A DNA stretch of 64,000 nt from Pedobacter segetis (GTDB lineage: Bacteria; Bacteroidota; Bacteroidia; Sphingobacteriales; Sphingobacteriaceae). This document shows, one piece after another, positions 1 through 64,000 of this stretch (its first letter is position 1; each line of letters opens with the position of its first letter). The notes under the pieces are model-generated. The model did not search any database and was not told where the DNA came from. It saw only the letters and a list, made by a program, of their open reading frames with translations. The DNA lies in contig NZ_JAEHFY010000013.1 of assembly GCF_016623585.1 (NCBI RefSeq), positions 62,001 through 126,000 on the forward strand, written 5' to 3'. The translations under genes and the position numbers were made by a program.

Positions 1-115
1 AACGATGAGTTCTAACCTTCCTCATGATTTTGCAGGAAACGAAGAAGCTGAAAGAATCCAAGAGCAATGGAATATCGAACATAAAAACATCGATAGTAGA
101 GAAGAGGTAAAGTAA
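1..115 (+). CDS. C-terminal end of a CDS, probably cytochrome c oxidase subunit I (partial)
   Basis: An open frame enters from the left edge (first full codon at base 2) and ends with TAA at 113-115. The 37 visible residues are hydrophilic and charged (ending SREEVK), as expected of a cytoplasmic tail. Nothing in this tail is diagnostic by itself. The call rests on position: the next genes are heme A synthase, heme O synthase and oxidase subunits III, III and IV, and in Bacteroidota this block normally follows the subunit II and subunit I genes. The gap to ctaA is 69 bases. Another oxidase operon member is possible. Confidence 0.4.
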   Translation, partial: TMSSNLPHDFAGNEEAERIQEQWNIEHKNIDSREEVK

Positions 116-184
116 TATTTCTGCTATTTATATTTGATTGGGGTATCATACTATAAGTAGATACCCCAATTTTATACAACAGTA

Positions 185-1249
185 ATGTATTCTAAGATAG
201 AAAAGTCTTTTTTAAGAGTAAATTTAATTTCCATCATATCTTTATTCTTGTTGATCCTTGCAGGAGGGGTGGTAAGAAGTTCGGGATCTGGTATGGGATG
301 CCCAGATTGGCCAAGATGTTTCGATCATTATATTCCTCCAACCGATGTGTCTGCATTACCAAAGGATTATAAGCAGAAATACGTTGCTCAAAGATTGGAA
401 AAGAACAAAAAATTCGCCAATCTTTTAGATAAATCCGGATATCCCGATTTGGCCAATAAAGTAAGAAATGATGAGACCATAAAACTCCCGGAAGAATTCA
501 ATGCAATCAAAACCTATACAGAATATATAAACCGGTTAATTGGCGCAATTACTGGCTTATTATTATTGCTAACTTTTATTATATCTATAAGATTATTAAA
601 GGTTAGGAAGAGATTATTTTGGTTAAGTGGCATTAATCTTTTATTGGTTGTATTCCAAGCATGGCTAGGATCTATTGTGGTTTCTACAAATTTAATGGCC
701 TGGATAATTACTGTACACATGTTAGTTGCCATTTTGATACTTGCAATAACCATTTATACCTATTTCGACTTAAAAACTTTTAAGAATAATGACATTACCA
801 ACAATAAAGTAAGTTTAGTAATGAAGATATTTGCAGTAATTTTAGTTCTGTTATCCATTGTTCAAATAGCCGTTGGTACAGAAGTAAGAGAAGAGGTTGA
901 TGCTGTGCAAAGTAATTATAAAGAATTATCAAGGAGCGAGTGGCTTAATGAAGTAGGACAGGTTTTTTCACATCACAAAGAATTGGCTTTGTTGTTAGTT
1001 ATCGCCAATGGGGTGTTTTTCTTTTTACTGATGAAGGGAAACAATTATAATAAAAGAACCACGGTTTATGGTAAGTATATTCTCCTTTTATTAGGATTAC
1101 AATTTATAACAGGTTTGATATTATCTAATTTTAGTTTGACTCCTTGGGGGCAAGCTCCCCATGTTTTATTGGCAACACTTATTTTTGGCGCACAATTTTA
1201 CTTACTACTTATTTTATTAAAAAAACCTTTTTTAATTAATAGCAATTGA
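185..1249 (+). CDS. ctaA: Heme A synthase (COX15/CtaA family)
   Basis: Converts heme O to heme A for the aa3/caa3 oxidase by oxidising the C8 methyl group, in the cytoplasmic membrane. The 354-aa protein is strongly hydrophobic with about eight membrane segments in two similar halves. It carries a Cys pair in the first outer loop (GCPDWPRC, C39 and C45) and candidate heme-ligand His residues in VHM, SHHKE and APHVL. The family's EYxHR motif reads EYINR (E113 to R117), so the usual His of helix 1 is Asn. A long hydrophilic outer insertion (about residues 50-105) follows the Cys pair. It lies between the oxidase genes and overlaps ctaB by 4 bases, which indicates co-translation. Confidence 0.9.
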   Translation: MYSKIEKSFLRVNLISIISLFLLILAGGVVRSSGSGMGCPDWPRCFDHYIPPTDVSALPKDYKQKYVAQRLEKNKKFANLLDKSGYPDLANKVRNDETIKLPEEFNAIKTYTEYINRLIGAITGLLLLLTFIISIRLLKVRKRLFWLSGINLLLVVFQAWLGSIVVSTNLMAWIITVHMLVAILILAITIYTYFDLKTFKNNDITNNKVSLVMKIFAVILVLLSIVQIAVGTEVREEVDAVQSNYKELSRSEWLNEVGQVFSHHKELALLLVIANGVFFFLLMKGNNYNKRTTVYGKYILLLLGLQFITGLILSNFSLTPWGQAPHVLLATLIFGAQFYLLLILLKKPFLINSN

Positions 1250-2103
1250 ATACGTTTTTAAAAGATTTCAAGAATTTAGTTAAACTAAGGCTAACTTTTT
1301 TAGTGGTTTTTTCTGCTTCTATTTCATTTTTGATAGCAGCAGAAAGCCAGCTTGCCATACATTGGGGCAATTGGATAAAATTGGTGATCGGCGGTTTTTT
1401 GGTAACCTCTGCGGCAAACGGCTTTAATGAAATCATTGAAAAGGATTTAGATAAATTGATGCAAAGAACGGCAGACCGCCCTTTACCTTCTGGAAGGATG
1501 ACTAACGGCCAAGCTTTGGTAATAAGCTTGGTTATGGGCATATCTGGCACATTCTTATTAGGAAGTTTAAATATACTAACTGGTTTACTATCTGTTTTTT
1601 CGATATTTTTTTACGCTTTTATATATACACCGTTAAAACGCAAATCACCCATAGCAGTATTTGTTGGGGCAATTCCTGGTGCCTTACCACCTTTGATCGG
1701 TTACGTTGCTGCCCATGGCTATATCGATCAAATAGCATTGGTTCTTTTTGCGATACAGTTTGTATGGCAGTTCCCTCATTTTTGGGCAATTGCCTGGGTA
1801 CTAGATGATGATTATAAAAAAGCGGGCTTTAGGTTATTGCCAACCACCAAAAGAGATAAAACCAGCGCAATCATTACTTTTATGGCTACCTTGATATTAA
1901 TCCCTGTAAGTTTGTTGCCAACATTTTATGGTTTTGGAGGTAACATAATAGCGGTGGTATCGGTCATAATTGGATTGGCTTTTTCTTACCAAGCTTTGGT
2001 TTTGGTAAACAGACTAGATATAAAAGCGGCAAGAAGCTTAATGTTTGGAAGTTTTCTTTATCTCCCAATAGTGCAATTAGTTTTATTATTTAATTTAACG
2101 TAA
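1246..2103 (+). CDS. ctaB: Protoheme IX farnesyltransferase (heme O synthase)
   Basis: UbiA-family integral membrane prenyltransferase that adds a farnesyl group to protoheme to make heme O, the substrate of the preceding gene. The first Asp-rich motif is visible at residues 61-80 (NEII...DLDKLMQRTADRPL), with a conservative Glu at the first Asp position. The second is DDDYKKAGFRLLP near residue 185. Length (285 aa) is normal. The start is TTG at 1246, overlapping the ctaA stop in TTGA. The next in-frame ATG would remove the first helix, so the TTG start is preferred. Confidence 0.93.
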   Translation: MNTFLKDFKNLVKLRLTFLVVFSASISFLIAAESQLAIHWGNWIKLVIGGFLVTSAANGFNEIIEKDLDKLMQRTADRPLPSGRMTNGQALVISLVMGISGTFLLGSLNILTGLLSVFSIFFYAFIYTPLKRKSPIAVFVGAIPGALPPLIGYVAAHGYIDQIALVLFAIQFVWQFPHFWAIAWVLDDDYKKAGFRLLPTTKRDKTSAIITFMATLILIPVSLLPTFYGFGGNIIAVVSVIIGLAFSYQALVLVNRLDIKAARSLMFGSFLYLPIVQLVLLFNLT

Positions 2104-2110
2104 ACAAATT

Positions 2111-2683
2111 ATGGTTTTGAATAAAGATATAGATAGGCATAATTTTCAACCAAAAAAGTTTATCCTTTGGTTGTTCATCGTATCTTCAATTATATTTTTT
2201 GCAGGTTTAACAAGCGGTTTTATCGTATATACCGGTGATGCAGGAAAAAAATTGAATGTACAACTACCCCACGTATTCATATACAGTACAGCGGTTATTA
2301 TTTTGAGTAGTTTTACGCTACACTGGTCTTATTTACAATCAAAAAAATTAAAATTTACCCAACAAAAAGTTGGCTTGTGGCTCACTTTTGTTTTAGGGAT
2401 ATTATTTATTGTATTACAAGTATATGGATGGGCAGTTTGGACTAATTTAGGCGTGTTTTTTATCAATTCTAATGCCTCTATAAGTTTTGTTTATGCTTTT
2501 ACTTTTTTACACATTATACATATAATTGCTGGCTTAGGGGTCTTAATTGCCGCATTAGTAAGTAGTTACGGTAAATTACCGAACGTAACTAATAGTTTTA
2601 GAATGGAGATTGCTTCTATTTTTTGGCATTTTGTAGATATTCTATGGATATATTTATACCTTTTCTTACTTTTGAGCCAGTAA
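2111..2683 (+). CDS. Cytochrome c oxidase subunit III family protein (short form)
   Basis: Heme-copper oxidase subunit III-like membrane protein of 190 aa with five predicted helices. The C-terminal block ASIFWHFVDILWIYLY matches the conserved subunit III signature (WHFVDxxW) and a FLHIIHIIAG segment precedes it. It starts 7 bases after ctaB and is followed after 34 bases by a longer subunit III gene. Tandem subunit III genes are usual in Bacteroidota caa3 operons. Subunit III is a non-catalytic core subunit that stabilises the proton-pumping oxidase in the cytoplasmic membrane. Confidence 0.88.
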   Translation: MVLNKDIDRHNFQPKKFILWLFIVSSIIFFAGLTSGFIVYTGDAGKKLNVQLPHVFIYSTAVIILSSFTLHWSYLQSKKLKFTQQKVGLWLTFVLGILFIVLQVYGWAVWTNLGVFFINSNASISFVYAFTFLHIIHIIAGLGVLIAALVSSYGKLPNVTNSFRMEIASIFWHFVDILWIYLYLFLLLSQ

Positions 2684-2717
2684 AATTTTACTCAGAATTT
2701 ACAACCTTCAATATTTA

Positions 2718-3419
2718 ATGGATACAACAGCAAAACTAGACGAAGTTAAAACCACACCTTGGGCAGGTGGAAAGTCTCCTTTCCAAGTAGAATACGGGAA
2801 ATTGATGATGTGGTTCTTCCTATTATCAGATGCATTTACGTTCTCTGCATTTTTAATTTATTACGGGGCACAACGCTTCAGTAAAATGACCTGGCCAGAT
2901 CCCGAAATTATTTTTAAATCTTTCCCAGGGATATCAGACAATGCACCCTTAGTTTTTGTGGGTTTAATGACCTTTATATTGATCGCTAGTTCTGTTACAA
3001 TGGTATTGGCCGTAGAAGCAGGTCATCGTAAGGCTAAAAAAGAGGTAATCTGGTGGATGGTTGCTACCATTATTGGAGGTTTTATGTTTTTAGGCTGCCA
3101 AGCTTTAGAATGGGCGCATTTACACCACGAGGGTTTCTGGTGGGGAGCAATCCCAACTGCAGAAACTCTTAAGGAAATGGGTATTACAGCCAGTAATATG
3201 AGTTGTCAGCAATTTGCTAATCTGTTTTTTACCATAACGGGCTTCCACGGCTTCCATGTATTTACAGGTGTTGTTGTTAATATCATTATCTTATTTATGA
3301 CAATAGCCGGAGTGTTTGAAAAAAGAGGTCATTACTTAATGATAGAAAAAGTTGGACTTTATTGGCACTTTGTAGATTTGGTTTGGGTATTTGTATTTAC
3401 TTTCTTTTATTTAGTATAA
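2718..3419 (+). CDS. Cytochrome c oxidase subunit III
   Basis: A 233-aa heme-copper oxidase subunit III with the signature GLYWHFVDLVWVFVFTFFYL at the C-terminus and the TGFHGFHVFTGV helix typical of the family. A hydrophilic N-terminus (about 25 residues) precedes the first helix. A small extramembrane segment around residues 130-165 (WAHLHHEGFWWGA, then the TAETLKEMG stretch) is seen in Bacteroidota versions. It is the second of two adjacent subunit III genes and lies 16 bases upstream of the subunit IV gene, so it is evidently part of the same transcript. Confidence 0.92.
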   Translation: MDTTAKLDEVKTTPWAGGKSPFQVEYGKLMMWFFLLSDAFTFSAFLIYYGAQRFSKMTWPDPEIIFKSFPGISDNAPLVFVGLMTFILIASSVTMVLAVEAGHRKAKKEVIWWMVATIIGGFMFLGCQALEWAHLHHEGFWWGAIPTAETLKEMGITASNMSCQQFANLFFTITGFHGFHVFTGVVVNIIILFMTIAGVFEKRGHYLMIEKVGLYWHFVDLVWVFVFTFFYLV

Positions 3420-3435
3420 TTTTAATTCAATTATA

Positions 3436-3777
3436 ATGTCAACACAACACAGCGATTTAGAACATGCAGATCAGCATGAAACCATGTCTAAAAAACAAAT
3501 ATGGAAAGTATTTTTTATTCTTTTAGGCGTAACCGTAGTTGAATTTATTTTAGCATTGGCAATACCAGACACCGTTATTCCGCAACATTTTAAAAACTTT
3601 GCATACATAACATTAACTCTTGTTAAAGCGTTTTACATAGTAGCTTTTTTTATGCACCTAAAATTCGAGAAATATACTATGATAGTTGGTGTTACTGTTT
3701 CTTTCATATTTATTATTTATTTTATTATTTTGATGCTTACAGAAGGTAATTATTTACACCTGCACATGAATGTATAA
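3436..3777 (+). CDS. Cytochrome c oxidase subunit IV family (caa3-type, CtaF/CoxD-like)
   Basis: Small oxidase subunit (113 aa) with a His-rich hydrophilic N-terminus (HSDLEHADQHE) followed by three hydrophobic helices. The central helix carries VKAFYIVAFFMHLKFE, the family pattern of prokaryotic cytochrome c oxidase subunit IV. It is thought to stabilise the complex and has no redox cofactor. It overlaps the SCO-like gene by 8 bases, which implies translational coupling between oxidase structure and assembly genes. Confidence 0.88.
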   Translation: MSTQHSDLEHADQHETMSKKQIWKVFFILLGVTVVEFILALAIPDTVIPQHFKNFAYITLTLVKAFYIVAFFMHLKFEKYTMIVGVTVSFIFIIYFIILMLTEGNYLHLHMNV

Positions 3778-4474
3778 AAATAAATTTCCGTTAGCTAAAA
3801 TATTGATCCTGGTAACCATATTAGCGGTTCCAGGATTTTTGTATTATTTACTCCAAGCAAAAGGTAAAAACAGATACAAGCCTTTGCCAATTTTTGGCCC
3901 AAAAGAAGTTGCTGCCACATTCTATACCAAACGTGGTAAAAAAATACCAGACACTATTTATCATCAGATCCCTGCTACCCAATTAATATCTTCAACCGGC
4001 GATTCTATAAATATTAAAGACTTTAAAGGAAAAATTACCGTCGTTAATTTTTTCTATAGTAAAAACAAAAATGTTTTGCCTCAAATTAATGAAGGTCTTT
4101 CTAGTATCTACGATGAGTTTAAGGACAATAAACTGATTAAATTCTTGTCTATCTCTGTAGATCCACGGTCTGATAGTGTTAAAGCTTTAAAGGATTATGC
4201 CAAGGCTTTAAAAGCAAAAAAAGGGAAATGGGAAATCGGTACCGCAGATACATCCATTACCTATCCTTTAATTAGGGATCAATTTTTTGTCAACGTTTTA
4301 CATGATCCTCAAGATACATCTAAATTTATTTTTAGCGATAAATTGATACTTTTAGACGCAGATCAAAGAATTAGGGGCTATTATACCGCTACCTCATTTA
4401 ATGAAATTAAAAGATTGAGTGATGAGATCAAGGTTTTGATAACAGAAGAACTAAGAAAAATTAAATTAGAATAA
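3770..4474 (+). CDS. SCO1/SenC-family protein without copper-binding cysteines
   Basis: A membrane-anchored thioredoxin-fold protein of 234 aa: one N-terminal helix (residues 9-28), then a soluble domain from about residue 65. Family features are present, including GKITVVNFFYS, LSISVDPRSDS and the closing LILLDADQRIRGYY. True SCO proteins deliver copper to the CuA site of subunit II with CxxxC and a distal His. Here the CxxxC position reads SKNKNVLP (residues 97-104), the protein has no Cys anywhere, and no His precedes the LILLDADQ strand. It may be a structural or assembly chaperone rather than a copper donor. It sits inside the oxidase operon and overlaps the subunit IV gene. Confidence 0.8.
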   Translation: MYKNKFPLAKILILVTILAVPGFLYYLLQAKGKNRYKPLPIFGPKEVAATFYTKRGKKIPDTIYHQIPATQLISSTGDSINIKDFKGKITVVNFFYSKNKNVLPQINEGLSSIYDEFKDNKLIKFLSISVDPRSDSVKALKDYAKALKAKKGKWEIGTADTSITYPLIRDQFFVNVLHDPQDTSKFIFSDKLILLDADQRIRGYYTATSFNEIKRLSDEIKVLITEELRKIKLE

Positions 4475-4509
4475 AAAAACCTTAGTGTTTTTAAAATGTT
4501 TGTTGGGTA

Positions 4510-5082
4510 ATGAAAGATAAATTTATTTTTAGATTGATCATCGGGATTTCAATCTTTGTTTTTTTGGTTGTATTGGTTTTAAACCGTAAGATCATCCCAG
4601 TAACCATACAAACTCCAAGTTTCATCTATTTGCTACCTAAGGTAAATGCCATATTAAATGGTACTTGCAGCATTTTATTGCTGATTTCTCTCTATTTTAT
4701 CAAAAACAAAAACATTACGGCTCACAAAAGAACCAATATCATTACTTTTATATTGTCTTCTTTGTTTTTGGTATCCTATATATTGTTCCATTATTTCGCA
4801 CCAGAAACCAAGTTTGGAGATTTAAACCACGATGGTGTTTTAAGTGCACAAGAAATAGTAGCTTCGGGTAATTTAAGATATGTTTATTACGTTATTTTAA
4901 TTACACACATTATTTTGGCCGCGGGGGTGTTACCCTTAATTTTGTTGAGCTTTTTTAGGGGTTTAAAAATGCAGGTAGAAAGACATAAAAAGTTAGTGCG
5001 TTGGAGCTTTCCAATCTGGCTTTACGTAACGGTAACTGGCGTGGTAGTTTATTTAATGATTTCGCCTTACTATAATTTTTAA
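4510..5082 (+). CDS. DUF420 membrane protein with an EF-hand-type loop
   Basis: A 190-aa membrane protein with five or so helices, matching DUF420 proteins that accompany cytochrome oxidase operons. The FHYF helix end, YVYYVILITHIILAA and WSFPIWLYVTVTGVVVYLM segments are the recognisable parts. Between helices 3 and 4, residues 104-115 read DLNHDGVLSAQE, an exact 12-residue EF-hand/dockerin-like calcium loop (D1, N3, D5, G6, S9, E12). A role in oxidase assembly is likely from context and from related CtaM-type proteins in Firmicutes. Calcium binding is an inference. Confidence 0.82.
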   Translation: MKDKFIFRLIIGISIFVFLVVLVLNRKIIPVTIQTPSFIYLLPKVNAILNGTCSILLLISLYFIKNKNITAHKRTNIITFILSSLFLVSYILFHYFAPETKFGDLNHDGVLSAQEIVASGNLRYVYYVILITHIILAAGVLPLILLSFFRGLKMQVERHKKLVRWSFPIWLYVTVTGVVVYLMISPYYNF

Positions 5083-5093
5083 TTTATATCATC

Positions 5094-5369
5094 ATGAAAA
5101 TTTTAAAAGTTTTAAGTATCCTTTTTTTTATTGGAGGATTAATATTAATAAGCAATAGCTCTTTTGCACAATGTGCTATGTGCCAAGCAACGGTAGAGTC
5201 TAATCTCAAAGGTGGAGGAACCGCCGCTACCGGTTTAAATAAAGGGATCATGTATTTATTGGCAGCACCGTATGTTATGATATTGGGTATAGGCTTGTTA
5301 TGGTATAAAAAATACAGGAAAAAAGACGTTGCCATAGATATAAAAGAACAAAAGATCAATTTGAATTGA
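5094..5369 (+). CDS. Small membrane protein with N-terminal CxxC, oxidase-linked
   Basis: A 91-aa protein with a signal-like helix (residues 1-25, ending SSFAQ), a short outer segment starting QCAMCQATVE, a Gly-rich loop, one more helix (about residues 50-69) and a Lys-rich cytoplasmic tail. The CAMC pair lies right after the presumed signal cleavage site and could bind metal or act in thiol exchange. Similar small proteins occur downstream of DUF420 in other Bacteroidota. It starts 12 bases after the DUF420 gene. The function is not known. Confidence 0.75.
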   Translation: MKILKVLSILFFIGGLILISNSSFAQCAMCQATVESNLKGGGTAATGLNKGIMYLLAAPYVMILGIGLLWYKKYRKKDVAIDIKEQKINLN

Positions 5370-5523
5370 TTTGCTAATGTCGAGTTTTCTTGAAATTTTG
5401 TCACACTAGATTCATTTTCAGAATACCATCGAAATTGCTTTTCACTTTGTAATTTAACCGTTTCTTTATAAAATACTGGATCATTAGTTGGCAAACAGTA
5501 TGGTACTCTTCTCTGAAATAAAA

Positions 5524-5913
5524 ATGGCAAAAACACCTCAAATGCAAGCGATGCTCCATGCAAAATGCCCAAGATGCAGAAGGGGAGATATGTTTAAAAC
5601 GAGTATGTACGGTTTTAAATCCCAAAAAATGTATGATAATTGCCCCAAATGTAATTTGCGTTTTGAGGTAGAGCCGGGTTATTTTTATGCCGCAATGTAT
5701 GTGGGTTACGCCTTAAATGTTGCATTGGCCGTTACCATAGGCATCATTACCTATTGGTTCACTGGTGAATTAGAATCCCCATGGCTTTACGTTATTACTA
5801 TTTTTATAGGTGCCTTGGCATTTGCCCCTGCTAATTTCAGATACTCAAGAGTTATATTATTGTTTTGGCTTTCGCCGAAGATAAAATACTTGGAAAATTA
5901 TGACCATGATTAA
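5524..5913 (+). CDS. DUF983 zinc-ribbon membrane protein
   Basis: A 129-aa protein with an N-terminal zinc ribbon (CPRC near residue 15 and CPKC near residue 40) followed by two membrane helices, the layout of DUF983 proteins. The ATG at 5524 was chosen because it gives the family's short leader (MAKTPQMQAMLHAKCPRC); an upstream in-frame ATG at 5488 adds an uncharacteristic 12 residues. DUF983 genes are commonly near cytochrome oxidase genes. The role is unknown. Its end overlaps the next gene by 14 bases. Confidence 0.82.
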   Translation: MAKTPQMQAMLHAKCPRCRRGDMFKTSMYGFKSQKMYDNCPKCNLRFEVEPGYFYAAMYVGYALNVALAVTIGIITYWFTGELESPWLYVITIFIGALAFAPANFRYSRVILLFWLSPKIKYLENYDHD

Positions 5914-6574
5914 AAAAGAAACTTTTAATTTTCTAAAAGATTTAATCGATAACAACAACAGAGATTGGTTTCAAGATAACAAATCTAGGTATGAAGAAGC
6001 TAAGCAAAACGTAGAAGAGTTTGCAGATGAAATCCTAAAGGAAATAAAAAAGATAGATTTATCCATCCCATCAGAATTGCCTGGCAAAAAAACAATGATG
6101 AGAATTTACAGAGACGTAAGGTTCAGTAAAAATAAATTACCTTATAAAAACAACTTTGGGATAGGTATTTCATCGGCAGGGAAAGGAGGCGATACACCAG
6201 GATATTATATCCACATCCAACCCGGAGAAAGCTTTGTTGCCGGAGGGTATTGGATGCCCCAAGCAGATCATCTCAAAGCAATCAGACAAGAGATTGACTA
6301 TAACACCCAAGATTTATTAAAGATAATTGAGGCTAAAGAGTTTATGGCTCATTTTGGTGGTTTAAGCCAACAAGATAAGCTAAAGACCACGCCAAAAGGT
6401 TATGATGCAGACCATGATCATATAGAGTTATTAAGGTTAAAAAGTTTTACGGTTTCAGAAAAGTTTAAGGATAGCGATTTAAGCTCTTCAAAATCGGTCC
6501 AACTTATCATTGCATCATTAAAACAGATATTTCCCTTAACTTTGTTTTTAAAGCAAGCAATAGGCAACGGCTAA
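5900..6574 (+). CDS. DUF2461 (TIGR02453) family protein
   Basis: A 224-aa soluble protein with the DUF2461 signature. NNNRDWFQDNKSRYEEAK lies near the N-terminus, followed by MMRIYRDVRFSKNKLPYKNNFGI and the GYYIHIQPGESFVAGGYWMP segment, then LKTTPKGYDADHDHIELLRLKSF. No membrane segments or signal peptide are seen. The family is widespread and of unknown function. The start overlaps DUF983; a second ATG lies 6 bases downstream (5906) and could be used instead. Confidence 0.85.
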   Translation: MTMIKKETFNFLKDLIDNNNRDWFQDNKSRYEEAKQNVEEFADEILKEIKKIDLSIPSELPGKKTMMRIYRDVRFSKNKLPYKNNFGIGISSAGKGGDTPGYYIHIQPGESFVAGGYWMPQADHLKAIRQEIDYNTQDLLKIIEAKEFMAHFGGLSQQDKLKTTPKGYDADHDHIELLRLKSFTVSEKFKDSDLSSSKSVQLIIASLKQIFPLTLFLKQAIGNG

Positions 6575-6595
6575 CATTCTCAACCCAAAAGATAA

Positions 6596-7429
6596 ATGAA
6601 AAAATCAGTATTGATAGCGGTAATCACACTTTTGTTTCTAAGCTCTTGTGTGGTTTTATCTAAAAAGAAATATGAAAAATTGATCGCCCAAAAAGATTCT
6701 TTAAGTACAGGTTGGGATGCAGATCAAGTTAAAGTTGCTTCGTTACAAGAGCAAATTAAGTCTCTACAAACAGATACGGCTAATCTAAGAGCTAAAATCG
6801 CCGATTATCAAACCCAATTAGAAGGTTTAAATAGCAATTATGCTACCCTAAGAAATAATACCTCATCAGAAATCAATAAGCTTTCTGCCGATCTAGAAAA
6901 AAGGGAAGCAAGGTTAAAAGAGGTAGAAGAGATTTTGAAAAAGCGTGATGCGGCAACAAACGCATTAAAAGAAAAATTGCAACAGGCGCTTTTAGGGTTT
7001 CAACAAAGCGGTTTAACCGTAGAGATCAGAAACGGTAAGGTTTATGTTTCTTTAACCGATAAGCTATTGTTTAGCACAGGATCAATAGTGATAGATGATA
7101 AGGGAAAACAAGCCCTAAAAGAACTAGCTAAGGTTTTAAATACACAACCAGAAATAAATATTGCGGTAGAAGGCCATACAGATAACCAAAAAGTGGGTAA
7201 TCTGGGCCAGATTAAAGATAATTGGGATTTAAGCGTATTAAGGGCAACATCGGTGGTTAGGTACCTAACAGAACTACAGAACATCAGCCCAGAAAGATTA
7301 ACCGCCACCGGCAAAGGCCAATACCAACCGATTGCTTTAGGGAACACCCCAGAAGATAGAAGTAAAAACAGAAGGATAGAAATTGTACTTTCGCCCAAAT
7401 TGGATGAGTTGTATAATCTGATAAAATAA
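6596..7429 (+). CDS. OmpA-family lipoprotein with coiled coil
   Basis: An outer-membrane lipoprotein of 277 aa: a signal peptide ending in the lipobox LSSC (Cys18), a long heptad-rich coiled coil (about residues 25-135), and a C-terminal OmpA/MotB peptidoglycan-binding domain (about residues 150-272). In that domain IAVEGHTDN, the NWDLSVLRA helix, TATGKGQYQPI and NRRIEIVLSPK are conserved. It probably ties the outer membrane to the cell wall. It starts 21 bases after the DUF2461 stop. No terminator is visible behind it, and the HEPN promoter overlaps its last codons. Confidence 0.88.
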   Translation: MKKSVLIAVITLLFLSSCVVLSKKKYEKLIAQKDSLSTGWDADQVKVASLQEQIKSLQTDTANLRAKIADYQTQLEGLNSNYATLRNNTSSEINKLSADLEKREARLKEVEEILKKRDAATNALKEKLQQALLGFQQSGLTVEIRNGKVYVSLTDKLLFSTGSIVIDDKGKQALKELAKVLNTQPEINIAVEGHTDNQKVGNLGQIKDNWDLSVLRATSVVRYLTELQNISPERLTATGKGQYQPIALGNTPEDRSKNRRIEIVLSPKLDELYNLIK

Positions 7430-7440
7430 TTTTATATTTG
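7409..7440 (+). promoter_or_regulatory. Predicted Bacteroidota-type promoter for the HEPN gene pair
   Basis: TTG at 7409-7411 and TATATTTG at 7433-7440 (consensus TAnnTTTG) are 21 bases apart, close to the -33/-7 arrangement of Bacteroidota housekeeping promoters. Transcription would begin around 7446, about 30 bases before the GTG start. The -33 element lies inside the end of the OmpA-like gene. This is pattern matching only. Confidence 0.4.
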
Positions 7441-7474
7441 AAGTGAATATATTGATAACCAATGTTTTGTATTA

Positions 7475-7882
7475 GTGAACAGAAGAGACTTACAAGAACT
7501 TTCTAAAATTCGATTAAGAGAAGCGAAAGTTTTACTTGATAATAAATGTTTCGATGGTGCTTATTATCTTTGTGGTTACAGTATTGAATGCGCTTTAAAA
7601 GCATGTATTGCTAAGAATACTAAAAAATTCGATTTTCCTGATAAAAAAATAATAGATCAAAGTTATACTCATGACTTACTTAAATTGTTGAAAACAGCTG
7701 GATTAGAATCAGAACTTAATAAAGAAGATAGTGAAGAATTTAAAATCAATTTGAACATTCTAAGGGACTGGAACGAAACAAGCAGGTATAGTAAAAACTC
7801 AAAGCGTAAAGCGCTAGATATATATAACTCTATATCGGATATTAATAATGGAATATTAAAATGGATACAGCTACACTGGTAA
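7475..7882 (+). CDS. HEPN domain-containing protein
   Basis: A 135-aa all-helical protein of the HEPN superfamily (PF05168-like). The N-terminal pattern of Leu and Ala followed by FDGAYYLCGYSIECALKACIA (residues about 26-46) is the family hallmark, then THDLLKLL and LRDWNETSRYS. HEPN proteins often act as ribonuclease toxins or RNA-binding partners with a nucleotidyltransferase antitoxin. The catalytic Rx4-6H motif is not evident here: no His follows the Arg residues in the last helices. The start is GTG at 7475. The gene overlaps the next by 22 bases, and the partner is not a recognisable nucleotidyltransferase. Confidence 0.8.
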   Translation: MNRRDLQELSKIRLREAKVLLDNKCFDGAYYLCGYSIECALKACIAKNTKKFDFPDKKIIDQSYTHDLLKLLKTAGLESELNKEDSEEFKINLNILRDWNETSRYSKNSKRKALDIYNSISDINNGILKWIQLHW

Positions 7883-8244
7883 ATTTAGACATTGAACAAG
7901 GAAAACAACTTGTTCAATTCTTGGATAGTAAGCAATTTAATATAGAAAGTGCATTTTGGTATTTCATGGAAGAACCTGAAGTGTGGAGGTTGATTATTGC
8001 TTCTGAAGAAGTTGATATAAACGGACCTAAGAAAACTTACAGAAAAATTCTAGACTATTTAAAAGAAAAACCAGAAATTGAAATTCCTTTACAAGCAATA
8101 TCTGTAATAAGTATTTCTGATACATTAAATAAAACATTCAAAAGTTTTGTAAAAACAGGCGATGAGATTTCAGGTATCAGACTTTCGCGTAATGTAATCA
8201 ACGGTGTTTTTATTAAAGACGCTTACATATATAGAGTCAATTAA
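7861..8244 (+). CDS. Uncharacterised partner of the HEPN protein
   Basis: A 127-aa soluble protein that I do not recognise. It starts inside the HEPN gene in another frame, so the two are almost certainly co-translated. Visible features are an acidic helical N-terminal half with aromatic clusters (SAFWYFMEEPEVWRLIIASEE), a PKKTYRKILDYLKEKPE segment and a C-terminal part rich in beta-formers (ISVISISD, GVFIKDAYIYRV). The MNT nucleotidyltransferase motif (GSxxxG with DxD) is absent. It could be an antitoxin, a sensor or a structural partner. A terminator follows 23 bases after the stop. Confidence 0.7.
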   Translation: MDTATLVNLDIEQGKQLVQFLDSKQFNIESAFWYFMEEPEVWRLIIASEEVDINGPKKTYRKILDYLKEKPEIEIPLQAISVISISDTLNKTFKSFVKTGDEISGIRLSRNVINGVFIKDAYIYRVN

Positions 8245-8267
8245 CAAATTATTTAAAATGATTATTT

Positions 8268-8300
8268 AAAATCCGAGATGATTTCTCGGATTTTTTGTTT
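8268..8300 (+). terminator. Rho-independent terminator after the HEPN pair
   Basis: A perfect 9-bp stem AAATCCGAG (8268-8276 region) with CTCGGATTT (8285-8293), loop of about 8 bases, followed by a T-rich tail to 8300. It closes the HEPN two-gene unit and separates it from the pterin operon. Confidence 0.85.
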
Positions 8301-8410
8301 TATAATTTCTACAGAACGTACCGTTTTCATAATCGAAATAAAAAAAAAATATGTTTAACTTTTTTTTAAAAAGCCTAAACAAAACAATTCATTTAATCGT
8401 TAATAGACCA

Positions 8411-8830
8411 ATGAATCTGAAACAAAAAGTTGCGGTTTATCGCAAAGAGCATTTTAACGCCGCCCACAGGTTAAACAACCCCAATTGGAGTGATCACCGT
8501 AACAAATCTGTTTTCGGGAAATGCAATAACCCAAACTATCATGGCCATAATTATGATTTGATTGTAAAGGTGAGTGGTTTTGTTGATAAGGAGACTGGTT
8601 ACCTGATGGATATGAAAATATTATCAGATTTGATAAAAGAAAAAATATTGGACAGGTTTGATCACATGAACCTTAACTTGGATGTAGAAGAATTTAAGGC
8701 ATTAAACCCAACGGCAGAAAACATCGCAATGGTAATATACGATAATCTGAGAACAGAGATAAGCCCAGATTTAGACTTAAAGATAACCTTATTTGAAACC
8801 GAAAGAAACTATGTTGAATACCCCGCTTAA
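8411..8830 (+). CDS. 6-pyruvoyl-tetrahydropterin synthase / 6-carboxytetrahydropterin synthase family
   Basis: Acts on dihydroneopterin triphosphate, the product of the next gene, FolE. Zinc ligands are visible as H19 (NAAHRL) and H44/H46 (YHGHNY), with the catalytic Cys38 in FGKCNNPNYHGHNY. That block, GYLMDMKILSDLI, FDHMNLN and TAENIA resemble animal PTPS more than compact bacterial QueD, so 6-pyruvoyltetrahydropterin is a plausible product. QueD activity (queuosine precursor) is the alternative. The ATG at 8411 (139 aa) gives the family N-terminus; an upstream ATG at 8351 adds 20 atypical residues. It overlaps folE by 20 bases. Confidence 0.85.
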   Translation: MNLKQKVAVYRKEHFNAAHRLNNPNWSDHRNKSVFGKCNNPNYHGHNYDLIVKVSGFVDKETGYLMDMKILSDLIKEKILDRFDHMNLNLDVEEFKALNPTAENIAMVIYDNLRTEISPDLDLKITLFETERNYVEYPA

Positions 8831-9491
8831 CACCTATCCGCAAGAGGATATTTTAATTGACGCTATTGGTAACGACCATGTGGGTACTGCTTACGCTACT
8901 CCCTTACGGGAAGATGCTTTTAAAATTGATGATGCCACAAAAATTGAAATGATCGAAAAGCATTTCAAGAGCATTATGGAAATTATGGGTTTAGATCTAA
9001 CCGATGATAGTTTAAAGGGCACCCCTAAAAGAGTTGCCAAAATGTACATCAAAGAAATTTTTAGTGGTTTAAACCCCGCAAATAAACCAGAAGCAAGGTT
9101 GTTCGATAACAAATATCGATACAACCAGATGCTGGTAGAAAAGAACATTACCCTTTTTAGCAATTGCGAACATCATTTTGTGCCAATTATTGGCAAGGCA
9201 CACGTGGCCTATATTAGCAGTGGCAAAGTTATTGGGCTTTCTAAGTTAAACAGGATCGTACAATATTTTTCTCGGAGGCCACAAGTACAAGAGCGTTTGA
9301 ATATCCAGATAGCCAACGAATTAAAGAAGGTTTTAGCCACAGAAGATGTGGCGGTTATTATAGAGGCCGATCATTTGTGCGTTTCTTCTAGAGGAATTAG
9401 GGATACCACAAGTTCTACCGTTACGGCAGAATATGGCGGTAAATTTTTAGAAGCAGAAACACGAAACGAATTTTTAAAATACATTGGATGA
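8811..9491 (+). CDS. folE: GTP cyclohydrolase I
   Basis: Converts GTP to 7,8-dihydroneopterin triphosphate, the entry step to folates, biopterin and queuosine. Zinc ligands are Cys119 and His122 in SNCEHHFVP and Cys190 in ADHLCVSSRG. GLSKLNRIVQYFSRRPQVQERL and GIRDTTSSTVTAEYGG are conserved. The ATG at 8811 gives 226 aa with a hydrophilic N-terminal extension of about 40 residues; a TTG at 8793 is a less likely start. It overlaps its neighbours on both sides (20 and 4 bases), so PTPS, FolE and the SDR are made from one transcript. Confidence 0.95.
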   Translation: MLNTPLNTYPQEDILIDAIGNDHVGTAYATPLREDAFKIDDATKIEMIEKHFKSIMEIMGLDLTDDSLKGTPKRVAKMYIKEIFSGLNPANKPEARLFDNKYRYNQMLVEKNITLFSNCEHHFVPIIGKAHVAYISSGKVIGLSKLNRIVQYFSRRPQVQERLNIQIANELKKVLATEDVAVIIEADHLCVSSRGIRDTTSSTVTAEYGGKFLEAETRNEFLKYIG

Positions 9492-10186
9492 ACTACTTAG
9501 TAATAGGCGGCAGCTCTGGGATTGGTTTAGAATTGGTTAAAAAATTATTGAAAGAGGGGAATAATGTTTACGCAGCATCCCGCCATCAAGGAGATTTACC
9601 GCAAGAAGCTAGATTTATAGAATTGGATATCCTAGAAGACATCGAAACATTAAAATCGGCTTTGCCAGAAAAATTGGATGGATTAGCATATTGCCCGGGG
9701 ACCATCAATTTAAAACCTTTTGGGAGGTTAAAGGAAGAAGATTTTTTAAACGACTATAAAATAAATGTTTTGGGTGCCGTTAAAGTAATCCAAGCAACGA
9801 TCAACCATTTAAAAAATGCTAAAAATGCCTCAATCGTATTATTTAGTACAGTTGCGGTACAACAAGGTATGGGTTTCCATGCTAGTATTGCAGCAGCAAA
9901 AGGTGCAATAGAAGGTTTAACAAAATCTTTGGCGGCAGAATTTGTGGGCATTAAAATACGTGTAAACGCATTAGCTCCCTCTCTAACCGCAACGCCGTTG
10001 GCACAACAGCTCATTTCTACTCCAGAACGTAGGGAAGCATCAGATAAAAGGCACCCTTTGGGCAGAATAGGCACAGCAGAAGAACTTGCGGAGGCAGCAT
10101 TTTTCCTAATCTCGCCACAAAGTTCTTGGATAACAGGACAAATCTTGGGTATCGATGGCGGTATGTCATCCATCAAGAACATATAA
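9488..10186 (+). CDS. SDR-family protein lacking the catalytic tyrosine
   Basis: A 232-aa classical short-chain dehydrogenase/reductase fold: cofactor loop GGSSGIG (residues 7-13), Ser120 in LFSTVAV, and the C-terminal SSWITGQILGIDGGMSS. The catalytic YxxxK reads IAAAK (I134 to K138), so the Tyr acid/base is Ile. The NNAG motif is also altered (YCPGTI). It may bind NAD(P)H without standard catalysis, or use other residues. Similar HASIAAAKGA-type SDRs occur, to my recollection, beside photolyase or flavin reductase genes. In this operon it is the natural candidate for a sepiapterin-reductase-like step, but the missing Tyr argues against ordinary chemistry. Confidence 0.85.
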   Translation: MNYLVIGGSSGIGLELVKKLLKEGNNVYAASRHQGDLPQEARFIELDILEDIETLKSALPEKLDGLAYCPGTINLKPFGRLKEEDFLNDYKINVLGAVKVIQATINHLKNAKNASIVLFSTVAVQQGMGFHASIAAAKGAIEGLTKSLAAEFVGIKIRVNALAPSLTATPLAQQLISTPERREASDKRHPLGRIGTAEELAEAAFFLISPQSSWITGQILGIDGGMSSIKNI

Positions 10187-10840
10187 ATGAGAGAAATTAG
10201 CTCCGCAGAGATTTCACAAATGGAACAACGTTTCCGCACAACTTTTATCAATAGCATTTCGGGGTTTAAAAGTTTACAAATGGTGGGTACGATCAATAGC
10301 GAGGGCAATACCAATTTAGCGCTATTTAGCTCAATCTTCCACGTGGGCGCAAACCCTCCTTATTTGGGTATGGTGGTTAGGCCAGATGGTAACGAACATG
10401 AAACCATCCAGAATATCATGTTCAACAAATGTTATACGCTCAATAACGTAACAATCGCGAAGGTTAAAAATGCCCATCAAACAAGTGCAAGGTATTTGGC
10501 AGGCCAATCAGAATTTAAAGAATGTGGTTTTACCGAAGAATATGTAAAAGATTTTGCCGCTCCTTTCGTTAAAGAATCTAGTATAAAGATCGGCTTAGAA
10601 TTTAAAGAATATCTTCCTTTTTTATTGAACAAAACTAAAATAGTAATAGGCGAGATCAAGCATATTTTAATAGATGATGATTTAATAAAAGACGACGGCT
10701 TTGTAGATTTGGCTGCCGCCAGTTCGGTAACATCTGCAGGTTTAGATGCTTATTATAGCACAAGTTTAATCAATAGATTTAGCTATGCCAAACCTGGGAA
10801 ACAAGTTGAAGAGCTGGTTGTTAACAATAATGAAGATTAA
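10187..10840 (+). CDS. Flavin reductase-like (FMN-binding split-barrel) protein
   Basis: A 217-aa protein of the flavin reductase/FMN-binding split-barrel group. NSISGFKSLQMVGTINSEGNTNLALFSSIFHVGANPPYLGMVVRP is visible in pieces as the flavin-binding barrel, followed by KNAHQTSARYLAGQSEF, the usual segment covering the active site. It begins on the base after the SDR stop (TAAATG), so it is the fourth gene of the pterin operon. It probably binds FMN and reduces it or a linked substrate. What it reduces is not deducible. Confidence 0.8.
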   Translation: MREISSAEISQMEQRFRTTFINSISGFKSLQMVGTINSEGNTNLALFSSIFHVGANPPYLGMVVRPDGNEHETIQNIMFNKCYTLNNVTIAKVKNAHQTSARYLAGQSEFKECGFTEEYVKDFAAPFVKESSIKIGLEFKEYLPFLLNKTKIVIGEIKHILIDDDLIKDDGFVDLAAASSVTSAGLDAYYSTSLINRFSYAKPGKQVEELVVNNNED

Positions 10841-10849
10841 TAAATAAAA

Positions 10850-10937
10850 TTTGGGCGTTCGGGCGGGCTTTCCATTATATCTTTTTAAATGTCATCCTGA
10901 GCGGAGTGGAAGGAAACATTTAAAAAGGATGTCATTC
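10850..10937 (+). repeat. Dispersed palindromic element, copy A
   Basis: A GC-rich leader TTTGGGCGTTCGGGCGGGC (from 10850) is followed by a near-perfect inverted repeat: ATCTTTTTAAATG (10879-10891) with CATTTAAAAAGGAT (10917-10930). These arms enclose TCATCCTGAGCGGAGTGGAA. The same arms, core and GC-rich flank recur at 53676-53872 (copy B). It lies just behind the flavin reductase stop and may also end that transcript as a hairpin, though no clear T tail follows. Confidence 0.75.
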
Positions 10938-11010
10938 CAATCCCTAACGCAAAAAACAAGAGAAAATTTATTGTAGGTTTTCAGAATATCAAATTTTTAT
11001 AACACACAAT

Positions 11011-11040
11011 CTGCCGACTTCGGTCTACAGACATCAGACT
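11011..11040 (+). repeat. Short dispersed repeat also found inside leuS
   Basis: Bases 11016-11040 (GACTTCGGTCTACAGACATC and following) match leuS bases 54893-54917 at 20 of 25 positions in the same orientation. This copy is intergenic, between the pterin operon and the TetR-like gene. Confidence 0.65.
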
Positions 11041-11105
11041 TTTTTTATACAACAAATCCGACTTTAGGCTTTTAACTTAAAATTTTCTAATTAAACTTTA
11101 TAAAA

Positions 11106-11753
11106 ATGGCAACCAAGCAAAAAATCCAAAACGATTACATCAACCATGTTCTAACAGAAGGTAAAAAGCCTGCAACGGTTTTTGCGTTTGCAAAGAAAAA
11201 TAAGTTTCAAGAAGAAGAGTTTTATAAGCACTTTGGTTCTTTTGATGGCATAGAAGCAGAAGTTTGGGCAGATTTATTTAGGCAAACCATCAAAGAAATA
11301 AAGTCTCAAGAAGTTTGGGGTACATATTCTGCCCGCGAGAAAGCGCTGTCTTTTTTCTATAGTTTTTTTGAGCTTTTAAAAAGCAATAGAAGTTTTGTCA
11401 ATTACAGCACAGGCCATTTCAAAAAAGGATTGCATACGCCCGTTCAACTAAAAGAAAGCAAAACGGCATTTGAAGAGTTTAGCATAGAAATTATCCAAGA
11501 AGGTTTAGAAACAGGAGAAATTACAGACAGGAAATTCATCAGCGATAGATATAAAGATGCGTTATGGATGCAATTGGCCTTTGTGCTTAAGTTTTGGTTA
11601 AAGGATTATTCGGCAGGTTTCGAGAAAACGGATGAAGCCATTGAAAAAGGCGTAAACGTAACCTTCGATCTATTCCAAAGAACACCAATAGATAACCTCT
11701 TAGATTACGGGAAATTTTTAGCCCAGAATGCTGGTTTTAAAATGAGCTTCTGA
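11106..11753 (+). CDS. TetR/AcrR-like regulator
   Basis: A 215-aa all-helical protein. The N-terminal 50 residues resemble a TetR helix-turn-helix with a degenerate second helix (PATVFAFAKKNKFQEEEFYKHFGSFDGIEAEVW, where FYKHFGSFDGI matches the usual YYHFxSKEEL block). The rest looks like a TetR C-terminal ligand and dimer domain. It precedes the ABC1/UbiB kinase by 188 bases on the same strand and may regulate it. In related genomes these two genes are, to my knowledge, often adjacent. The ligand is unknown. Confidence 0.72.
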   Translation: MATKQKIQNDYINHVLTEGKKPATVFAFAKKNKFQEEEFYKHFGSFDGIEAEVWADLFRQTIKEIKSQEVWGTYSAREKALSFFYSFFELLKSNRSFVNYSTGHFKKGLHTPVQLKESKTAFEEFSIEIIQEGLETGEITDRKFISDRYKDALWMQLAFVLKFWLKDYSAGFEKTDEAIEKGVNVTFDLFQRTPIDNLLDYGKFLAQNAGFKMSF

Positions 11754-11941
11754 TAAGTAGCATGATTTTAAATATGAATTTACAGGCTTTTTTGATGTTA
11801 CCATAATGCAAATAGCAAAAAAGGATATATCCATCAGTTGGCAGAGTGTTAAAACACTAAAAAAATAAGCGTACAAAAAAATCGTAAAACCAATATCATT
11901 ACTCACAACCTACTACTTACAACCTATCACTTAAAACAAAA

Positions 11942-13252
11942 ATGAAAGAACAAAATAGTATCCCAGCAAGTAAAGTGGCCCGTTCGGCAAAATTTGTAGG
12001 TACAGGGTTTAAGATTGGGGGCAATTACATCAAACATTATTCTAAAAAGCTTTTCAATCCAGAATTAAGTAAAGACGAGTTAAATGAAGATAATGCAGCA
12101 GATATTTACAGCTCTTTAAGCGAATTAAAAGGTAGCGCATTAAAGGTTGCGCAAATGTTGAGCATGGATAAAAATATCCTCCCTAAAGCCTATGTAGATA
12201 AATTTTCATTATCCCAATACAGTGCGCCACCCTTAAGTGGGCCACTGATTATGCAAACTTTTAAAAAGCATCTTGGTAAAACTCCCGATAAAATATTCGA
12301 TAAATTCGATTTAAAATCCACAAATGCAGCATCGATTGGGCAAGTTCATAAAGCCGAGTTAAATGGAGAAAAACTAGCGGTTAAAATTCAATATCCCGGT
12401 GTGGGTAATTCTATCTCATCAGATTTAAAGTTAATCAAACCATTTGCTTTCAGGTTGTTAGGGATGAGCGAAAAAGAGTTGGATATTTACATGAAAGAGG
12501 TAGAAGAACGCTTGGTAGAAGAAACTGATTATGAGCTAGAAGTAGAAAACTCTCTAAAAATTTCTAAAGCTTGCGCTAATTTGCCCAATATCGTTTTTCC
12601 TAAATATTATAAAGAACTTTCTGGTCCACGCATCATTACCATGAGTTGGGTAGAAGGTTTGCACCTGAAAGAATTTTTAAAAACAGATCCATCGCAACAA
12701 TTAAGGGATAAAATTGGCCAGGCATTGTGGGATTTTTATAATTTCCAACAACATGAGTTAAGGGCAGTCCATGCCGATCCACATCCGGGGAATTTTATGA
12801 TCACTCCAGATGGAAAATTGGGAGTGATCGATTTTGGTTGTATCAAAGAACTGCCAGACGATTTTTACTATCCATTTTTCTCTACCACATCAACAGATCT
12901 ACTAGATAACAAAGGAGAAACCATTAAGGCTTTTAAGGCCTTAGAAATGATTTTACCCAAAGATAATCCTGCACAAGTAGAATTCTATTACCAGAATTAT
13001 AAAGAAATGATCGCTCTTTTTGCCCAACCTTATATTAAAGGAGAATTTGATTTCAGCCAAACAGAATTTTTTGATTCTTTATACGGTTTTGGAGAAAAAA
13101 TTGCAAAAATGCCAGAATTTAAGCAAGCTAGAGGTGTTAAACACTTTATTTATGTAAACCGCACCAACTTTGGTTTGTATAATATCTTGCATGAGCTTGG
13201 CGCAAAAGTTAAAACAGACACCTATAAACCACATATAAAATTGGCTTTTTAG
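11942..13252 (+). CDS. ABC1/AarF/UbiB-family atypical kinase
   Basis: A 436-aa member of the UbiB/COQ8 protein-kinase-like family, whose members support quinone and isoprenoid lipid metabolism through ATPase activity. The KxGQ motif reads KVAQ (K68 to Q71), the Ala-rich loop is NAASIGQVHKAEL, the ATP Lys is in LAVKIQYPG, the catalytic loop is HADPHPGNFM and the metal motif is DFG (VIDFGCIKEL). All kinase-core motifs are intact; only the Gly of KxGQ is changed. No membrane helix is apparent, unlike UbiB. Menaquinone is the likely quinone in this phylum. Confidence 0.88.
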   Translation: MKEQNSIPASKVARSAKFVGTGFKIGGNYIKHYSKKLFNPELSKDELNEDNAADIYSSLSELKGSALKVAQMLSMDKNILPKAYVDKFSLSQYSAPPLSGPLIMQTFKKHLGKTPDKIFDKFDLKSTNAASIGQVHKAELNGEKLAVKIQYPGVGNSISSDLKLIKPFAFRLLGMSEKELDIYMKEVEERLVEETDYELEVENSLKISKACANLPNIVFPKYYKELSGPRIITMSWVEGLHLKEFLKTDPSQQLRDKIGQALWDFYNFQQHELRAVHADPHPGNFMITPDGKLGVIDFGCIKELPDDFYYPFFSTTSTDLLDNKGETIKAFKALEMILPKDNPAQVEFYYQNYKEMIALFAQPYIKGEFDFSQTEFFDSLYGFGEKIAKMPEFKQARGVKHFIYVNRTNFGLYNILHELGAKVKTDTYKPHIKLAF

Positions 13253-13366
13253 TTCTAAAGCTTCTCTGTTTTACAATCTGTTTTAAATCTCATTATCAAT
13301 ATTATTGTCAATTCTATTATAATATTCCTTATACTATTCTTAGTTTAGGGCATAATTTAAAAAATA

Positions 13367-14557
13367 ATGAAAACAATAAACGATATAAATTTTTCGGGCA
13401 AAAAAGCCCTAATAAGGGTAGATTTTAACGTCCCGTTAGATAAAGACTTCAAAATTACTGATGATAAGAGGATAACCGCTGCTTTACCAACAATTAAAAA
13501 GATATTAAAAGATGGCGGAAGCGTAATTCTAATGTCGCACTTAGGTCGCCCAAAAGATGGGCCTACGGATAAATATTCTTTAAAACACATCGTACCACAT
13601 CTTTCAAAACTTTTAGGTACCCAGGTTCAGTTTGCTGACGATTGTATAGGAGCAGAGGCGCAACAAAAAGCTAAAGATTTAAAAATTGGTGGCGTTTTAT
13701 TGTTAGAAAACTTACGTTTCTACAAAGAAGAAGAAAAAGGCGATGAAGCATTTGCAGAAAAACTGTCTAAATTGGGCGATGTTTATGTAAACGATGCTTT
13801 TGGTACGGCACATAGGGCCCATGCCTCAACAGCTGTAATCGCAAAGTTTTTCCCAGATGCTAAATACTTCGGTTATTTAATGGGCGCCGAATTGGCCAAT
13901 GCAGAAAAGGTTTTAAACGACCCTAAACGCCCTTTTACCGCAATTATGGGCGGTGCAAAAGTTTCGGATAAAATTTTATTGATCGAGAAACTTTTAGATA
14001 AAGTTGATAATCTTTTGATTGGTGGCGGCATGACTTACACTTTTATAAAAGCTAATGGCGGTAGCATTGGCAAATCTTTGGTAGAAGAAGATAAACTAGA
14101 TCTAGCCAAAGAACTTATGAAAAAAGCAAATGAAAAAGGTGTAAAATTGATCATCCCTACAGATTCTGTAATTGCCGATTCTTTTTCTAACGATGCAGAA
14201 ACTGGGAACGCTTATAATGATCATATCAAAGACAACTGGATGGGTTTGGATATTGGCGAGGATACCATCAATAAATTTTCTGAGATCATTAAAAAATCCA
14301 AAACCATTTTATGGAACGGCCCAATGGGCGTTTTTGAAATGTCTAAGTTTGAGAACGGCACCAAACAAGTTGCACATGCAGTGGTAGAAGCAACAGAAAA
14401 CGGAGCTTTCTCTTTAATTGGAGGCGGAGATTCTGCCGCCGCGGTTGCTAAATTTGGTTTAGAAGATGAAGTGAGTTACGTTTCTACTGGCGGAGGTGCT
14501 TTGTTAGAATATATGGAAGGTAAAGAATTGCCTGGTGTTAAAGCAATAATGGATTAA
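13367..14557 (+). CDS. pgk: Phosphoglycerate kinase
   Basis: Glycolytic enzyme converting 1,3-bisphosphoglycerate and ADP to 3-phosphoglycerate and ATP. Full length (396 aa) with the signature [13 protein letters not shown] at the N-terminus, [19 protein letters not shown], the hinge and nucleotide segments [12 protein letters not shown] and WNGPMGVFE, and the closing [13 protein letters not shown]...[13 protein letters not shown]. It stands alone, with its own upstream spacer and a terminator behind it. The stop codon lies in a 10-bp hairpin. Confidence 0.97.
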
Positions 14558-14570
14558 GGTTTAATCCATT
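14548..14570 (+). other. Perfect 10-bp hairpin spanning the pgk stop codon
   Basis: AATGGATTAA (14548-14557) pairs fully with TTAATCCATT (14561-14570) across a 3-base loop. The pgk TAA stop forms the end of the left arm. There is no T tail, so it is not itself a terminator. It could affect mRNA stability or termination efficiency. Confidence 0.6.
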
Positions 14571-14579
14571 GAATTTTAG

Positions 14580-14612
14580 AAAGCGTTCTGGGTTTTCCGG
14601 GGCGTTTTTTTT
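14580..14612 (+). terminator. Rho-independent terminator of pgk
   Basis: AAAGCGTTCTGG (from 14580) pairs with CCGGGGCGTTT (14597 onward) using several G-U pairs, with a short T-rich loop and a run of eight T at 14605-14612. It lies 22 bases after the stop codon. Confidence 0.75.
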
Positions 14613-14780
14613 GTATTCGATTCTTTTATTTGAGAGGCTTTATTGGGTTAAAAAGTTATAAATTTTTTTGGCTCCATCTATTAGTAGTTTCCTTATTAAG
14701 GAAAAGCAGATATGACTAAAGATTTGCAATTAGAAAAGAGTTTCTCTACCTAAAACATAAATGGAATAGAACGAAATTTT

Positions 14781-15035
14781 TTAGTCGTAAATATCTTTTC
14801 TATGCCCAAGTTTGATTATCTCAATAACTAATTCTTTATCAAAAATTTTGTAAATTATACGATAATTGCCAGTTCTTATTCTATAACCCTCTCTACCATT
14901 TAATTTTATATATCCTTGTGGTCTAGGGTCATCTTTAAGATTAGAAATAGCTTGTTTTATGTTTGAGTAAAAAGGGTCGTTTATTTTCGCTAATTCTTTT
15001 AACGCTTGACTACTAAAATTTAAAGAGTAGGTCAT
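14781..15035 (-). CDS. RelE/ParE-family toxin
   Basis: An 84-aa type II toxin of the RelE/ParE fold: MTYSLNFSSQALKELAKI, then a DPRPQGYIKLNG turn, GYRIRTGNYRIIYKI and a C-terminal IKLGHRKDIYD. The Arg, Tyr and His residues in this last part are those that make up the mRNA-cleaving site of ribosome-dependent RelE toxins. It overlaps the upstream antitoxin by 4 bases (ATGA). Mobile or stability elements of this kind are often solitary insertions between housekeeping genes, as here between pgk and the division cluster. Confidence 0.9.
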   Translation of the reverse strand: MTYSLNFSSQALKELAKINDPFYSNIKQAISNLKDDPRPQGYIKLNGREGYRIRTGNYRIIYKIFDKELVIEIIKLGHRKDIYD

Positions 15036-15244
15036 TTGTTGTTTCTTTTGTCTTCAATTATTTTAAAGGCATCAGTCATGGGTATTCTTTCTCCGTCATC
15101 ATTCTTCTCAGCTTCATCAAATAACCTAATATCTTCAATCTCATCCAATTCTTCCATTAAAGCATCAAATTCTTTTGCGGGTAAAATCACTAAAGATTTA
15201 TCCCCATTGGTATCTTTTATATATTGTGGATGTAACGCAATCAT
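15032..15244 (-). CDS. Antitoxin of the RelE-type pair (Phd/YefM- or RelB-like)
   Basis: A 70-aa acidic protein directly upstream of the toxin. The N-terminal part (HPQYIKDTNGDKSLVILPAKEFDALMEELDEIED) resembles a Phd/YefM DNA-binding domain, and the C-terminal helix (about residues 45-70) would wrap the toxin. Such antitoxins normally repress their own operon. The start at 15244 is the only ATG that gives this N-terminus. Confidence 0.8.
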   Translation of the reverse strand: MIALHPQYIKDTNGDKSLVILPAKEFDALMEELDEIEDIRLFDEAEKNDDGERIPMTDAFKIIEDKRNNK

Positions 15245-15652
15245 AATTTCTGTTTTTTTTAAATAAATCTAACCATAAAATTAAACATCTTTATATAAAA
15301 AGACCATAATAAAATGTAAATTATAAAGTGTGTGATTTAAACTTTACGCTATCCAGCAAAATGCCTTAATTCTTCAAAAAAATAAATTTTTCCCACTTTT
15401 TTTCATAAACTAAAAATTTCTGAGCAAGCTTTCCCACCGCAGCTCAAAAAGGGATAATTTAACTGTCTTTCAGAACCTTATAGAATCAATTTTCTAAAAA
15501 TACTTATCGAAATTTTATTTCTTTTAGATAAAAAATGCTTTTTAAATCGCTGTGAGAATGGTTTTAGCTGTTGAAAACTTTTTGTGGGGTAAAGTGGGAA
15601 AAAGTGGTAACAATCATTACTTTTACATTATAATAAAGTTTTAGGTTAAACT
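15245..15652. other. 408-bp spacer between the toxin-antitoxin pair and mraZ
   Basis: No credible gene is seen in this AT-rich stretch. It must hold the antitoxin promoter (minus strand) and the promoter of the division cluster (plus strand). It contains the MraZ operator at 15585-15609. Two isolated reverse-oriented TGGGA boxes are also present (TCCCA at 15391-15395 and 15432-15436). Confidence 0.6.
15585..15609 (+). promoter_or_regulatory. MraZ operator: three TGGGN boxes on a 10-bp period
   Basis: TGGGG (15585-15589), TGGGA (15595-15599) and TGGTA (15605-15609) are each separated by exactly 5 bases. This is the arrangement known for MraZ binding in E. coli (TGGGA-N5-TGGGA-N5-TGGTG). It lies 43 bases before the mraZ start codon, so it predicts feedback control of the whole division cluster by MraZ. 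Confidence 0.85.
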
Positions 15653-16117
15653 ATGTCTCATCTAATCGGGGAATTTGATTGCAAGCTTGATGCGAAAGGC
15701 CGCTTAATGGTTCCTTCCGGTCTTAAAAAGCAATTGCCTTTAGTTGATGCAGAAGGCTTGGTAATTAACCGAGGTTTTGAGAAACATTTGACCATTTATT
15801 CTAAGGCAGAATGGGATAAAATAACCGAGGAGCTTGCCCAGTTAAATCCTTATGAAAAAAAGAACCGTGAATTTATCAGGTATTTTACCCGTGGATCTTC
15901 AGAGTTAAGTTTAGATGCTTCGGGAAGGGTTTTAATGCCAAAAGCATTGTTGGAGTATGCCGGTATAGGCAACGAAGTAGTGCTTTCTTGCCAGTTTAAC
16001 AAAATTGAGGTTTGGGCAAAAGAAGCTTATGAAGTGCAAATGGATGATGAGCCAGAAAATTTCGCAAACCTTGCGGAAGAAGTTATGGGCAACAAAGGAA
16101 GGAGCGTAAATGGATAA
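15653..16117 (+). CDS. mraZ: Transcriptional regulator MraZ
   Basis: A 154-aa protein with two AbrB-like MraZ repeats. Each carries the DxxGRxxxP pattern: CKLDAKGRLMVPSGL (about residues 10-24) and LDASGRVLMPKALLEYAG (about residues 85-102). MraZ binds the promoter of the division and cell-wall (dcw) cluster and regulates it; the matching operator is just upstream. It overlaps rsmH by 8 bases. A short acidic extension follows the second repeat. Confidence 0.97.
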   Translation: MSHLIGEFDCKLDAKGRLMVPSGLKKQLPLVDAEGLVINRGFEKHLTIYSKAEWDKITEELAQLNPYEKKNREFIRYFTRGSSELSLDASGRVLMPKALLEYAGIGNEVVLSCQFNKIEVWAKEAYEVQMDDEPENFANLAEEVMGNKGRSVNG

Positions 16118-17015
16118 AGGTTACCACGTTCCTGTGTTGTTGAAAGAGTGTGTGGACGCATTGGCCATCAAGCCAAACGGGATTTATGTTGATGTTACTT
16201 TCGGTGGCGGTGGGCACTCTAAAGAAATTTTGAAGAAGTTAGAAAAAGACGGTGTTTTGGCTGCTTTTGATCAAGATGAAGATGCCAAAAAAAATAGCTT
16301 AAATGATGATCGCTTTGTTTTTATAGATCAAAATTTTAGGCATTTAAAAAACAACCTCAGGGCGCATGATCTATTGCCTGTTGATGGTATCCTTGCCGAT
16401 CTAGGTGTTTCTTCTCATCAATTTGATGTTCCTGAACGTGGTTTTTCTACCCGCTTTGATGCCAACCTGGATATGAGGATGGATCAAAACGGAGATTTGA
16501 CTGCTCAAAATGTAATAAACAATTATCCGGAAGAAAAACTGCACAAAATTTTTGGGATTTATGGCGAGATACAAAACGCAAAATCCCTGGCAAAAGCCAT
16601 CGTAACCGCTCGTTTGGCAAATCAAATCCTAACAATTAACGATCTAAAATCGGCGATAGCCAAAAACATACCTAAAGGGAAAGAGAATAAATATTTAGCC
16701 CAGGTTTTTCAGGCTTTAAGGATAGAGGTTAACCAAGAAATGGAAGCCTTAAAAGAGTTTTTAGGCCAAACGGTTGATGTTTTGGCAAAAGGGGGCAGAT
16801 TGGTAATCATGTCTTACCATTCTTTAGAAGATAGGTTGGTAAAAAACTTTTTGGCAAAAGGCAAATTCTCTGGTGCTGTAGAAAAAGATTTTTTTGGCAA
16901 TGAGATTAAACCTTTTGATTTAGTGGTAAAAAAATCGATTACGGCATCAGAAGAAGAGATAAAATTAAATAATAGGGCAAGAAGTGCCAGATTAAGGATA
17001 GCTATTAAGAGATGA
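16110..17015 (+). CDS. rsmH: 16S rRNA (cytosine(1402)-N(4))-methyltransferase
   Basis: Class I SAM-dependent methyltransferase acting on 16S rRNA C1402 in the decoding centre. Of 301 aa, the SAM motif is VDVTFGGGGHS, followed by DQDEDA, the ADLGVSSHQFD block, FSTRFDANLDMRMDQ and the C-terminal SYHSLEDRLVK and NNRARSARLRIA. A strong Shine-Dalgarno-like AAGGAAGGAG precedes the ATG, which is unusual for this phylum and here falls within the end of mraZ. Confidence 0.97.
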   Translation: MDKGYHVPVLLKECVDALAIKPNGIYVDVTFGGGGHSKEILKKLEKDGVLAAFDQDEDAKKNSLNDDRFVFIDQNFRHLKNNLRAHDLLPVDGILADLGVSSHQFDVPERGFSTRFDANLDMRMDQNGDLTAQNVINNYPEEKLHKIFGIYGEIQNAKSLAKAIVTARLANQILTINDLKSAIAKNIPKGKENKYLAQVFQALRIEVNQEMEALKEFLGQTVDVLAKGGRLVIMSYHSLEDRLVKNFLAKGKFSGAVEKDFFGNEIKPFDLVVKKSITASEEEIKLNNRARSARLRIAIKR

Positions 17016-17416
17016 CAAATAGGTTAAGATCTGAAATAGAAAAGGAAGAACGCGAGCTGGAAGAAGCCAAGCTAAAGGAGCGCAAGGCAAAGGTTAAAAA
17101 AGAACCGATGAACAATGCCTTTACTGATTTTTTTAAAGGAGCGGTTTCTAAAGAAGCGGCAACCGAAGCATTGCCATTTGTGCTTTTTCTTTCTTTTTTG
17201 GGGATGATCTATATCGGAAACCGGCATAGTGCAGAAGATAACATCAGAAAAATAGAAGGTTTAAAGAAAGAGGTAAAAGAGTTGAGTTGGGATTTTAAGA
17301 CGTTAAAGGCAGATTTAATGTTCAAAAGTCGGCAAACCCAGGTCATAAAAGAGGTTGATTCCCTTTTAGGGCTAAAAGTATCGGTAGAGCCACCAATAAA
17401 ATTGAAAGCAAATTAA
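17012..17416 (+). CDS. ftsL: FtsL-like cell division protein
   Basis: A 134-aa bitopic protein: a charged cytoplasmic N-terminus (about 50 residues), one helix (EALPFVLFLSFLGMIYIGN, about residues 53-71) and a periplasmic coiled coil. Sequence similarity to FtsL is weak in Bacteroidota. The identification rests on topology, size and position between rsmH and ftsI. FtsL joins FtsQ and FtsB at the septum and activates FtsWI. Its start overlaps the rsmH stop by 4 bases (ATGA). Confidence 0.85.
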   Translation: MTNRLRSEIEKEERELEEAKLKERKAKVKKEPMNNAFTDFFKGAVSKEAATEALPFVLFLSFLGMIYIGNRHSAEDNIRKIEGLKKEVKELSWDFKTLKADLMFKSRQTQVIKEVDSLLGLKVSVEPPIKLKAN

Positions 17417-17418
17417 AG

Positions 17419-19521
17419 ATGAATATCAGAACCAACATATTGCTTAGAGTGTACGCGGCCTTTGGCCTCATCATTTTATTTGCTGTTGCTGTTTTGGTTA
17501 AAATGGCCAACGTTCAGTTGGTACAAGGCGATAAATACAGGGCTATGGCCGATAGTTTAAGCACTAAATACGCCGAGGTGGAAGCGGCCAGAGGTAATAT
17601 TTACTCTATTGATGGTAGCCTTTTGGCTACTTCTGTCCCAGAATATGATATCCGTATGGATTTAAAAGCCGGTGCAATTGCAGATAATCAAGTTTTCTAT
17701 GCTAAAGTAGATTCTTTGGCGGGCAGCTTGTCAGATTATTTTAAAGATAAATCTGAAAGGGAATACTCAAGGGCCTTAAGAAACGCAAGAAAAGAAGGCG
17801 ATAGATATTTCTTGATCAAAAGAAACATCAGTTACCAAGATTTAAAAGCGGTTAAAACATTTCCGATTTTCAATCTGGGGAGATATAAAGGTGGGATGAT
17901 AGCCGTTCAAGAAAACAAAAGAATTCTTCCGTTTAGAGACCTGGCCAGCCGAACAATTGGCTATTACAATGCAAATTCTAAAGCTGCCGTGGGTCTTGAG
18001 GGTGCTTATGGCGATTATATTAACGGTGAAACCGGCAAAAGATTGGTTCAAAGAATTGCCGGCGGTGTTTGGATGCCCGTAAACGATGATGATGAGATAG
18101 CACCAAAAGAGGGTGCGGATATTATCTCTACCATTGATGTTAATATGCAAGATTTAGCCCAAAATGCACTCAAAAAGCAACTGATAAAATCTGCCGCAGA
18201 CTTTGGGTGCGTAATTGTAATGGAGGTAAAAACCGGTGAGATCAAGGCCATATCTAATTTTAATAAAGTTGCCGACGGCGAGTATAAAGAAACCTTTAAT
18301 TATGCCATTGCGCAAAGCGCAGAACCTGGATCTACCTTTAAGCTAGCTACTTATCTAGTGGCCATTGAAGATGGGAAATTTGGGCTAAACGATATTGTAA
18401 ATACCGATGGAGGTAATTATAAGATTTATAACCATACCATTAGGGATCATGAGAATGAAGGTATCATCCCAATGAAAGTAGCGTTTGAGAAATCATCAAA
18501 CGTTGCCATCGTTAAACAGATCTATAAAAACTATAAAGATGATCCAAGTGCTTTTACCAGTAAATTAAGGGCATTGCATTTGGGCGATAAGCTGGGCTTA
18601 CAAATCCCGGGCGAGGGAACGCCCTTGATAAAAACACCGCAAAGTAAATCTTGGAGCGGTTTAACGCTTCCACAAATGGCTTATGGTTATGAGTTAAAGA
18701 TAACGCCAATCCAACTTTTAACCTTATACAATGCAGTTGCCAATAATGGGAAAATGATCGCACCGTTATTTGTTCATGAGATAAGAAGGCTAGGAAACAC
18801 AGTAGAGCTATTTAAAGCTAGGGTTATAAAAGATAAGATATGTTCTGATAGAACCTTGGGCCTGCTAAAGGAAATGTTGGAAGGCGTAGTTACAGAGGGT
18901 ACAGCTAAAGAAATCAACAACCCTTTATATCAAATTGCGGGTAAAACGGGTACTGCACAGGTAGCGGATGGCGCAAATGGCTATAAGGGAAAAAGGAAAT
19001 ATCAAGCTTCTTTTTGTGGTTATTTCCCGGCCAACAACCCAAAGTACTCAATGATAGTAGTGGTTAATAACCCAACCAAGGGTTCTTACTACGCAAGCTC
19101 TGTGGCCGGGCCGGTGTTTAGAGAAGTGGCCGATGTAGTTATCGGTAGCGACTTAGAGCTAGATAATAACCACAAATTGCCACAATTAGTTGGTAACACA
19201 AAACTGCCTTCGGTTAAGCAAGGCTACAAAAAATCTTCCCAATCTGTTTATAAATCATTGGGCATAAAAGCTTTATATGCCTCAACAAATGAGAACGAAA
19301 TTGGGATAGATAGCAGTAATGGTATTGCATACCAAGAAATTAAGATGAATAAAGGCTTAGTGCCCAATGTAAGCGGGATGGGTTTAGAAGATGCGCTTTT
19401 TGTTTTGGGCAATTCTGGCTTAAAGCCGATTGTTAAAGGAGAAGGCGAAGTGAAATCCCAATCATTAGCAGCAGGAACACCAATTTATAAAGGAACAAGA
19501 ATTTTAATAGAATTACAATAA
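17419..19521 (+). CDS. ftsI: Septal penicillin-binding protein FtsI (PBP2x/3 type, with PASTA domain)
   Basis: Class B transpeptidase that crosslinks septal peptidoglycan together with FtsW. Of 700 aa: an N-terminal membrane anchor (about residues 8-28), a dimerisation domain with ARGNIYSIDGSLLATS, then the transpeptidase with catalytic STFK (AEPGSTFKLAT), SSN (KSSNVAIV) and KTGT (AGKTGTAQVA). A PASTA domain closes the protein (VPNVSGMGLEDALFVLGNSG...). The PASTA module gives it the SpoVD/PBP2x layout rather than the E. coli one. It starts 2 bases after ftsL. Confidence 0.96.
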   Translation: MNIRTNILLRVYAAFGLIILFAVAVLVKMANVQLVQGDKYRAMADSLSTKYAEVEAARGNIYSIDGSLLATSVPEYDIRMDLKAGAIADNQVFYAKVDSLAGSLSDYFKDKSEREYSRALRNARKEGDRYFLIKRNISYQDLKAVKTFPIFNLGRYKGGMIAVQENKRILPFRDLASRTIGYYNANSKAAVGLEGAYGDYINGETGKRLVQRIAGGVWMPVNDDDEIAPKEGADIISTIDVNMQDLAQNALKKQLIKSAADFGCVIVMEVKTGEIKAISNFNKVADGEYKETFNYAIAQSAEPGSTFKLATYLVAIEDGKFGLNDIVNTDGGNYKIYNHTIRDHENEGIIPMKVAFEKSSNVAIVKQIYKNYKDDPSAFTSKLRALHLGDKLGLQIPGEGTPLIKTPQSKSWSGLTLPQMAYGYELKITPIQLLTLYNAVANNGKMIAPLFVHEIRRLGNTVELFKARVIKDKICSDRTLGLLKEMLEGVVTEGTAKEINNPLYQIAGKTGTAQVADGANGYKGKRKYQASFCGYFPANNPKYSMIVVVNNPTKGSYYASSVAGPVFREVADVVIGSDLELDNNHKLPQLVGNTKLPSVKQGYKKSSQSVYKSLGIKALYASTNENEIGIDSSNGIAYQEIKMNKGLVPNVSGMGLEDALFVLGNSGLKPIVKGEGEVKSQSLAAGTPIYKGTRILIELQ

Positions 19522-20982
19522 GTGGCAACATTAAAAGACATATTATATCATGTTTCTTTAGAACAAGTTATTGGTTCTACAGATGTAGCTATTATTGCTG
19601 TGCAATTTGATTCGAGAAAAGTAACAGATCAAAGTCTTTTTGTTGCCGTAAAAGGAACGCTTTCTGATGGGCATGATTTTATTGATAAAGCCATAGATCT
19701 AGGGGCAAATTCTATCGTTTGCGATGTGATGCCTACCCATTTAAAGGATGGGATTACCTACATAAAAGTAAAAGATTCGGCGAAAGCCTTAGGGATAATT
19801 ACCGCTAATTTTTATCAGAACCCTTCTAAAGATTTGAAATTAGTAGGCGTTACTGGTACAAACGGTAAAACCACGGTTGCCACTTTACTTTTTAAGTTAT
19901 TTAGGGAATTAGGTTATAAAGCAGGTTTGATTTCTACGGTAGAGAATCAAATCAATGATGTAATTATCCCTTCAACACATACTACGCCAGATCCAATTGC
20001 GCTAAATTTATTATTGGGCGATATGGTTGCTAAGGGCTGTGAATACTGTTTTATGGAAGTAAGCTCTCATGCAATTGCCCAAGCAAGGATAGAAGGCTTA
20101 AACTTTACAGGAGGGATTTTCACAAATATTACCCATGATCATCTAGATTTTCATAAAACGTTTGATAACTACATCAAAGCAAAAAAAGCTTTTTTTGATG
20201 GTTTAAATAGATCTGCTTTTGCATTAACCAATGCCGATGATAAAAACGGAATGGTTATGCTGCAAAACACCGCGGCTCACAAAAAAACTTATGGTTTAAA
20301 ATCGATGACAGATTTTAAGGCCAAGATTATAGAGAACCAATTTTCTGGTTTGCATTTAGATATTGATGGCGAAGATGTTTATTTCAAACTGGTTGGGAGT
20401 TTTAATGCGTCAAACTTGCTGGCGGTTTATGGTACGGCTTTGTTATTAGATCAAGATAAAACCAAAGTGTTAACGGTTTTGAGCAAATTGAGCGGAGCCG
20501 AAGGCAGGTTTGATTATCTGATTTCCCCAAATAGGATCATCGCAATAGTTGATTACGCACATACGCCAGATGCTATCGAAAATGTATTAACTACCGTTGA
20601 TAATATCCGCACAAAAACAGAACAGGTAATAACGGTGGTGGGTTGCGGTGGCGACAGGGATAAAACAAAACGCCCAATTATGGCGCAAACTGCTTGCGAT
20701 TGGAGCGATAAGGTTATCCTTACTTCTGATAATCCACGCTCTGAAGAACCTGAAGCCATCATCAAAGATATGCAAGCAGGCGTTTCTCCGGTAAATCTAA
20801 AGAAAGTGATTTCCATTACCGATAGAAAAGAGGCTATTAAAACTGCCTGCCATTTGGCAAAGCCCGGCGATATTATTTTGGTTGCCGGAAAAGGGCATGA
20901 AAAATACCAAGACATTAAAGGCGTAAAAACCGATTTTGACGATAAAAAAATATTAATGGAATGCTTTAATCAACTCAGCTAA
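19522..20982 (+). CDS. murE: UDP-MurNAc-L-Ala-D-Glu:meso-diaminopimelate ligase
   Basis: Adds the third stem-peptide residue in cytoplasmic peptidoglycan precursor synthesis. Of 486 aa: the N-terminal UDP-MurNAc domain, ATP loop [34 protein letters not shown] and the C-terminal specificity motif DNPR ([10 protein letters not shown]), which indicates meso-diaminopimelate rather than lysine. GHEKYQ near the end is also typical. The start is GTG on the base following the ftsI stop, an immediate junction that suggests coupled translation. Confidence 0.97.
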
Positions 20983-20989
20983 TCAGGAT

Positions 20990-22285
20990 ATGCTATACCA
21001 CCTTTTCACATATTTAGATAAACAGTTTGATTTCCCTGGTTTAGGCCTGTTTCAGTTTATCTCTTTTAGGGCTGGTATGGCCATGATACTTTCTTTGATC
21101 ATTACCACGGTTTACGGCAATAGGTTGATCAACTATTTAAGGTATAAGCAAGTTGGCGAAACAGTTAGGAATTTAGGTTTAGAAGGTCAAAACCAAAAGC
21201 AAGGAACACCAACAATGGGTGGGCTGATCATTATAGCAGGAATTTTAATACCGGTTTTATTGTTTGCAAGGATAGAAAACATATACATCATCTTGATGAT
21301 CATAACCACCGTTTGGATGGGTGCAATAGGTTTTTTAGATGACTACATCAAGGTTTTTAAAAAAAATAAGGAGGGCTTGGCCGGTAAATTTAAAATTGTT
21401 GGGCAGGTTGGTTTATCGTTGATCATAGGTTGGACCATGTTTTTCCATCCCGATATTTTGGTGAGGCAAACCGTAAGCGAAGTCCCCTCAGTAGTTAAAC
21501 TACAGAAAGGGAATAACACTTTTAAAGAAGAGATCTATAACGAAAAAGGCGAGAAACTGATTAGGGTAGAAAAAAGCAACGGGATCTATTATGCCAAAGA
21601 CGTAAAATCTACCATCACTAATATCCCTTTTTACAAAAACAATGAGTTTGATTACGCCAAGGTATTGAAATTCTTGGGAAAAGATTATCAGAAATATTCA
21701 TTGGTGGTATTCCTGCTTTTTGTAATAGTGATCATCACGGCAGTTTCTAATGGGGCAAATATTACCGATGGCATAGATGGTTTGGCCACGGGCACATCTG
21801 CAATAATTGGTATCACCTTGGCATTGTTGGCCTATGTTTCTGGTAATACCATTATCGCAGATTATTTAAAGATCATATATATCCCAAATTCTGGCGAGCT
21901 GGTAATTTTTGCGGCTGCTTTTGTTGGGGCCTGTATAGGTTTTTTATGGTATAACGCTTATCCCGCACAAGTTTTTATGGGCGATACGGGAAGTTTAACC
22001 ATCGGAGGGATCATCGCCGTTTTTGCGATCATGATTCGTAAAGAACTATTGATACCCATTTTGTGTGGCGTGTTTTTGATAGAAAACCTATCGGTAATTA
22101 TGCAAGTAAGCTGGTTCAAATATACCAGAAAGAAATATGGGGAAGGGCGTAGGATATTTTTGATGTCGCCGTTGCACCATCATTTCCAAAAGAAAGGTTA
22201 CCACGAATCTAAGATCGTAAGTAGGTTTTGGATCGTGGGTATTTTACTGGCAATCATCACGATAGTGACTTTGAAATTGAGATAA
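20990..22285 (+). CDS. mraY: Phospho-N-acetylmuramoyl-pentapeptide transferase
   Basis: Integral membrane enzyme that links the UDP-MurNAc-pentapeptide to undecaprenyl phosphate, giving lipid I. Motifs: [50 protein letters not shown] and the [11 protein letters not shown] loop. At 431 aa it is about 70 residues longer than E. coli MraY. The extra length is a hydrophilic insert around residues 160-235, consistent with other Bacteroidota. It starts 7 bases after murE. Confidence 0.97.
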
Positions 22286-22377
22286 ATTAAAGTTCAAGAG
22301 ATAAGAATCAAGAACAAAGAATCAAGAAACAAAAAATGCAAGATAATAACCAAAATATTCCAACAATAACTCCTTTT

Positions 22378-22403
22378 CCTTCTGAGAAGGCTGGGATGAG
22401 GCT
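22378..22403 (+). repeat. Dispersed hairpin repeat supplying the murD start codon
   Basis: CCTTC-TGA-GAAGG (22378-22390) is followed by CTGGGATGAGGCT (to 22403). The last eight bases, ATGAGGCT, begin the murD reading frame at 22396. A related hairpin with the same GGATGAGGCT end precedes murG at 24973-25007. Confidence 0.65.
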
Positions 22404-23730
22404 CGTTATTTTGGGTGCCGGCGAGAGCGGTGTTGGTGCTGCAATTTTGGCACAAAAACAAGGTTTTGAAGTTTTTGTATCTGATTTTGGCGAGATAAAA
22501 CAAGTTTATCAGGATGAATTAAACCATTATCAAATTTCTTTTGAATCTGGTAAGCATACAGAAGAACTGATCTTAAATGCAACCGAAGTGGTAAAAAGCC
22601 CGGGTATTGCAGATAAAGTGAGCATCGTTAAAAAACTGAAAGAAAAGAATATCCCTATCATCTCTGAAATAGAATTTGCTGGCAGATATAGCGATGCCAA
22701 AATGATTTGCATTACGGGATCTAACGGTAAATCTACCACAACCATGCTAACCTATCATATTCTGCAAAACGCAGGGTTAAACGTGGGCTTGGCGGGCAAT
22801 ATCGGCAAAAGTTTTGCAAGGCAGGTTGCCCAAGAAAACTTTGATTATTACGTATTGGAAATCAGCAGTTTTATGTTGGATGATATGTATGGGTTTAAAG
22901 CCGATCTAGCGGTTTTATTGAACATAACCCCCGATCATTTGGATAGGTACGATTACAAAATGGCAAACTATGTAAAATCTAAATTCAGGATTGTGCAAAA
23001 CCAAACCTCGGCAGATCATTTCATTTATTGTGATGATGATCCAGAAATAAAGAATTACATGGCCAAGGCCGATATAAAAAGTCAGAAACATCCTTTTTCG
23101 ATAGAGCATGAATTGAAGAATGGCGCATATTTAAAAGCAAATAATCTAATGATAAACCTCAGCAACTCCGATCAATTTGAAATGACTATCCAAGACCTAG
23201 CATTACAAGGTAAGCACAATACCTATAATTCTATGGCCTCTGGCATCTTAGCTAAAACTTTAGAGATCAGAAATGAATCTATAAGAGAGAGCATGGGAAA
23301 TTATAAAAATATTGATCACCGTTTAGAATTTGTGGCCAATATTTCTGGTATAACTTTTATAAACGATTCTAAGGCAACCAACGTCAACTCTGTTTGGTAT
23401 GCGCTAGAAAGTTTAAATACCGATGTGATCTTAATTATGGGAGGGGTAGATAAAGGGAACGATTATACCATGCTTAAAGAACTGGTGCGCCAAAAAGTAA
23501 AAGCCATTATCTGTTTAGGTAAAGATAACAAGGCAATTCACGATGCTTTTGAAGACGATGTTGAAGTAATGGTAAATACTTTTTCTGCAAACGAAGCAGT
23601 ACAAATTGCTTACCACATGGCAAAAAAAGGCAGTACTGTTTTGCTTTCACCAGCCTGTGCAAGCTTTGATTTGTTTAAAAACTACGAAGACAGGGGCAAC
23701 CAATTTAAGGCCGCCGTAAAAGAATTATAA
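22396..23730 (+). CDS. murD: UDP-N-acetylmuramoyl-L-alanine:D-glutamate ligase
   Basis: Cytoplasmic Mur ligase adding D-glutamate to UDP-MurNAc-L-Ala. Motifs: LVILGAGESGVGAA at the N-terminus, ATP loop CITGSNGKSTT, LEISSFML, LNITPDHLDR, HRLEFV, NDSKATN and the C-terminal LLSPACASFDLFKNYEDRG. The ATG at 22396 (444 aa) gives the family N-terminus MRLVILGAGESG. An in-frame ATG at 22336 would add 20 residues encoded mainly by a hairpin repeat, so it is less likely. A 110-base spacer separates it from mraY, the longest gap in this part of the operon. Confidence 0.95.
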   Translation: MRLVILGAGESGVGAAILAQKQGFEVFVSDFGEIKQVYQDELNHYQISFESGKHTEELILNATEVVKSPGIADKVSIVKKLKEKNIPIISEIEFAGRYSDAKMICITGSNGKSTTTMLTYHILQNAGLNVGLAGNIGKSFARQVAQENFDYYVLEISSFMLDDMYGFKADLAVLLNITPDHLDRYDYKMANYVKSKFRIVQNQTSADHFIYCDDDPEIKNYMAKADIKSQKHPFSIEHELKNGAYLKANNLMINLSNSDQFEMTIQDLALQGKHNTYNSMASGILAKTLEIRNESIRESMGNYKNIDHRLEFVANISGITFINDSKATNVNSVWYALESLNTDVILIMGGVDKGNDYTMLKELVRQKVKAIICLGKDNKAIHDAFEDDVEVMVNTFSANEAVQIAYHMAKKGSTVLLSPACASFDLFKNYEDRGNQFKAAVKEL

Positions 23731-23731
23731 C

Positions 23732-24907
23732 ATGATAAAGGCAATACTTAACCAAACAAAAGGCGATAGGTGGATCTGGCTTATCATCATTTTGCTTTCC
23801 CTAATTTCTGTTCTGGCGGTTTATAGTGCAACCGGCACTTTGGCCTATAAAAGAGGAGTAGGATCAGAATCGTTAATGTTTAAGCATTTACTTTTTATTG
23901 TTTTGGGTTTTGTATTGATATATTTTGCGCACCTTTTAGATTACCGATATTACGCCGGGATTTCTAAAGTGTTAATGGTGCTTACCATCCCATTATTGGT
24001 TTACACTTTGGTTTTTGGTAGCCACGTAAACGATGCAAGTAGATGGATAGCCATCCCGGGAACGGGTTTAACCTTCCAAACTTCAGATTTAGCAAAACTG
24101 GCCCTAATTACTTATTTAGCCCGTACCTTAACCAAACATCAAACCAACATCAAAGATTTTAGGAGTACGGTTTTATGGCTTTTATTGCCAATGGGAACTA
24201 TTTTTATCTTAATTGCTTATGCCAATTTATCTACCGCAATGATGCTTGCTGGTGTTGGTGTTCTTTTACTATTGATCGGTAGGGTAAGCTTTAAACAAAT
24301 TAGCGTGGTGGGTGGTGGATTGCTGATCTTGTTATTGATTGTGGTGTTACTGGGGCCAAGAAGAGGGGTTTACATCAATAGGGTTAAAGCATATCTACAT
24401 CCCGAGATGCAAAATTCTGATAAAACTTTTCAACAAAACCAAGCAAAAATTGCAGTTGCAACAGGTGGGTTGATGGGAAAAGGGCCGGGTAACAGCACCC
24501 AAAGAAACTTTCTTCCGCACCCTTATTCAGATTTTATTTTTGCAATTATCGTAGAAGAATATGGCCTTTTCGGAGGTTTTGTAGTGATATTATTATACGT
24601 GGTGCTCATGTACCGCATCATGAAAATTGTAACCCAGGCACCTAAAGCATTTGGGGCATTATTGGCGGCTGGTTTGGGGTTTAGTTTAACTATACAAGCA
24701 TTGGCAAACATGGCCGTGGCGGTTAATTTGTTTCCGGTAACTGGGGTTCCTTTACCTTTAATAAGCATGGGGGGTACCTCTATTTTGTTTACCAGTATTG
24801 CGCTCGGGATCATTTTATCGGTAAGCAAAGATGTAGAAGAATATAAAGAAGAAAACAGCGGTAAAGCAGAAAAGGTGATAATTGGAGAAATACCAGCAAT
24901 GGCCTAA
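23732..24907 (+). CDS. ftsW: Septal peptidoglycan polymerase FtsW
   Basis: SEDS-family glycosyltransferase that polymerises lipid II at the septum with FtsI. The 391-aa protein has about ten membrane helices. Conserved blocks include YSATGTLAYKR, WIAIPGTGLTFQTSDLAKLALI, a large outer loop with GPGNSTQRNFLPHPYSDFIFAIIVEEYGL, and the closing GVPLPLISMGGTSILF. It starts 1 base after the murD stop. Confidence 0.96.
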   Translation: MIKAILNQTKGDRWIWLIIILLSLISVLAVYSATGTLAYKRGVGSESLMFKHLLFIVLGFVLIYFAHLLDYRYYAGISKVLMVLTIPLLVYTLVFGSHVNDASRWIAIPGTGLTFQTSDLAKLALITYLARTLTKHQTNIKDFRSTVLWLLLPMGTIFILIAYANLSTAMMLAGVGVLLLLIGRVSFKQISVVGGGLLILLLIVVLLGPRRGVYINRVKAYLHPEMQNSDKTFQQNQAKIAVATGGLMGKGPGNSTQRNFLPHPYSDFIFAIIVEEYGLFGGFVVILLYVVLMYRIMKIVTQAPKAFGALLAAGLGFSLTIQALANMAVAVNLFPVTGVPLPLISMGGTSILFTSIALGIILSVSKDVEEYKEENSGKAEKVIIGEIPAMA

Positions 24908-24972
24908 TTTGATTTGATGATGTATTATTTTGAAAATTATTAATAAAAAGGAACAAAACAAAATAAAAAAGC

Positions 24973-25007
24973 CCTTCTCCCTTTAGAGAAGGATTTAGGA
25001 TGAGGCT
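24973..25007 (+). repeat. Dispersed hairpin repeat forming the murG leader
   Basis: CCTTCTC (24973-24979) pairs with GAGAAGG (24986-24992), and the element continues as ATTTAGGATGAGGCT to 25007. Its AGGATGAGG sits just before the murG ATG at 25009 and can act as a ribosome-binding sequence. An in-frame ATG inside the repeat (25000) is an alternative start. Confidence 0.65.
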
Positions 25008-25008
25008 A

Positions 25009-26109
25009 ATGGCAAAAAGAATAATCATAAGCGGAGGCGGCACCGGAGGACATATCTTCCCTGCTATCGCTATAGCCAATGCTTTGAAAAAGCTTGATGC
25101 CAAAACAGAGATTTTATTTGTTGGTGCTTTGGGAAGAATGGAGATGGAGAAAGTTCCGGCCGCGGGCTATCAAATCATTGGGTTAGATATTCAAGGTTTT
25201 CAAAGAAGTGGCTTGGCAAAAAATTTATTGTTGCCATTTAAGATCATTGGCAGCTTGTTAAAATCGTTTAAGATCATCAATAATTTTAAACCAGATGCCG
25301 TGGTTGGTGTAGGGGGCTATGCTTCAGGGCCATTGTTATATGCGGCATCGTTAAAAAAAATACCTTATCTAATACAAGAACAGAATTCTTATGCTGGGGT
25401 AACCAATAAATTCTTAGGTAAATCGGCAAAGAAAATTTGTGTCGCGTTTGATGGGATGAACAAGTTTTTCCCCGCAGATAAAATCATAAAAACCGGAAAC
25501 CCAGTTAGGGAAAATGCTATTGCGGTAGAGGGTAAAAGAGAAGAAGCTATTGAATATTTTGGGCTAGACCCCGATAAAAAAACAATCTTGGTTGTTGGCG
25601 GCAGTTTAGGCGCAGGCACTTTAAATAATAGTATGATGGCCGGGCTCGAAACTTTTAAAGAAAACCAAGTACAATTGATCTGGCAAACAGGCAAATTCTA
25701 TTATAAAAGCATCATCGAAAGATATGGCAATCAATCAAAAGCAGAGGGAATCAGGATTTATGAGTTCTTAGACAGAATGGATTTGGCCTTTGCCATTGCA
25801 GATGTAATTATCTCTAGGGCCGGTGCGGGCACCATTGCCGAGCTTTGTTTGGTGAATAAGCCAGTGGTTTTAGTGCCTTCGCCAAACGTGGCAGAAGATC
25901 ATCAGACTAAAAACGCAAATGCGTTGGTAAGTAAAGATGCCGCTATTTTAATAGTAGATCGCCATGCCGAGTCGGAATTGGTGGATCAAACGATGAAATT
26001 ATTAAGGGACGAGGATAAAATGGTTTCTCTTGCTAATAATATCGCAAAAATGGGTTTGGCCAAAGCCGATGAATTGATAGCTAACCAAGTAATTAATATC
26101 GCAAAATAA
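25009..26109 (+). CDS. murG: Lipid II synthase (N-acetylglucosaminyltransferase MurG)
   Basis: Peripheral membrane GT-B enzyme that transfers GlcNAc to lipid I. The N-terminal GGGTGGHIFPAIAIANAL loop, GVGGYASGP, QEQNSYAGVTNK, the GGSLGAGTLN donor-site loop, SRAGAGTIAEL and PSPNVAEDHQTKNA are all present. The ATG at 25009 (366 aa, MAKRIIISGGG) is preferred; ATG at 25000 inside the upstream repeat would add three residues (MRL). Confidence 0.96.
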   Translation: MAKRIIISGGGTGGHIFPAIAIANALKKLDAKTEILFVGALGRMEMEKVPAAGYQIIGLDIQGFQRSGLAKNLLLPFKIIGSLLKSFKIINNFKPDAVVGVGGYASGPLLYAASLKKIPYLIQEQNSYAGVTNKFLGKSAKKICVAFDGMNKFFPADKIIKTGNPVRENAIAVEGKREEAIEYFGLDPDKKTILVVGGSLGAGTLNNSMMAGLETFKENQVQLIWQTGKFYYKSIIERYGNQSKAEGIRIYEFLDRMDLAFAIADVIISRAGAGTIAELCLVNKPVVLVPSPNVAEDHQTKNANALVSKDAAILIVDRHAESELVDQTMKLLRDEDKMVSLANNIAKMGLAKADELIANQVINIAK

Positions 26110-27465
26110 ATGATGGATTTGAATAACATAAAACGAGTTTACCTGATCGGTATAGGCGGGATCGGGATGAGTGGGCTCGCTCGTTATTTTCATCAAAAAG
26201 GATACCTGGTTTGCGGCTATGATAAAACACCAACGGGCCTTACACAGTCTTTAATGAAAGAAGGTATCTGTATTTCTTATGAGGATGAGGCAGATCTTAT
26301 CCCTATATCTTTCCAAAAGAAGGATAATGAAACGCTGATCGTTTATACACCCGCCATCCCTTTAGACAGCAAAATCCAAAAATATTTTAAGATTAATGGT
26401 TTCGAGCTTTATAAGCGTTCCCAAGTTTTGGGGATGATATCTAAAGGTTTGTTTACCATCGCCGTAGCCGGAACGCATGGCAAAACCACTACAAGCAGCT
26501 TGATCACACATCTATTAAAATGCGGGGATATTGATTGTTCTGCATTTTTGGGAGGTATCGCAACCAATTACAATTCTAATCTTTTGATCGGTAAAAGCGA
26601 TGTATTGGTGGTTGAAGCAGATGAGTTTGACCGTTCTTTTTTAACGCTACATCCAGATTTGGCGGTTATCACTTCTATGGATGCCGATCATTTGGATATT
26701 TATGGGGCAGAAGAACAATTACATGAATCTTTTCTGCAGTTTGCAAAGCAGGTAAAAGATAAAGGCGGATTAATTTATAGGGAAGGGTTAAACCTTGAGA
26801 ATGGTACAACTTACGCTTTATCATCATCGGCGAAAGCCAAAGGATTAAATGTAAGAATTGAGGATGGCATCTTCTTTTTCGATTTTGAAAATGAAAACAC
26901 CAGCATAAAAGATCTAGAATTAGGCTTGCCGGGGAAACACAACGTAGAAAATGCGGTTGCTGCGGTAGAAATTGCGTTAAAAATGAAATTGAATGTTGAT
27001 CAAATAAGATTAGGATTATCTTCATTTAAAGGAGTAAAACGCAGGTTTGAGTATCATGTAAAAGCTGAGAGAATTTACATTGATGATTATGCACACCATC
27101 CGGCCGAGTTAAAAGCTTGTTTTGAGGCTGTAAGGTCATTATACCCAAATAAGAAACTGACGGTTATTTTTCAACCGCATCTTTTCTCTAGAACAAGAGA
27201 TTTTGAACAAGATTTTGTAAAAGTCTTAAACACGGTTGATGAATTGATTTTATTGGACATCTACCCTGCAAGGGAGAAACCGATCATAGGTGTTAGCAGC
27301 CAGGTTTTGGCCAATCAGATGGATAGCGATAAGGTAAGGGTTTGTGGAAAAGAAGAAACGCTAGAAATTATCAGAAATGAAAACCCACCGCTACTTTTAA
27401 CGGTTGGTGCGGGCGATATCGATACTTTGGTTTTACCTATCAAAAACGTAATGAACCATGTTTAA
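26110..27465 (+). CDS. murC: UDP-N-acetylmuramate:L-alanine ligase
   Basis: First Mur ligase, adding L-Ala to UDP-MurNAc. Of 451 aa: IGIGGIGMSGLARYFHQKG at the N-terminus, ATP loop AVAGTHGKTTTSS, VVEADEFDRSF, ITSMDADHLDIYG, RRFEYH, DDYAHHPAELKA and the FQPHLFSRTRDF block. It starts directly after the murG stop; a second ATG at 26113 is equally possible. In this phylum murC normally stands next to ftsQ, as here, and the ends overlap by 8 bases. Confidence 0.97.
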   Translation: MMDLNNIKRVYLIGIGGIGMSGLARYFHQKGYLVCGYDKTPTGLTQSLMKEGICISYEDEADLIPISFQKKDNETLIVYTPAIPLDSKIQKYFKINGFELYKRSQVLGMISKGLFTIAVAGTHGKTTTSSLITHLLKCGDIDCSAFLGGIATNYNSNLLIGKSDVLVVEADEFDRSFLTLHPDLAVITSMDADHLDIYGAEEQLHESFLQFAKQVKDKGGLIYREGLNLENGTTYALSSSAKAKGLNVRIEDGIFFFDFENENTSIKDLELGLPGKHNVENAVAAVEIALKMKLNVDQIRLGLSSFKGVKRRFEYHVKAERIYIDDYAHHPAELKACFEAVRSLYPNKKLTVIFQPHLFSRTRDFEQDFVKVLNTVDELILLDIYPAREKPIIGVSSQVLANQMDSDKVRVCGKEETLEIIRNENPPLLLTVGAGDIDTLVLPIKNVMNHV

Positions 27466-28324
27466 ACGTATCAATTGGAAAGCGGTAGGGATTATGTTTG
27501 TTTGGCTTTTAAGCCTTTCTGGCGTAATTACTTTGATGAGTTTTATCAAAATAAAGAAAGCAGAAAACACCTGCCAAAAGGTAGAAGTAATATTGCCCGG
27601 CAACCAGTTTTTTGTAGAGCGGGCAGAGATTGATGATATATTAAAAGATAAAAATGGTTTGTTGGTGGGTAGGCGTTTAGAGAATATCAATATCCAAAAA
27701 TTAGAAGATAAATTAAAGGCCAACCCATTTATAGAATATGCGAAAGTATATATAGATATGGATGGGGTACTTCATGCTGATGTTAAGCAAAGGGTACCTG
27801 TTTTAAGGATTTTGAACATGGTTGGGCAAGATTTTTACGTTGATCAAAATGGTTTAAAAATCCCTTTATCAGATTACTTTACCGCAAGGGTTTTGGTGGC
27901 TAACGGTGCAATATTAGAAAGTTATAACGATAAAATAGATACTTTAAAAACACAGGTGGCAAAAGATTTATTTACAACCGCCAAGTTTATAGATGCAGAT
28001 AGTTTATGGAGCAGGCAAATTGTACAGATTTATGTTAACAACCAAAAAGACATGGAGTTGGTGCCAAGGGTAGGGAAGCAAAAAATAATTTTGGGCAATG
28101 CAGATTTAATTGATGAGAAGTTTAGAAATCTCCTAATTTTTTATAAACAAGCTATACCAAAAGTTGGCTGGGACGCTTACAGTACCATAAACTTAAAATT
28201 TAAAAATCAAATTGTTTGTGTAAAAGCAGATTCTACTTTAATAAAAAAGAAACCTATCGAGATAAAGCCCGATAGTGCAGCAAACCAAATTATATCAAAA
28301 GATTCAACAAATAATATATACTGA
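27458..28324 (+). CDS. ftsQ: FtsQ-like cell division protein
   Basis: A 288-aa bitopic protein: a short cytoplasmic N-terminus, one helix (about residues 8-27) and a periplasmic part with a POTRA-like segment (about residues 40-110, including VERAEIDDIL and IEYAKVYIDMDGVLHADVKQRVPVLRI). It links the cytoplasmic division ring to the septal synthases through FtsL and FtsB. Similarity is moderate; synteny between murC and ftsA supports the call. The last 25 residues are low-complexity and charged. Confidence 0.9.
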   Translation: MFKRINWKAVGIMFVWLLSLSGVITLMSFIKIKKAENTCQKVEVILPGNQFFVERAEIDDILKDKNGLLVGRRLENINIQKLEDKLKANPFIEYAKVYIDMDGVLHADVKQRVPVLRILNMVGQDFYVDQNGLKIPLSDYFTARVLVANGAILESYNDKIDTLKTQVAKDLFTTAKFIDADSLWSRQIVQIYVNNQKDMELVPRVGKQKIILGNADLIDEKFRNLLIFYKQAIPKVGWDAYSTINLKFKNQIVCVKADSTLIKKKPIEIKPDSAANQIISKDSTNNIY

Positions 28325-28326
28325 TC

Positions 28327-29670
28327 ATGGAAAAAAGTATAACCAAACCATCAAAAAGCTCATCTATAGTTGTAGGGCTAGATATTGGCACAACAAAAAT
28401 TTGCGTTATCGTTGGCAGGCGCAATGAGCATGGTAAAATCGAAGTTTTAGGTTTGGGCAAGGCCGAATCCGCTGGCGTTACCAGGGGGATCGTTTCTAAT
28501 ATTGCCAAAACCGTGAAAGGAATTGTACAAGCGGTAGAAGAAGGTAGTGCCCAATCTAATGTGGATGTTAAAATAGTGAACGTTGGTATTGCAGGCCAAC
28601 ACATTAAAAGTTTACAACACAGGGGTATTTTAACCAGAAAAGATTTAAGCAACGAAATCTCTAAAAGAGACATCGATAAATTGATAGACGATATGTACAA
28701 ACTGGCCATGAACCCGGGCGAGGAGATCATACACGTTTTACCTCAAGAGTTTACGGTTGATAACGAGCCAGGGATAAAAGATCCCGTGGGCATGGCGGGA
28801 GTAAGGTTAGAGGCAAACTTCCATATCATTACAGGCCAGGTTACGGCAATCAAAAACATCATGAAATGCGTAGATCAAGCCAGCTTAGAAACCCAAGACC
28901 TAATTTTAGAGCCTTTGGCATCCTCAGAATCTGTATTGAGCGAAGAAGAGAAAGAGGCGGGGGTTGTTTTGGTTGATATTGGCGGCGGTACAACAGATGT
29001 GGCCATTTTCCATGAAGGCATCATCAGGCATACTGCCGTTATCCCTTTCGGGGGAAATAGCGTAACCGAAGATATTAGGGAAGGTTGCTCTGTAATGCGC
29101 AACCAAGCAGAATTGTTGAAGGTAAAATTTGGATCTGCCTTGGCAGAAGAAAATAAAGAGAACGAGATTATTTGTGTGCCGGGTTTAAGAGGCAGGGAAC
29201 CTAAAGAGATTTCTGTAAAAAACTTGGCATTTGTGATCCAAGCCAGGATGGAAGAAATTATAGACCATGTACATTACGAGATTAAATCTTCTGGTTATGA
29301 GAAAAAACTGATCGGCGGTATAGTGGTAACTGGTGGTGGCGCATTATTGAAACATCTGCCACAATTAATTGAGTATGTAACAGGTTTAGATTGTAGGGTT
29401 GGTTATCCAAATGAGCATCTGGCTAAAAACGAGACTTTATCAAAGAACATTTATGAAGATCTAAAAAGCCCGATGTATGCCACCGGTATTGGCTTGTTGA
29501 TCAAGGGGATTGAAAAAGAAGAGCTAAACTCGCAATTAGAAAACAGGCCAGCTAAAAAAATAGATGCGGTAGAAACACCCCGCAAAAACAGAGGGCTGTT
29601 TGCTTCATTGTTAGAAGGCACCAAAAAATTCATTAAGGATGATATATCCGACCAGGATTTTTTAAAGTAG
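28327..29670 (+). CDS. ftsA: Cell division protein FtsA
   Basis: Actin-like ATPase that tethers FtsZ filaments to the membrane. Of 447 aa: phosphate 1 motif VGLDIGTTKICVIVG, the 1C domain (about residues 90-170), VDIGGGTTDVAIF, and the adenosine motif GGIVVTGGGALLKHLP. The C-terminal tail (about residues 395-447) ends in a basic amphipathic stretch (RKNRGLFASLLEGTKKFIK) that fits membrane targeting. It starts 2 bases after ftsQ. Confidence 0.96.
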   Translation: MEKSITKPSKSSSIVVGLDIGTTKICVIVGRRNEHGKIEVLGLGKAESAGVTRGIVSNIAKTVKGIVQAVEEGSAQSNVDVKIVNVGIAGQHIKSLQHRGILTRKDLSNEISKRDIDKLIDDMYKLAMNPGEEIIHVLPQEFTVDNEPGIKDPVGMAGVRLEANFHIITGQVTAIKNIMKCVDQASLETQDLILEPLASSESVLSEEEKEAGVVLVDIGGGTTDVAIFHEGIIRHTAVIPFGGNSVTEDIREGCSVMRNQAELLKVKFGSALAEENKENEIICVPGLRGREPKEISVKNLAFVIQARMEEIIDHVHYEIKSSGYEKKLIGGIVVTGGGALLKHLPQLIEYVTGLDCRVGYPNEHLAKNETLSKNIYEDLKSPMYATGIGLLIKGIEKEELNSQLENRPAKKIDAVETPRKNRGLFASLLEGTKKFIKDDISDQDFLK

Positions 29671-29730
29671 TTTTCAACATGGCGTAAGTTTTCCACACAA
29701 TTAACATTTGTGGAAAACTAATGTGGAAAA
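29671..29730. promoter_or_regulatory. DnaA-box-like cluster before ftsZ
   Basis: Within the ftsA-ftsZ spacer, TTTTCCACA (29689-29697) and inverted TGTGGAAAA at 29709-29717 and 29722-29730 each fit the relaxed DnaA-box consensus TTWTNCACA. TTTTCAACA (29671-29679) is one base off. The inner pair extends to a perfect 11-bp inverted repeat, AGTTTTCCACA with TGTGGAAAACT, with an 11-base spacer. An alternative reading is an RNA hairpin, or an operator for another dimeric regulator. Confidence 0.55.
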
Positions 29731-29796
29731 TTATTTAATATTACGGGTAGATTAAGTCAGATTAAAATAAAAACTTACTAACTGATAATTAAGGAT

Positions 29797-31431
29797 ATGC
29801 AGTTTGAAATGTTAAAAGAAAAGTCATCCATCATCAAAGTAATTGGTGTGGGCGGTGGCGGTGGTAATGCGGTAAACCACATGTACAGGCAAGGAATTAC
29901 AGGTGTAGATTTTATTATCTGTAATACCGATGCGCAAGCTTTAGAGCTAAGCCCAATCCCTAATAAGGTGCAATTGGGTGCTAGTTTAACAGAGGGTATG
30001 GGAGCAGGTTCTATCCCGGAAGTGGGTAAAAACTCTGCAATAGAGAATATCGACGATGTGAAGGAAATGCTGGGCGCAAACACCCGCATGCTTTTTATAA
30101 CAGCAGGAATGGGCGGCGGCACCGGAACCGGGGCAAGTCCTATTATTGCCAAAGCGGCAAAAGAATTAGATATCCTTACTGTTGCTATAATTACAACTCC
30201 GTTTTCTTTTGAGGGCAAACGTAGAAAAATGCAAGCCGAAGAAGGTTTGGAAGAACTGAAAAAATATGTAGATTCTTACTTGGTTATCTCTAATGATCGC
30301 CTACGCGAGATATTTGGCAACCTAACTTTAGGTTCTGCATTTGGCCAAGCCGATGATATTTTAACTACCGCTGCAAAAGGGATTGCAGAAATCATTACCG
30401 TTCCCGGTTATATAAACGTGGATTTTAAAGATGTGCGTACCGTAATGAAAGATAGCGGTGTAGCCATTATGGGCAGTTTTTCTGCCGAAGGCGAAAACAG
30501 GGCTTTAAGAGCGGTTGAAGGGGCTTTGGCTTCTCCATTATTAAAAGATAACGAGATTGAAGGCGCAAGATATATCTTGTTGAATATCAGCTCTGGAGAT
30601 AAGGAAGTAACCATGGATGAGGTTAGTATCATCACAGATTTTATACAAGAACAAGCAGGCCTTTCTGCCGATTTAATTTGGGGAAATTGTACCGATCCAG
30701 AATTGGGAGATAATGTTTCCGTAACCATTATCGCTACTGGTTTCCAAACGCAAGAAGAAAGAGAGCAAAGCAAGCAAAGTGCACCAAAGAAACAATTCTT
30801 AACAACAGATACTCCTTTGATAAGGCCAATAAATGAGTTCTCTAAAAAAGTAGAGCCAATTGTTGAGAAGGAAGAAAATCAGCCGGTTGTTTTAGCAAAA
30901 GACGAAGAGGCCAAAAAACAAGCCGACTTATTTGCAGAGATTCCGTTTGTATCTGCAAAGCAACAAACAGAAGAAAAATTAGAAGATGTGGTTAAGCATC
31001 AGTTGTTTGATTTAGAAAAGGAAGAAGAACAAGAAACAGAAACAGATAACTTTGGTTTCAGCATGAAACTTTCTGAATCTGAATTTGCACAACCATTAGC
31101 TCAGCTTGAAGAAACACAAGAAGAAGAAGAAGAGGAGGAGGAAGTTATCACTGCTAGTGTTGATGATCACAAAACCGATGAATCTATGGAAGAGCAATTG
31201 CGCAAATCTAAAGAACGTATTTTACGCCTTAAAGATTTAAGCATGAAGTTGCGTTCTACCTCTGGCTTGCAAGAACTAGAGAACGAACCTGCTTATAAAA
31301 GAAGGCAAACACAGCTAAAGGAAGTACCGCATTCTTCAGATTCTCATGTTTCTAGGTTTACTTTAAGCAATGAAGATGGCCAAACAGAGATAAGGCAAAA
31401 CAATTCTTTTTTACATGATAATGTAGATTGA
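29797..31431 (+). CDS. ftsZ: Cell division protein FtsZ
   Basis: Tubulin-like GTPase that forms the division ring. The GTPase core covers about residues 10-320: IGVGGGGGNAVNHM, NTDAQAL, the signature GGGTGTGASPIIA and TTPFSFEGKRR, DDILTTAAKGI. At 544 aa it is much longer than the E. coli protein. The extra 200 or so residues form a low-complexity, Glu-rich linker (a run of eight Glu near residue 435) before a basic region and tail. A 126-base spacer with inverted repeats separates it from ftsA. A terminator follows. Confidence 0.97.
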   Translation: MQFEMLKEKSSIIKVIGVGGGGGNAVNHMYRQGITGVDFIICNTDAQALELSPIPNKVQLGASLTEGMGAGSIPEVGKNSAIENIDDVKEMLGANTRMLFITAGMGGGTGTGASPIIAKAAKELDILTVAIITTPFSFEGKRRKMQAEEGLEELKKYVDSYLVISNDRLREIFGNLTLGSAFGQADDILTTAAKGIAEIITVPGYINVDFKDVRTVMKDSGVAIMGSFSAEGENRALRAVEGALASPLLKDNEIEGARYILLNISSGDKEVTMDEVSIITDFIQEQAGLSADLIWGNCTDPELGDNVSVTIIATGFQTQEEREQSKQSAPKKQFLTTDTPLIRPINEFSKKVEPIVEKEENQPVVLAKDEEAKKQADLFAEIPFVSAKQQTEEKLEDVVKHQLFDLEKEEEQETETDNFGFSMKLSESEFAQPLAQLEETQEEEEEEEEVITASVDDHKTDESMEEQLRKSKERILRLKDLSMKLRSTSGLQELENEPAYKRRQTQLKEVPHSSDSHVSRFTLSNEDGQTEIRQNNSFLHDNVD

Positions 31432-31455
31432 TAAACACAAAACTTAGAATAACAG

Positions 31456-31478
31456 ACCACCTTTTGGGTGGTTTTTTT
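31456..31478 (+). terminator. Rho-independent terminator of the division cluster
   Basis: ACCACC (31456-31461) pairs with GGTGGT (31467-31472) across a 5-base loop, followed by seven T. It is 25 bases after the ftsZ stop and just before the convergent TetR gene. Confidence 0.85.
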
Positions 31479-31483
31479 ATGCT

Positions 31484-32170
31484 TTATGCTTTACCTTTTT
31501 CTAGCGCAGAAAATGCTAGGTTTTCTAAAAATGCTCTCACAAAACCTAGGCTCTCTTCTTTTGACGAGTCGGTTAAAGAAGGTAGGTTTCTCATAAAAAA
31601 ATCTTGAAAGTGCGCCATTTCTATTAATGTGCTAGATAAAGAGCGTGGGTATGTATAATTTGGGTTATAAGATAGTATAACATCGCTAATACGCTGACAG
31701 AGATTTTTGTAAGGTTTAAATAATTGTTCTTTGTTATCTTCAGAAACATGCTTTGTCAAATATACCTTAGATGCTTCTGCGATAATAATTTCATGAAGGT
31801 CTTCTAAATTGATGTCGTGGATACTGCTTTGGTTCTCTTCTAATTGCCAGGTCAATATCTTTATGATGGTCTTTATTTTTATGGAGGCATCGGCAACGTT
31901 ATTGGTATTAAAAAGCACCTGATAATCTAACCAATGCCAATACCAAGACACAATGTAGTTTAATAAACGGTGCTTGTTTTCAAAATAACGATATATGGTA
32001 GCTTCTGTAGTACCAATTTCTTCCGCCAATTTTTTAAAGGTAAAGGCCTCAAAACCAATTTTCCTTATTAGGTACGTTCCTTTGATGATAATACGCTTTC
32101 CAATCTCGCTCTGCTCGGGATCTTTCAGATAAAGCTTGCCGTTCATTTTAGGATGTAACTGCCACTCCAT
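31484..32170 (-). CDS. TetR/AcrR-family transcriptional regulator
   Basis: A 228-aa regulator with an N-terminal TetR helix-turn-helix: IIIKGTYLIRKIGFEAFTFKKLAEEIGTTEATIYRYFENKHRLL is readable in overlapping parts at about residues 27-70. An all-helical ligand/dimerisation domain follows. It is divergent from the ABC exporter operon with 125 bases between, so it probably controls that operon and itself. The ligand is unknown. Confidence 0.87.
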   Translation of the reverse strand: MEWQLHPKMNGKLYLKDPEQSEIGKRIIIKGTYLIRKIGFEAFTFKKLAEEIGTTEATIYRYFENKHRLLNYIVSWYWHWLDYQVLFNTNNVADASIKIKTIIKILTWQLEENQSSIHDINLEDLHEIIIAEASKVYLTKHVSEDNKEQLFKPYKNLCQRISDVILSYNPNYTYPRSLSSTLIEMAHFQDFFMRNLPSLTDSSKEESLGFVRAFLENLAFSALEKGKA

Positions 32171-32222
32171 AAATTCCTATCTTTTGCTGCAAATATATAT
32201 CTTTTCGACATAAAATTAAGCG

Positions 32223-32277
32223 TTACTTTTGTTTGTGATAGTAATGCTATTAATAGTAAAAGTAATTTATATCTTTG
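32223..32277. promoter_or_regulatory. Candidate exporter promoter and TetR operator
   Basis: TATCTTTG at 32270-32277 matches the Bacteroidota -7 consensus TAnnTTTG, 19 bases before the exporter ATG. Upstream lie an outer inverted repeat, TTACTTTT (32223-32230) with AAAAGTAA (32258-32265), and a smaller inner one, ATAG-N5-CTAT. On the opposite strand TATATTTG (32190-32197) could serve the regulator gene. The operator assignment is inferred from position and symmetry. Confidence 0.35.
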
Positions 32278-32295
32278 TAAGATAGCTATACCAAC

Positions 32296-33972
32296 ATGAC
32301 GGATAAACAATCATTAAGAGCTGCAATTAAAAAGCTATTTCAATTGATCAATCTCGAAAAGAACGAGATTAAAAATGTTTACATCTATGCCGTTTTAAAT
32401 GGGGCAATAATATTATCGCTTCCTTTGGGTATCCAAGCTATTATAAACTTAATGTTTGGGGTTACCATAAGCACCTCTTTAGTGGTAATGATCGCCTTGG
32501 TTATTTTTGGGGTTTTCATGAATGGTGTTTTTCAAATTAAACAAATGAGGGTAATAGAGAATTTGCAACAGCGCATTTTTACCCGGTTAACCTTTTCTTA
32601 TGCTTACCGCATCCCCAAGATCGATTTGTTAAGCATCGATAAATATTATCTGCCAGAATTGGTAAATAGGTTTTTTGATACCGCCAGTTTGCAAAAGGGC
32701 CTTTCTAAATTACTGTTAGATTTACCAACAGCTACCATCCAAGTACTTTTTGGGCTTATATTATTAGGCTTTTATCATCCCATATTTATATTATTTGGGG
32801 TTTTACTCTTAATTATCGGTGTGGTTATATTTTATATGAGCAGCTCAAAAGGATTTACTAGCAGCATCCAAGAGTCGGATTTTAAGTATCAAGTAGCCTA
32901 CTGGTTAGAAGAAATTAGCAGAAGCATCAAAACCTTCAAATTTAACCAAAAATCAGACCTGCACTTAAAAAAAACAGATGAATTGGTAAAGGGCTATCTC
33001 GATTCTAGAAACCAGCATTTTTCTGTTTTGATATTTCAATATCGGGTAATCATTGGCTTTAAGGTAATCATAACGGCGGCGATGTTGATCGTTGGCGCTT
33101 TTCTTTTTATCAACCAAATCATTAACCTTGGCCAGTTCATAGCCACAGAGATCATTATTATAACCATCATCAACGCCATAGAAAAATTGATCGTTAGTTT
33201 AGAGGTGGTTTATGATGTATTAACATCGTTAGAGAAAATAAACAAGGTATTGGATAAGCCTCAAGATAATGAAAATGCTTTGATCGGCCTTAAAAACTGG
33301 CCAAAAACAGCAGGTATAAAAATTACCGCTAAAAACTTAAATTTTGGATATGGCGAAGACGGTTTGGTGCTAAAAGATTTGAATTTATCTGTTGAGGCGG
33401 GAGAAAAAATATGTATCAAAGGTTTTGAAGGATCGGGTAAATCTACGTTGATAAAAGTTTTAACCGGTATGTGGCCAAATTATATCGGACAGTTAACTTA
33501 TAATGACATACCTCTTAGTAACCTATCACAAGGGATTTTACATAAAGAGGTAGCGTTTTACCTAAGTGAGGACGAACTTTTTTCTGGGACTATATTAGAA
33601 AACATTACGGTTGGCGATACCGATGTGAACATAGATGAGTTGCAAAAAATAATAAGCTTGGTAGGCCTGTCTGATTTTGTTAACACGAAACAAAAAGGGC
33701 TTGATACTTTGATCGATCCGCAGGGTAAAAGATTATCTTTCAATGTTGCAAAAAAGATATTGATTGCGAGGTGCTTATTTAAAAAACCTTCGTTGATGCT
33801 AATAGAAGGAGGCTTTTCTGGTATAGATCAACTATCAAAAGTTAAAATAGAAAACCACTTGGTATCCAAAAATAATCCCTTAACACTTATTGTTATCAGT
33901 AATGATGATATTTTTTCTGCCAAGTGCGATAAGGTTTTTAGCATGAATAGCGGTAACATCAAAATTGTTTAA
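32296..33972 (+). CDS. Type I secretion-like ABC exporter with a degenerate ATPase domain
   Basis: A 558-aa half-transporter: six predicted helices (about residues 30-300), then a nucleotide-binding domain. No peptidase C39 domain is present. Walker A is intact (GFEGSGKST, 376-384). The other motifs are changed: the Q-loop position is Glu (YLSED, 422-426), the signature LSGGQ is LSFNV (480-484), Walker B with catalytic Glu reads LMLIEGG (500-506), and the H-loop His is Asn (VISND, 533-537). The D-loop survives as SGID. With HlyD and TolC genes behind it, this is a tripartite export system for an unknown substrate, but energy coupling is in doubt. Confidence 0.88.
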   Translation: MTDKQSLRAAIKKLFQLINLEKNEIKNVYIYAVLNGAIILSLPLGIQAIINLMFGVTISTSLVVMIALVIFGVFMNGVFQIKQMRVIENLQQRIFTRLTFSYAYRIPKIDLLSIDKYYLPELVNRFFDTASLQKGLSKLLLDLPTATIQVLFGLILLGFYHPIFILFGVLLLIIGVVIFYMSSSKGFTSSIQESDFKYQVAYWLEEISRSIKTFKFNQKSDLHLKKTDELVKGYLDSRNQHFSVLIFQYRVIIGFKVIITAAMLIVGAFLFINQIINLGQFIATEIIIITIINAIEKLIVSLEVVYDVLTSLEKINKVLDKPQDNENALIGLKNWPKTAGIKITAKNLNFGYGEDGLVLKDLNLSVEAGEKICIKGFEGSGKSTLIKVLTGMWPNYIGQLTYNDIPLSNLSQGILHKEVAFYLSEDELFSGTILENITVGDTDVNIDELQKIISLVGLSDFVNTKQKGLDTLIDPQGKRLSFNVAKKILIARCLFKKPSLMLIEGGFSGIDQLSKVKIENHLVSKNNPLTLIVISNDDIFSAKCDKVFSMNSGNIKIV

Positions 33973-33973
33973 T

Positions 33974-35308
33974 ATGTTCTTACAAACTAAAGCAAATACC
34001 GATAAATTGATGGAATTTGATTCTTTTGCGAAGGTAATCAAAGAAAAAAAATCAAACAGTTTGGTAACTATATTTACCATTGCCCTAATTTGTAGCGTGG
34101 TTGTTCTATGTTTACCTTGGACACAGAACATCAAGTCTAAGGGCAGTGTATCTACATTAAGTCCAAACCAAAGACCGCAACAGATCAACAGCATTATTGC
34201 CGGGAGGATAGAAAAATGGTATATCCAAGACGGGCAGTATGTGAAAAAGGGAGATACATTGTTGAGGATCAGCGAAGTTAAGGAGGATTATCTTGACGAA
34301 TCTTTACTGGCTAGGGTTGAAGACCAGATAAAAGCTAAAACAGAAGCCATAGATTTTTATGATCAAAAAGCAAATACTGCGGTTCGGCAACAATCGGCAT
34401 TAAAATTATCTTTAGATTTTAAATTGCAACAGATCCAGAACAAGTTAAAGCAATTCAACTTAAAAGTAGAATCGGATAGCATAGCTTTAATTGCCGCTAC
34501 AAATCAATATAAAATAGCTAAAGAACAGCTTAACAGGCAAAAGCAAATGTTTGATGCAGGCTTAAAATCTTTAACAGATCTAGAGCAAAAGCAACAATAT
34601 TTACAAGATGCGCTATCCAAAAAAATAAGTGCAGAAAGCAAATTTTTTAATACAAAAAATGAGTTGTTAAACATAAGGTTAGATCTATTGGCAGCACAGC
34701 AAGAATATTCAGAAAAAATATTAAAAACAGCAGGAGATAAATTTACCGCGTTATCTCAAGTTTCTGCCACAGAGGGCGAAGTTGCAAAGCTGAAAAACCA
34801 ATATGCCAACTATAAAAAACGACAAGGTTTTTATATCATTACCGCACCTCAAAATGGGCAAGTATTGCGATCGGTAAAAGCTGGCATTGGCGAAACGGTT
34901 AAAGATGGTGAGCCACTGATGCAGATTGTACCTACCGAGTTTGAGCCTGCGGTAGAAATGTTTATCAACCCTTTAGATCTGTCTTTAATAAATATCGGTG
35001 AGAAAGTTCAAATCCAGTTTGATGGTTTTCCCGCCATTGTTTTTTCTGGCTGGCCAGAGGCATCTTATGGTATTTTTGAAGGTAAGGTGGTTGCTATTGA
35101 TCAATCTATAAATAAAAACGGGCAATTTAGGGTTTGGGTTTCACCGGGTGGGAAAAAACCATGGCCAAAAGAAATAAGATATGGATCTGGGACCAAAAAC
35201 ATCACTTTGTTAAAGAATGTACCCTTAGGGTATGAGCTTTGGCGGCAGATAAATGGTTTCCCACCAGATTTTTATGAATCTCCTAAAGCAGATAAAGATG
35301 AAAAGTAA
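33974..35308 (+). CDS. HlyD-family periplasmic adaptor
   Basis: Membrane fusion protein of 444 aa from the ATG at 33974, which lies 1 base after the exporter stop. A single inner-membrane helix (about residues 28-48) is followed by a biotinyl/lipoyl-like half (INSIIAGRIEKWYIQDGQYVKKGDTLL), a long coiled-coil hairpin (about residues 115-280), the second lipoyl half (GFYIITAPQNGQVLRSVKAGIGETVKDGEPLMQIVP) and a beta-barrel domain. It would connect the inner-membrane exporter to the TolC-like channel. Its end overlaps the next gene by 11 bases. Confidence 0.9.
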   Translation: MFLQTKANTDKLMEFDSFAKVIKEKKSNSLVTIFTIALICSVVVLCLPWTQNIKSKGSVSTLSPNQRPQQINSIIAGRIEKWYIQDGQYVKKGDTLLRISEVKEDYLDESLLARVEDQIKAKTEAIDFYDQKANTAVRQQSALKLSLDFKLQQIQNKLKQFNLKVESDSIALIAATNQYKIAKEQLNRQKQMFDAGLKSLTDLEQKQQYLQDALSKKISAESKFFNTKNELLNIRLDLLAAQQEYSEKILKTAGDKFTALSQVSATEGEVAKLKNQYANYKKRQGFYIITAPQNGQVLRSVKAGIGETVKDGEPLMQIVPTEFEPAVEMFINPLDLSLINIGEKVQIQFDGFPAIVFSGWPEASYGIFEGKVVAIDQSINKNGQFRVWVSPGGKKPWPKEIRYGSGTKNITLLKNVPLGYELWRQINGFPPDFYESPKADKDEK

Positions 35309-36689
35309 ACTAATCTATTTAGCGTTATCTTTTTTTTGGTTTTTACCTTTAAGGGCACAACAGGCAGTAGATACTTTAAGCTGGTCAGGTTTTTTCAATA
35401 TCATCAAAAAATACCACCCTATAAGCCAACAAGCCAATTTGTTAGTAGATCTGGCGAAAGTGAAAAGGACAAAAGCATTGGGCGGTTTTGATCCTAAGAT
35501 CGAGGCAGATTTTGACCAAAAATATTACGACGGCACAGAATACTATACTTTTTTTACCCCACAGATAAAATTGCCTTTATGGTATGGTGTAGAATTAAAA
35601 GGCTCTTACTCGCAGGCAGAAGGGGCTTACTTAAATCCAGAGAGTAAGTTGCCAAAGCAAGGTTTAAGCTATGTTGGTATCAACTTTAATGTTGGTAAAG
35701 GTTTGTTTATTGATGAGAGAAGGGCGGCAATTAAGCAAGCTAAAATATTTGAACAATCATCGCAAAACGAAAAGCGCAAAATATTAAACGATCTGTTTTT
35801 AGAAGCGGCAACTAATTATATAGAATGGTACAATAACTATAAAATTACCCAGATACATAAAGAAGCATTAAGCTTAGCAAAAACACGTTTTGATGCCGTA
35901 AAAACCGGTTTTAAAAATGGCGATAAACCTGCAATTGATACCGTTGAGGCTCTATTGATGGTGCAACAAAGGGAAGGTATGCTACAACAAGCCCAACTAG
36001 AGCTGCAAAATTCAAAATTAATGCTCTGCAACTATCTATGGTTACAAAACAACCAAGCCGTTGATGCAAACAAATTATACATTGTCCCCCCGGATTCTTT
36101 GGATATACCTCTAAATGCTGATCTACAAACCAGTAACAACCCTAAATTATTGAGCTACGAATTTAAGATCAACGATTTAAATGTGGAGAGAAGGCTGAAG
36201 GCAGAAAGTTTGAAACCTGAACTGGGTTTGCAATTAGGGGTACTTAACCAGGGGAAATCTTTATTGAGAAATATAAATGGTAATTATTGGCAGGATAACA
36301 ACAAGGTCAATATCCGTTTTTCATTTCCGCTAACGTTTGCAAAAGCAAGAGCTGACCTTGCCGAAACAAAGATTAAAATAAGGCAAACCCAACTAGAACA
36401 AGATATGGTAAGGAACGAGTTGGTTAATAAAATGAGGCAAAACAATTTTGAGATCCTCACGCTCCAAAACCAAGTGAATATCTTGAACCAAACCTACAAA
36501 TCTTCTATGCAACTATTAAACGGAGAGGAGCTAAAGTTCAAATTTGGCGATAGTTCATTGTTTTTGATAAATTCTAGGGAAAGCAAGCTGATAGAAGTTA
36601 GGGAAAAGCTGTTGGCAACGGAAGCAAAACTGAAAAAATCCAAAATTAAAACAATTTGGCTGGCCGGCAATCTGTACTTAAATATTTAG
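35298..36689 (+). CDS. TolC-family outer-membrane efflux protein
   Basis: Outer-membrane channel component, 463 aa from the ATG at 35298, which gives a clean signal peptide (MKSKLIYLALSFFWFLPLRAQ). Two outer membrane efflux repeats form the helical barrel (for example KRTKALGGFDPKIEADFDQ and LAKTRFDAVKTGFKNGDKPAID). It is the last gene of the exporter, HlyD and TolC unit, and its start overlaps the HlyD gene by 11 bases. No strong terminator was found in the 198 bases that follow. Confidence 0.88.
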   Translation: MKSKLIYLALSFFWFLPLRAQQAVDTLSWSGFFNIIKKYHPISQQANLLVDLAKVKRTKALGGFDPKIEADFDQKYYDGTEYYTFFTPQIKLPLWYGVELKGSYSQAEGAYLNPESKLPKQGLSYVGINFNVGKGLFIDERRAAIKQAKIFEQSSQNEKRKILNDLFLEAATNYIEWYNNYKITQIHKEALSLAKTRFDAVKTGFKNGDKPAIDTVEALLMVQQREGMLQQAQLELQNSKLMLCNYLWLQNNQAVDANKLYIVPPDSLDIPLNADLQTSNNPKLLSYEFKINDLNVERRLKAESLKPELGLQLGVLNQGKSLLRNINGNYWQDNNKVNIRFSFPLTFAKARADLAETKIKIRQTQLEQDMVRNELVNKMRQNNFEILTLQNQVNILNQTYKSSMQLLNGEELKFKFGDSSLFLINSRESKLIEVREKLLATEAKLKKSKIKTIWLAGNLYLNI

Positions 36690-36887
36690 CCCAAAGGTAC
36701 ATCAAGCATTTAATCGTTTAAGAAAGCTTTTTTGTTAACAAACAGAACGTCTATTTCATTAACAATCTAAAACCTTAAACATTTACCCCATATTTTTAAG
36801 TAATTATTTGATTTATTGTGGTAATATAAACTGTAAAAGATACCTTTAATTAGGTATTTATTATCTTTAAACAATTAAATCATTCTA

Positions 36888-37667
36888 ATGGAAGAGACAC
36901 AACAACCCGTCATCGGCATAAAAAACCTAAGTAAAAACTACGGAGAAAAACAGGTGTTAAAAGGTATAAACCTAGAGGTTTATCCGGGGCAGGTAATTGG
37001 TTATATTGGGCCAAACGGAGCGGGAAAATCTACAACCGTTAAAATTTTAACGGGTTTGGTAAATGATTTTGATGGAGAAGTTTTGATGTACGGTAAAAAT
37101 ATCAAGGATGACATCATCAGCATAAAAAGCCAGATTGGTTACGTACCAGAAAATGCCGAGATATATGATGTGCTTACTCCTTTAGAATATTTGGATTTTA
37201 TAGGTAAACTGTATGGCATGGATGAAGATGCCATTGCAACAAGAGCAACTAAACTTTTGAACGCTTTTGGCATTGGCGCAAATGCAGACCAACGCATGGA
37301 TACTTTTTCTAAGGGGATGCGCCAAAAGGTGTTGCTCATTTCTGGGATTATCCATAACCCAAAGATCATCATCTTAGATGAGCCACTCTCTGGTTTAGAT
37401 GCAAATGCCGTGATCATGGTTAAAGAACTTATATCCCTGATGGCCAAGGAGGGGAAAACCATTTTTTACTGCTCGCACATGATGGATGTGGTAGAAAAAG
37501 TATCTGATCGTATTTTATTGATCAATAATGGAGAAATAGTAGCAGATGGCACTTTTGAAGATTTAAAAGCCGGTGGCGATCAAACCTTAGAAAATATCTT
37601 TGCAAAACTCACAGGCAAAGAAGAAGGAAATAAAGATGCCTCAGATGTGTTAAGCGCTTTAAATTAA
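36888..37667 (+). CDS. ABC transporter ATP-binding protein (ABC-2 type)
   Basis: A 259-aa cytoplasmic ATPase with canonical motifs, in contrast to the exporter upstream: Walker A GPNGAGKSTT, Q-loop IGYVPENAEIYD, signature FSKGMRQKVLL, Walker B IIILDEPLSGLD and H-loop YCSHMMD. The family moves lipids, polysaccharides, drugs or peptides with an ABC-2 permease. The next gene (54 bases downstream) encodes a large membrane protein that is the likely permease. The substrate is unknown. Confidence 0.92.
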   Translation: MEETQQPVIGIKNLSKNYGEKQVLKGINLEVYPGQVIGYIGPNGAGKSTTVKILTGLVNDFDGEVLMYGKNIKDDIISIKSQIGYVPENAEIYDVLTPLEYLDFIGKLYGMDEDAIATRATKLLNAFGIGANADQRMDTFSKGMRQKVLLISGIIHNPKIIILDEPLSGLDANAVIMVKELISLMAKEGKTIFYCSHMMDVVEKVSDRILLINNGEIVADGTFEDLKAGGDQTLENIFAKLTGKEEGNKDASDVLSALN

Positions 37668-37721
37668 TAATTAGGCTACTTAAAACATGTTACTTACAAC
37701 TTAAAATTTTCTACGTTTCAA

Positions 37722-39410
37722 ATGTTCAATAAATATATCATCAATTTTGTTCTTTTATTAAAACCCATTTTCCAGAAATTTGGGGTAGATCCAGAACAGC
37801 TTAGGATTATTTTAATAACTAAAATGAAAATGGACGATCGCCGTCCGAATGTGTACAACCAAAGGCAGAAAAAGAAAAAAGAAGTTAATAATGCCAGTTG
37901 GATAGTGATGTTTTTCTTGGGCCTTACGGGTTTGTTCTTCACATTTTTATTGGCATCCTTAAAGCAGCCATTTTTGGCGCATACCGTTTATTTCTCGGCC
38001 TTTATGGTAATGTTGGCCATTACCTTAATCTCTGATTTTACAAATGTGTTGATAGATGTGAGGGATAATTACATCATTTTGCCCCGCCCTGTAAACGACA
38101 GGACTTTTACCGTTTCTCGGATTTTACACATAGGTATCCATACGGCAAAAATGGCCTTCGCTATCTCTATATCGGGCGTTATTTACTCTTTTATTGGCGA
38201 AGGAGTATTATCGGGATCGATGTTTATTATTGAAGTTTTAATAGCTACAACACTAAGTATATTCTTAGTGAACATTACTTATTTGATAGTTTTAAAAATC
38301 ACAAGTCCTCAAAAATTTAAGGATTTTATATCTTATTTTCAGATCATTTTGTCTATCGTGATTTTTGCGGCCTATTATACCTTGCCTCGGTTAATAGAAT
38401 CAAGTTTAATAAAAAAAATAGATATTTCTAATGTTAAGGTTTTAGCAATTGTGCCTTCCTATTGGTTGGCGGCATTGCATGAGTTGGTCGTGAACATAAA
38501 AATAGCACAACTTTCCACCTATATTTATGCCGCATTAGCTATTTTATCACCAATAGTTTCTTTGTATTTGGTAGTGAAGGTTTTAGCACCGGGTTTTAAT
38601 CAGAAATTATCTTCCATAAGTGCTAGTGGCGATGATGGTGTTGTGGTTTCATCAGAAGGTAAAGGTGCATCTAAAGGATTTATGAATATTATTGCCCAAA
38701 AAATTGCCCCACATCCTTTAGAAAATGCAGGCTTTAAGATTACTTGGTTATTATCTTCACGCTACCGCGATTTTAAGGTAAAGGTGTATCCTTCATTTGC
38801 TTATGTCCCGGTTTATTTTGTTTACTTCGGTTTTATCAATAAAAAAGGAGGAAGCTTATCAGATAACTGGCATCATTTATTAGAAGGTAGGATGTACATT
38901 TTGTTGATGTACCTAACAGGTTTTGTGTTGACTACAGTTTTGCAACACATCAGCATGACAGAGAAATACAAAGCTTCGTGGGTGTTTTTTACCACACCAC
39001 ATAACCAACCAGGGAGAATTTTAGGCGGTATGTTTAAAGCTGTAGTTATAAAATATTATCTACCTTATTTTATAGCGATAGGTATCTTCAGTATCACTTT
39101 CTGGGGACCAGCTGTAATTAACGATTTAATTTTGGTTTTTATGGTTGGCACACTCTATGGTTTGTTGGTTGCGCTTTTCCAGGTAAAGGGCTTCCCGTTT
39201 TCTCAGCCTCCAAACAACCAAAAAGGAGGGAAAATGTTTATCACATTTTTGATAATGGCAGTACCGGCAGGTTTAGGGTTCTTACACTATTGGGCAGCAC
39301 AATGGGAAACAGCCATTTGGATAGCCGCCGTAACCATGACGGTTATTGCATGGACCTGTTTTAATTACTACCGTAAAGAAAGCTGGGAAAGTATGGAGTT
39401 GGCAGAATAA
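37722..39410 (+). CDS. Probable ABC-2 permease, large membrane protein
   Basis: A 562-aa polytopic membrane protein with about 12 hydrophobic segments. The N-terminal 60 residues are hydrophilic and Lys/Arg-rich (KMKMDDRRPNVYNQRQKKKK). Conserved permease motifs are not obvious, so the assignment rests on topology and on the ATPase gene 54 bases upstream. A long extramembrane section around residues 300-360 (SASGDDGVVVSSEGKGASKG) separates the two helical halves. The substrate is unknown. Confidence 0.72.
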   Translation: MFNKYIINFVLLLKPIFQKFGVDPEQLRIILITKMKMDDRRPNVYNQRQKKKKEVNNASWIVMFFLGLTGLFFTFLLASLKQPFLAHTVYFSAFMVMLAITLISDFTNVLIDVRDNYIILPRPVNDRTFTVSRILHIGIHTAKMAFAISISGVIYSFIGEGVLSGSMFIIEVLIATTLSIFLVNITYLIVLKITSPQKFKDFISYFQIILSIVIFAAYYTLPRLIESSLIKKIDISNVKVLAIVPSYWLAALHELVVNIKIAQLSTYIYAALAILSPIVSLYLVVKVLAPGFNQKLSSISASGDDGVVVSSEGKGASKGFMNIIAQKIAPHPLENAGFKITWLLSSRYRDFKVKVYPSFAYVPVYFVYFGFINKKGGSLSDNWHHLLEGRMYILLMYLTGFVLTTVLQHISMTEKYKASWVFFTTPHNQPGRILGGMFKAVVIKYYLPYFIAIGIFSITFWGPAVINDLILVFMVGTLYGLLVALFQVKGFPFSQPPNNQKGGKMFITFLIMAVPAGLGFLHYWAAQWETAIWIAAVTMTVIAWTCFNYYRKESWESMELAE

Positions 39411-39436
39411 CGGTTTATAATTGATTTTTAAAATGT

Positions 39437-39444
39437 TACTTTTG
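39437..39444 (+). promoter_or_regulatory. Possible -7 promoter element of the methyltransferase gene
   Basis: TACTTTTG matches TAnnTTTG and lies 17 bases before the ATG. No convincing -33 TTG at the expected distance was seen, so this is weak. Confidence 0.25.
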
Positions 39445-39460
39445 ATAAAATGACCCATTA

Positions 39461-40435
39461 ATGGAAGAATTAAAATTTATCGATTTGTTTTGTGGTATTG
39501 GCGGGTTTAGGGTTGCCATGGATCAAGCCTGTAGAGAAAATAATATTATTCCAAATTGCGTTTTTTCATCTGATATTGATAGATCTTGCCAAGATAGTTA
39601 TGAGGCTAATTTTGGCGATAGACCGCATGGGGATATAACAGAAATTGATGCAACATCAATACCAGATCATGATATTTTATATGGTGGCTTTCCTTGTCAA
39701 CCATTCAGTATCATTGGCCAGATGAAAGGATTTGAGGATACTAGGGGCACTTTGTTTTTTTATATTGCAAACATCATCAAACAAAAAAAACCTAAAGCCT
39801 TTGTTTTAGAAAATGTTAAACAGTTAGTAGGCCATAATGAGGGTAAAACTTTAAAAGTTATTATTAAAACTTTAAAAGATCTAGGTTATCATGTACAATA
39901 TACCGTTTTAAATGCTTTAGATTACGGCTTACCTCAAAAGAGAGAACGAGTTATTATTGTTGGGCATAGGGAGCCCATTTTGTTTTCTTTTCCTTCTCCA
40001 ATACGCCCCTTTAAGCCACTCGAGTTAATATTGGAGAAAAAAGTAGATAGGAAGTATCTCGCTTCTGATTATATTAAACAAAAGAGGTTTGAAAAGCATA
40101 AATCAGCATATAAACTTTCCATTTGGCATGAGAATAAATCAGGGAATGTTTGTTCTTATCCTTATTCATGTGCTTTAAGGGCGGGGGCTTCTTATAATTA
40201 TTTGTTGGTTAATGGCGAAAGACGCTTAACACCTAGGGAAATGTTTAGATTGCAAGGATTTCCCGATAGTTATAAAATAATTGTAAATGACTCTCAAGCA
40301 AGAAAACAAGCTGGAAATGCTGTACCGGTTAATTTGGTTAAAGCTGTGATATCTAAATTATTGCCTTATGTAGCCAAGTCTTTAGATATGAAATTAGTTT
40401 TTAACGAATATGAATTAGAATCACCAGCTACATAA
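39461..40435 (+). CDS. C5-cytosine DNA methyltransferase (Dcm/HhaI type)
   Basis: Methylates cytosine at C5 in a specific DNA sequence. The motifs appear in the usual order: I, DLFCGIGGF (residues 8-16); IV with the catalytic Cys, GGFPCQPFS; VI, FVLENVKQL; VIII, LPQKRERVIIVGHR; IX, RRLTPREMFRLQGFP; X, QAGNAVPVNLVKAV. The target-recognition region between VIII and IX is short, giving 324 aa. The site it recognises cannot be read from sequence. There is no recognisable restriction gene beside it, so it looks like a solitary methyltransferase, probably acquired, inserted before rimM. Confidence 0.95.
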   Translation: MEELKFIDLFCGIGGFRVAMDQACRENNIIPNCVFSSDIDRSCQDSYEANFGDRPHGDITEIDATSIPDHDILYGGFPCQPFSIIGQMKGFEDTRGTLFFYIANIIKQKKPKAFVLENVKQLVGHNEGKTLKVIIKTLKDLGYHVQYTVLNALDYGLPQKRERVIIVGHREPILFSFPSPIRPFKPLELILEKKVDRKYLASDYIKQKRFEKHKSAYKLSIWHENKSGNVCSYPYSCALRAGASYNYLLVNGERRLTPREMFRLQGFPDSYKIIVNDSQARKQAGNAVPVNLVKAVISKLLPYVAKSLDMKLVFNEYELESPAT

Positions 40436-40541
40436 TGCAGAAAAAACGCTAACGATAAGGATTAAGCAACCAGAAATCCTTGACAAAGAAAAAGTACTAA
40501 ATACATTGGGCTTTGATAAGTCTTGGATAATGGTTAGTTAA
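40419..40541 (+). pseudogene. Possible gene remnant behind the methyltransferase
   Basis: A frame without start codon, open from 40419 to the TAA at 40539-40541, reads naturally in its last 28 codons (IRIKQPEILDKEKVLNTLG and onward to SWIMVS). It partly overlaps the methyltransferase 3' end in another frame. It could be the tail of a lost partner gene, such as a restriction endonuclease, or chance. I do not recognise the protein. Confidence 0.25.
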
Positions 40542-40553
40542 GAGAAGTTACAA

Positions 40554-41069
40554 ATGGACAATTATTTCGAGATAGGATATATTACAAAAACCAGGGGTTT
40601 AAAAGGCGAGGTACAGGTCTCCTTTACTTTTGATGAACCCGAAAAACTAAAGATCAAATCGGTTTTTTTAGAAATCAATAAAAAGCTAGTGCCTTATTTT
40701 GTAGAAAATTACAAAATACCAATGCCGCAAATAGGTTATTTCAATTTTGAAGACATCGATCATATTGATAAGGCCCAGGCACTTACCAAAAAGAAAATTT
40801 TTTTACCAAATAGGTTAAAGCCCAAAAGAGAAAAAGGAGCTTTCTTTTATACAGATTTGATTGGCTTTACAGCCGAGGATCTGCACAATGGTAAATTGGG
40901 GGAGATAATAGAAGTTAAAGAATATCCACAACAATTTTTGGCTTCTGTTTTTTACCAACAAAAAGAAGTTTTGATCCCTCTAAACGAAGCCTTTATTAAA
41001 GATATTGATAAAATAAGTAAAACAATTATCCTTGATTTGCCCCAAGGTTTGCTGGATCTGTATTTATAG
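40554..41069 (+). CDS. rimM: Ribosome maturation factor RimM
   Basis: Assists assembly of the 30S head by binding ribosomal protein S19. Of 171 aa: an N-terminal RimM beta-barrel (YFEIGYITKTRGLKGEVQVSFTFDEPE) and a C-terminal PRC-barrel (GFTAEDLHNGKLGEIIEVKEYPQQ, then VLIPLNEAFIKDID). In many genomes rimM lies between rpsP and trmD. Neither is next to it here, so the usual cluster is split, with a methyltransferase gene on the upstream side. Confidence 0.93.
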   Translation: MDNYFEIGYITKTRGLKGEVQVSFTFDEPEKLKIKSVFLEINKKLVPYFVENYKIPMPQIGYFNFEDIDHIDKAQALTKKKIFLPNRLKPKREKGAFFYTDLIGFTAEDLHNGKLGEIIEVKEYPQQFLASVFYQQKEVLIPLNEAFIKDIDKISKTIILDLPQGLLDLYL

Positions 41070-41248
41070 TTTTTTAAATATAAATATGCCTTCAAAAACA
41101 CAAATCTTTGCTAATATATTATCAGCACATATTTTTGAGATTTCATTACTCCTAAATCTTAAGCTTAAACCAATATCAACGCCCAAATTGGTTTTCTTAA
41201 CAAAAAAGAGATTTTAGTTCGATAATCCATGTTTTAAAAACCCCTATC

Positions 41249-42439
41249 TTACTTTAAAACCTTCAATTCTTTGCCCACTTTTATAAATGCGTTGATGGCT
41301 TTATCCAAATGATGTTTATCATGTGCTGCCGACATCTGCACCCTAATCCTCGCTTTGTCTTTTGGTACTACGGGATAATAAAAACCGATGACATAAATAC
41401 CCTCTTCTAACATTTTCGACGCAAAATCCTGAGACAATTGTGCATCATAAAGCATAACGGGTACAATTGGATGAACTCCAGGCTTGATGTCAAAACCTGC
41501 AGCGGTCATTTTCTCCCTAAAATATTTGGTGTTAGCCTCTAGTTTATCCCTTAATTCGGTAGTTTCCATTAGCATATCTAAAACCGCAATTGAAGCGCCC
41601 ACAATACTTGGTGCCAAGGTATTGGAGAATAAATAGGGCCTAGAACGCTGGCGTAAAATATCGATAACCTCTTTTGGCCCCGAAGTAAAACCGCCAGATG
41701 CGCCGCCCAAGGCTTTGCCCAAAGTTCCAGTAATAATGTCAACTCTGCCCATTACGTTGTGGTGTTCGTGTGTTCCACGTCCGGTTTTGCCCATAAAACC
41801 ACTGCAATGGCATTCGTCTATCATTACCAAGGCGTTATATTTATCGGCCAAATCACAAATTCTATCTAATTGGGCAATGGTGCCATCCATAGAAAAAGCA
41901 CCATCCGTTACAATAATTCTGTGCCTTAGGTTTTGGGTTTCTTGTAGTTGCTTTTCTAGATCCTCCATATTATCATGCTGATAGCGATAGCGTTGCGCTT
42001 TACATAATCGTATGCCATCAATGATCGAAGCATGATTCAATTCATCAGAAATTATGGCATCTTGCGCATCAAACAAGGGTTCAAAAAGGCCCCCGTTAGC
42101 ATCAAAAGCCGCAGCATACAAAATGGTATCTTCCATCCCTAAAAAATCAGAAATCTTTTGCTCCAATTCTTTATGGATGTTTTGTGTACCGCAGATAAAG
42201 CGTACCGAAGACATTCCATAACCATGTGTGTCGATTGCTTTTTTTGCCGCTTCAATCACTTTTGGGTGCGATGAAAGCCCCAAATAATTATTAGCACAAA
42301 AATTAAGCACCTCTTTGCCGTCGTTCACTTTAATATCTGCACCTTGCGGGGTAACTATTACCCTTTCTTTCTTGTATAATCCAGCAGATTTTATTTCGTT
42401 TAATTCTTTTTGTAGAACCGGTTTTAATGTTTTGTACAT
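41249..42439 (-). CDS. kbl: Glycine C-acetyltransferase (2-amino-3-ketobutyrate CoA ligase)
   Basis: PLP enzyme of threonine catabolism; it cleaves 2-amino-3-ketobutyrate with CoA to glycine and acetyl-CoA. Of 396 aa, with the alpha-oxoamine synthase features [43 protein letters not shown], the PLP Asp/His region [12 protein letters not shown], and the PLP Lys in [14 protein letters not shown]. No threonine dehydrogenase gene lies next to it. Serine palmitoyltransferase is a related alternative, but [10 protein letters not shown] and overall agreement favour Kbl. Confidence 0.92.
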
Positions 42440-42693
42440 AATTGTTTTTTAAATATGAGCCTATTTATATTTGTATTGCAGTAATGCTTAATAGTTCGTT
42501 TTTAAACTAAACAAAGCGAATTTTGTAAAGATACCCAATGGCTATCTCAAAAAATTTAACGAAGTTGTAGCCAAAAATAAGCATAATCAAATTATTAGAT
42601 AAATTTTAAACAGGCTCTTAAAATAAGGAATCATTTTTGGTTACAACAATGCCAGCATCTATAAAATGAACAAATGCCCCCGTATGTTTTTTT

Positions 42694-44844
42694 ATGAATA
42701 AACTTTATTTGTGTTTAATGGTGTTTTTACTGCCTTTATTGGTTAATGGCGAGGTTGCAACCGATTCTACGTGGGTAAATAGGTTCATAAAAAAAACCAT
42801 TGAGGTACAAAAATTAAACAGGTTGCAGAATTTTGAAGCTAAAGCTTATTTAAAAAGTAGCCTTATCCTAGAAAAAGTGCCCCACACCATCTTGGGCAAA
42901 AAAATACAGCTGAGAAGCAATTTAAAAGACCGGCAATTAATTTGGCTATATGAAACTTCTTCAGATTTATTTAGCGATAAAAAACTAGGGTTTAAAGAGT
43001 TGATCAAGGGCACCAAAACTTTTGGTAAATACCCATCGTGGGATTTTAAGAGCACCGCTCAATTACAAATCAATTTTGCCGATGATTTGGTAAAATTTGA
43101 AGCTTTGAGCGATAAAAAATTTATTTCGCCTTTGGCAGAAACAGCCTTTAATAATTATAGTTATATTTTAGTTGATAGCAGCAATTCTGTAGCAACCATT
43201 AAGGTTGTTCCTAAGCACCAGTTTTCGCCAACTTTTTTTGGTAATATAAAAATAAACAAAAACAATTATTCTTTAGAAGATGTTGATTTAAAACTAGTTG
43301 GCGCAAAAGGGATTGATTTTATCGATACCTTAAAAGTAATACAGCATTATAAAGATTTTAAGCCAACACTTACGCTATTAAATTATAGCGGAGAATTTTT
43401 AAGGTTTTTTTTTAACGGCAAAAGCGAGGCGATATATAAGAATTTTAGAACCGGCGTAAACCCAGATTCTTTGAAAAGGTTTAGTAAAAACGAGATCGTA
43501 AAAGATGATTCATCTGCTTACCATGCAGATATTTTGAAAAAGGATAGAGGTGTTTATCTTACGCTGCAAGAACGACTTTCTTATCAATACCAAGATACCT
43601 TAAAGAAAGAAAAGGACCTTACTTTAGCGGCAGACTCTTTAGATGGTTTAACTAAAAAAGTTCAGATATTCCCTTTGCTATTTTCAGACTTAATTTGGAA
43701 AAGCGACAAAAAAAAGGAAGCCATATTTTTTGATCCAATTGTTCCGGCGTTTTTTTACAACACGGTAGAGGGGGCGGGCATAAGTTATGGGATTAAAATA
43801 GTTCAATACGCAAATGATGGTAAATACTGGTCGGTAAGGCCTAAAATAAGATACGGTTTAAGCAATAAAGAACTAAATTCTGATGTTTCTTTATCATGGC
43901 TGTACAAACCAAAAAAACGAGGTGTACTAAATTTTAGTGCAGGCAGCACCTACCGTGATCTAAACCCGAACGGAACTATCGGTACTTTACAAAACACCTT
44001 GAACACCTTGTTTTTTGAGCAGAATTTTTTAAAGTTGTATAGAAAAGAGTATGTAAGCTTTGGTATTGGTAGAGAGTTGGTGGGCAACCTTTATCTATCT
44101 GTTGGTACAGAAATCTCTCGAAATTATGCAGCAAATAATACAAGGGATTATGCCTTTAGGAATATAAGGGATAGAGGGTTTAGTTCTAATAACCCAATCC
44201 CGCCAAATTTTGGGAATAAGATCTTCCCCAATTATACCGCTTTTTACGTTAATACATCTTTAATTTATACGCTAAAGCAGCCCTATATCTTAAAGGATGG
44301 GTTTAAGATCTACAAACTGCCGCTAGGGCCAAGGTTTATCATAAATTACAGAAAAGGCTTACCGGGGCTGTTCCATTCAGAATCAGATTACAATTTTATA
44401 GAAGCAGAGATCCAGCATGAAAAACTGGATATGGGCCTTTGGGGTTACGGCTCCTATTCAATTTCGGCCGGAAAATTTTTAGATGCTAAAAATGTTTATT
44501 TTCCAGAATGGAGGCATTTTAGCGGAAACTCTGCACTAGTTTTTAACCCAGGTTTAAAGAGTTTTCACCTGCTAGATTTTTATACTTACAGCACCAATAA
44601 GTTTTTTGTTGAAGCGCATTTCGAGCATAATTTCAATCAGAAATTCTCTGCCAGGATTCCGCTAGTTAGAAAATTAAAACTAGAGGAATTAGTTGGCGGC
44701 GGCTACTTAACACAACCAGATAGGGGCGATTATTTTGAGGCCTATGTGGGTTTAAGAAGATGGGCCTTTAGGGCAGATTATGCTTGGTCTTTTGATAAAT
44801 ACGGACTTTTAAACCAAGGGTTTAAGATTTCTTTTGCTTTTTAA
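42694..44844 (+). CDS. DUF5686 family outer-membrane-associated protein
   Basis: A 716-aa exported protein: signal peptide (residues 1-19), a mixed N-terminal half and a beta-rich C-terminal half ending in Phe (FKISFAF), the usual ending of outer-membrane barrel proteins. It lacks the N-terminal carboxypeptidase-like domain of its neighbour. Its last 70 residues (EAHFEHNFNQKFSARIPLVRKLKLEELVGGGYL) match those of the next gene closely, so the two arose by duplication. The function is unknown. Confidence 0.8.
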   Translation: MNKLYLCLMVFLLPLLVNGEVATDSTWVNRFIKKTIEVQKLNRLQNFEAKAYLKSSLILEKVPHTILGKKIQLRSNLKDRQLIWLYETSSDLFSDKKLGFKELIKGTKTFGKYPSWDFKSTAQLQINFADDLVKFEALSDKKFISPLAETAFNNYSYILVDSSNSVATIKVVPKHQFSPTFFGNIKINKNNYSLEDVDLKLVGAKGIDFIDTLKVIQHYKDFKPTLTLLNYSGEFLRFFFNGKSEAIYKNFRTGVNPDSLKRFSKNEIVKDDSSAYHADILKKDRGVYLTLQERLSYQYQDTLKKEKDLTLAADSLDGLTKKVQIFPLLFSDLIWKSDKKKEAIFFDPIVPAFFYNTVEGAGISYGIKIVQYANDGKYWSVRPKIRYGLSNKELNSDVSLSWLYKPKKRGVLNFSAGSTYRDLNPNGTIGTLQNTLNTLFFEQNFLKLYRKEYVSFGIGRELVGNLYLSVGTEISRNYAANNTRDYAFRNIRDRGFSSNNPIPPNFGNKIFPNYTAFYVNTSLIYTLKQPYILKDGFKIYKLPLGPRFIINYRKGLPGLFHSESDYNFIEAEIQHEKLDMGLWGYGSYSISAGKFLDAKNVYFPEWRHFSGNSALVFNPGLKSFHLLDFYTYSTNKFFVEAHFEHNFNQKFSARIPLVRKLKLEELVGGGYLTQPDRGDYFEAYVGLRRWAFRADYAWSFDKYGLLNQGFKISFAF

Positions 44845-44910
44845 CATTATTTAAGAATTAAGTGTTTTAACCTCTTATTTAAATTATTCATCTTTGAGAA
44901 AACCTTAATT

Positions 44911-47367
44911 ATGAAAAAAATACCTACCCTCTTTTTTTGCCTCTTTATTACTACTTTTCTTTTTGCCCAAGAACTAACCATAACCGGAAAAATCACTGAC
45001 GATCAAAATCAAGTAATTCCGTTTGCAACTGTTTTTATTAAAAGAACTACAAAAGGTACATCAGCAAATAAAGACGGGAAATATAGTTTAAAGGTTAATA
45101 AGGGAAAGTACGAATTGGTTTTTAGCGCAATCGGGTTTAAGCAATTGGTTAAACCTATTGAGGTAGAAAAAAACACAGAAATCAATATTGTATTAGGTAA
45201 CCAGGTTTTTGAGCTTAAAGATGTTGTTATAAGAGCCGATGGAGAAGACCCCGCTTATGCCATCATCAGAAAAGCCATCAAACAGCGCAAAAAATACCTT
45301 AAAGAAACGCCTGCTTATACCTGCGAAGTTTATATAAAAGGAGTGCAAAGACTTTTAAAAGCACCAGAAAAATTTTTAGGTACTGATATTAAAAAAGCAG
45401 GCCAAGAACTAGGTTTGGATTCTAACCGAACAGGTATAATTTATCAATCAGAATCACAGTCGGTTTTAAGTTTTATGCCTCCAAATAGCTATCACGAAGA
45501 AATGATTTCCTCAAAAGTTGCAGGTGGAAATCGTTCTTTTAGTTTTAATAGGGCTACCGAGTTATTGCTGAATTTTTATGAGAATTATCAAGATTGGGGC
45601 AGCTTAAGCAACCGCCCGTTTGTTTCTCCGATAGCTGATAATGCCTTGTTTTATTATGATTATAAGTTGATCGGTACTACGCTAGAAAACGGCGAGCTCA
45701 TCAATAAAATACAATTGTTGCCAAAAAGAAAATATGACCCAGCTTATCGCGGATACATTTATATTGTTGAGGATAGTTGGCGCATTTACAGTACCGATTT
45801 TGTGATGAGCAAAGAATCTAATATTACTTTATTGGACACCTTAAAAATAAACCAGACCTATATTCCTGTAACCAGAAAGGTTTGGATGCCCTCAAATGTT
45901 AAATTTGAGTTTGTAGGGGGTATTTTTGGTTTCCGTTTTGGAGGATATTATGTGGGGGTTTACAGCAACTATGAATTAGACCCGAAACTTGATCCTAGAG
46001 ATTTTAAAGAAGTGGTGAGAATCACAAAAGAGGTCAATAAAAAAGATTCTACCTATTGGGGCAATGCCAGGCCAATTCCGCTTACGCAAGAAGAAGCAAA
46101 TAATTACCTAAAAAAAGATAGCATTGCGAAAAGGCGAGAGTCGAAACCATATTTAGATAGCTTAGACAAAGTAAATAATAACCTTAAGATCGGTAAACTT
46201 TTATTGGGAGGTTACAATCCTCGCAACCGTTATAAAAATGAGTTTTTCCATATTGATGGCTTGCTGCCTTCGGTGTTTTTTAATACCGTAGAAGGTTTTG
46301 GGTTTAATTATGGCGCAAGTTTTACCCAAAAAGTGGATACGCTAAACAATAGATATTTAATTTTAAGGGGAAATATTAGATATGGGTTTGCCAATCATTT
46401 GTTTAATGCCTACACCTCGGCAAATATCCCGGTAGGGAAAAAACTAAATTTGGGTATAAGTTTAGGTTCCGATGTGCTGGATCTAAACGATAAAGGCTCT
46501 CTAAGTACCTTAGGAAATACTTTTAACTCTTTATTTTATGAGCGTAATTACTCTAAATTTTATCAAAAGAGATATGCTGAGGTAAATTCGTCATCCAGGT
46601 TACCCTTTGGATTATCAGGGAGTTTAGGCTTGGCCTATCAAAATAGCAAATGGCTGCCAAATAGTACAGGCTATGCTTTCCGTAACGATCCAAAATCTGA
46701 TTATACATCAAACAACCCATATACCCCACAAGCAGATTTTCCATTATTCCAAGAGTATCAAAACTTTAATATCAACGCATCGCTGAGTTATAATTTTAGC
46801 AGCAGATACGTAACCTACCCAACAGGTAGATATTATTTGCCATCTAAATGGCCTGTTTTAACTTTGAAGTATGAAAAAGCGATAAAAGATATCATCGGCT
46901 CTGATGCCGATTATGATTTTGCGAGTTTAGGCATCCGTAAATCTAATATTAAACTAGGCTTTTACGGCGAGTTTGAGTTTAGTGCCGAAACAGGTAAATT
47001 TTTAAGCTCAAATAATTTAAGCTTTCCAGATTATAAACATTTTAGAGGAAACAAAGCCTTATCTTACACACCGGGGCAAAACCAATTTTTGTTTTTAGAA
47101 TACTACCCAGAAAGTACTTTTGATGAATACCTTGAAGCCCATGCCGAGCATAATTTTAAAGGATTTTTTACCAATAAGATCCCTCTGCTAAGAAAATTAA
47201 AATTACAAGAGTTGGTAGGGTTTAACTATTTAAGTACACCAAAACTAACCAATTACAAAGAGCTTTATTTTGGCTTAGCTTATACAGGTATCAAAGTTTT
47301 CTATGGATTTTCTTTTGATGGCAGCAGGCAAATACACTCGGGTTTTAGGATTGCTTATGGGTTTTGA
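44911..47367 (+). CDS. DUF5686 protein with N-terminal carboxypeptidase-regulatory-like domain
   Basis: An 818-aa exported protein: signal peptide (residues 1-19), a carboxypeptidase-D regulatory-like beta domain (ITGKITDDQNQVIPFATVFI, then GTSANKDGKYSLKV, about residues 23-105), a DUF5686 core (YAIIRKAIKQRKKYLKETPAYTCEVYIKG) and a C-terminal beta barrel ending in Phe. It is the larger of two tandem paralogues with a 66-base gap. The N-terminal domain is the one found in SusC/TonB-linked proteins, which suggests an outer-membrane role. The substrate is unknown. Confidence 0.85.
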   Translation: MKKIPTLFFCLFITTFLFAQELTITGKITDDQNQVIPFATVFIKRTTKGTSANKDGKYSLKVNKGKYELVFSAIGFKQLVKPIEVEKNTEINIVLGNQVFELKDVVIRADGEDPAYAIIRKAIKQRKKYLKETPAYTCEVYIKGVQRLLKAPEKFLGTDIKKAGQELGLDSNRTGIIYQSESQSVLSFMPPNSYHEEMISSKVAGGNRSFSFNRATELLLNFYENYQDWGSLSNRPFVSPIADNALFYYDYKLIGTTLENGELINKIQLLPKRKYDPAYRGYIYIVEDSWRIYSTDFVMSKESNITLLDTLKINQTYIPVTRKVWMPSNVKFEFVGGIFGFRFGGYYVGVYSNYELDPKLDPRDFKEVVRITKEVNKKDSTYWGNARPIPLTQEEANNYLKKDSIAKRRESKPYLDSLDKVNNNLKIGKLLLGGYNPRNRYKNEFFHIDGLLPSVFFNTVEGFGFNYGASFTQKVDTLNNRYLILRGNIRYGFANHLFNAYTSANIPVGKKLNLGISLGSDVLDLNDKGSLSTLGNTFNSLFYERNYSKFYQKRYAEVNSSSRLPFGLSGSLGLAYQNSKWLPNSTGYAFRNDPKSDYTSNNPYTPQADFPLFQEYQNFNINASLSYNFSSRYVTYPTGRYYLPSKWPVLTLKYEKAIKDIIGSDADYDFASLGIRKSNIKLGFYGEFEFSAETGKFLSSNNLSFPDYKHFRGNKALSYTPGQNQFLFLEYYPESTFDEYLEAHAEHNFKGFFTNKIPLLRKLKLQELVGFNYLSTPKLTNYKELYFGLAYTGIKVFYGFSFDGSRQIHSGFRIAYGF

Positions 47368-47499
47368 TACAGATGTAAAAGGCTTAAAGCAGAAAGCGAA
47401 AAGCAGAAAACTCAAGCAGCAGAATTTATGGTTCACTTTATACTAACAAACCGTTCTGTTATTGATGAACTAATGAACCTACAACTAAAAAATGATGAA

Positions 47500-48021
47500 T
47501 TAAAAAACCAAAAACTTATCCATTTGCATCTCTGTAAACTTTAAAGTATCCTCTTTAAATAAGTCTCCATCATCATTAATCTCAAAAGCGATGTTTGGTA
47601 TATGTAATTTTAATGGCATCACGTGTAAACCGATATAATTGCAAACACCGGTAAAATGCTCAATTCCTCTTATGTTTCCATATTTGCCAGTAGAATGACC
47701 TACCAAAGCAGCCTTTTTATCCATAAAAGAAACCGGGAATTTACAAGCATCAATAAATAACTTTAAAATGCCCGGGAAACTGCCATTGTATTCGGGTATG
47801 ATAAATATAAATCTATGGGCTTTGGTAATTTGTTGTTGTAATGGCTCAAAGTCCTCCAAAGTTTTTCCGTAATAGCCTCCTGATATTAAATCTTGAGGCA
47901 AATCAGTTAAAGAAAGAATAGTTGCTTTTTCTCCTTTTTGGGCTAAAGCTTTCTGATAATATTTAGCGATTTTAAGCGTATTGCTATTCGGGCGGTTGGT
48001 TCCCGAAACAATTAATGTCAT
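47500..48021 (-). CDS. NAD(P)H-dependent FMN reductase-like protein
   Basis: A flavodoxin-fold protein of 173 aa in the NADPH-dependent FMN reductase family. The phosphate-binding loop is SGTNRPNSNTLKIA, followed by FIIPEYNGSFPGILKLFIDA and the LVGHSTGKYGNIRG segment. The ATG whose first base is 48021 gives the family start MTLIVSGTNRP; a longer frame would add 49 atypical residues. It is divergent from parA. The physiological substrate is unknown. Confidence 0.87.
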   Translation of the reverse strand: MTLIVSGTNRPNSNTLKIAKYYQKALAQKGEKATILSLTDLPQDLISGGYYGKTLEDFEPLQQQITKAHRFIFIIPEYNGSFPGILKLFIDACKFPVSFMDKKAALVGHSTGKYGNIRGIEHFTGVCNYIGLHVMPLKLHIPNIAFEINDDGDLFKEDTLKFTEMQMDKFLVF

Positions 48022-48185
48022 GTTAGTTTGTTTATAAATTGCCTTAACGTGTGGAAATTGATATTGTTTATATTTGTATCTTGCCGCCTTGTTAAAAAGA
48101 ATAATAAATTCGTCTAAAATACTAAAAAAGGGCAATTTTTTAACATTACGCCATATAAGAAGCTTCATAAAAAGGAAATCATTTA

Positions 48186-48992
48186 ATGAGTAAAATCATA
48201 GCAATTGCCAATCAGAAAGGTGGAGTGGGTAAAACCACCACTTCTATAAATTTAGCGGCTAGTTTAGCGGTTTTAGAATATAAGACTTTAATAGTAGATG
48301 CCGATCCACAAGCCAATTCAACATCGGGTATCGGGTTCGACCCTCGTACCATAAAACACAGTATCTATGAGTGTATCATCAATGATGTTACCGCAAAAGA
48401 AGCCATCCAAAAAACCGATACCCCAAACCTAGATCTACTACCGGCACATATAGATTTAGTGGGTGCAGAAATAGAGATGATCAACCTGGAAAATCGGGAA
48501 TACAAAATGAAAGCGGTTTTAGAGCAGATAGATAAGGATTACGATTTTATCATCATAGATTGTTCGCCATCTTTGGGCCTGATAACCATCAACGCCTTAA
48601 CAGCGGCCAACTCTGTGATCATCCCCGTACAGTGCGAGTATTTTGCGTTAGAAGGTTTAGGTAAATTATTGAACACGATAAAAATCGTACAAAACCGCTT
48701 AAACCCCGAATTGCAGATTGAAGGTATCTTACTCACCATGTACGATGTTCGTTTAAGATTGTCTAATCAAGTGGTAGAAGAAGTTCGCTCACATTTTGAA
48801 GATTTGGTTTTTAATACCATTATTGCCAGAAATACCCGTTTAAGTGAAGCCCCAAGTTTTGGCGTTTCTGTAATTATGCATGATGCAAACTCTAAAGGAG
48901 CGATAAATTATTTGAATTTGGCCAGAGAAATTGTTACCAAAAACGGAATGGCCAAAGAAAGTGCAAAAGATAAAACGGAGGTGGTTAAATAA
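48186..48992 (+). CDS. parA: Chromosome partitioning ATPase ParA (Soj)
   Basis: Deviant Walker A ATPase that moves ParB-parS complexes along the nucleoid. Of 268 aa: ANQKGGVGKTTTSINLAA at the N-terminus, VDADPQANST, DFIIIDCSPSLGLITINAL and the CEYFALEGLGKLL block. It belongs to the short chromosomal (type Ib) form without an N-terminal DNA-binding domain. Its TAA stop shares its last base with the parB ATG (TAATG). No convincing parS site was seen in this window. Confidence 0.96.
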   Translation: MSKIIAIANQKGGVGKTTTSINLAASLAVLEYKTLIVDADPQANSTSGIGFDPRTIKHSIYECIINDVTAKEAIQKTDTPNLDLLPAHIDLVGAEIEMINLENREYKMKAVLEQIDKDYDFIIIDCSPSLGLITINALTAANSVIIPVQCEYFALEGLGKLLNTIKIVQNRLNPELQIEGILLTMYDVRLRLSNQVVEEVRSHFEDLVFNTIIARNTRLSEAPSFGVSVIMHDANSKGAINYLNLAREIVTKNGMAKESAKDKTEVVK

Positions 48993-49921
48993 TGAGCAAA
49001 GACAGAAAAATAGGGTTAGGTAGGGGATTGGGGGCTTTGCTAACAGATTCTCCAGAATTTAGCCGAGAAAGAAGCCAAACAAATACCAATAGTAATTCTT
49101 CGGTATCAGAAAATCCATCTGCGGCATTAGGCTCTATCAGTACTATAAAAATCAATCAGGTAGAAGTAAATCCATTTCAGCCCCGTTTCGAGTTTGATGA
49201 AGTTGCATTAAAAGAACTTTCAGAGAGCATTGTTTTGCAAGGTTTGATACAGCCCATTACCGTAAGGAAAATGGGGCCAAATAGTTTCCAGTTGATTTCT
49301 GGCGAGCGCAGGTTAAGAGCTTCTAAACTAGCAGGAATAACAGAAATCCCGGCCTATATACGCACTGCGGATGATCAGCAGATGCTAGAGATGGCACTGA
49401 TAGAAAACATCCAAAGGGAAAACCTAAACGCTATTGAAGTGGCATTGAGTTTCCAAAGGATGATCGATGAATGCGAGATTAACCAAGAAGAATTGGGCGA
49501 TCGCGTTTCTAAAAACAGATCTACCGTAACCAATTATTTGAGGTTGTTAAAACTGCCCCCAACCATACAGGCCGCAATAAGGGATAATAAGATCACTATG
49601 GGCCATGCAAGGGCGCTCATTAACGTTAGCGATCCAACAGCACAACTTTACATTTATCAAGAAATTTTAGATAAAGATCTTTCTGTAAGAAAGGTAGAAG
49701 AAATGGTGCGCTCTATTAAACAAAACGGGCTTAATCCTGCACCAAAAGAGAAAAAACAAGATGCTTTTTCTTTTCAATATCAAAAGATACAAGATGATCT
49801 TTCTTCTAAATTTGCCACCAAGATCAAAATGAAAGTACAAGACGGCGGCAAAGGTAGTATAGAAATCCCTTTTCTTTCTGATGAAGATTTAACCCGCATT
49901 TTAGAATTGCTAGATTGGTAA
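48992..49921 (+). CDS. parB: Chromosome partitioning protein ParB (Spo0J)
   Basis: CTPase and DNA clamp that loads at parS sites. Of 309 aa: an N-terminal ParA-interacting peptide (GLGRGLGALLTD), the ParB/Srx domain with VNPFQPRFEFDEVALKELSESI and the CTP motif GERRLRASKLAG, then the helix-turn-helix (ELGDRVSKNRSTVTNYLRLLKLP) and GHARALI. A C-terminal dimer domain closes it. It shares single bases with the neighbours on both sides. Confidence 0.96.
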   Translation: MSKDRKIGLGRGLGALLTDSPEFSRERSQTNTNSNSSVSENPSAALGSISTIKINQVEVNPFQPRFEFDEVALKELSESIVLQGLIQPITVRKMGPNSFQLISGERRLRASKLAGITEIPAYIRTADDQQMLEMALIENIQRENLNAIEVALSFQRMIDECEINQEELGDRVSKNRSTVTNYLRLLKLPPTIQAAIRDNKITMGHARALINVSDPTAQLYIYQEILDKDLSVRKVEEMVRSIKQNGLNPAPKEKKQDAFSFQYQKIQDDLSSKFATKIKMKVQDGGKGSIEIPFLSDEDLTRILELLDW

Positions 49922-50592
49922 TGTTAAGATCGCTTTTTTTTGCTCTTTTTGTTTTTATTGCAGTTGGTTCTTATGCCCAGCAAAATGACGCTGTATCTAC
50001 ACAAAAAGATACTATTACCATAAAAGATGCGGCAAAAGAAGTGGGATTTAAAGAAAAGGCAAAAAGTTTTACAAAAGAGATAGGTTTGCTTTTTAAGGAT
50101 AGCACAAAATTGCAAAACCCAAGAAAAGCAGTTTTAAGATCGGCTATTTTGCCGGGCTGGGGGCAAGCCAGGAACCATAAATGGTGGAAAGTACCTTTGG
50201 TTTATGGAGGTTTTGTTGGTTTGGGCTTGGTTTATAATTTCAACAATAAATTTTACAAAGAAACCCTTACAGAAAGCCAGTACAGAAAAGCAAACCCAAA
50301 CCTCGGGAGGGATACCTCTTTTTTTTATCCACAATATAAAGGCATTCCCGATAATCAGATTTACGGAGCAAAAGATTTTTATAGAAGAAACAGGGACCTT
50401 TCTCTATACAGCATGATCGGCTTTTGGGGCCTGCAAATGGTAGATGCTTATATAGATGCTAAATTGGCCACCTTTGATGTAAGCGATGATCTGACATTGA
50501 AAATTAAACCTTCTATTTATATCCCAAATTACGGAAGCTTGGGTTTTAAAACTGCAATACCAATGCTAAGTCTAAAATTAAATTTTAAATAA
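49921..50592 (+). CDS. DUF5683 domain-containing protein
   Basis: A 223-aa exported or membrane protein from the ATG at 49921 (which reuses the last base of the parB stop): signal peptide ending SYAQQ, a charged segment to about residue 65, then the DUF5683 block (AVLRSAILPGWGQARNHKWWKVPLVYGGFVGLGLVYNF), in which PGWGQ is the hallmark. Further hydrophobic segments follow near SLYSMIGFWGLQMVDAYIDA. It is consistently found behind parB in Bacteroidota. The function is unknown. Confidence 0.82.
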   Translation: MLRSLFFALFVFIAVGSYAQQNDAVSTQKDTITIKDAAKEVGFKEKAKSFTKEIGLLFKDSTKLQNPRKAVLRSAILPGWGQARNHKWWKVPLVYGGFVGLGLVYNFNNKFYKETLTESQYRKANPNLGRDTSFFYPQYKGIPDNQIYGAKDFYRRNRDLSLYSMIGFWGLQMVDAYIDAKLATFDVSDDLTLKIKPSIYIPNYGSLGFKTAIPMLSLKLNFK

Positions 50593-50646
50593 TTACTTAC
50601 ATTAGCGCACCTAAATAATAACAGGTTATCAGCTTAAATAATTAAT

Positions 50647-51390
50647 ATGAAAATCGCCCTTATTGGTTACGGAAGAATGGGGAAAATGATCGAGTCTATC
50701 GCATTAGACAGAAATCATGAAATAGTTTTGGTAATTGACCAGCACAATGCAAATGAACTTACCCCAGAGAATCTGCAAAAAGCAGATGTTGCCATAGAGT
50801 TTAGTACGCCTAATACCGTATTGCAAAATATAGAAACCGCAATAAAAGCAAAAGTTCCATTGGTTGTTGGCACCACCGGATGGTATGGGCATTTGCAAGA
50901 AATAAAAGATAATTGCCAAGCTACCGGTGCTACGGTAATGTATGGCTCTAATTTTAGCGTTGGCGTAAATATATTCTTCCAAATAAACCAACAAGTAGCC
51001 AAAATGATGAATAATTTCTCAGATCAATATGATGTTGGTATGGAAGAGATACATCATATCCATAAACTAGATTCGCCAAGCGGTACCGCCATAACCATTG
51101 CAGAGGATATTATACATGAGTTTGATAAAAAGAACGAATGGATCGATGTTAAAAGTGATGATGATGTAACAATCCATAAACCAGAGCATCTAATCATAGA
51201 ATCTTACCGAGAAGGTGAGGTTCCGGGTACTCATGCGGTAATTTATGACTCTGATGTGGATAGGATCGAATTAAAGCACATTGCCCATGGGAGGCAAGGT
51301 TTTGCGCTGGGAGCCGTATTGGCGGCAGAGTGGTTAAAAGGTAAAAGCGGGTTTTACTCCGTTAAAGAAATGTACGATCTTAAAGCTTAA
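50647..51390 (+). CDS. dapB: 4-hydroxy-tetrahydrodipicolinate reductase
   Basis: NAD(P)H-dependent enzyme of the diaminopimelate/lysine pathway, supplying the residue that MurE adds to the cell wall. Of 247 aa: N-terminal IALIGYGRMGKMIE, VVGTTGWYG, GSNFSVGVN, then EIHHIHKLDSPSGTA with catalytic His and Lys, and the C-terminal GRQGFALGAVLAAEWL. The spacing to lepB is 6 bases, so the two are probably one unit. Confidence 0.95.
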   Translation: MKIALIGYGRMGKMIESIALDRNHEIVLVIDQHNANELTPENLQKADVAIEFSTPNTVLQNIETAIKAKVPLVVGTTGWYGHLQEIKDNCQATGATVMYGSNFSVGVNIFFQINQQVAKMMNNFSDQYDVGMEEIHHIHKLDSPSGTAITIAEDIIHEFDKKNEWIDVKSDDDVTIHKPEHLIIESYREGEVPGTHAVIYDSDVDRIELKHIAHGRQGFALGAVLAAEWLKGKSGFYSVKEMYDLKA

Positions 51391-51396
51391 ACATAT

Positions 51397-52494
51397 ATGA
51401 ACTGGAAATTCTGGAAAAAGAACAAAACCAAAAAGAAGAAAAGCGCAGGTAGAGAATGGCTGGATGCCATTGTGTTTGCCGTTATAGCCGCAACCATTAT
51501 CAGAGGCTTATTTATTGAAGCTTACACCATCCCCACGGGATCAATGGAGCGTACTTTATTAGTTGGAGATTTTCTTTTTGTGAGTAAGATGAGTTATGGG
51601 GCCCGTACCCCGATTACTCCGGTTGCCTTTCCTTTTGCACACCATACCATGCCCATTATTAATACAAAAGCTTATTGGGACGGTATCCAATTACCATATT
51701 ACCGTTTACCGGGATTTGGAAAGGTTCAGCGCTATGATGTGGTGGTATTTAATTATCCTATGGATGCAGATCCACCTTTGAGCAGACCGGTTGATAAGCG
51801 TGAAAATTATATAAAAAGATGTATGGGAGTTCCTGGCGATACTTTAAAGATTGTAGATGCACAAGTTTTTATCAATGGTAAACCGGCAGATCTGCCCAAG
51901 ATGAGCCAAACACAATATTATGTAAAAACAGACGGTACAGATTTTAACCCTAAAGCTTTAGAAGATATTAAGGCAGATGTAGAACGCGTAACTACCGATG
52001 AGTACGTAATCACTATGCCTAAGGGAGAAGTGAACAAGATCAAGGCTTTTTCTAACGTAAAAAACGTAGCCCCGGTAATTGCACAAAAAAACACCTTTGA
52101 ACAACAGGTATTCCCATCAGATCCACATTATAAATGGAACCAAGATAATTTTGGCCCTCTCATTATCCCAAAAAAAGGATGGACAATTACTTTAGACAGC
52201 TTAACCTACCCACTTTACCATAGGGCCATTGAAGTTTATGAAGGCAACAAACTTGAGGTAAAAGGAAATGATTTTTACATCAACGGACAAAAAACCAATA
52301 AATACACCTTTAAGATGGATTACTATTGGATGATGGGCGATAATAGGCACAATTCTTTAGATTCTAGATATTGGGGCTTTGTACCAGAAGACCATATTGA
52401 AGGGAAAGCATTGTTTATTTGGATGAGCTGGAACGAGAACGGTACTTTCTTCGATAAAATAAGATGGAATAGGTTATTCACAGGAATACATTAG
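51397..52494 (+). CDS. lepB: Signal peptidase I
   Basis: Membrane serine protease that removes signal peptides from secreted proteins. Of 365 aa: an N-terminal helix (about residues 23-41), catalytic Ser in PTGSMERTLLVGD, catalytic Lys in ENYIKRCMGVPGD, and the box GDNRHNSLDSRYWGFVP. The middle third (about residues 150-290) is an extra hydrophilic insertion of the large Bacteroidota form. It follows dapB and ends in a strong terminator. Confidence 0.95.
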   Translation: MNWKFWKKNKTKKKKSAGREWLDAIVFAVIAATIIRGLFIEAYTIPTGSMERTLLVGDFLFVSKMSYGARTPITPVAFPFAHHTMPIINTKAYWDGIQLPYYRLPGFGKVQRYDVVVFNYPMDADPPLSRPVDKRENYIKRCMGVPGDTLKIVDAQVFINGKPADLPKMSQTQYYVKTDGTDFNPKALEDIKADVERVTTDEYVITMPKGEVNKIKAFSNVKNVAPVIAQKNTFEQQVFPSDPHYKWNQDNFGPLIIPKKGWTITLDSLTYPLYHRAIEVYEGNKLEVKGNDFYINGQKTNKYTFKMDYYWMMGDNRHNSLDSRYWGFVPEDHIEGKALFIWMSWNENGTFFDKIRWNRLFTGIH

Positions 52495-52570
52495 GGTTTG
52501 AAAGATGCTTCTAACTCAAAGCAAAAAGTAGAAAGCGAAATATTAATTCAAAAATTCTTCATTAAAATTT

Positions 52571-52616
52571 AAAGGGATGTTTAAACCAAAACATCCCTTT
52601 TCTGTTTTATAAGTTG
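52571..52616 (+). terminator. Rho-independent terminator after lepB
   Basis: AAAGGGATGTTT (52571-52582) pairs perfectly, 12 of 12, with AAACATCCCTTT (52589-52600) across a 6-base loop; a T-rich stretch follows (TCTGTTTTAT). It closes the parA-lepB side of the window. Confidence 0.85.
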
Positions 52617-52697
52617 CCTACCGCATTTGGCTTTAAGCAATAAACAAATAAAAGATAATGGCATATCGTTTGTATAATGGTTATAAACGAAGTAAGA

Positions 52698-52847
52698 ATG
52701 AGAGTGATATTGAATATTTTGGCGATTTCATTTATACTTGGTTGGATATTAGGATTCTTTGTTTTTAGTGCAGGATTTTTAATTCATATATTTTTGATAT
52801 TAGCAATTTTTGCCTTGATCATCAATTTTTTATCAGAACCTGTGTAA
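52698..52847 (+). CDS. Small hydrophobic membrane protein (lmo0937-like)
   Basis: A 49-aa protein, almost wholly hydrophobic with two short helices (ILNILAISFILGWILGFFVF and FLIHIFLILAIFALIINFL) around a Gly turn. Size and pattern match the lmo0937/DUF5670 family of tiny membrane proteins, often stress-linked. The ATG at 52698 gives the usual MRxIL start; an in-frame ATG at 52677 would add seven residues. A terminator lies 41 bases behind. The function is unknown. Confidence 0.7.
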   Translation: MRVILNILAISFILGWILGFFVFSAGFLIHIFLILAIFALIINFLSEPV

Positions 52848-52887
52848 ATATTTTCATCTTTAGTATAGGTTAAGTTTAAAAACTTTT

Positions 52888-52916
52888 AGCATCGTAATTT
52901 TTATGATGCTTTTTTT
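52888..52916 (+). terminator. Rho-independent terminator of the small membrane protein gene
   Basis: AGCATCGTAA (52888-52897) pairs with TTATGATGCT (52901-52910), with one G-U pair and a 3-base loop, followed by seven T. Confidence 0.8.
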
Positions 52917-52972
52917 ATGTGAAAAATTTTGAAACGATTGATTGTAATCTATTCTGAAAATTCATTTAAAAC

Positions 52973-52999
52973 AAAAAAGACCGTTTTTTCAAACGGTCT
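52973..52999 (-). terminator. Rho-independent terminator of the lipocalin-like gene (minus strand)
   Basis: Perfect 9-bp stem AGACCGTTT (52978-52986) with AAACGGTCT (52991-52999). Read on the minus strand it is followed by six T. It lies 26 bases beyond the stop of the gene at 53025. Confidence 0.85.
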
Positions 53000-53024
53000 C
53001 TAAAATGCAATAAGTTATTTATAA

Positions 53025-53519
53025 TTATTGAGGGCTAAAATTATAAACGATGTAGGCCATATTCCCGTTCAATAATTTAAAGGGCGTTTTTAAAACCAAA
53101 TTTGTTTTAGAAGCACTTGCTATTTGTAATTGATAGCCCTCTGAAACATTTTTAGCTTTCTCGCCAGCATCAATCTTTTTAAATTGGAATATCGGAGTTA
53201 TTCCGTCATTGATCAAAGACCAATAAATCTCTTGGTTTACTCCGTTGGGCAAAGTAATCATCCCGCTGTAACCACCATAAAGTTTCCAGGTACTACCATT
53301 AAAATCCTGATAAGGGGCAATATCAAATACGTTTTTTACCTCATAACCGTCGGGGAAACCCTCTAAGCTAACATTGTTTACTACCCAAGTACCAGAAATA
53401 GTTCCTTTCGATACTTTATTGTTGCTCATCATTGCACCCTTTTTAGACGAGCATGAGGTTACGATTAAGGCGAAAACTGCCAAAAATAATATGCCTTTCA
53501 GCTTTGATAAATTTTTCAT
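53025..53519 (-). CDS. Lipocalin-like lipoprotein
   Basis: A 164-aa lipoprotein: signal peptide with lipobox IVTSC (Cys near residue 22), then a small beta-rich domain with ISGTWVVNNVSLEGFPDGYEV and a repeated pattern of Gly/aromatic strands (GSTWKLYGGYSGMITLPNG), as in lipocalin-like domains of Bacteroidota. The ATG with first base at 53519 gives the clean lipoprotein signal; an upstream ATG adds 15 residues. It stands alone with its own terminator. The ligand is unknown. Confidence 0.75.
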   Translation of the reverse strand: MKNLSKLKGILFLAVFALIVTSCSSKKGAMMSNNKVSKGTISGTWVVNNVSLEGFPDGYEVKNVFDIAPYQDFNGSTWKLYGGYSGMITLPNGVNQEIYWSLINDGITPIFQFKKIDAGEKAKNVSEGYQLQIASASKTNLVLKTPFKLLNGNMAYIVYNFSPQ

Positions 53520-53708
53520 TGTTTGCGTTTTTAAATTTTTGATTAATTGATTTGTTGAGATCAAAAATAAAGCCAGTTAATTTTTTATTAAACCGCAGAT
53601 GCAGTTTTAGAAGCAAAAACTTTATGATGCCGATCTATTATTTTGCTTGTGCATCTTGTTAGGAATCTAAACGGCATCCTTTTTATTTGTCATCTTTAGC
53701 ATTGTTAA

Positions 53709-53760
53709 TCTGAGCATTGTCACTCTGATCATTGTCACTCTGAGTATTGTCACTCTGAGC
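53709..53760 (+). repeat. 15-bp tandem repeat inside copy B
   Basis: Three consecutive units (TCTGAGCATTGTCAC, TCTGATCATTGTCAC, TCTGAGTATTGTCAC) begin at 53709, 53724 and 53739. A partial fourth unit follows, and a more divergent unit precedes at 53694-53708. Confidence 0.9.
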
Positions 53761-53820
53761 GGAGACGAAGAGGGAGACGAAGAGGGAGCAGAAGAGGGAG
53801 CCGAAGTTGGAGCAGATGGA
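53761..53820 (+). repeat. 12-bp tandem repeat inside copy B
   Basis: Five consecutive units start at 53761, 53773, 53785, 53797 and 53809: two identical GGAGACGAAGAG, then GGAGCAGAAGAG, GGAGCCGAAGTT and GGAGCAGATGGA. Confidence 0.9.
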
Positions 53821-53981
53821 AGACAAATAAAAAGATATACCCGCCAGCTGGCTGGCCGTCCGAATACCCAAATAATCGTTAAGATAAAAAAAACTGAAAT
53901 CGGGTTTATTTATTTGATTAACACCCACGGTTAACCTTAAATTTTTTATTTTCGCATACCTAACAAAAAAATACGTTTCAA

Positions 53982-56837
53982 ATGGATTATCAGTTTAAGC
54001 AGATAGAGAAGGATTGGCAAAAATTTTGGGCAGAAAACAAAACCTTTAAAGCAGAGGTAGATAAAAGCAAACCCAAATTTTACGTGTTGGATATGTTCCC
54101 TTACCCAAGCGGTGCGGGTTTACATGTGGGGCATCCGCTGGGTTATATTGCATCTGATATTTTCGCGAGGTATAAACGCCTAAAAGGTTTTAACGTTTTG
54201 CACCCAATGGGATACGATTCTTTTGGTTTACCAGCAGAGCAATATGCCATACAAACAGGGCAGCACCCCGCAAAAACCACAGAAGAAAACATTAACCGCT
54301 ACCGCCAACAATTAGATAACCTTGGTTTTTCTTTTGATTGGAGCAAAGAAGTGCGTACCAGTTCGCCAGAATATTATAAATGGACGCAGTGGATTTTTAT
54401 GCAGCTTTTTGATAGCTGGTATAATAAGGATACTGATAAAGCTGAACCTATTTCTACCTTGATCGCAAAATTAGAGACTATCCCATCAGAACAAATAAAT
54501 GCTGTTTGTGATGAAGATGTTTTATCCTTGCTGCCAAGCGATTGGAACGCTTTTTCTGCAGAAGAAAAACAAGCCGAATTGTTGAAATATCGTTTAACTT
54601 TTTTGAAGGAAAGCACCGTAAACTGGTGTGCAGCTTTAGGTACTGTTTTAGCCAATGATGAAGTTAAAGATGGTTTTAGCGAACGTGGCGGACACCCGGT
54701 TGAGCAAAAGAAAATGATGCAGTGGAGCATGCGGATTTCTGCCTACGCCGAGCGTTTATTACAAGGTTTAAATGATATAGACTGGCCAGAACCATTAAAG
54801 GAAATGCAACGCAACTGGATTGGGAAAAGCGTGGGAGCGATGGTGAGGTTTGGCCTAGAGGGCGTAAAAGGGTCGGTAGTCGGTAGCCGGAAGACTGCGG
54901 GCAACGGACTTCAGACTTCTTCTTTCATCGAGGTTTTTACCACCAGAGTTGATACCCTTTACGGTGTTTCATTTTTGGTGATTGCGCCAGAGCATGAATT
55001 GGTTGCTTCGTTAACTACGCCAGAGCAAAAAGCGGATATTGACGCTTATATTTTAGCCACCAAAAAGAAATCGGAATTGGATCGTATGTCTGATGTTAAA
55101 ACGGTCTCTGGGGCTTTTACGGGCAGTTATGCAATCAATCCTTTAAGTGGAGAAAAAGTGCCGGTTTGGATAGCGGATTACGTATTAGCAGGTTATGGAA
55201 CAGGGGCGGTAATGGCAGTACCAAGTGGCGATCAGCGTGATTACCTATTTGCTAAAAAATTTGATTTGCCAATTTTACAGATCTTAGATTCCCAAAAAAT
55301 AGATAAAGAAGCCGATCCAACAAAAGAAGGAAAATACATTAATTCTGGAATTATAAACGGGATGGGTTATCAAGAAGCCACGCAAACCATTATTTCCAAA
55401 CTCAAAGAATTGGGAATGGGTTATGGGAAAATCAATTACCGTATGCGGGATGCTATTTTTGGTCGTCAAAGATATTGGGGCGAACCTGTTCCGGTTTATT
55501 TTAAGCCTGCCCGTTCCGCAGGCGGGAATGGTTTGCCTTATTTAATTAAGGAAGAAGAATTGCCTTTGCTTTTACCTGAAGTAGATAAATATTTGCCTAC
55601 AGAAAGCGGCGAGCCACCTTTGGGTAGAGCAAAAGATTGGAAATATCAGGACGAATACGAATACGAATTGAGCACCATGCCGGGTTGGGCAGGCAGCAGT
55701 TGGTATTGGTACCGTTACATGGATGCTAAAAATGATGAGGCTTTTGCCGATATTGATAAAATCGTTTATTGGAAAGATGTAGATCTTTACATTGGTGGTA
55801 ACGAACATGCAACGGGTCATTTATTGTATAGCCGTTTCTGGAATAAATTCTTGAAAGATTTGGGTTACGTTACCGAAGAAGAACCTTTTAAAAAGTTGAT
55901 TAACCAAGGGATGATCCAGGGACGGAGTAATTTTGTTTATCGTGTTAATGATGCAGAGGGAAAAGGAACAAATCAATTTGTATCTTACGGATTAAAAGAA
56001 GATTACCTAACCTCGGCACTACATGTTGATGTGAACATCGTAGAAAATGATGTTTTGGATATTGAAAAATTTAAAGCTTCAAGAGAAGAATATGCAAATG
56101 CTGAATTCATTTTAGAAAACGGTAAATACCTCTGCGGTAGCGAAGTAGAAAAAATGTCGAAATCTAAATTTAACGTGGTAAATCCCGATGATCTGGTTGA
56201 ACGTTATGGTGCCGATACCCTAAGAATGTACGAAATGTTTTTAGGCCCTTTAGAACAAAGTAAACCTTGGAATACCAACGGGATTGAAGGCGTTTTTAAA
56301 TTCTTGAGAAAATTTTGGAAATTGTTTCATGATGAGAATTTCAATTTCTCGGTTTCTGATGATGCGCCCTCTAAAGTAGAACTAAAAGCACTACATAAAA
56401 TCATTAAAAAGGTAGAGGATGATATTGAGCGTTTCTCGTTCAATACTTCGGTTTCTAGTTTTATGATTGCCGTTAACGAGTTGACGGATTTAAAATGTAA
56501 CAAGAGGGCGATACTTCAAGATTTAGTGATTATCCTTTCTCCTTATGCGCCACATATCTGCGAAGAGCTTTGGCAACTTTTGGGCAACAAAGCAGGTACT
56601 TTATCTTTTGTTCCATATCCCGTTTTTAATCCAGAATATCTGATAGAAAATGAATTCGATTATCCGGTATCTATCAATGGCAAAACCAAAACCAATATTA
56701 ATTTACCTTTAACATTAGAACCCAAAGAGGTAGAGGAAATTGTTTTAAAAGAAGAAACCATCACTAAATATTTTGATGGAAAATACCCTAAAAAAGTGAT
56801 CGTTGTTAAAGGGAGGATAATTAATATTGTGTTGTAG
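53982..56837 (+). CDS. leuS: Leucyl-tRNA synthetase
   Basis: Class I aminoacyl-tRNA synthetase charging tRNA-Leu. Of 951 aa: the HIGH-type motif [15 protein letters not shown], the CP1 editing domain (about residues 225-430, including [13 protein letters not shown]), the [12 protein letters not shown] block, KMSKS ([11 protein letters not shown]) and a C-terminal anticodon-binding domain ([15 protein letters not shown]). Two stretches do not fit the family: residues 297-313 ([17 protein letters not shown]) in the editing domain and residues 509-516 (PARSAGGN). Both look like in-frame insertions of dispersed repeats. The synthetase is presumably active, being essential and intact in frame. Confidence 0.96.
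54870..54920 (+). repeat. Repeat-derived insertion in leuS (17 codons)
   Basis: Fifty-one bases encode 17 residues with no counterpart, as I recall the family, between GLEGVK and [12 protein letters not shown]. Bases 54893-54917 match the intergenic repeat at 11016-11040 at 20 of 25 positions. GGTCGGTAGTCGGTAGCCGG (54871-54890) is also repeat-like in composition. Confidence 0.6.
55506..55529 (+). repeat. Possible palindromic insertion in leuS (8 codons)
   Basis: The 24 bases encode PARSAGGN between VPVYFK and [12 protein letters not shown], where other LeuRS proteins have, as I recall, about one residue. The DNA holds CCTGC (55506-55510) and GCAGG (55518-55522) as an inverted repeat and is GC-rich compared with the surrounding gene. 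Confidence 0.45.
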
Positions 56838-56911
56838 AAAATAAGCAGAAAATTTATTTGTTCTGTATCTATTTAAGTTTTTCTAACGTATCAGTATCAA
56901 TATCCTTTTTA

Positions 56912-57355
56912 ATGAAAAACTTAACAATCGTATTATTTCTGCTTATTTTAAGCAAAGCTGGTGTGGCTAGCAATTTTTACCGCTTAGAAGATGATTCTAC
57001 AAAAAAAATAAGTTTAGAGAACCATGAAATAAAATATAAGGATAAATTGTTGGGTAATTATACCACTAAAGCTATTAAATTAGAAGGTAATAAAATCACA
57101 AAATTTATTGTCAGGTTTTTTGAAACTGGGGGTAACGAAATCGCAGAATACCATATAGAAGTAATCAATAAAGTCAAAAGAAACCAAGTATCTATAATAG
57201 AGGCTTCTTTAAGCACTTTGTCTGATCATGTAACCCATAATGGCAGTAATTTCATAGATTTCAATCAACGATCAATAACTGAAAATGAATCTGCGGTAGT
57301 ACCACAGCTAAAGAATACAATTGCCTATCTCATTAAAAACAAATATCTACTATAA
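56912..57355 (+). CDS. Secreted hypothetical protein
   Basis: A 147-aa protein from the ATG at 56912, which gives a clear signal peptide (MKNLTIVLFLLILSKAGVAS). The mature part is polar, with alternating charged and aliphatic residues suggesting beta strands (KYKDKLLGNYTTKAIKLEGNKITKFIVRFF). No family was recognised. An upstream in-frame ATG at 56858 adds 18 residues and hides the signal peptide, so it is less likely. Confidence 0.65.
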   Translation: MKNLTIVLFLLILSKAGVASNFYRLEDDSTKKISLENHEIKYKDKLLGNYTTKAIKLEGNKITKFIVRFFETGGNEIAEYHIEVINKVKRNQVSIIEASLSTLSDHVTHNGSNFIDFNQRSITENESAVVPQLKNTIAYLIKNKYLL

Positions 57356-57506
57356 AACGGATCACGGCGTTTAGATTAAAAATTCTTCATCCGTTTTACG
57401 CATCAATATTATATCATTACAAAACAATTACTTGTTTTCTTGTCGGTTTATAATCCTTGGAATTATAATTGCTAATTTATCTGTTCAAACATTTAAAACA
57501 AAAAAA

Positions 57507-58592
57507 ATGGCAAACCCACTTTTCAAAGATTATCATCTTGGTAAAACCGAATTAAAAAATAAAGCAGTAATGGCCCCAATGACTCGCTCAAGAGCCGTTG
57601 ATCATAATATCCCAAATGAGTTAATGGCAACATATTATGCACAAAGGGCGGGTGCAGGTTTAATCGTTACAGAAGGTACTTCGCCTTCCCCAAACGGATT
57701 GGGTTATCCACGCATCCCAGCAATGTATAATCAGCACCATGTTGATGGTTGGAAATTGGTTACAAAGGCAGTTCATGAAAAAGGGGGTAAAATATTTCTT
57801 CAACTGATGCACTGCGGAAGGGTTGCCCATCATCTAAATTTACCTGAAGGCGCAAAGGTGCTTGCACCGTCTGCAATTATTGCCGAAGGACAGATGTACA
57901 CCGATGCGGAGGGGATGAAAGAAAATGACTTACCGCAAGAAATGAGCACAAATGAGGTAGAAGCGGCTATCGATGAGTACGTTGTTGCTGCCATATTGGC
58001 CATTGAAGCTGGTTTTGATGGTGTAGAGATCCACGGTGCAAATGGTTATTTGATAGAACAATTTCTGAATCCAAACAGTAATAACCGTAAAGATGGTTTT
58101 GGGGGAAGTATCCAAAACCGGTCTAAGTTTTTGTTAGAGATTGCAGAGAAAACCATTGAAGCCATAGGGTCAGAAAGAGTAGGGATAAGGCTTTCCCCTA
58201 ATGGAGCTTTTAACGATATGCGTCCTTACCCTCAAATGGAAGAAACTTATGATTATCTTTCAAAACAATTAAACCAATTGGGAATAGGTTATATCCATTT
58301 ATTAGATCATTCTGCAATGGGATCAACAGAATTGCCAGATAAAGTAAGAAAAAACATCAGGGAAAACTTTGAAGGCACTTTAATTCTTTGTGGAGATTTT
58401 GATGATAAAAAAGCAGCCAAAGCATTAGAAAATAAAGATGCTGATTTAATCGCATTCGGTCGCCCGTATTTGGCAAACCCAGATTTGTTAGAACGTTACA
58501 AAGCTGGTGCTAAACTAAACCAACCAGATATGGACACATTTTACACTCCCGGCGAAAAAGGATATACAGATTATCCTTTTATGGATAAATAA
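57507..58592 (+). CDS. Old yellow enzyme family alkene reductase (NemA/OYE-like)
   Basis: FMN-dependent ene-reductase acting on activated double bonds or nitro-esters. Of 361 aa from the ATG at 57507: KNKAVMAPMTRSRA, the substrate pair His/Asn plus Tyr in IHGANGYLIEQFLNPNSNNR, RKDGFGGSIQNRSKFLLEI (the usual YGG Tyr is Phe) and the FMN-phosphate segment LIAFGRPYLANPDL. An upstream in-frame start at 57432 would give 25 extra residues and is less likely. It stands alone; a tRNA follows. Confidence 0.92.
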   Translation: MANPLFKDYHLGKTELKNKAVMAPMTRSRAVDHNIPNELMATYYAQRAGAGLIVTEGTSPSPNGLGYPRIPAMYNQHHVDGWKLVTKAVHEKGGKIFLQLMHCGRVAHHLNLPEGAKVLAPSAIIAEGQMYTDAEGMKENDLPQEMSTNEVEAAIDEYVVAAILAIEAGFDGVEIHGANGYLIEQFLNPNSNNRKDGFGGSIQNRSKFLLEIAEKTIEAIGSERVGIRLSPNGAFNDMRPYPQMEETYDYLSKQLNQLGIGYIHLLDHSAMGSTELPDKVRKNIRENFEGTLILCGDFDDKKAAKALENKDADLIAFGRPYLANPDLLERYKAGAKLNQPDMDTFYTPGEKGYTDYPFMDK

Positions 58593-58610
58593 ATGATATT
58601 ATATTTTATT

Positions 58611-58641
58611 AGGACGTAAATTTTTTCAATATTTGCGTCCT
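58611..58641 (+). other. Hairpin between the OYE gene and tRNA-Ala
   Basis: AGGACGTAAAT (58611-58621) pairs with ATTTGCGTCCT (58631-58641) with one G-U pair and a 9-base loop rich in T. No T tail follows, so it is a weak terminator candidate; it ends 8 bases before the tRNA. Confidence 0.45.
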
Positions 58642-58649
58642 CATAAAAC

Positions 58650-58723
58650 GGGGGATTAGCTCATTTGGCTAGAGCGCTTGCCTGGCAGGCAAGAGGTGGC
58701 CGGTTCGAATCCGGCATTCTCCA
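58650..58723 (+). tRNA. tRNA-Ala (anticodon GGC)
   Basis: A complete cloverleaf of 74 bases. The acceptor stem GGGGGAT (58650-58656) pairs with ATTCTCC, and the D-loop region follows. The anticodon stem CTTGC/GCAAG (58677-58681 and 58689-58693) encloses the loop CTGGCAG, giving anticodon GGC at 58684-58686. The T arm reads CCGGTTCGAATCCGG. The discriminator is A, and the 3' CCA is not encoded. Confidence 0.97.
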
Positions 58724-58732
58724 CAAACCCTT

Positions 58733-58761
58733 AAAGCTTCCAATTTTTGGAAGCTTTTTTT
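58733..58761 (+). terminator. Rho-independent terminator after tRNA-Ala
   Basis: AAAGCTTCCAA (58733-58743) pairs with TTGGAAGCTTT (58747-58757) across a 3-base loop, 11 of 11, with a T run to 58761. Confidence 0.9.
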
Positions 58762-58828
58762 GTTAAACAATTTATAAAGATTGTTCTTTTAAATCCAAAC
58801 CGTATATTTAGTCAAATAATCACACCAG

Positions 58829-59662
58829 ATGTCTAGATATTTAAATAAAGGAAACCAAGACTTGATCACACTGGCAAAAAAACATCAAGCCGCTTACGTA
58901 TCAGCTAACCCCTTCCCAAGCATATCTTTTGATGACTTTTTCGACCCTGATCTACTGAGCAAGATTTTAGAAGAATTCCCCGATCTTTCTAAAAAAGACA
59001 GTATTTCTTTTAAAGACCAAAAGCAGATCAAGTTTGCGGGCAAAGGAGAAAGCTATTTTGGCGAAGAGACAAAATCTTTTATGCACTTTTTAAATTCAGA
59101 GCCTTTTTTAAATTTCTTGCAGATATTAACCGGTATTGAAGAACCTTTAACAGGCGATCCTTATTTTTTTGGTGGTGGGCAACATGAGATCAAGAGAGGT
59201 GGTTTGCTAAAGGTTCACGCAGATTTTAACAAGCATCCACAATTAAAACTAGACCGTAGGATCAATGTTTTGGTATATCTAAACAAAGATTGGAAAGAAG
59301 AATACGGCGGTAATTTTGAGCTTTGGGATAGAAACATGGAAAAATGCGAGAAGAAAATACTACCTATATTTAACAAATTGGCTATTTTTTCTACCACAGA
59401 TTTCTCTTATCACGGCCACCCAGATGCCTTAAATTGCCCCGAAGATAGGAGCCGCAAATCTTTGGCGTTATACTATTATTCTAACGGCAGGCCAGCATCA
59501 GAAATAAACCAAAATGCAAAACACAATACCCTTTTTCAAGAACGCAAGAACAACGATGTTGATAAAAACGCCTTCAAACCAACCAAAAGAGAAAAAATAA
59601 AGACTATGCTAAAAAACATTACTCCGCCAATTCTTTATCAAAAAATCAAAAAAGTAGAATAA
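58829..59662 (+). CDS. 2-oxoglutarate/Fe(II)-dependent oxygenase
   Basis: A 277-aa soluble protein of the 2OG-Fe(II) oxygenase superfamily (PF13640-like prolyl hydroxylase fold). The metal triad is visible: HAD in LKVHADFNKHP (about residue 130), the distal His in YHGHPDAL and the 2-oxoglutarate-binding Arg in RSRKSLALYYY. The C-terminal 50 residues are Lys-rich and helical. Whether it hydroxylates a protein, sugar or small molecule cannot be told. It has no operon partners. Confidence 0.87.
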   Translation: MSRYLNKGNQDLITLAKKHQAAYVSANPFPSISFDDFFDPDLLSKILEEFPDLSKKDSISFKDQKQIKFAGKGESYFGEETKSFMHFLNSEPFLNFLQILTGIEEPLTGDPYFFGGGQHEIKRGGLLKVHADFNKHPQLKLDRRINVLVYLNKDWKEEYGGNFELWDRNMEKCEKKILPIFNKLAIFSTTDFSYHGHPDALNCPEDRSRKSLALYYYSNGRPASEINQNAKHNTLFQERKNNDVDKNAFKPTKREKIKTMLKNITPPILYQKIKKVE

Positions 59663-59710
59663 GTAGGTTTAACCGTTTTGAAAAGGTACTGTAATGCAAT
59701 TAACATAAGA

Positions 59711-59780
59711 TAGCCCCGCTTTCCCTACAAGTCCGTTTGCTCTTACCGCCGCAATAGCCAACCCACAGCAATCCGGGCTT
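59711..59780 (+). repeat. Possible dispersed palindromic element
   Basis: AGCCC (59712-59716) and GGGCT (59775-59779) are short inverted ends. They enclose a GC-richer core that resembles intergenic elements I recall from Pedobacter-type genomes. Only one copy is present here, so the assignment is weak. Confidence 0.35.
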
Positions 59781-59820
59781 TTCGTCCAATCGGGTTTAAG
59801 AACAAAAGAATCATTAATTC

Positions 59821-59903
59821 AACCTCAACCTAAAACCTCAACCTCAACCTCAGCCTCAGCCTCAACCTTACCCTCGGCCTCACCCTCAACCTAAAACCTC
59901 AAC
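59821..59903. repeat. Imperfect 6-bp tandem tract (AACCTC family)
   Basis: About 13 degenerate hexamers follow one another, mainly AACCTC with variants AGCCTC, TACCCT, CGGCCT and CACCCT, interrupted by AAAACCTC. The tract ends at the stop of the convergent Ldh-family gene. Shorter related tracts precede genes elsewhere (11903-11940 and 37678-37712). Confidence 0.8.
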
Positions 59904-60992
59904 CTACAACTTAACCAACCCCAACTTCTCCGCCACCTCGTTCAAATCATTAACCACGGCTTCAATCAAAGGGATACCGTTTATCTTCCTGTCTTTTTCG
60001 GCTTCTAGTTCAGGCTCTCCGGGGATGATCACTTTTTGGTTTTTGTTGATCGGTTTTGCATCTTTAAAACGTTGGATCCAATTATCCATATTGGCTTTAA
60101 AATCTTCAATAGGCCTAAATCCGTCCACACGCATCGCACCCAAAAAATGTCCCAGACCTTCGCCGGGTTGCTTGGGTAGGGGATCCATAAAAGCAACAAA
60201 AGGTGGTGCCCAGGGCCCATAACTTGCGCCAGATAAAACAGCAGACAAAATATCTACGGTAGCACTTAAACCAAAACCTTTATGGCTGCCATGCTCCCTA
60301 TCAGAACCAAGCGGTAAGAGCGAACCTCCGTTTTTTAAATCGGCAGGGTTTAAAGCGGCATTACCATCTTTATCCTGTATCCATCCTTCTGGCACATTCA
60401 TGCCTTTGCGTTGTGCAATTTCTAATTTACCATTTGCAGCAGTTGATGTTGCCATATCTACCACTACAGGTGGATAATTCCCAGCAGGAAAAGCATAACA
60501 AATGGGGTTGGTGCCCAACATTCGTTCGCTAGAAAAAGTGGGTGCAACCAACGGACTAGCATTGGTTAGGGCATAACCGATCATATCATTTTCTACAGCT
60601 TTTAAACTGTGGTAACCAGCAATACCAAAATGATTAGAATTTTTAACGGCAACCCATCCAGATCCAAACTCTCTTGCTTTTTTAATGGCCAGATCCATGG
60701 CAAAAGGTGCAACCACCAATCCTAACCCAGCATCTCCATCAACAGTTGCGGTGGTGGCCGTTTCGTGAATTACCTTAATGTTTGGTTTAGGGTTAATTCT
60801 GCCTTTTTCCCAAAGCCTTACATAACCAGTTAAACGGGCAACACCATGGGAATCTATTCCTCGCAAATCTGCTTTCAATAAAACATCAGTTGCCAGTTTA
60901 GCATGTTCTTCAGAACAACCCATTTTTATAAAAACAGATTGGGTAAATGCTCTTAATGTAGCGTCTGAAAAAGTTTGGAAATCCATATTCAA
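59904..60992 (-). CDS. Ldh-family (malate/L-lactate/ureidoglycolate-type) dehydrogenase
   Basis: NAD(P)-dependent oxidoreductase of the type 2 malate/L-lactate dehydrogenase family, 362 aa. Recognisable blocks are KADLRGIDSHGVARL with the catalytic His, VKNSNHFGIAGYHS, ALTNASPLVAPTFS, LGTNPICYAFPAG, VVVDMATSTAANGK and HKGFGLSATVDILSAVLSGA. The substrate cannot be settled from sequence; malate, sulfolactate and ureidoglycolate dehydrogenases all belong here. The start at 60992 (MNMDFQ) has a second ATG at 60986. Confidence 0.9.
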   Translation of the reverse strand: MNMDFQTFSDATLRAFTQSVFIKMGCSEEHAKLATDVLLKADLRGIDSHGVARLTGYVRLWEKGRINPKPNIKVIHETATTATVDGDAGLGLVVAPFAMDLAIKKAREFGSGWVAVKNSNHFGIAGYHSLKAVENDMIGYALTNASPLVAPTFSSERMLGTNPICYAFPAGNYPPVVVDMATSTAANGKLEIAQRKGMNVPEGWIQDKDGNAALNPADLKNGGSLLPLGSDREHGSHKGFGLSATVDILSAVLSGASYGPWAPPFVAFMDPLPKQPGEGLGHFLGAMRVDGFRPIEDFKANMDNWIQRFKDAKPINKNQKVIIPGEPELEAEKDRKINGIPLIEAVVNDLNEVAEKLGLVKL

Positions 60993-61062
60993 TATTTAAT
61001 ATAACCGCTCATTAGCAAAACTGACTCAATAAATTATAAAGAGTTAAATAATAGAGATAGTA

Positions 61063-62040
61063 TTATTTCTCATCATTTTCGAAGAGTTCGTGTAATTTTT
61101 GCTGTAAAAGTTTTTTATCGGGTAATTGGGTTTCATATTCTGAAACCATTGTTGGTGAAAGACTTCTACTTAAAGCGTATTCAACAACTTCATTGTCTTT
61201 ATCTTTACACAATAAAATCCCAATACTTGGGTTTTCGTTTTGTTTTTTTACGTCTCTGTCTAACGCCTCTAAATAAAAATTTAGTTGCCCTAAATGATCT
61301 GGCTTAAACTTGTCATCTTTAAGTTCAAATGCAACCAAGCATTGTAGTCCGCGGTGATAGAAAAGTAAATCAATGAAAAAATCACTATTACCAACTTGTA
61401 TTCTGTATTCATTACCTATAAACAAAAAATCTTTTCCAAGTTCCAGGATAAAATTTTTCATTTGTTTAACAAGCCCACGCTGCAAATCATTTTCGCTGTA
61501 TGGATCTTGCAAATTCAAAAACTCAAATACGTAACTATCTTTGAATGTGTTTGTCAAGTCTTGACTATTTTCTCTCAACACTTTTGAGAGTTTTGAGCTT
61601 CCTATCACAGTTCGTTCGAAGAGACTAGCTGAAATTTGACGATTTAGTTCTCTAAAACTGTAACTTTCCCTTTTAGCAAGTTTTAAATAAAATTCTTTTT
61701 CTTCAATAGTTTTACTTCTTGAAAAGATTGCCAAATTATGAGACCAACTAATATCTCTCAACAATGTTGAGAGTTTTGGAGAGTCTTTATAAGCTTCGTA
61801 AAACTGTTTCATCCTCCAAATATTTTTGTCAGAGAATCCCTTTATTTCTGGTTCATTAAGTTGAATATACTTAGCTAATTCAGTAACAACTGAATCGCCC
61901 CATACAGATTGTTCAATCTTTTTGCTAATGTATTCTCCAATATTCCAATAAAGATTGATAAGCTCGGCATTTACAGCATTTAATGCGTTTTTTCGAGACT
62001 GCTTGATAAGTAGAATGATTTCAGTGAATCTTATTTCCAT
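61063..62040 (-). CDS. DUF1016/YhcG-type PD-(D/E)XK nuclease
   Basis: A 325-aa protein with the N-terminal DUF1016 helical domain (ELINLYWNIGEYISKKI, GFSDKNIWRMKQFYEAY, ISWSHNLAI) and a C-terminal PD-(D/E)XK nuclease fold, with DFFIDLLFYHRGLQCLVAFELKDDKF supplying the Asp and the Glu-x-Lys. These proteins are common in accessory and defence-related regions and are proposed to be DNA nucleases. Its neighbours here are metabolic genes. Two KLSxxLR segments are encoded by near-identical 27-base stretches. Confidence 0.88.
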   Translation of the reverse strand: MEIRFTEIILLIKQSRKNALNAVNAELINLYWNIGEYISKKIEQSVWGDSVVTELAKYIQLNEPEIKGFSDKNIWRMKQFYEAYKDSPKLSTLLRDISWSHNLAIFSRSKTIEEKEFYLKLAKRESYSFRELNRQISASLFERTVIGSSKLSKVLRENSQDLTNTFKDSYVFEFLNLQDPYSENDLQRGLVKQMKNFILELGKDFLFIGNEYRIQVGNSDFFIDLLFYHRGLQCLVAFELKDDKFKPDHLGQLNFYLEALDRDVKKQNENPSIGILLCKDKDNEVVEYALSRSLSPTMVSEYETQLPDKKLLQQKLHELFENDEK

Positions 62041-62053
62041 TTTTGTTATCTAG

Positions 62054-63643
62054 TTATTTATCAAAAAGAACCGTAAACTTAAAACCTAAAGGTTTAAAAT
62101 GGTTAATCAGATTTGAAATAAAATCGTCGCCATATTTCACATAAAATAAACCAAAGTTCTCTTTACGTTCTTGCAATCCTCCGCCAGGAAATAATTGATC
62201 TTTAATTTTTTCGATGTCGGTCATCGCTTCAGCAAAGTTTCTTTTTTCTGCCCGCATTAGTTTTTTTTCAAGACTGTCGATTGCTTTTTTAAGTCTTACT
62301 TCAACAGCTTCTGTACTTGGTTTCAAAGTTGGTTCAATCTTATAAACCCGAACTTTCAGATCATCAAAAATAGTTTGCAAAGATGCCCATTCAGTTTTTA
62401 AATCTAAGGTATGCTTGGAGTGGTTCTCTACATAATTCTTTTTTAAAACTTCGGTTTGCTCAAAGGCATCGGCGAAAGCCATATTTAATTTATGGAGTTT
62501 TTTTACCGATTTTTCATCCACGATCATCGCTGAATTTCTTAAAACCAATAAAGGAAAATCAATTTTATAAAAATCGAAATTAGATTTTAACTGTAACCAA
62601 TAAGCCAATTCGCCACCGCCGCCAATGTATGCCAGGTTGGGCAAAATAACTTCTTGATAAAGTGGGCGCATTACCACGTTTGGGCTAAACCGTTCGGGAT
62701 TTTGTTTTATTTCTCCTTTTAGTTCATCCTCAGAAAAAGATATTTCTGTGTTTAAAACTTGGTATTTATTATCCTCAAAAACAATACGTTCGCGTAAATC
62801 ATCGGTTAAATAAAAGAAATTGATTTCCCGTGGGTTTACTTGTGCATGGATTTCTATCTTGGCTAATTTCTTGGTGCTTTCTTCGATATTTTTAAAGCTG
62901 TTTTGCTCAATGATATCTTGTTCTATGATATTTGCAAATTGAGATTTCAAAGTTTTATCATCAGCATCAATGATTATTAAACCGTATGAGCCAAAAAGTT
63001 CATTTGCTAAATATCGTGTGGCTTCTGCAAGTGTTTTATCATCGGCGTAAGCCAAAGAGACAATTTCTGAGAGCTTTTGGGCATTTTCTGAAATCCCTAA
63101 AACACCTTTATAGTTGTTTAAAGCCTGTATAATTGTTTTTATAGATAACCTACCCGTTGCACCAGCATTGCTGTTTTTCCATTCTATTTTTTTGCCAGCT
63201 AAGTATGTATGGTTAATTTCCTCAAAATCATGGTCCTCTGTCGCCATCCAGTAAACGGGAACAAAATTATTCTCGGGAAACGCAGATCTTAAATCTTTAG
63301 CTAGGTTTATAGCCGTAACAATCTTGAAGATAAAATAAAGCGGGCCAGTAAAAATATTGAGTTGATGGCCGGTGGTAACTGTAAATGTGTTATCGTTTTT
63401 TAAAGCATCAATATTTTCTTTTACCGATCTGGAGATATCGTTGTTTTTATATTGATGATTTAAAACTTCGACTAACGCCGGTCTATTTCCGTTAAATCTT
63501 CTTTGAGAAATAATTTTTTGAAAGCTTTCTAAAGCCGGAAATTGATTGATAAAAGGTTTGATTCTTTCATCTTTAGCTAATAACCTGTTAACCGTAGCCG
63601 AAAAACATCGGGTTTCATCGTAATCAATATATTGTGCTTCCAT
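62054..63643 (-). CDS. bshC: Bacillithiol biosynthesis cysteine-adding enzyme BshC
   Basis: Last step of bacillithiol synthesis: addition of cysteine to GlcN-malate. Of 529 aa: the nucleotidyltransferase-like core with TTGHQLNIFTGPLYFIFKIVTAINLA near residue 95, YWMATEDHDFEEINHTYL, NLAYIGGGGELAYWLQLK and a C-terminal coiled coil (VEVRLKKAIDSLEKKLMRAEKRN). Bacillithiol is a known low-molecular-weight thiol in Bacteroidota. It follows the rimO end by 47 bases on the same strand. Confidence 0.95.
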   Translation of the reverse strand: MEAQYIDYDETRCFSATVNRLLAKDERIKPFINQFPALESFQKIISQRRFNGNRPALVEVLNHQYKNNDISRSVKENIDALKNDNTFTVTTGHQLNIFTGPLYFIFKIVTAINLAKDLRSAFPENNFVPVYWMATEDHDFEEINHTYLAGKKIEWKNSNAGATGRLSIKTIIQALNNYKGVLGISENAQKLSEIVSLAYADDKTLAEATRYLANELFGSYGLIIIDADDKTLKSQFANIIEQDIIEQNSFKNIEESTKKLAKIEIHAQVNPREINFFYLTDDLRERIVFEDNKYQVLNTEISFSEDELKGEIKQNPERFSPNVVMRPLYQEVILPNLAYIGGGGELAYWLQLKSNFDFYKIDFPLLVLRNSAMIVDEKSVKKLHKLNMAFADAFEQTEVLKKNYVENHSKHTLDLKTEWASLQTIFDDLKVRVYKIEPTLKPSTEAVEVRLKKAIDSLEKKLMRAEKRNFAEAMTDIEKIKDQLFPGGGLQERKENFGLFYVKYGDDFISNLINHFKPLGFKFTVLFDK

Positions 63644-63690
63644 GAATTACGAAAATAACCAAAAAACAGGATTAAGGTTTTTGGCAGCCA

Positions 63691-64000
63691 TTATTTGACA
63701 ATTGTACCATAAAGATCAAAGTCTTCTGCCCGGTCTATTTTGGCGTTAACAAAAGTTCCTGGGGTTGCGTAATTGGTTTTTGCATCAATCAAAACCTCGT
63801 TATCCACTTCTGGCGAATCAAATTCTGTTCTGCCAATAAAATAATCCCCTTCTTTTTTATCGATTAAGACCTTGTATGTGTTCCCAACTTTTTGCTGGTT
63901 CAAATCAAAAGAAATAGCTTGCTGAATTTCCATAACGTCTTCTACTCTTTGCTCTTTTACTTCCTGAGGAACATCATCAATTAAATCATGGGCATGTGTT
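63691..64000 (-). CDS. rimO: Ribosomal protein S12 methylthiotransferase RimO (C-terminal part)
   Basis: The gene enters from the right edge and ends at 63691; about 102 residues are visible. They include the end of the radical-SAM domain (THAHDLIDDVPQEVKEQRVE) and the C-terminal TRAM domain, recognised in NQQKVGNTYKVLIDKKEGDYFIGRTEFDSPEVDN and the closing FVNAKIDRAEDFDLYGTIV. The TRAM pattern with DSPEVDNEV fits RimO rather than MiaB. The Fe-S and SAM cysteines lie outside the window. Confidence 0.88.
   Translation of the reverse strand, partial: THAHDLIDDVPQEVKEQRVEDVMEIQQAISFDLNQQKVGNTYKVLIDKKEGDYFIGRTEFDSPEVDNEVLIDAKTNYATPGTFVNAKIDRAEDFDLYGTIVK

Follow-up and report, generated by a model that had tools for sequence, protein, structure and literature searches.

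The importer SbmA, which is driven by protons, has been proposed to derive from a YddA-like ABC transporter, and to our knowledge it is the one well-studied case of a natural change from an ABC transporter to a gradient-driven one. SbmA is built on an ABC transmembrane domain (TMD), has lost the nucleotide-binding domains (NBDs) together with the coupling helices and is driven by protons by way of a glutamate ladder (PMC13316013). The membrane domain of LmrA on its own performs ethidium-proton symport, and the LmrA ion current is started by the binding of ATP, not by its hydrolysis (PMC6155054). The complex of the haemolysin system is made up of three HlyB dimers and six copies of HlyD (PMC11026475). 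The exporter considered here is encoded in a window of 64,000 nucleotides, the whole stretch of Pedobacter segetis DNA that was analysed, in an operon with the following features.

31484..32170, minus strand: divergent gene for a TetR-family regulator (Pfam), with relatives at about half of the family loci
32171..32295, no strand assigned: divergent intergenic region, presumed by inference to hold the operator/promoter
32296..33972, plus strand: exporter ORF of 558 aa with an ATG start and an uninterrupted frame; TMD at about residues 1-325 (helices at 22-54, 60-108, 119-160, 162-209, 222-272 and 278-319) and degenerate NBD at about 341-558
33421..33447, plus strand: Walker A motif GFEGSGKST of the exporter, residues 376-384, the sole catalytic NBD motif retained
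33965..35308, plus strand: membrane fusion protein of the HlyD type, listed with a TTG start; its gene overlaps the 3' end of the exporter gene
35253..36689, plus strand: TolC-like outer membrane efflux protein (OEP; Pfam)

A preliminary description of this DNA had recognized a full-length frame within a regulated exporter/HlyD/TolC operon, and both the open 558-aa frame and its TetR, HlyD and TolC neighbours are confirmed. The context was scored at 80 loci of the exporter's family that have at least 3.2 kb of downstream flank. A HlyD gene and then a TolC gene follow the exporter in 80/80, the HlyD gene lying no more than 300 bases away in 79/80. Clustering of the neighbours identified HlyD, TolC and, often, TetR as the only conserved companions, and at the same 80 loci, all with full downstream flanks, it yielded no conserved linked ABC partner gene. 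Upstream of the window exporter no convincing operator palindrome was found, only a weak one (73%). Directly before the operon (window positions 25000-31431) lies a murG-murC-ftsQ-ftsA-ftsZ cluster of cell-wall and division genes, named by sequence resemblance. Downstream, and outside the conserved operon, are an ordinary ABC-type ATPase (Walker A GPNGAGKST) with a membrane protein (36888-39410) and a C5-cytosine DNA methyltransferase-like gene (39461-40435), for which a restriction partner is not obvious among the nearby listed ORFs.

The window exporter is matched by the Pfam models ABC_membrane (E 2e-9) and ABC_tran (E 1e-17). It passes no curated NCBIfam cut-off for T1SS ATPases, the best match, TIGR03375, scoring 166 bits and thus far below its cut-off of 693.1, and no C39 domain was recognized. 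AlphaFold2 predicts a complete exporter in which the NBD, too, is folded (pLDDT 88.5, pTM 0.80), a six-helix exporter TMD being fused to an NBD fold that is absent from the NBD-less relatives described below. The top Foldseek matches include the cysteine-free core of PCAT1 (TM 0.90) and HlyB in HlyB/D (TM 0.88). Reading of the motifs bore out the initial observation that Walker A is intact and that all of the other catalytic motifs are changed. The Q-loop is VAFYLSEDELF, with Ser in place of Gln; the signature position reads KRLSFNVAKK and is without SGG[QE]; Walker B is LMLIEGG, with Asp changed to Glu and the catalytic Glu to Gly; and the switch is VISNDDIF, with Asn in place of His.

These changes are not private to the strain, the circumstance that would have told against the preliminary description. 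Homologs of the window exporter occur in 14/17 genus mates, at 55-76% identity, and the family is shared across the class, being present in 213/396 sampled Bacteroidia genomes. Scanning of a species-level genome collection returned at least 561 relatives, and, wherever the record gives a name at phylum rank, the 80 kept loci belong to Bacteroidota. Motifs were counted in a first set of 116 distinct members and in the whole set of 158 relatives, from Bacteroidota. Alignment of these exporters, as the preliminary description proposed, revealed that the changes are conserved, the canonical signature being found in 0/158. Within the first set, LSGG is present in 0/116, the switch His in 2/116 and the Q-loop Gln in 4/116, while the Walker A Lys is retained in 110 of the 113 members that align there. 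The earlier statement that a homodimer would have no normal ATPase site is likewise correct. What replaces the motifs is itself patterned: Walker B Asp is Glu in 87/116, the catalytic position is Asp, Glu or Asn in 100/116, and the altered signature follows [LI][SP]x[STN], or S/P-x-S/T/N-I/V. A match to LSGG in one member (L037) falls outside the alignment, a little ahead of the pseudo-signature position, and was put down to chance. Nine ordinary exporters, eight of them from the window genome, served as controls; in these the motifs are present, in places slightly altered (LSVGQ, MSTGQ, LSGGE and, at Walker B, one DD).

In members that belong to other Bacteroidota classes, Walker A and the DE of Walker B are retained, as for the most part is the switch His, and the Q-loop Gln and the canonical signature are missing; this has the look of the same erosion at an early stage. 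On this evidence, hydrolysis in the absence of a canonical signature may have been the ancestral condition. Some members, including most of those from the other classes, have an N-terminal extension of 160-240 aa (L022, L025, L027 and L037; L143-L152), for which the examples tested gave no Pfam match. Among the open-access papers searched, none was found to describe the family, which would not in itself make it new.

Two groups of relatives have no NBD. Eleven are TMD-only proteins of 334-361 aa (approximately 340 aa); the genes for HlyD and TolC come next, overlapping or a short gap apart, in an operon that contains no NBD gene. In eight genomes, a single frame of 746-784 aa runs from the TMD through a short linker into a full HlyD, again with no NBD; the TolC gene comes next, and in most a divergent TetR gene lies ahead. 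A model of the fusion comprises six transmembrane helices, a loop, the HlyD transmembrane helix and the HlyD hairpin. ICL1 and ICL2 are the carriers of the coupling helices. The fusions have shortened forms of these NBD-docking loops, and in the TMD-only members the loops are more polar. The ICL1 motif ELVNRFFD is still conserved in the TMD-only members, which would allow for some cytoplasmic partner there. In further members, an NBD remnant without Walker A persists. Four candidates reaching or lying near contig ends (L135, L173, L180 and L183) were excluded as possible truncation artefacts, and one other (L156/L195) was left out of the TMD-only set on account of a separate, overlapping NBD ORF of 216 aa. 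At L195 (3406-6483), TMD and NBD occupy separate overlapping frames, with the NBD ORF (4398-5045) between TMD and HlyD; the gene may truly be split, or the arrangement may reflect a frameshift or an error of assembly.

A tree of the TMDs (168 rows) places the family as one clade against the ordinary exporters, recovers the TMD-only group and the fusion group as one clade each (both 100) and implies several losses of Walker A. On the TMD alone, a joint NBD-less clade was not rejected (p-AU 0.49), whereas with TMD and HlyD concatenated (83 rows) it was rejected (p-AU 0.003, log-likelihood difference 98), in trees that were quick, have some long branches and, for TMD plus HlyD, are without most of the outgroup-class members, for which the script paired no HlyD. 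The latter tree puts the two NBD-less groups in separate clades, and on this result the NBD was lost at least twice. Closest to the TMD-only clade among the rows with an NBD are L022 and L037, two degenerate paralogs from one genome (G074). That the NBD is dispensable in this family is well supported by the sequences.

Where the NBD remains, it is under constraint. In close pairs with usable dS, dN/dS is 0.02-0.17 for the NBD and 0.01-0.06 for the TMD, and one very close pair has zero NBD replacements; as judged from these ratios, both domains are under purifying selection, which is weaker on the NBD. Decay private to one strain is ruled out by these values together with the family-wide conservation. 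In 99.5% of 5886 family pairs the TMD is the better conserved of the two domains, compared with 0% of 36 pairs of ordinary exporters, so that the usual order of conservation is, in these alignments, reversed.

The TMD has 14 near-invariant charged or polar residues (E88, Q133, K134, K138, S194, K197, Y198, Y234, R238, E285, E296, K297, D307 and K314), which are common to the NBD-bearing members from Bacteroidia, the TMD-only members and the fusions and are mostly absent from ordinary exporters. Position 88 is Glu or Asp in all forms. With ideal helix geometry, E285, E296, D307 and K314 lie on one face of TM6, within 40 degrees, their depth in the membrane being judged from the helix limits. 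The charged residues could serve in gating or in assembly with HlyD instead of proton transfer.

On balance it seems probable that the family forms tripartite exporters in which ATP hydrolysis is not the source of energy, the TMD dimer transports and the drive probably comes from an ion-motive force. We infer this drive from the conserved TMD residues, the shortening of ICL1 and ICL2 and the precedents of SbmA and LmrA. The exporter would be the inner-membrane part of an exporter-HlyD-TolC system descended from the ABC exporters of type I secretion, and transport would be carried out by the TMD dimer. The NBD of the window species, with its P-loop kept, would probably bind ATP without hydrolysing it and act as a structural or regulatory clamp, whereas in sister lineages Walker A would have disappeared from it, or the whole domain would have been deleted or have given way to a direct fusion with HlyD. 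The likeliest driver would be the proton motive force, acting via E88, K134, K138, K197, R238, E285, E296, K297, D307 and K314. For the window protein itself, the lack of hydrolysis, the binding of ATP and the coupling to protons are all read from such features, and retention of the Walker A Lys in most members suggests that nucleotide still matters wherever the NBD is present. The substrate is probably small and sensed by the TetR regulator. The preliminary description had also entertained hydrolysis of ATP by another route; NBD-less members could not hydrolyse ATP at all, and the part of that idea that finds support is that energy comes from elsewhere.

Other readings of the retained NBD have to be weighed against this. 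Non-hydrolytic binding of ATP might hold the two NBDs closed and the TMD in a single state, so that the exporter is gated by ATP and not driven by it, its substrate leaving downhill through HlyD-TolC with no coupling to ions. The 110 of 113 members with the Walker A Lys and the purifying selection on the NBD fit such a role, and in other exporters degenerate sites retain ATP for minutes and are structural in function (PMC7756269); we consider it unlikely all the same, for the NBD-less members could make no use of ATP and charged TMD residues so strictly conserved suggest that the mechanism is energised. The preliminary description raised the idea of pairing with an active half-transporter, and an NBD supplied in trans would have a similar effect. 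Degenerate sites are indeed common in heterodimeric exporters (PMC7756269), there are eight other TMD-NBD exporters in the genome and ELVNRFFD is kept even where the NBD is gone. Those eight exporters are ordinary, however, and no conserved linked ABC gene accompanies the family at the 80 loci. Since one and the same chain has lost the signature and the Walker B and His residues, neither composite site of a heterodimer would be intact. The genes for exporter, HlyD and TolC form a self-sufficient unit, NBD-less members occur in otherwise unchanged operons, and the docking loops have been shortened (fusions) or are more polar (TMD-only members). Together these make a heteromer distinctly improbable, though an unlinked partner is conceivable.

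Slow hydrolysis by means of the substitutes, with Glu for the Walker B Asp, Asp, Glu or Asn as the catalytic residue and an altered signature, would account for the patterning of all three and for the DE and, mostly, His of the outgroup members. It has to contend with the Gly at the catalytic position and the Asn at the switch of the window protein itself, and with the repeated loss of Walker A and the loss of the whole NBD on at least two occasions; we rate it as more doubtful again than the heteromer. The loss of most catalytic motifs could finally be the mark of a decaying pseudo-exporter with no transport function. The selection data already contradict this: frames are full length, dN/dS is well below 1, the operon is conserved throughout the class and 213/396 genomes possess the family, so that decay is scarcely credible.

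A wider proposal, for which we see about an even chance, is that, in a class of tripartite exporters spread throughout Bacteroidota, an ABC-type TMD has been turned into a secondary pump driven by ions. The series would run from a partly degenerate NBD to an ATP-binding pseudo-NBD, to an NBD without the P-loop and to two independent complete losses, one of them by direct fusion of TMD and HlyD. The family would preserve, side by side in living bacteria, many intermediate stages between ATP-driven and gradient-driven transport. If true, it would represent the second natural conversion of an ABC transporter to a secondary transporter, after SbmA, and a class of energisation for tripartite pumps beyond ABC, RND and MFS. 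It is found in more than half of the sampled Bacteroidia genomes, its three-gene operon is movable and testable, and hundreds of genes probably carry a misleading automatic annotation as 'ABC transporter ATP-binding protein'.

With the exporters of T1SS, such as HlyB, LssB/LapB and PCAT1, the family shares the TMD-NBD fold and the operon with HlyD and TolC, but it is without the catalytic ATPase motifs and its NBD is optional; the fusions impose one TMD per HlyD (1:1), in agreement with the stoichiometry of the haemolysin complex. A degenerate NBD that retains Walker A is likewise seen in the heterodimeric exporters TM287/288, TAP, MRP1 and CFTR. There a second site is competent, whereas in the present family a single chain lacks all the other motifs and has no evident partner. 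The likeness to SbmA/BacA (SLiPT) lies in an ABC exporter TMD, conserved transmembrane glutamates and coupling-helix regions that are reduced or lost, here in the fusion clade. It extends to the loss of the NBD only for the TMD-only and fusion relatives, as the window protein has an NBD. The glutamate ladder of SbmA finds a possible counterpart in the conserved E88/E285/E296/D307, for which proton coupling is surmised. Unlike SbmA/BacA, these are exporters with HlyD and TolC, many keep a dead NBD and no TM0 was seen; their origin is apparently separate, in that they match T1SS/NHLM models, the trees having been built without YddA/SbmA sequences. The membrane domain of LmrA offers the parallel of an exporter TMD that works without its NBD on ion gradients, as may be the case in this family, but that domain is a laboratory truncation of an active ATPase, whereas the loss of the NBD here is natural and has become fixed in whole lineages.
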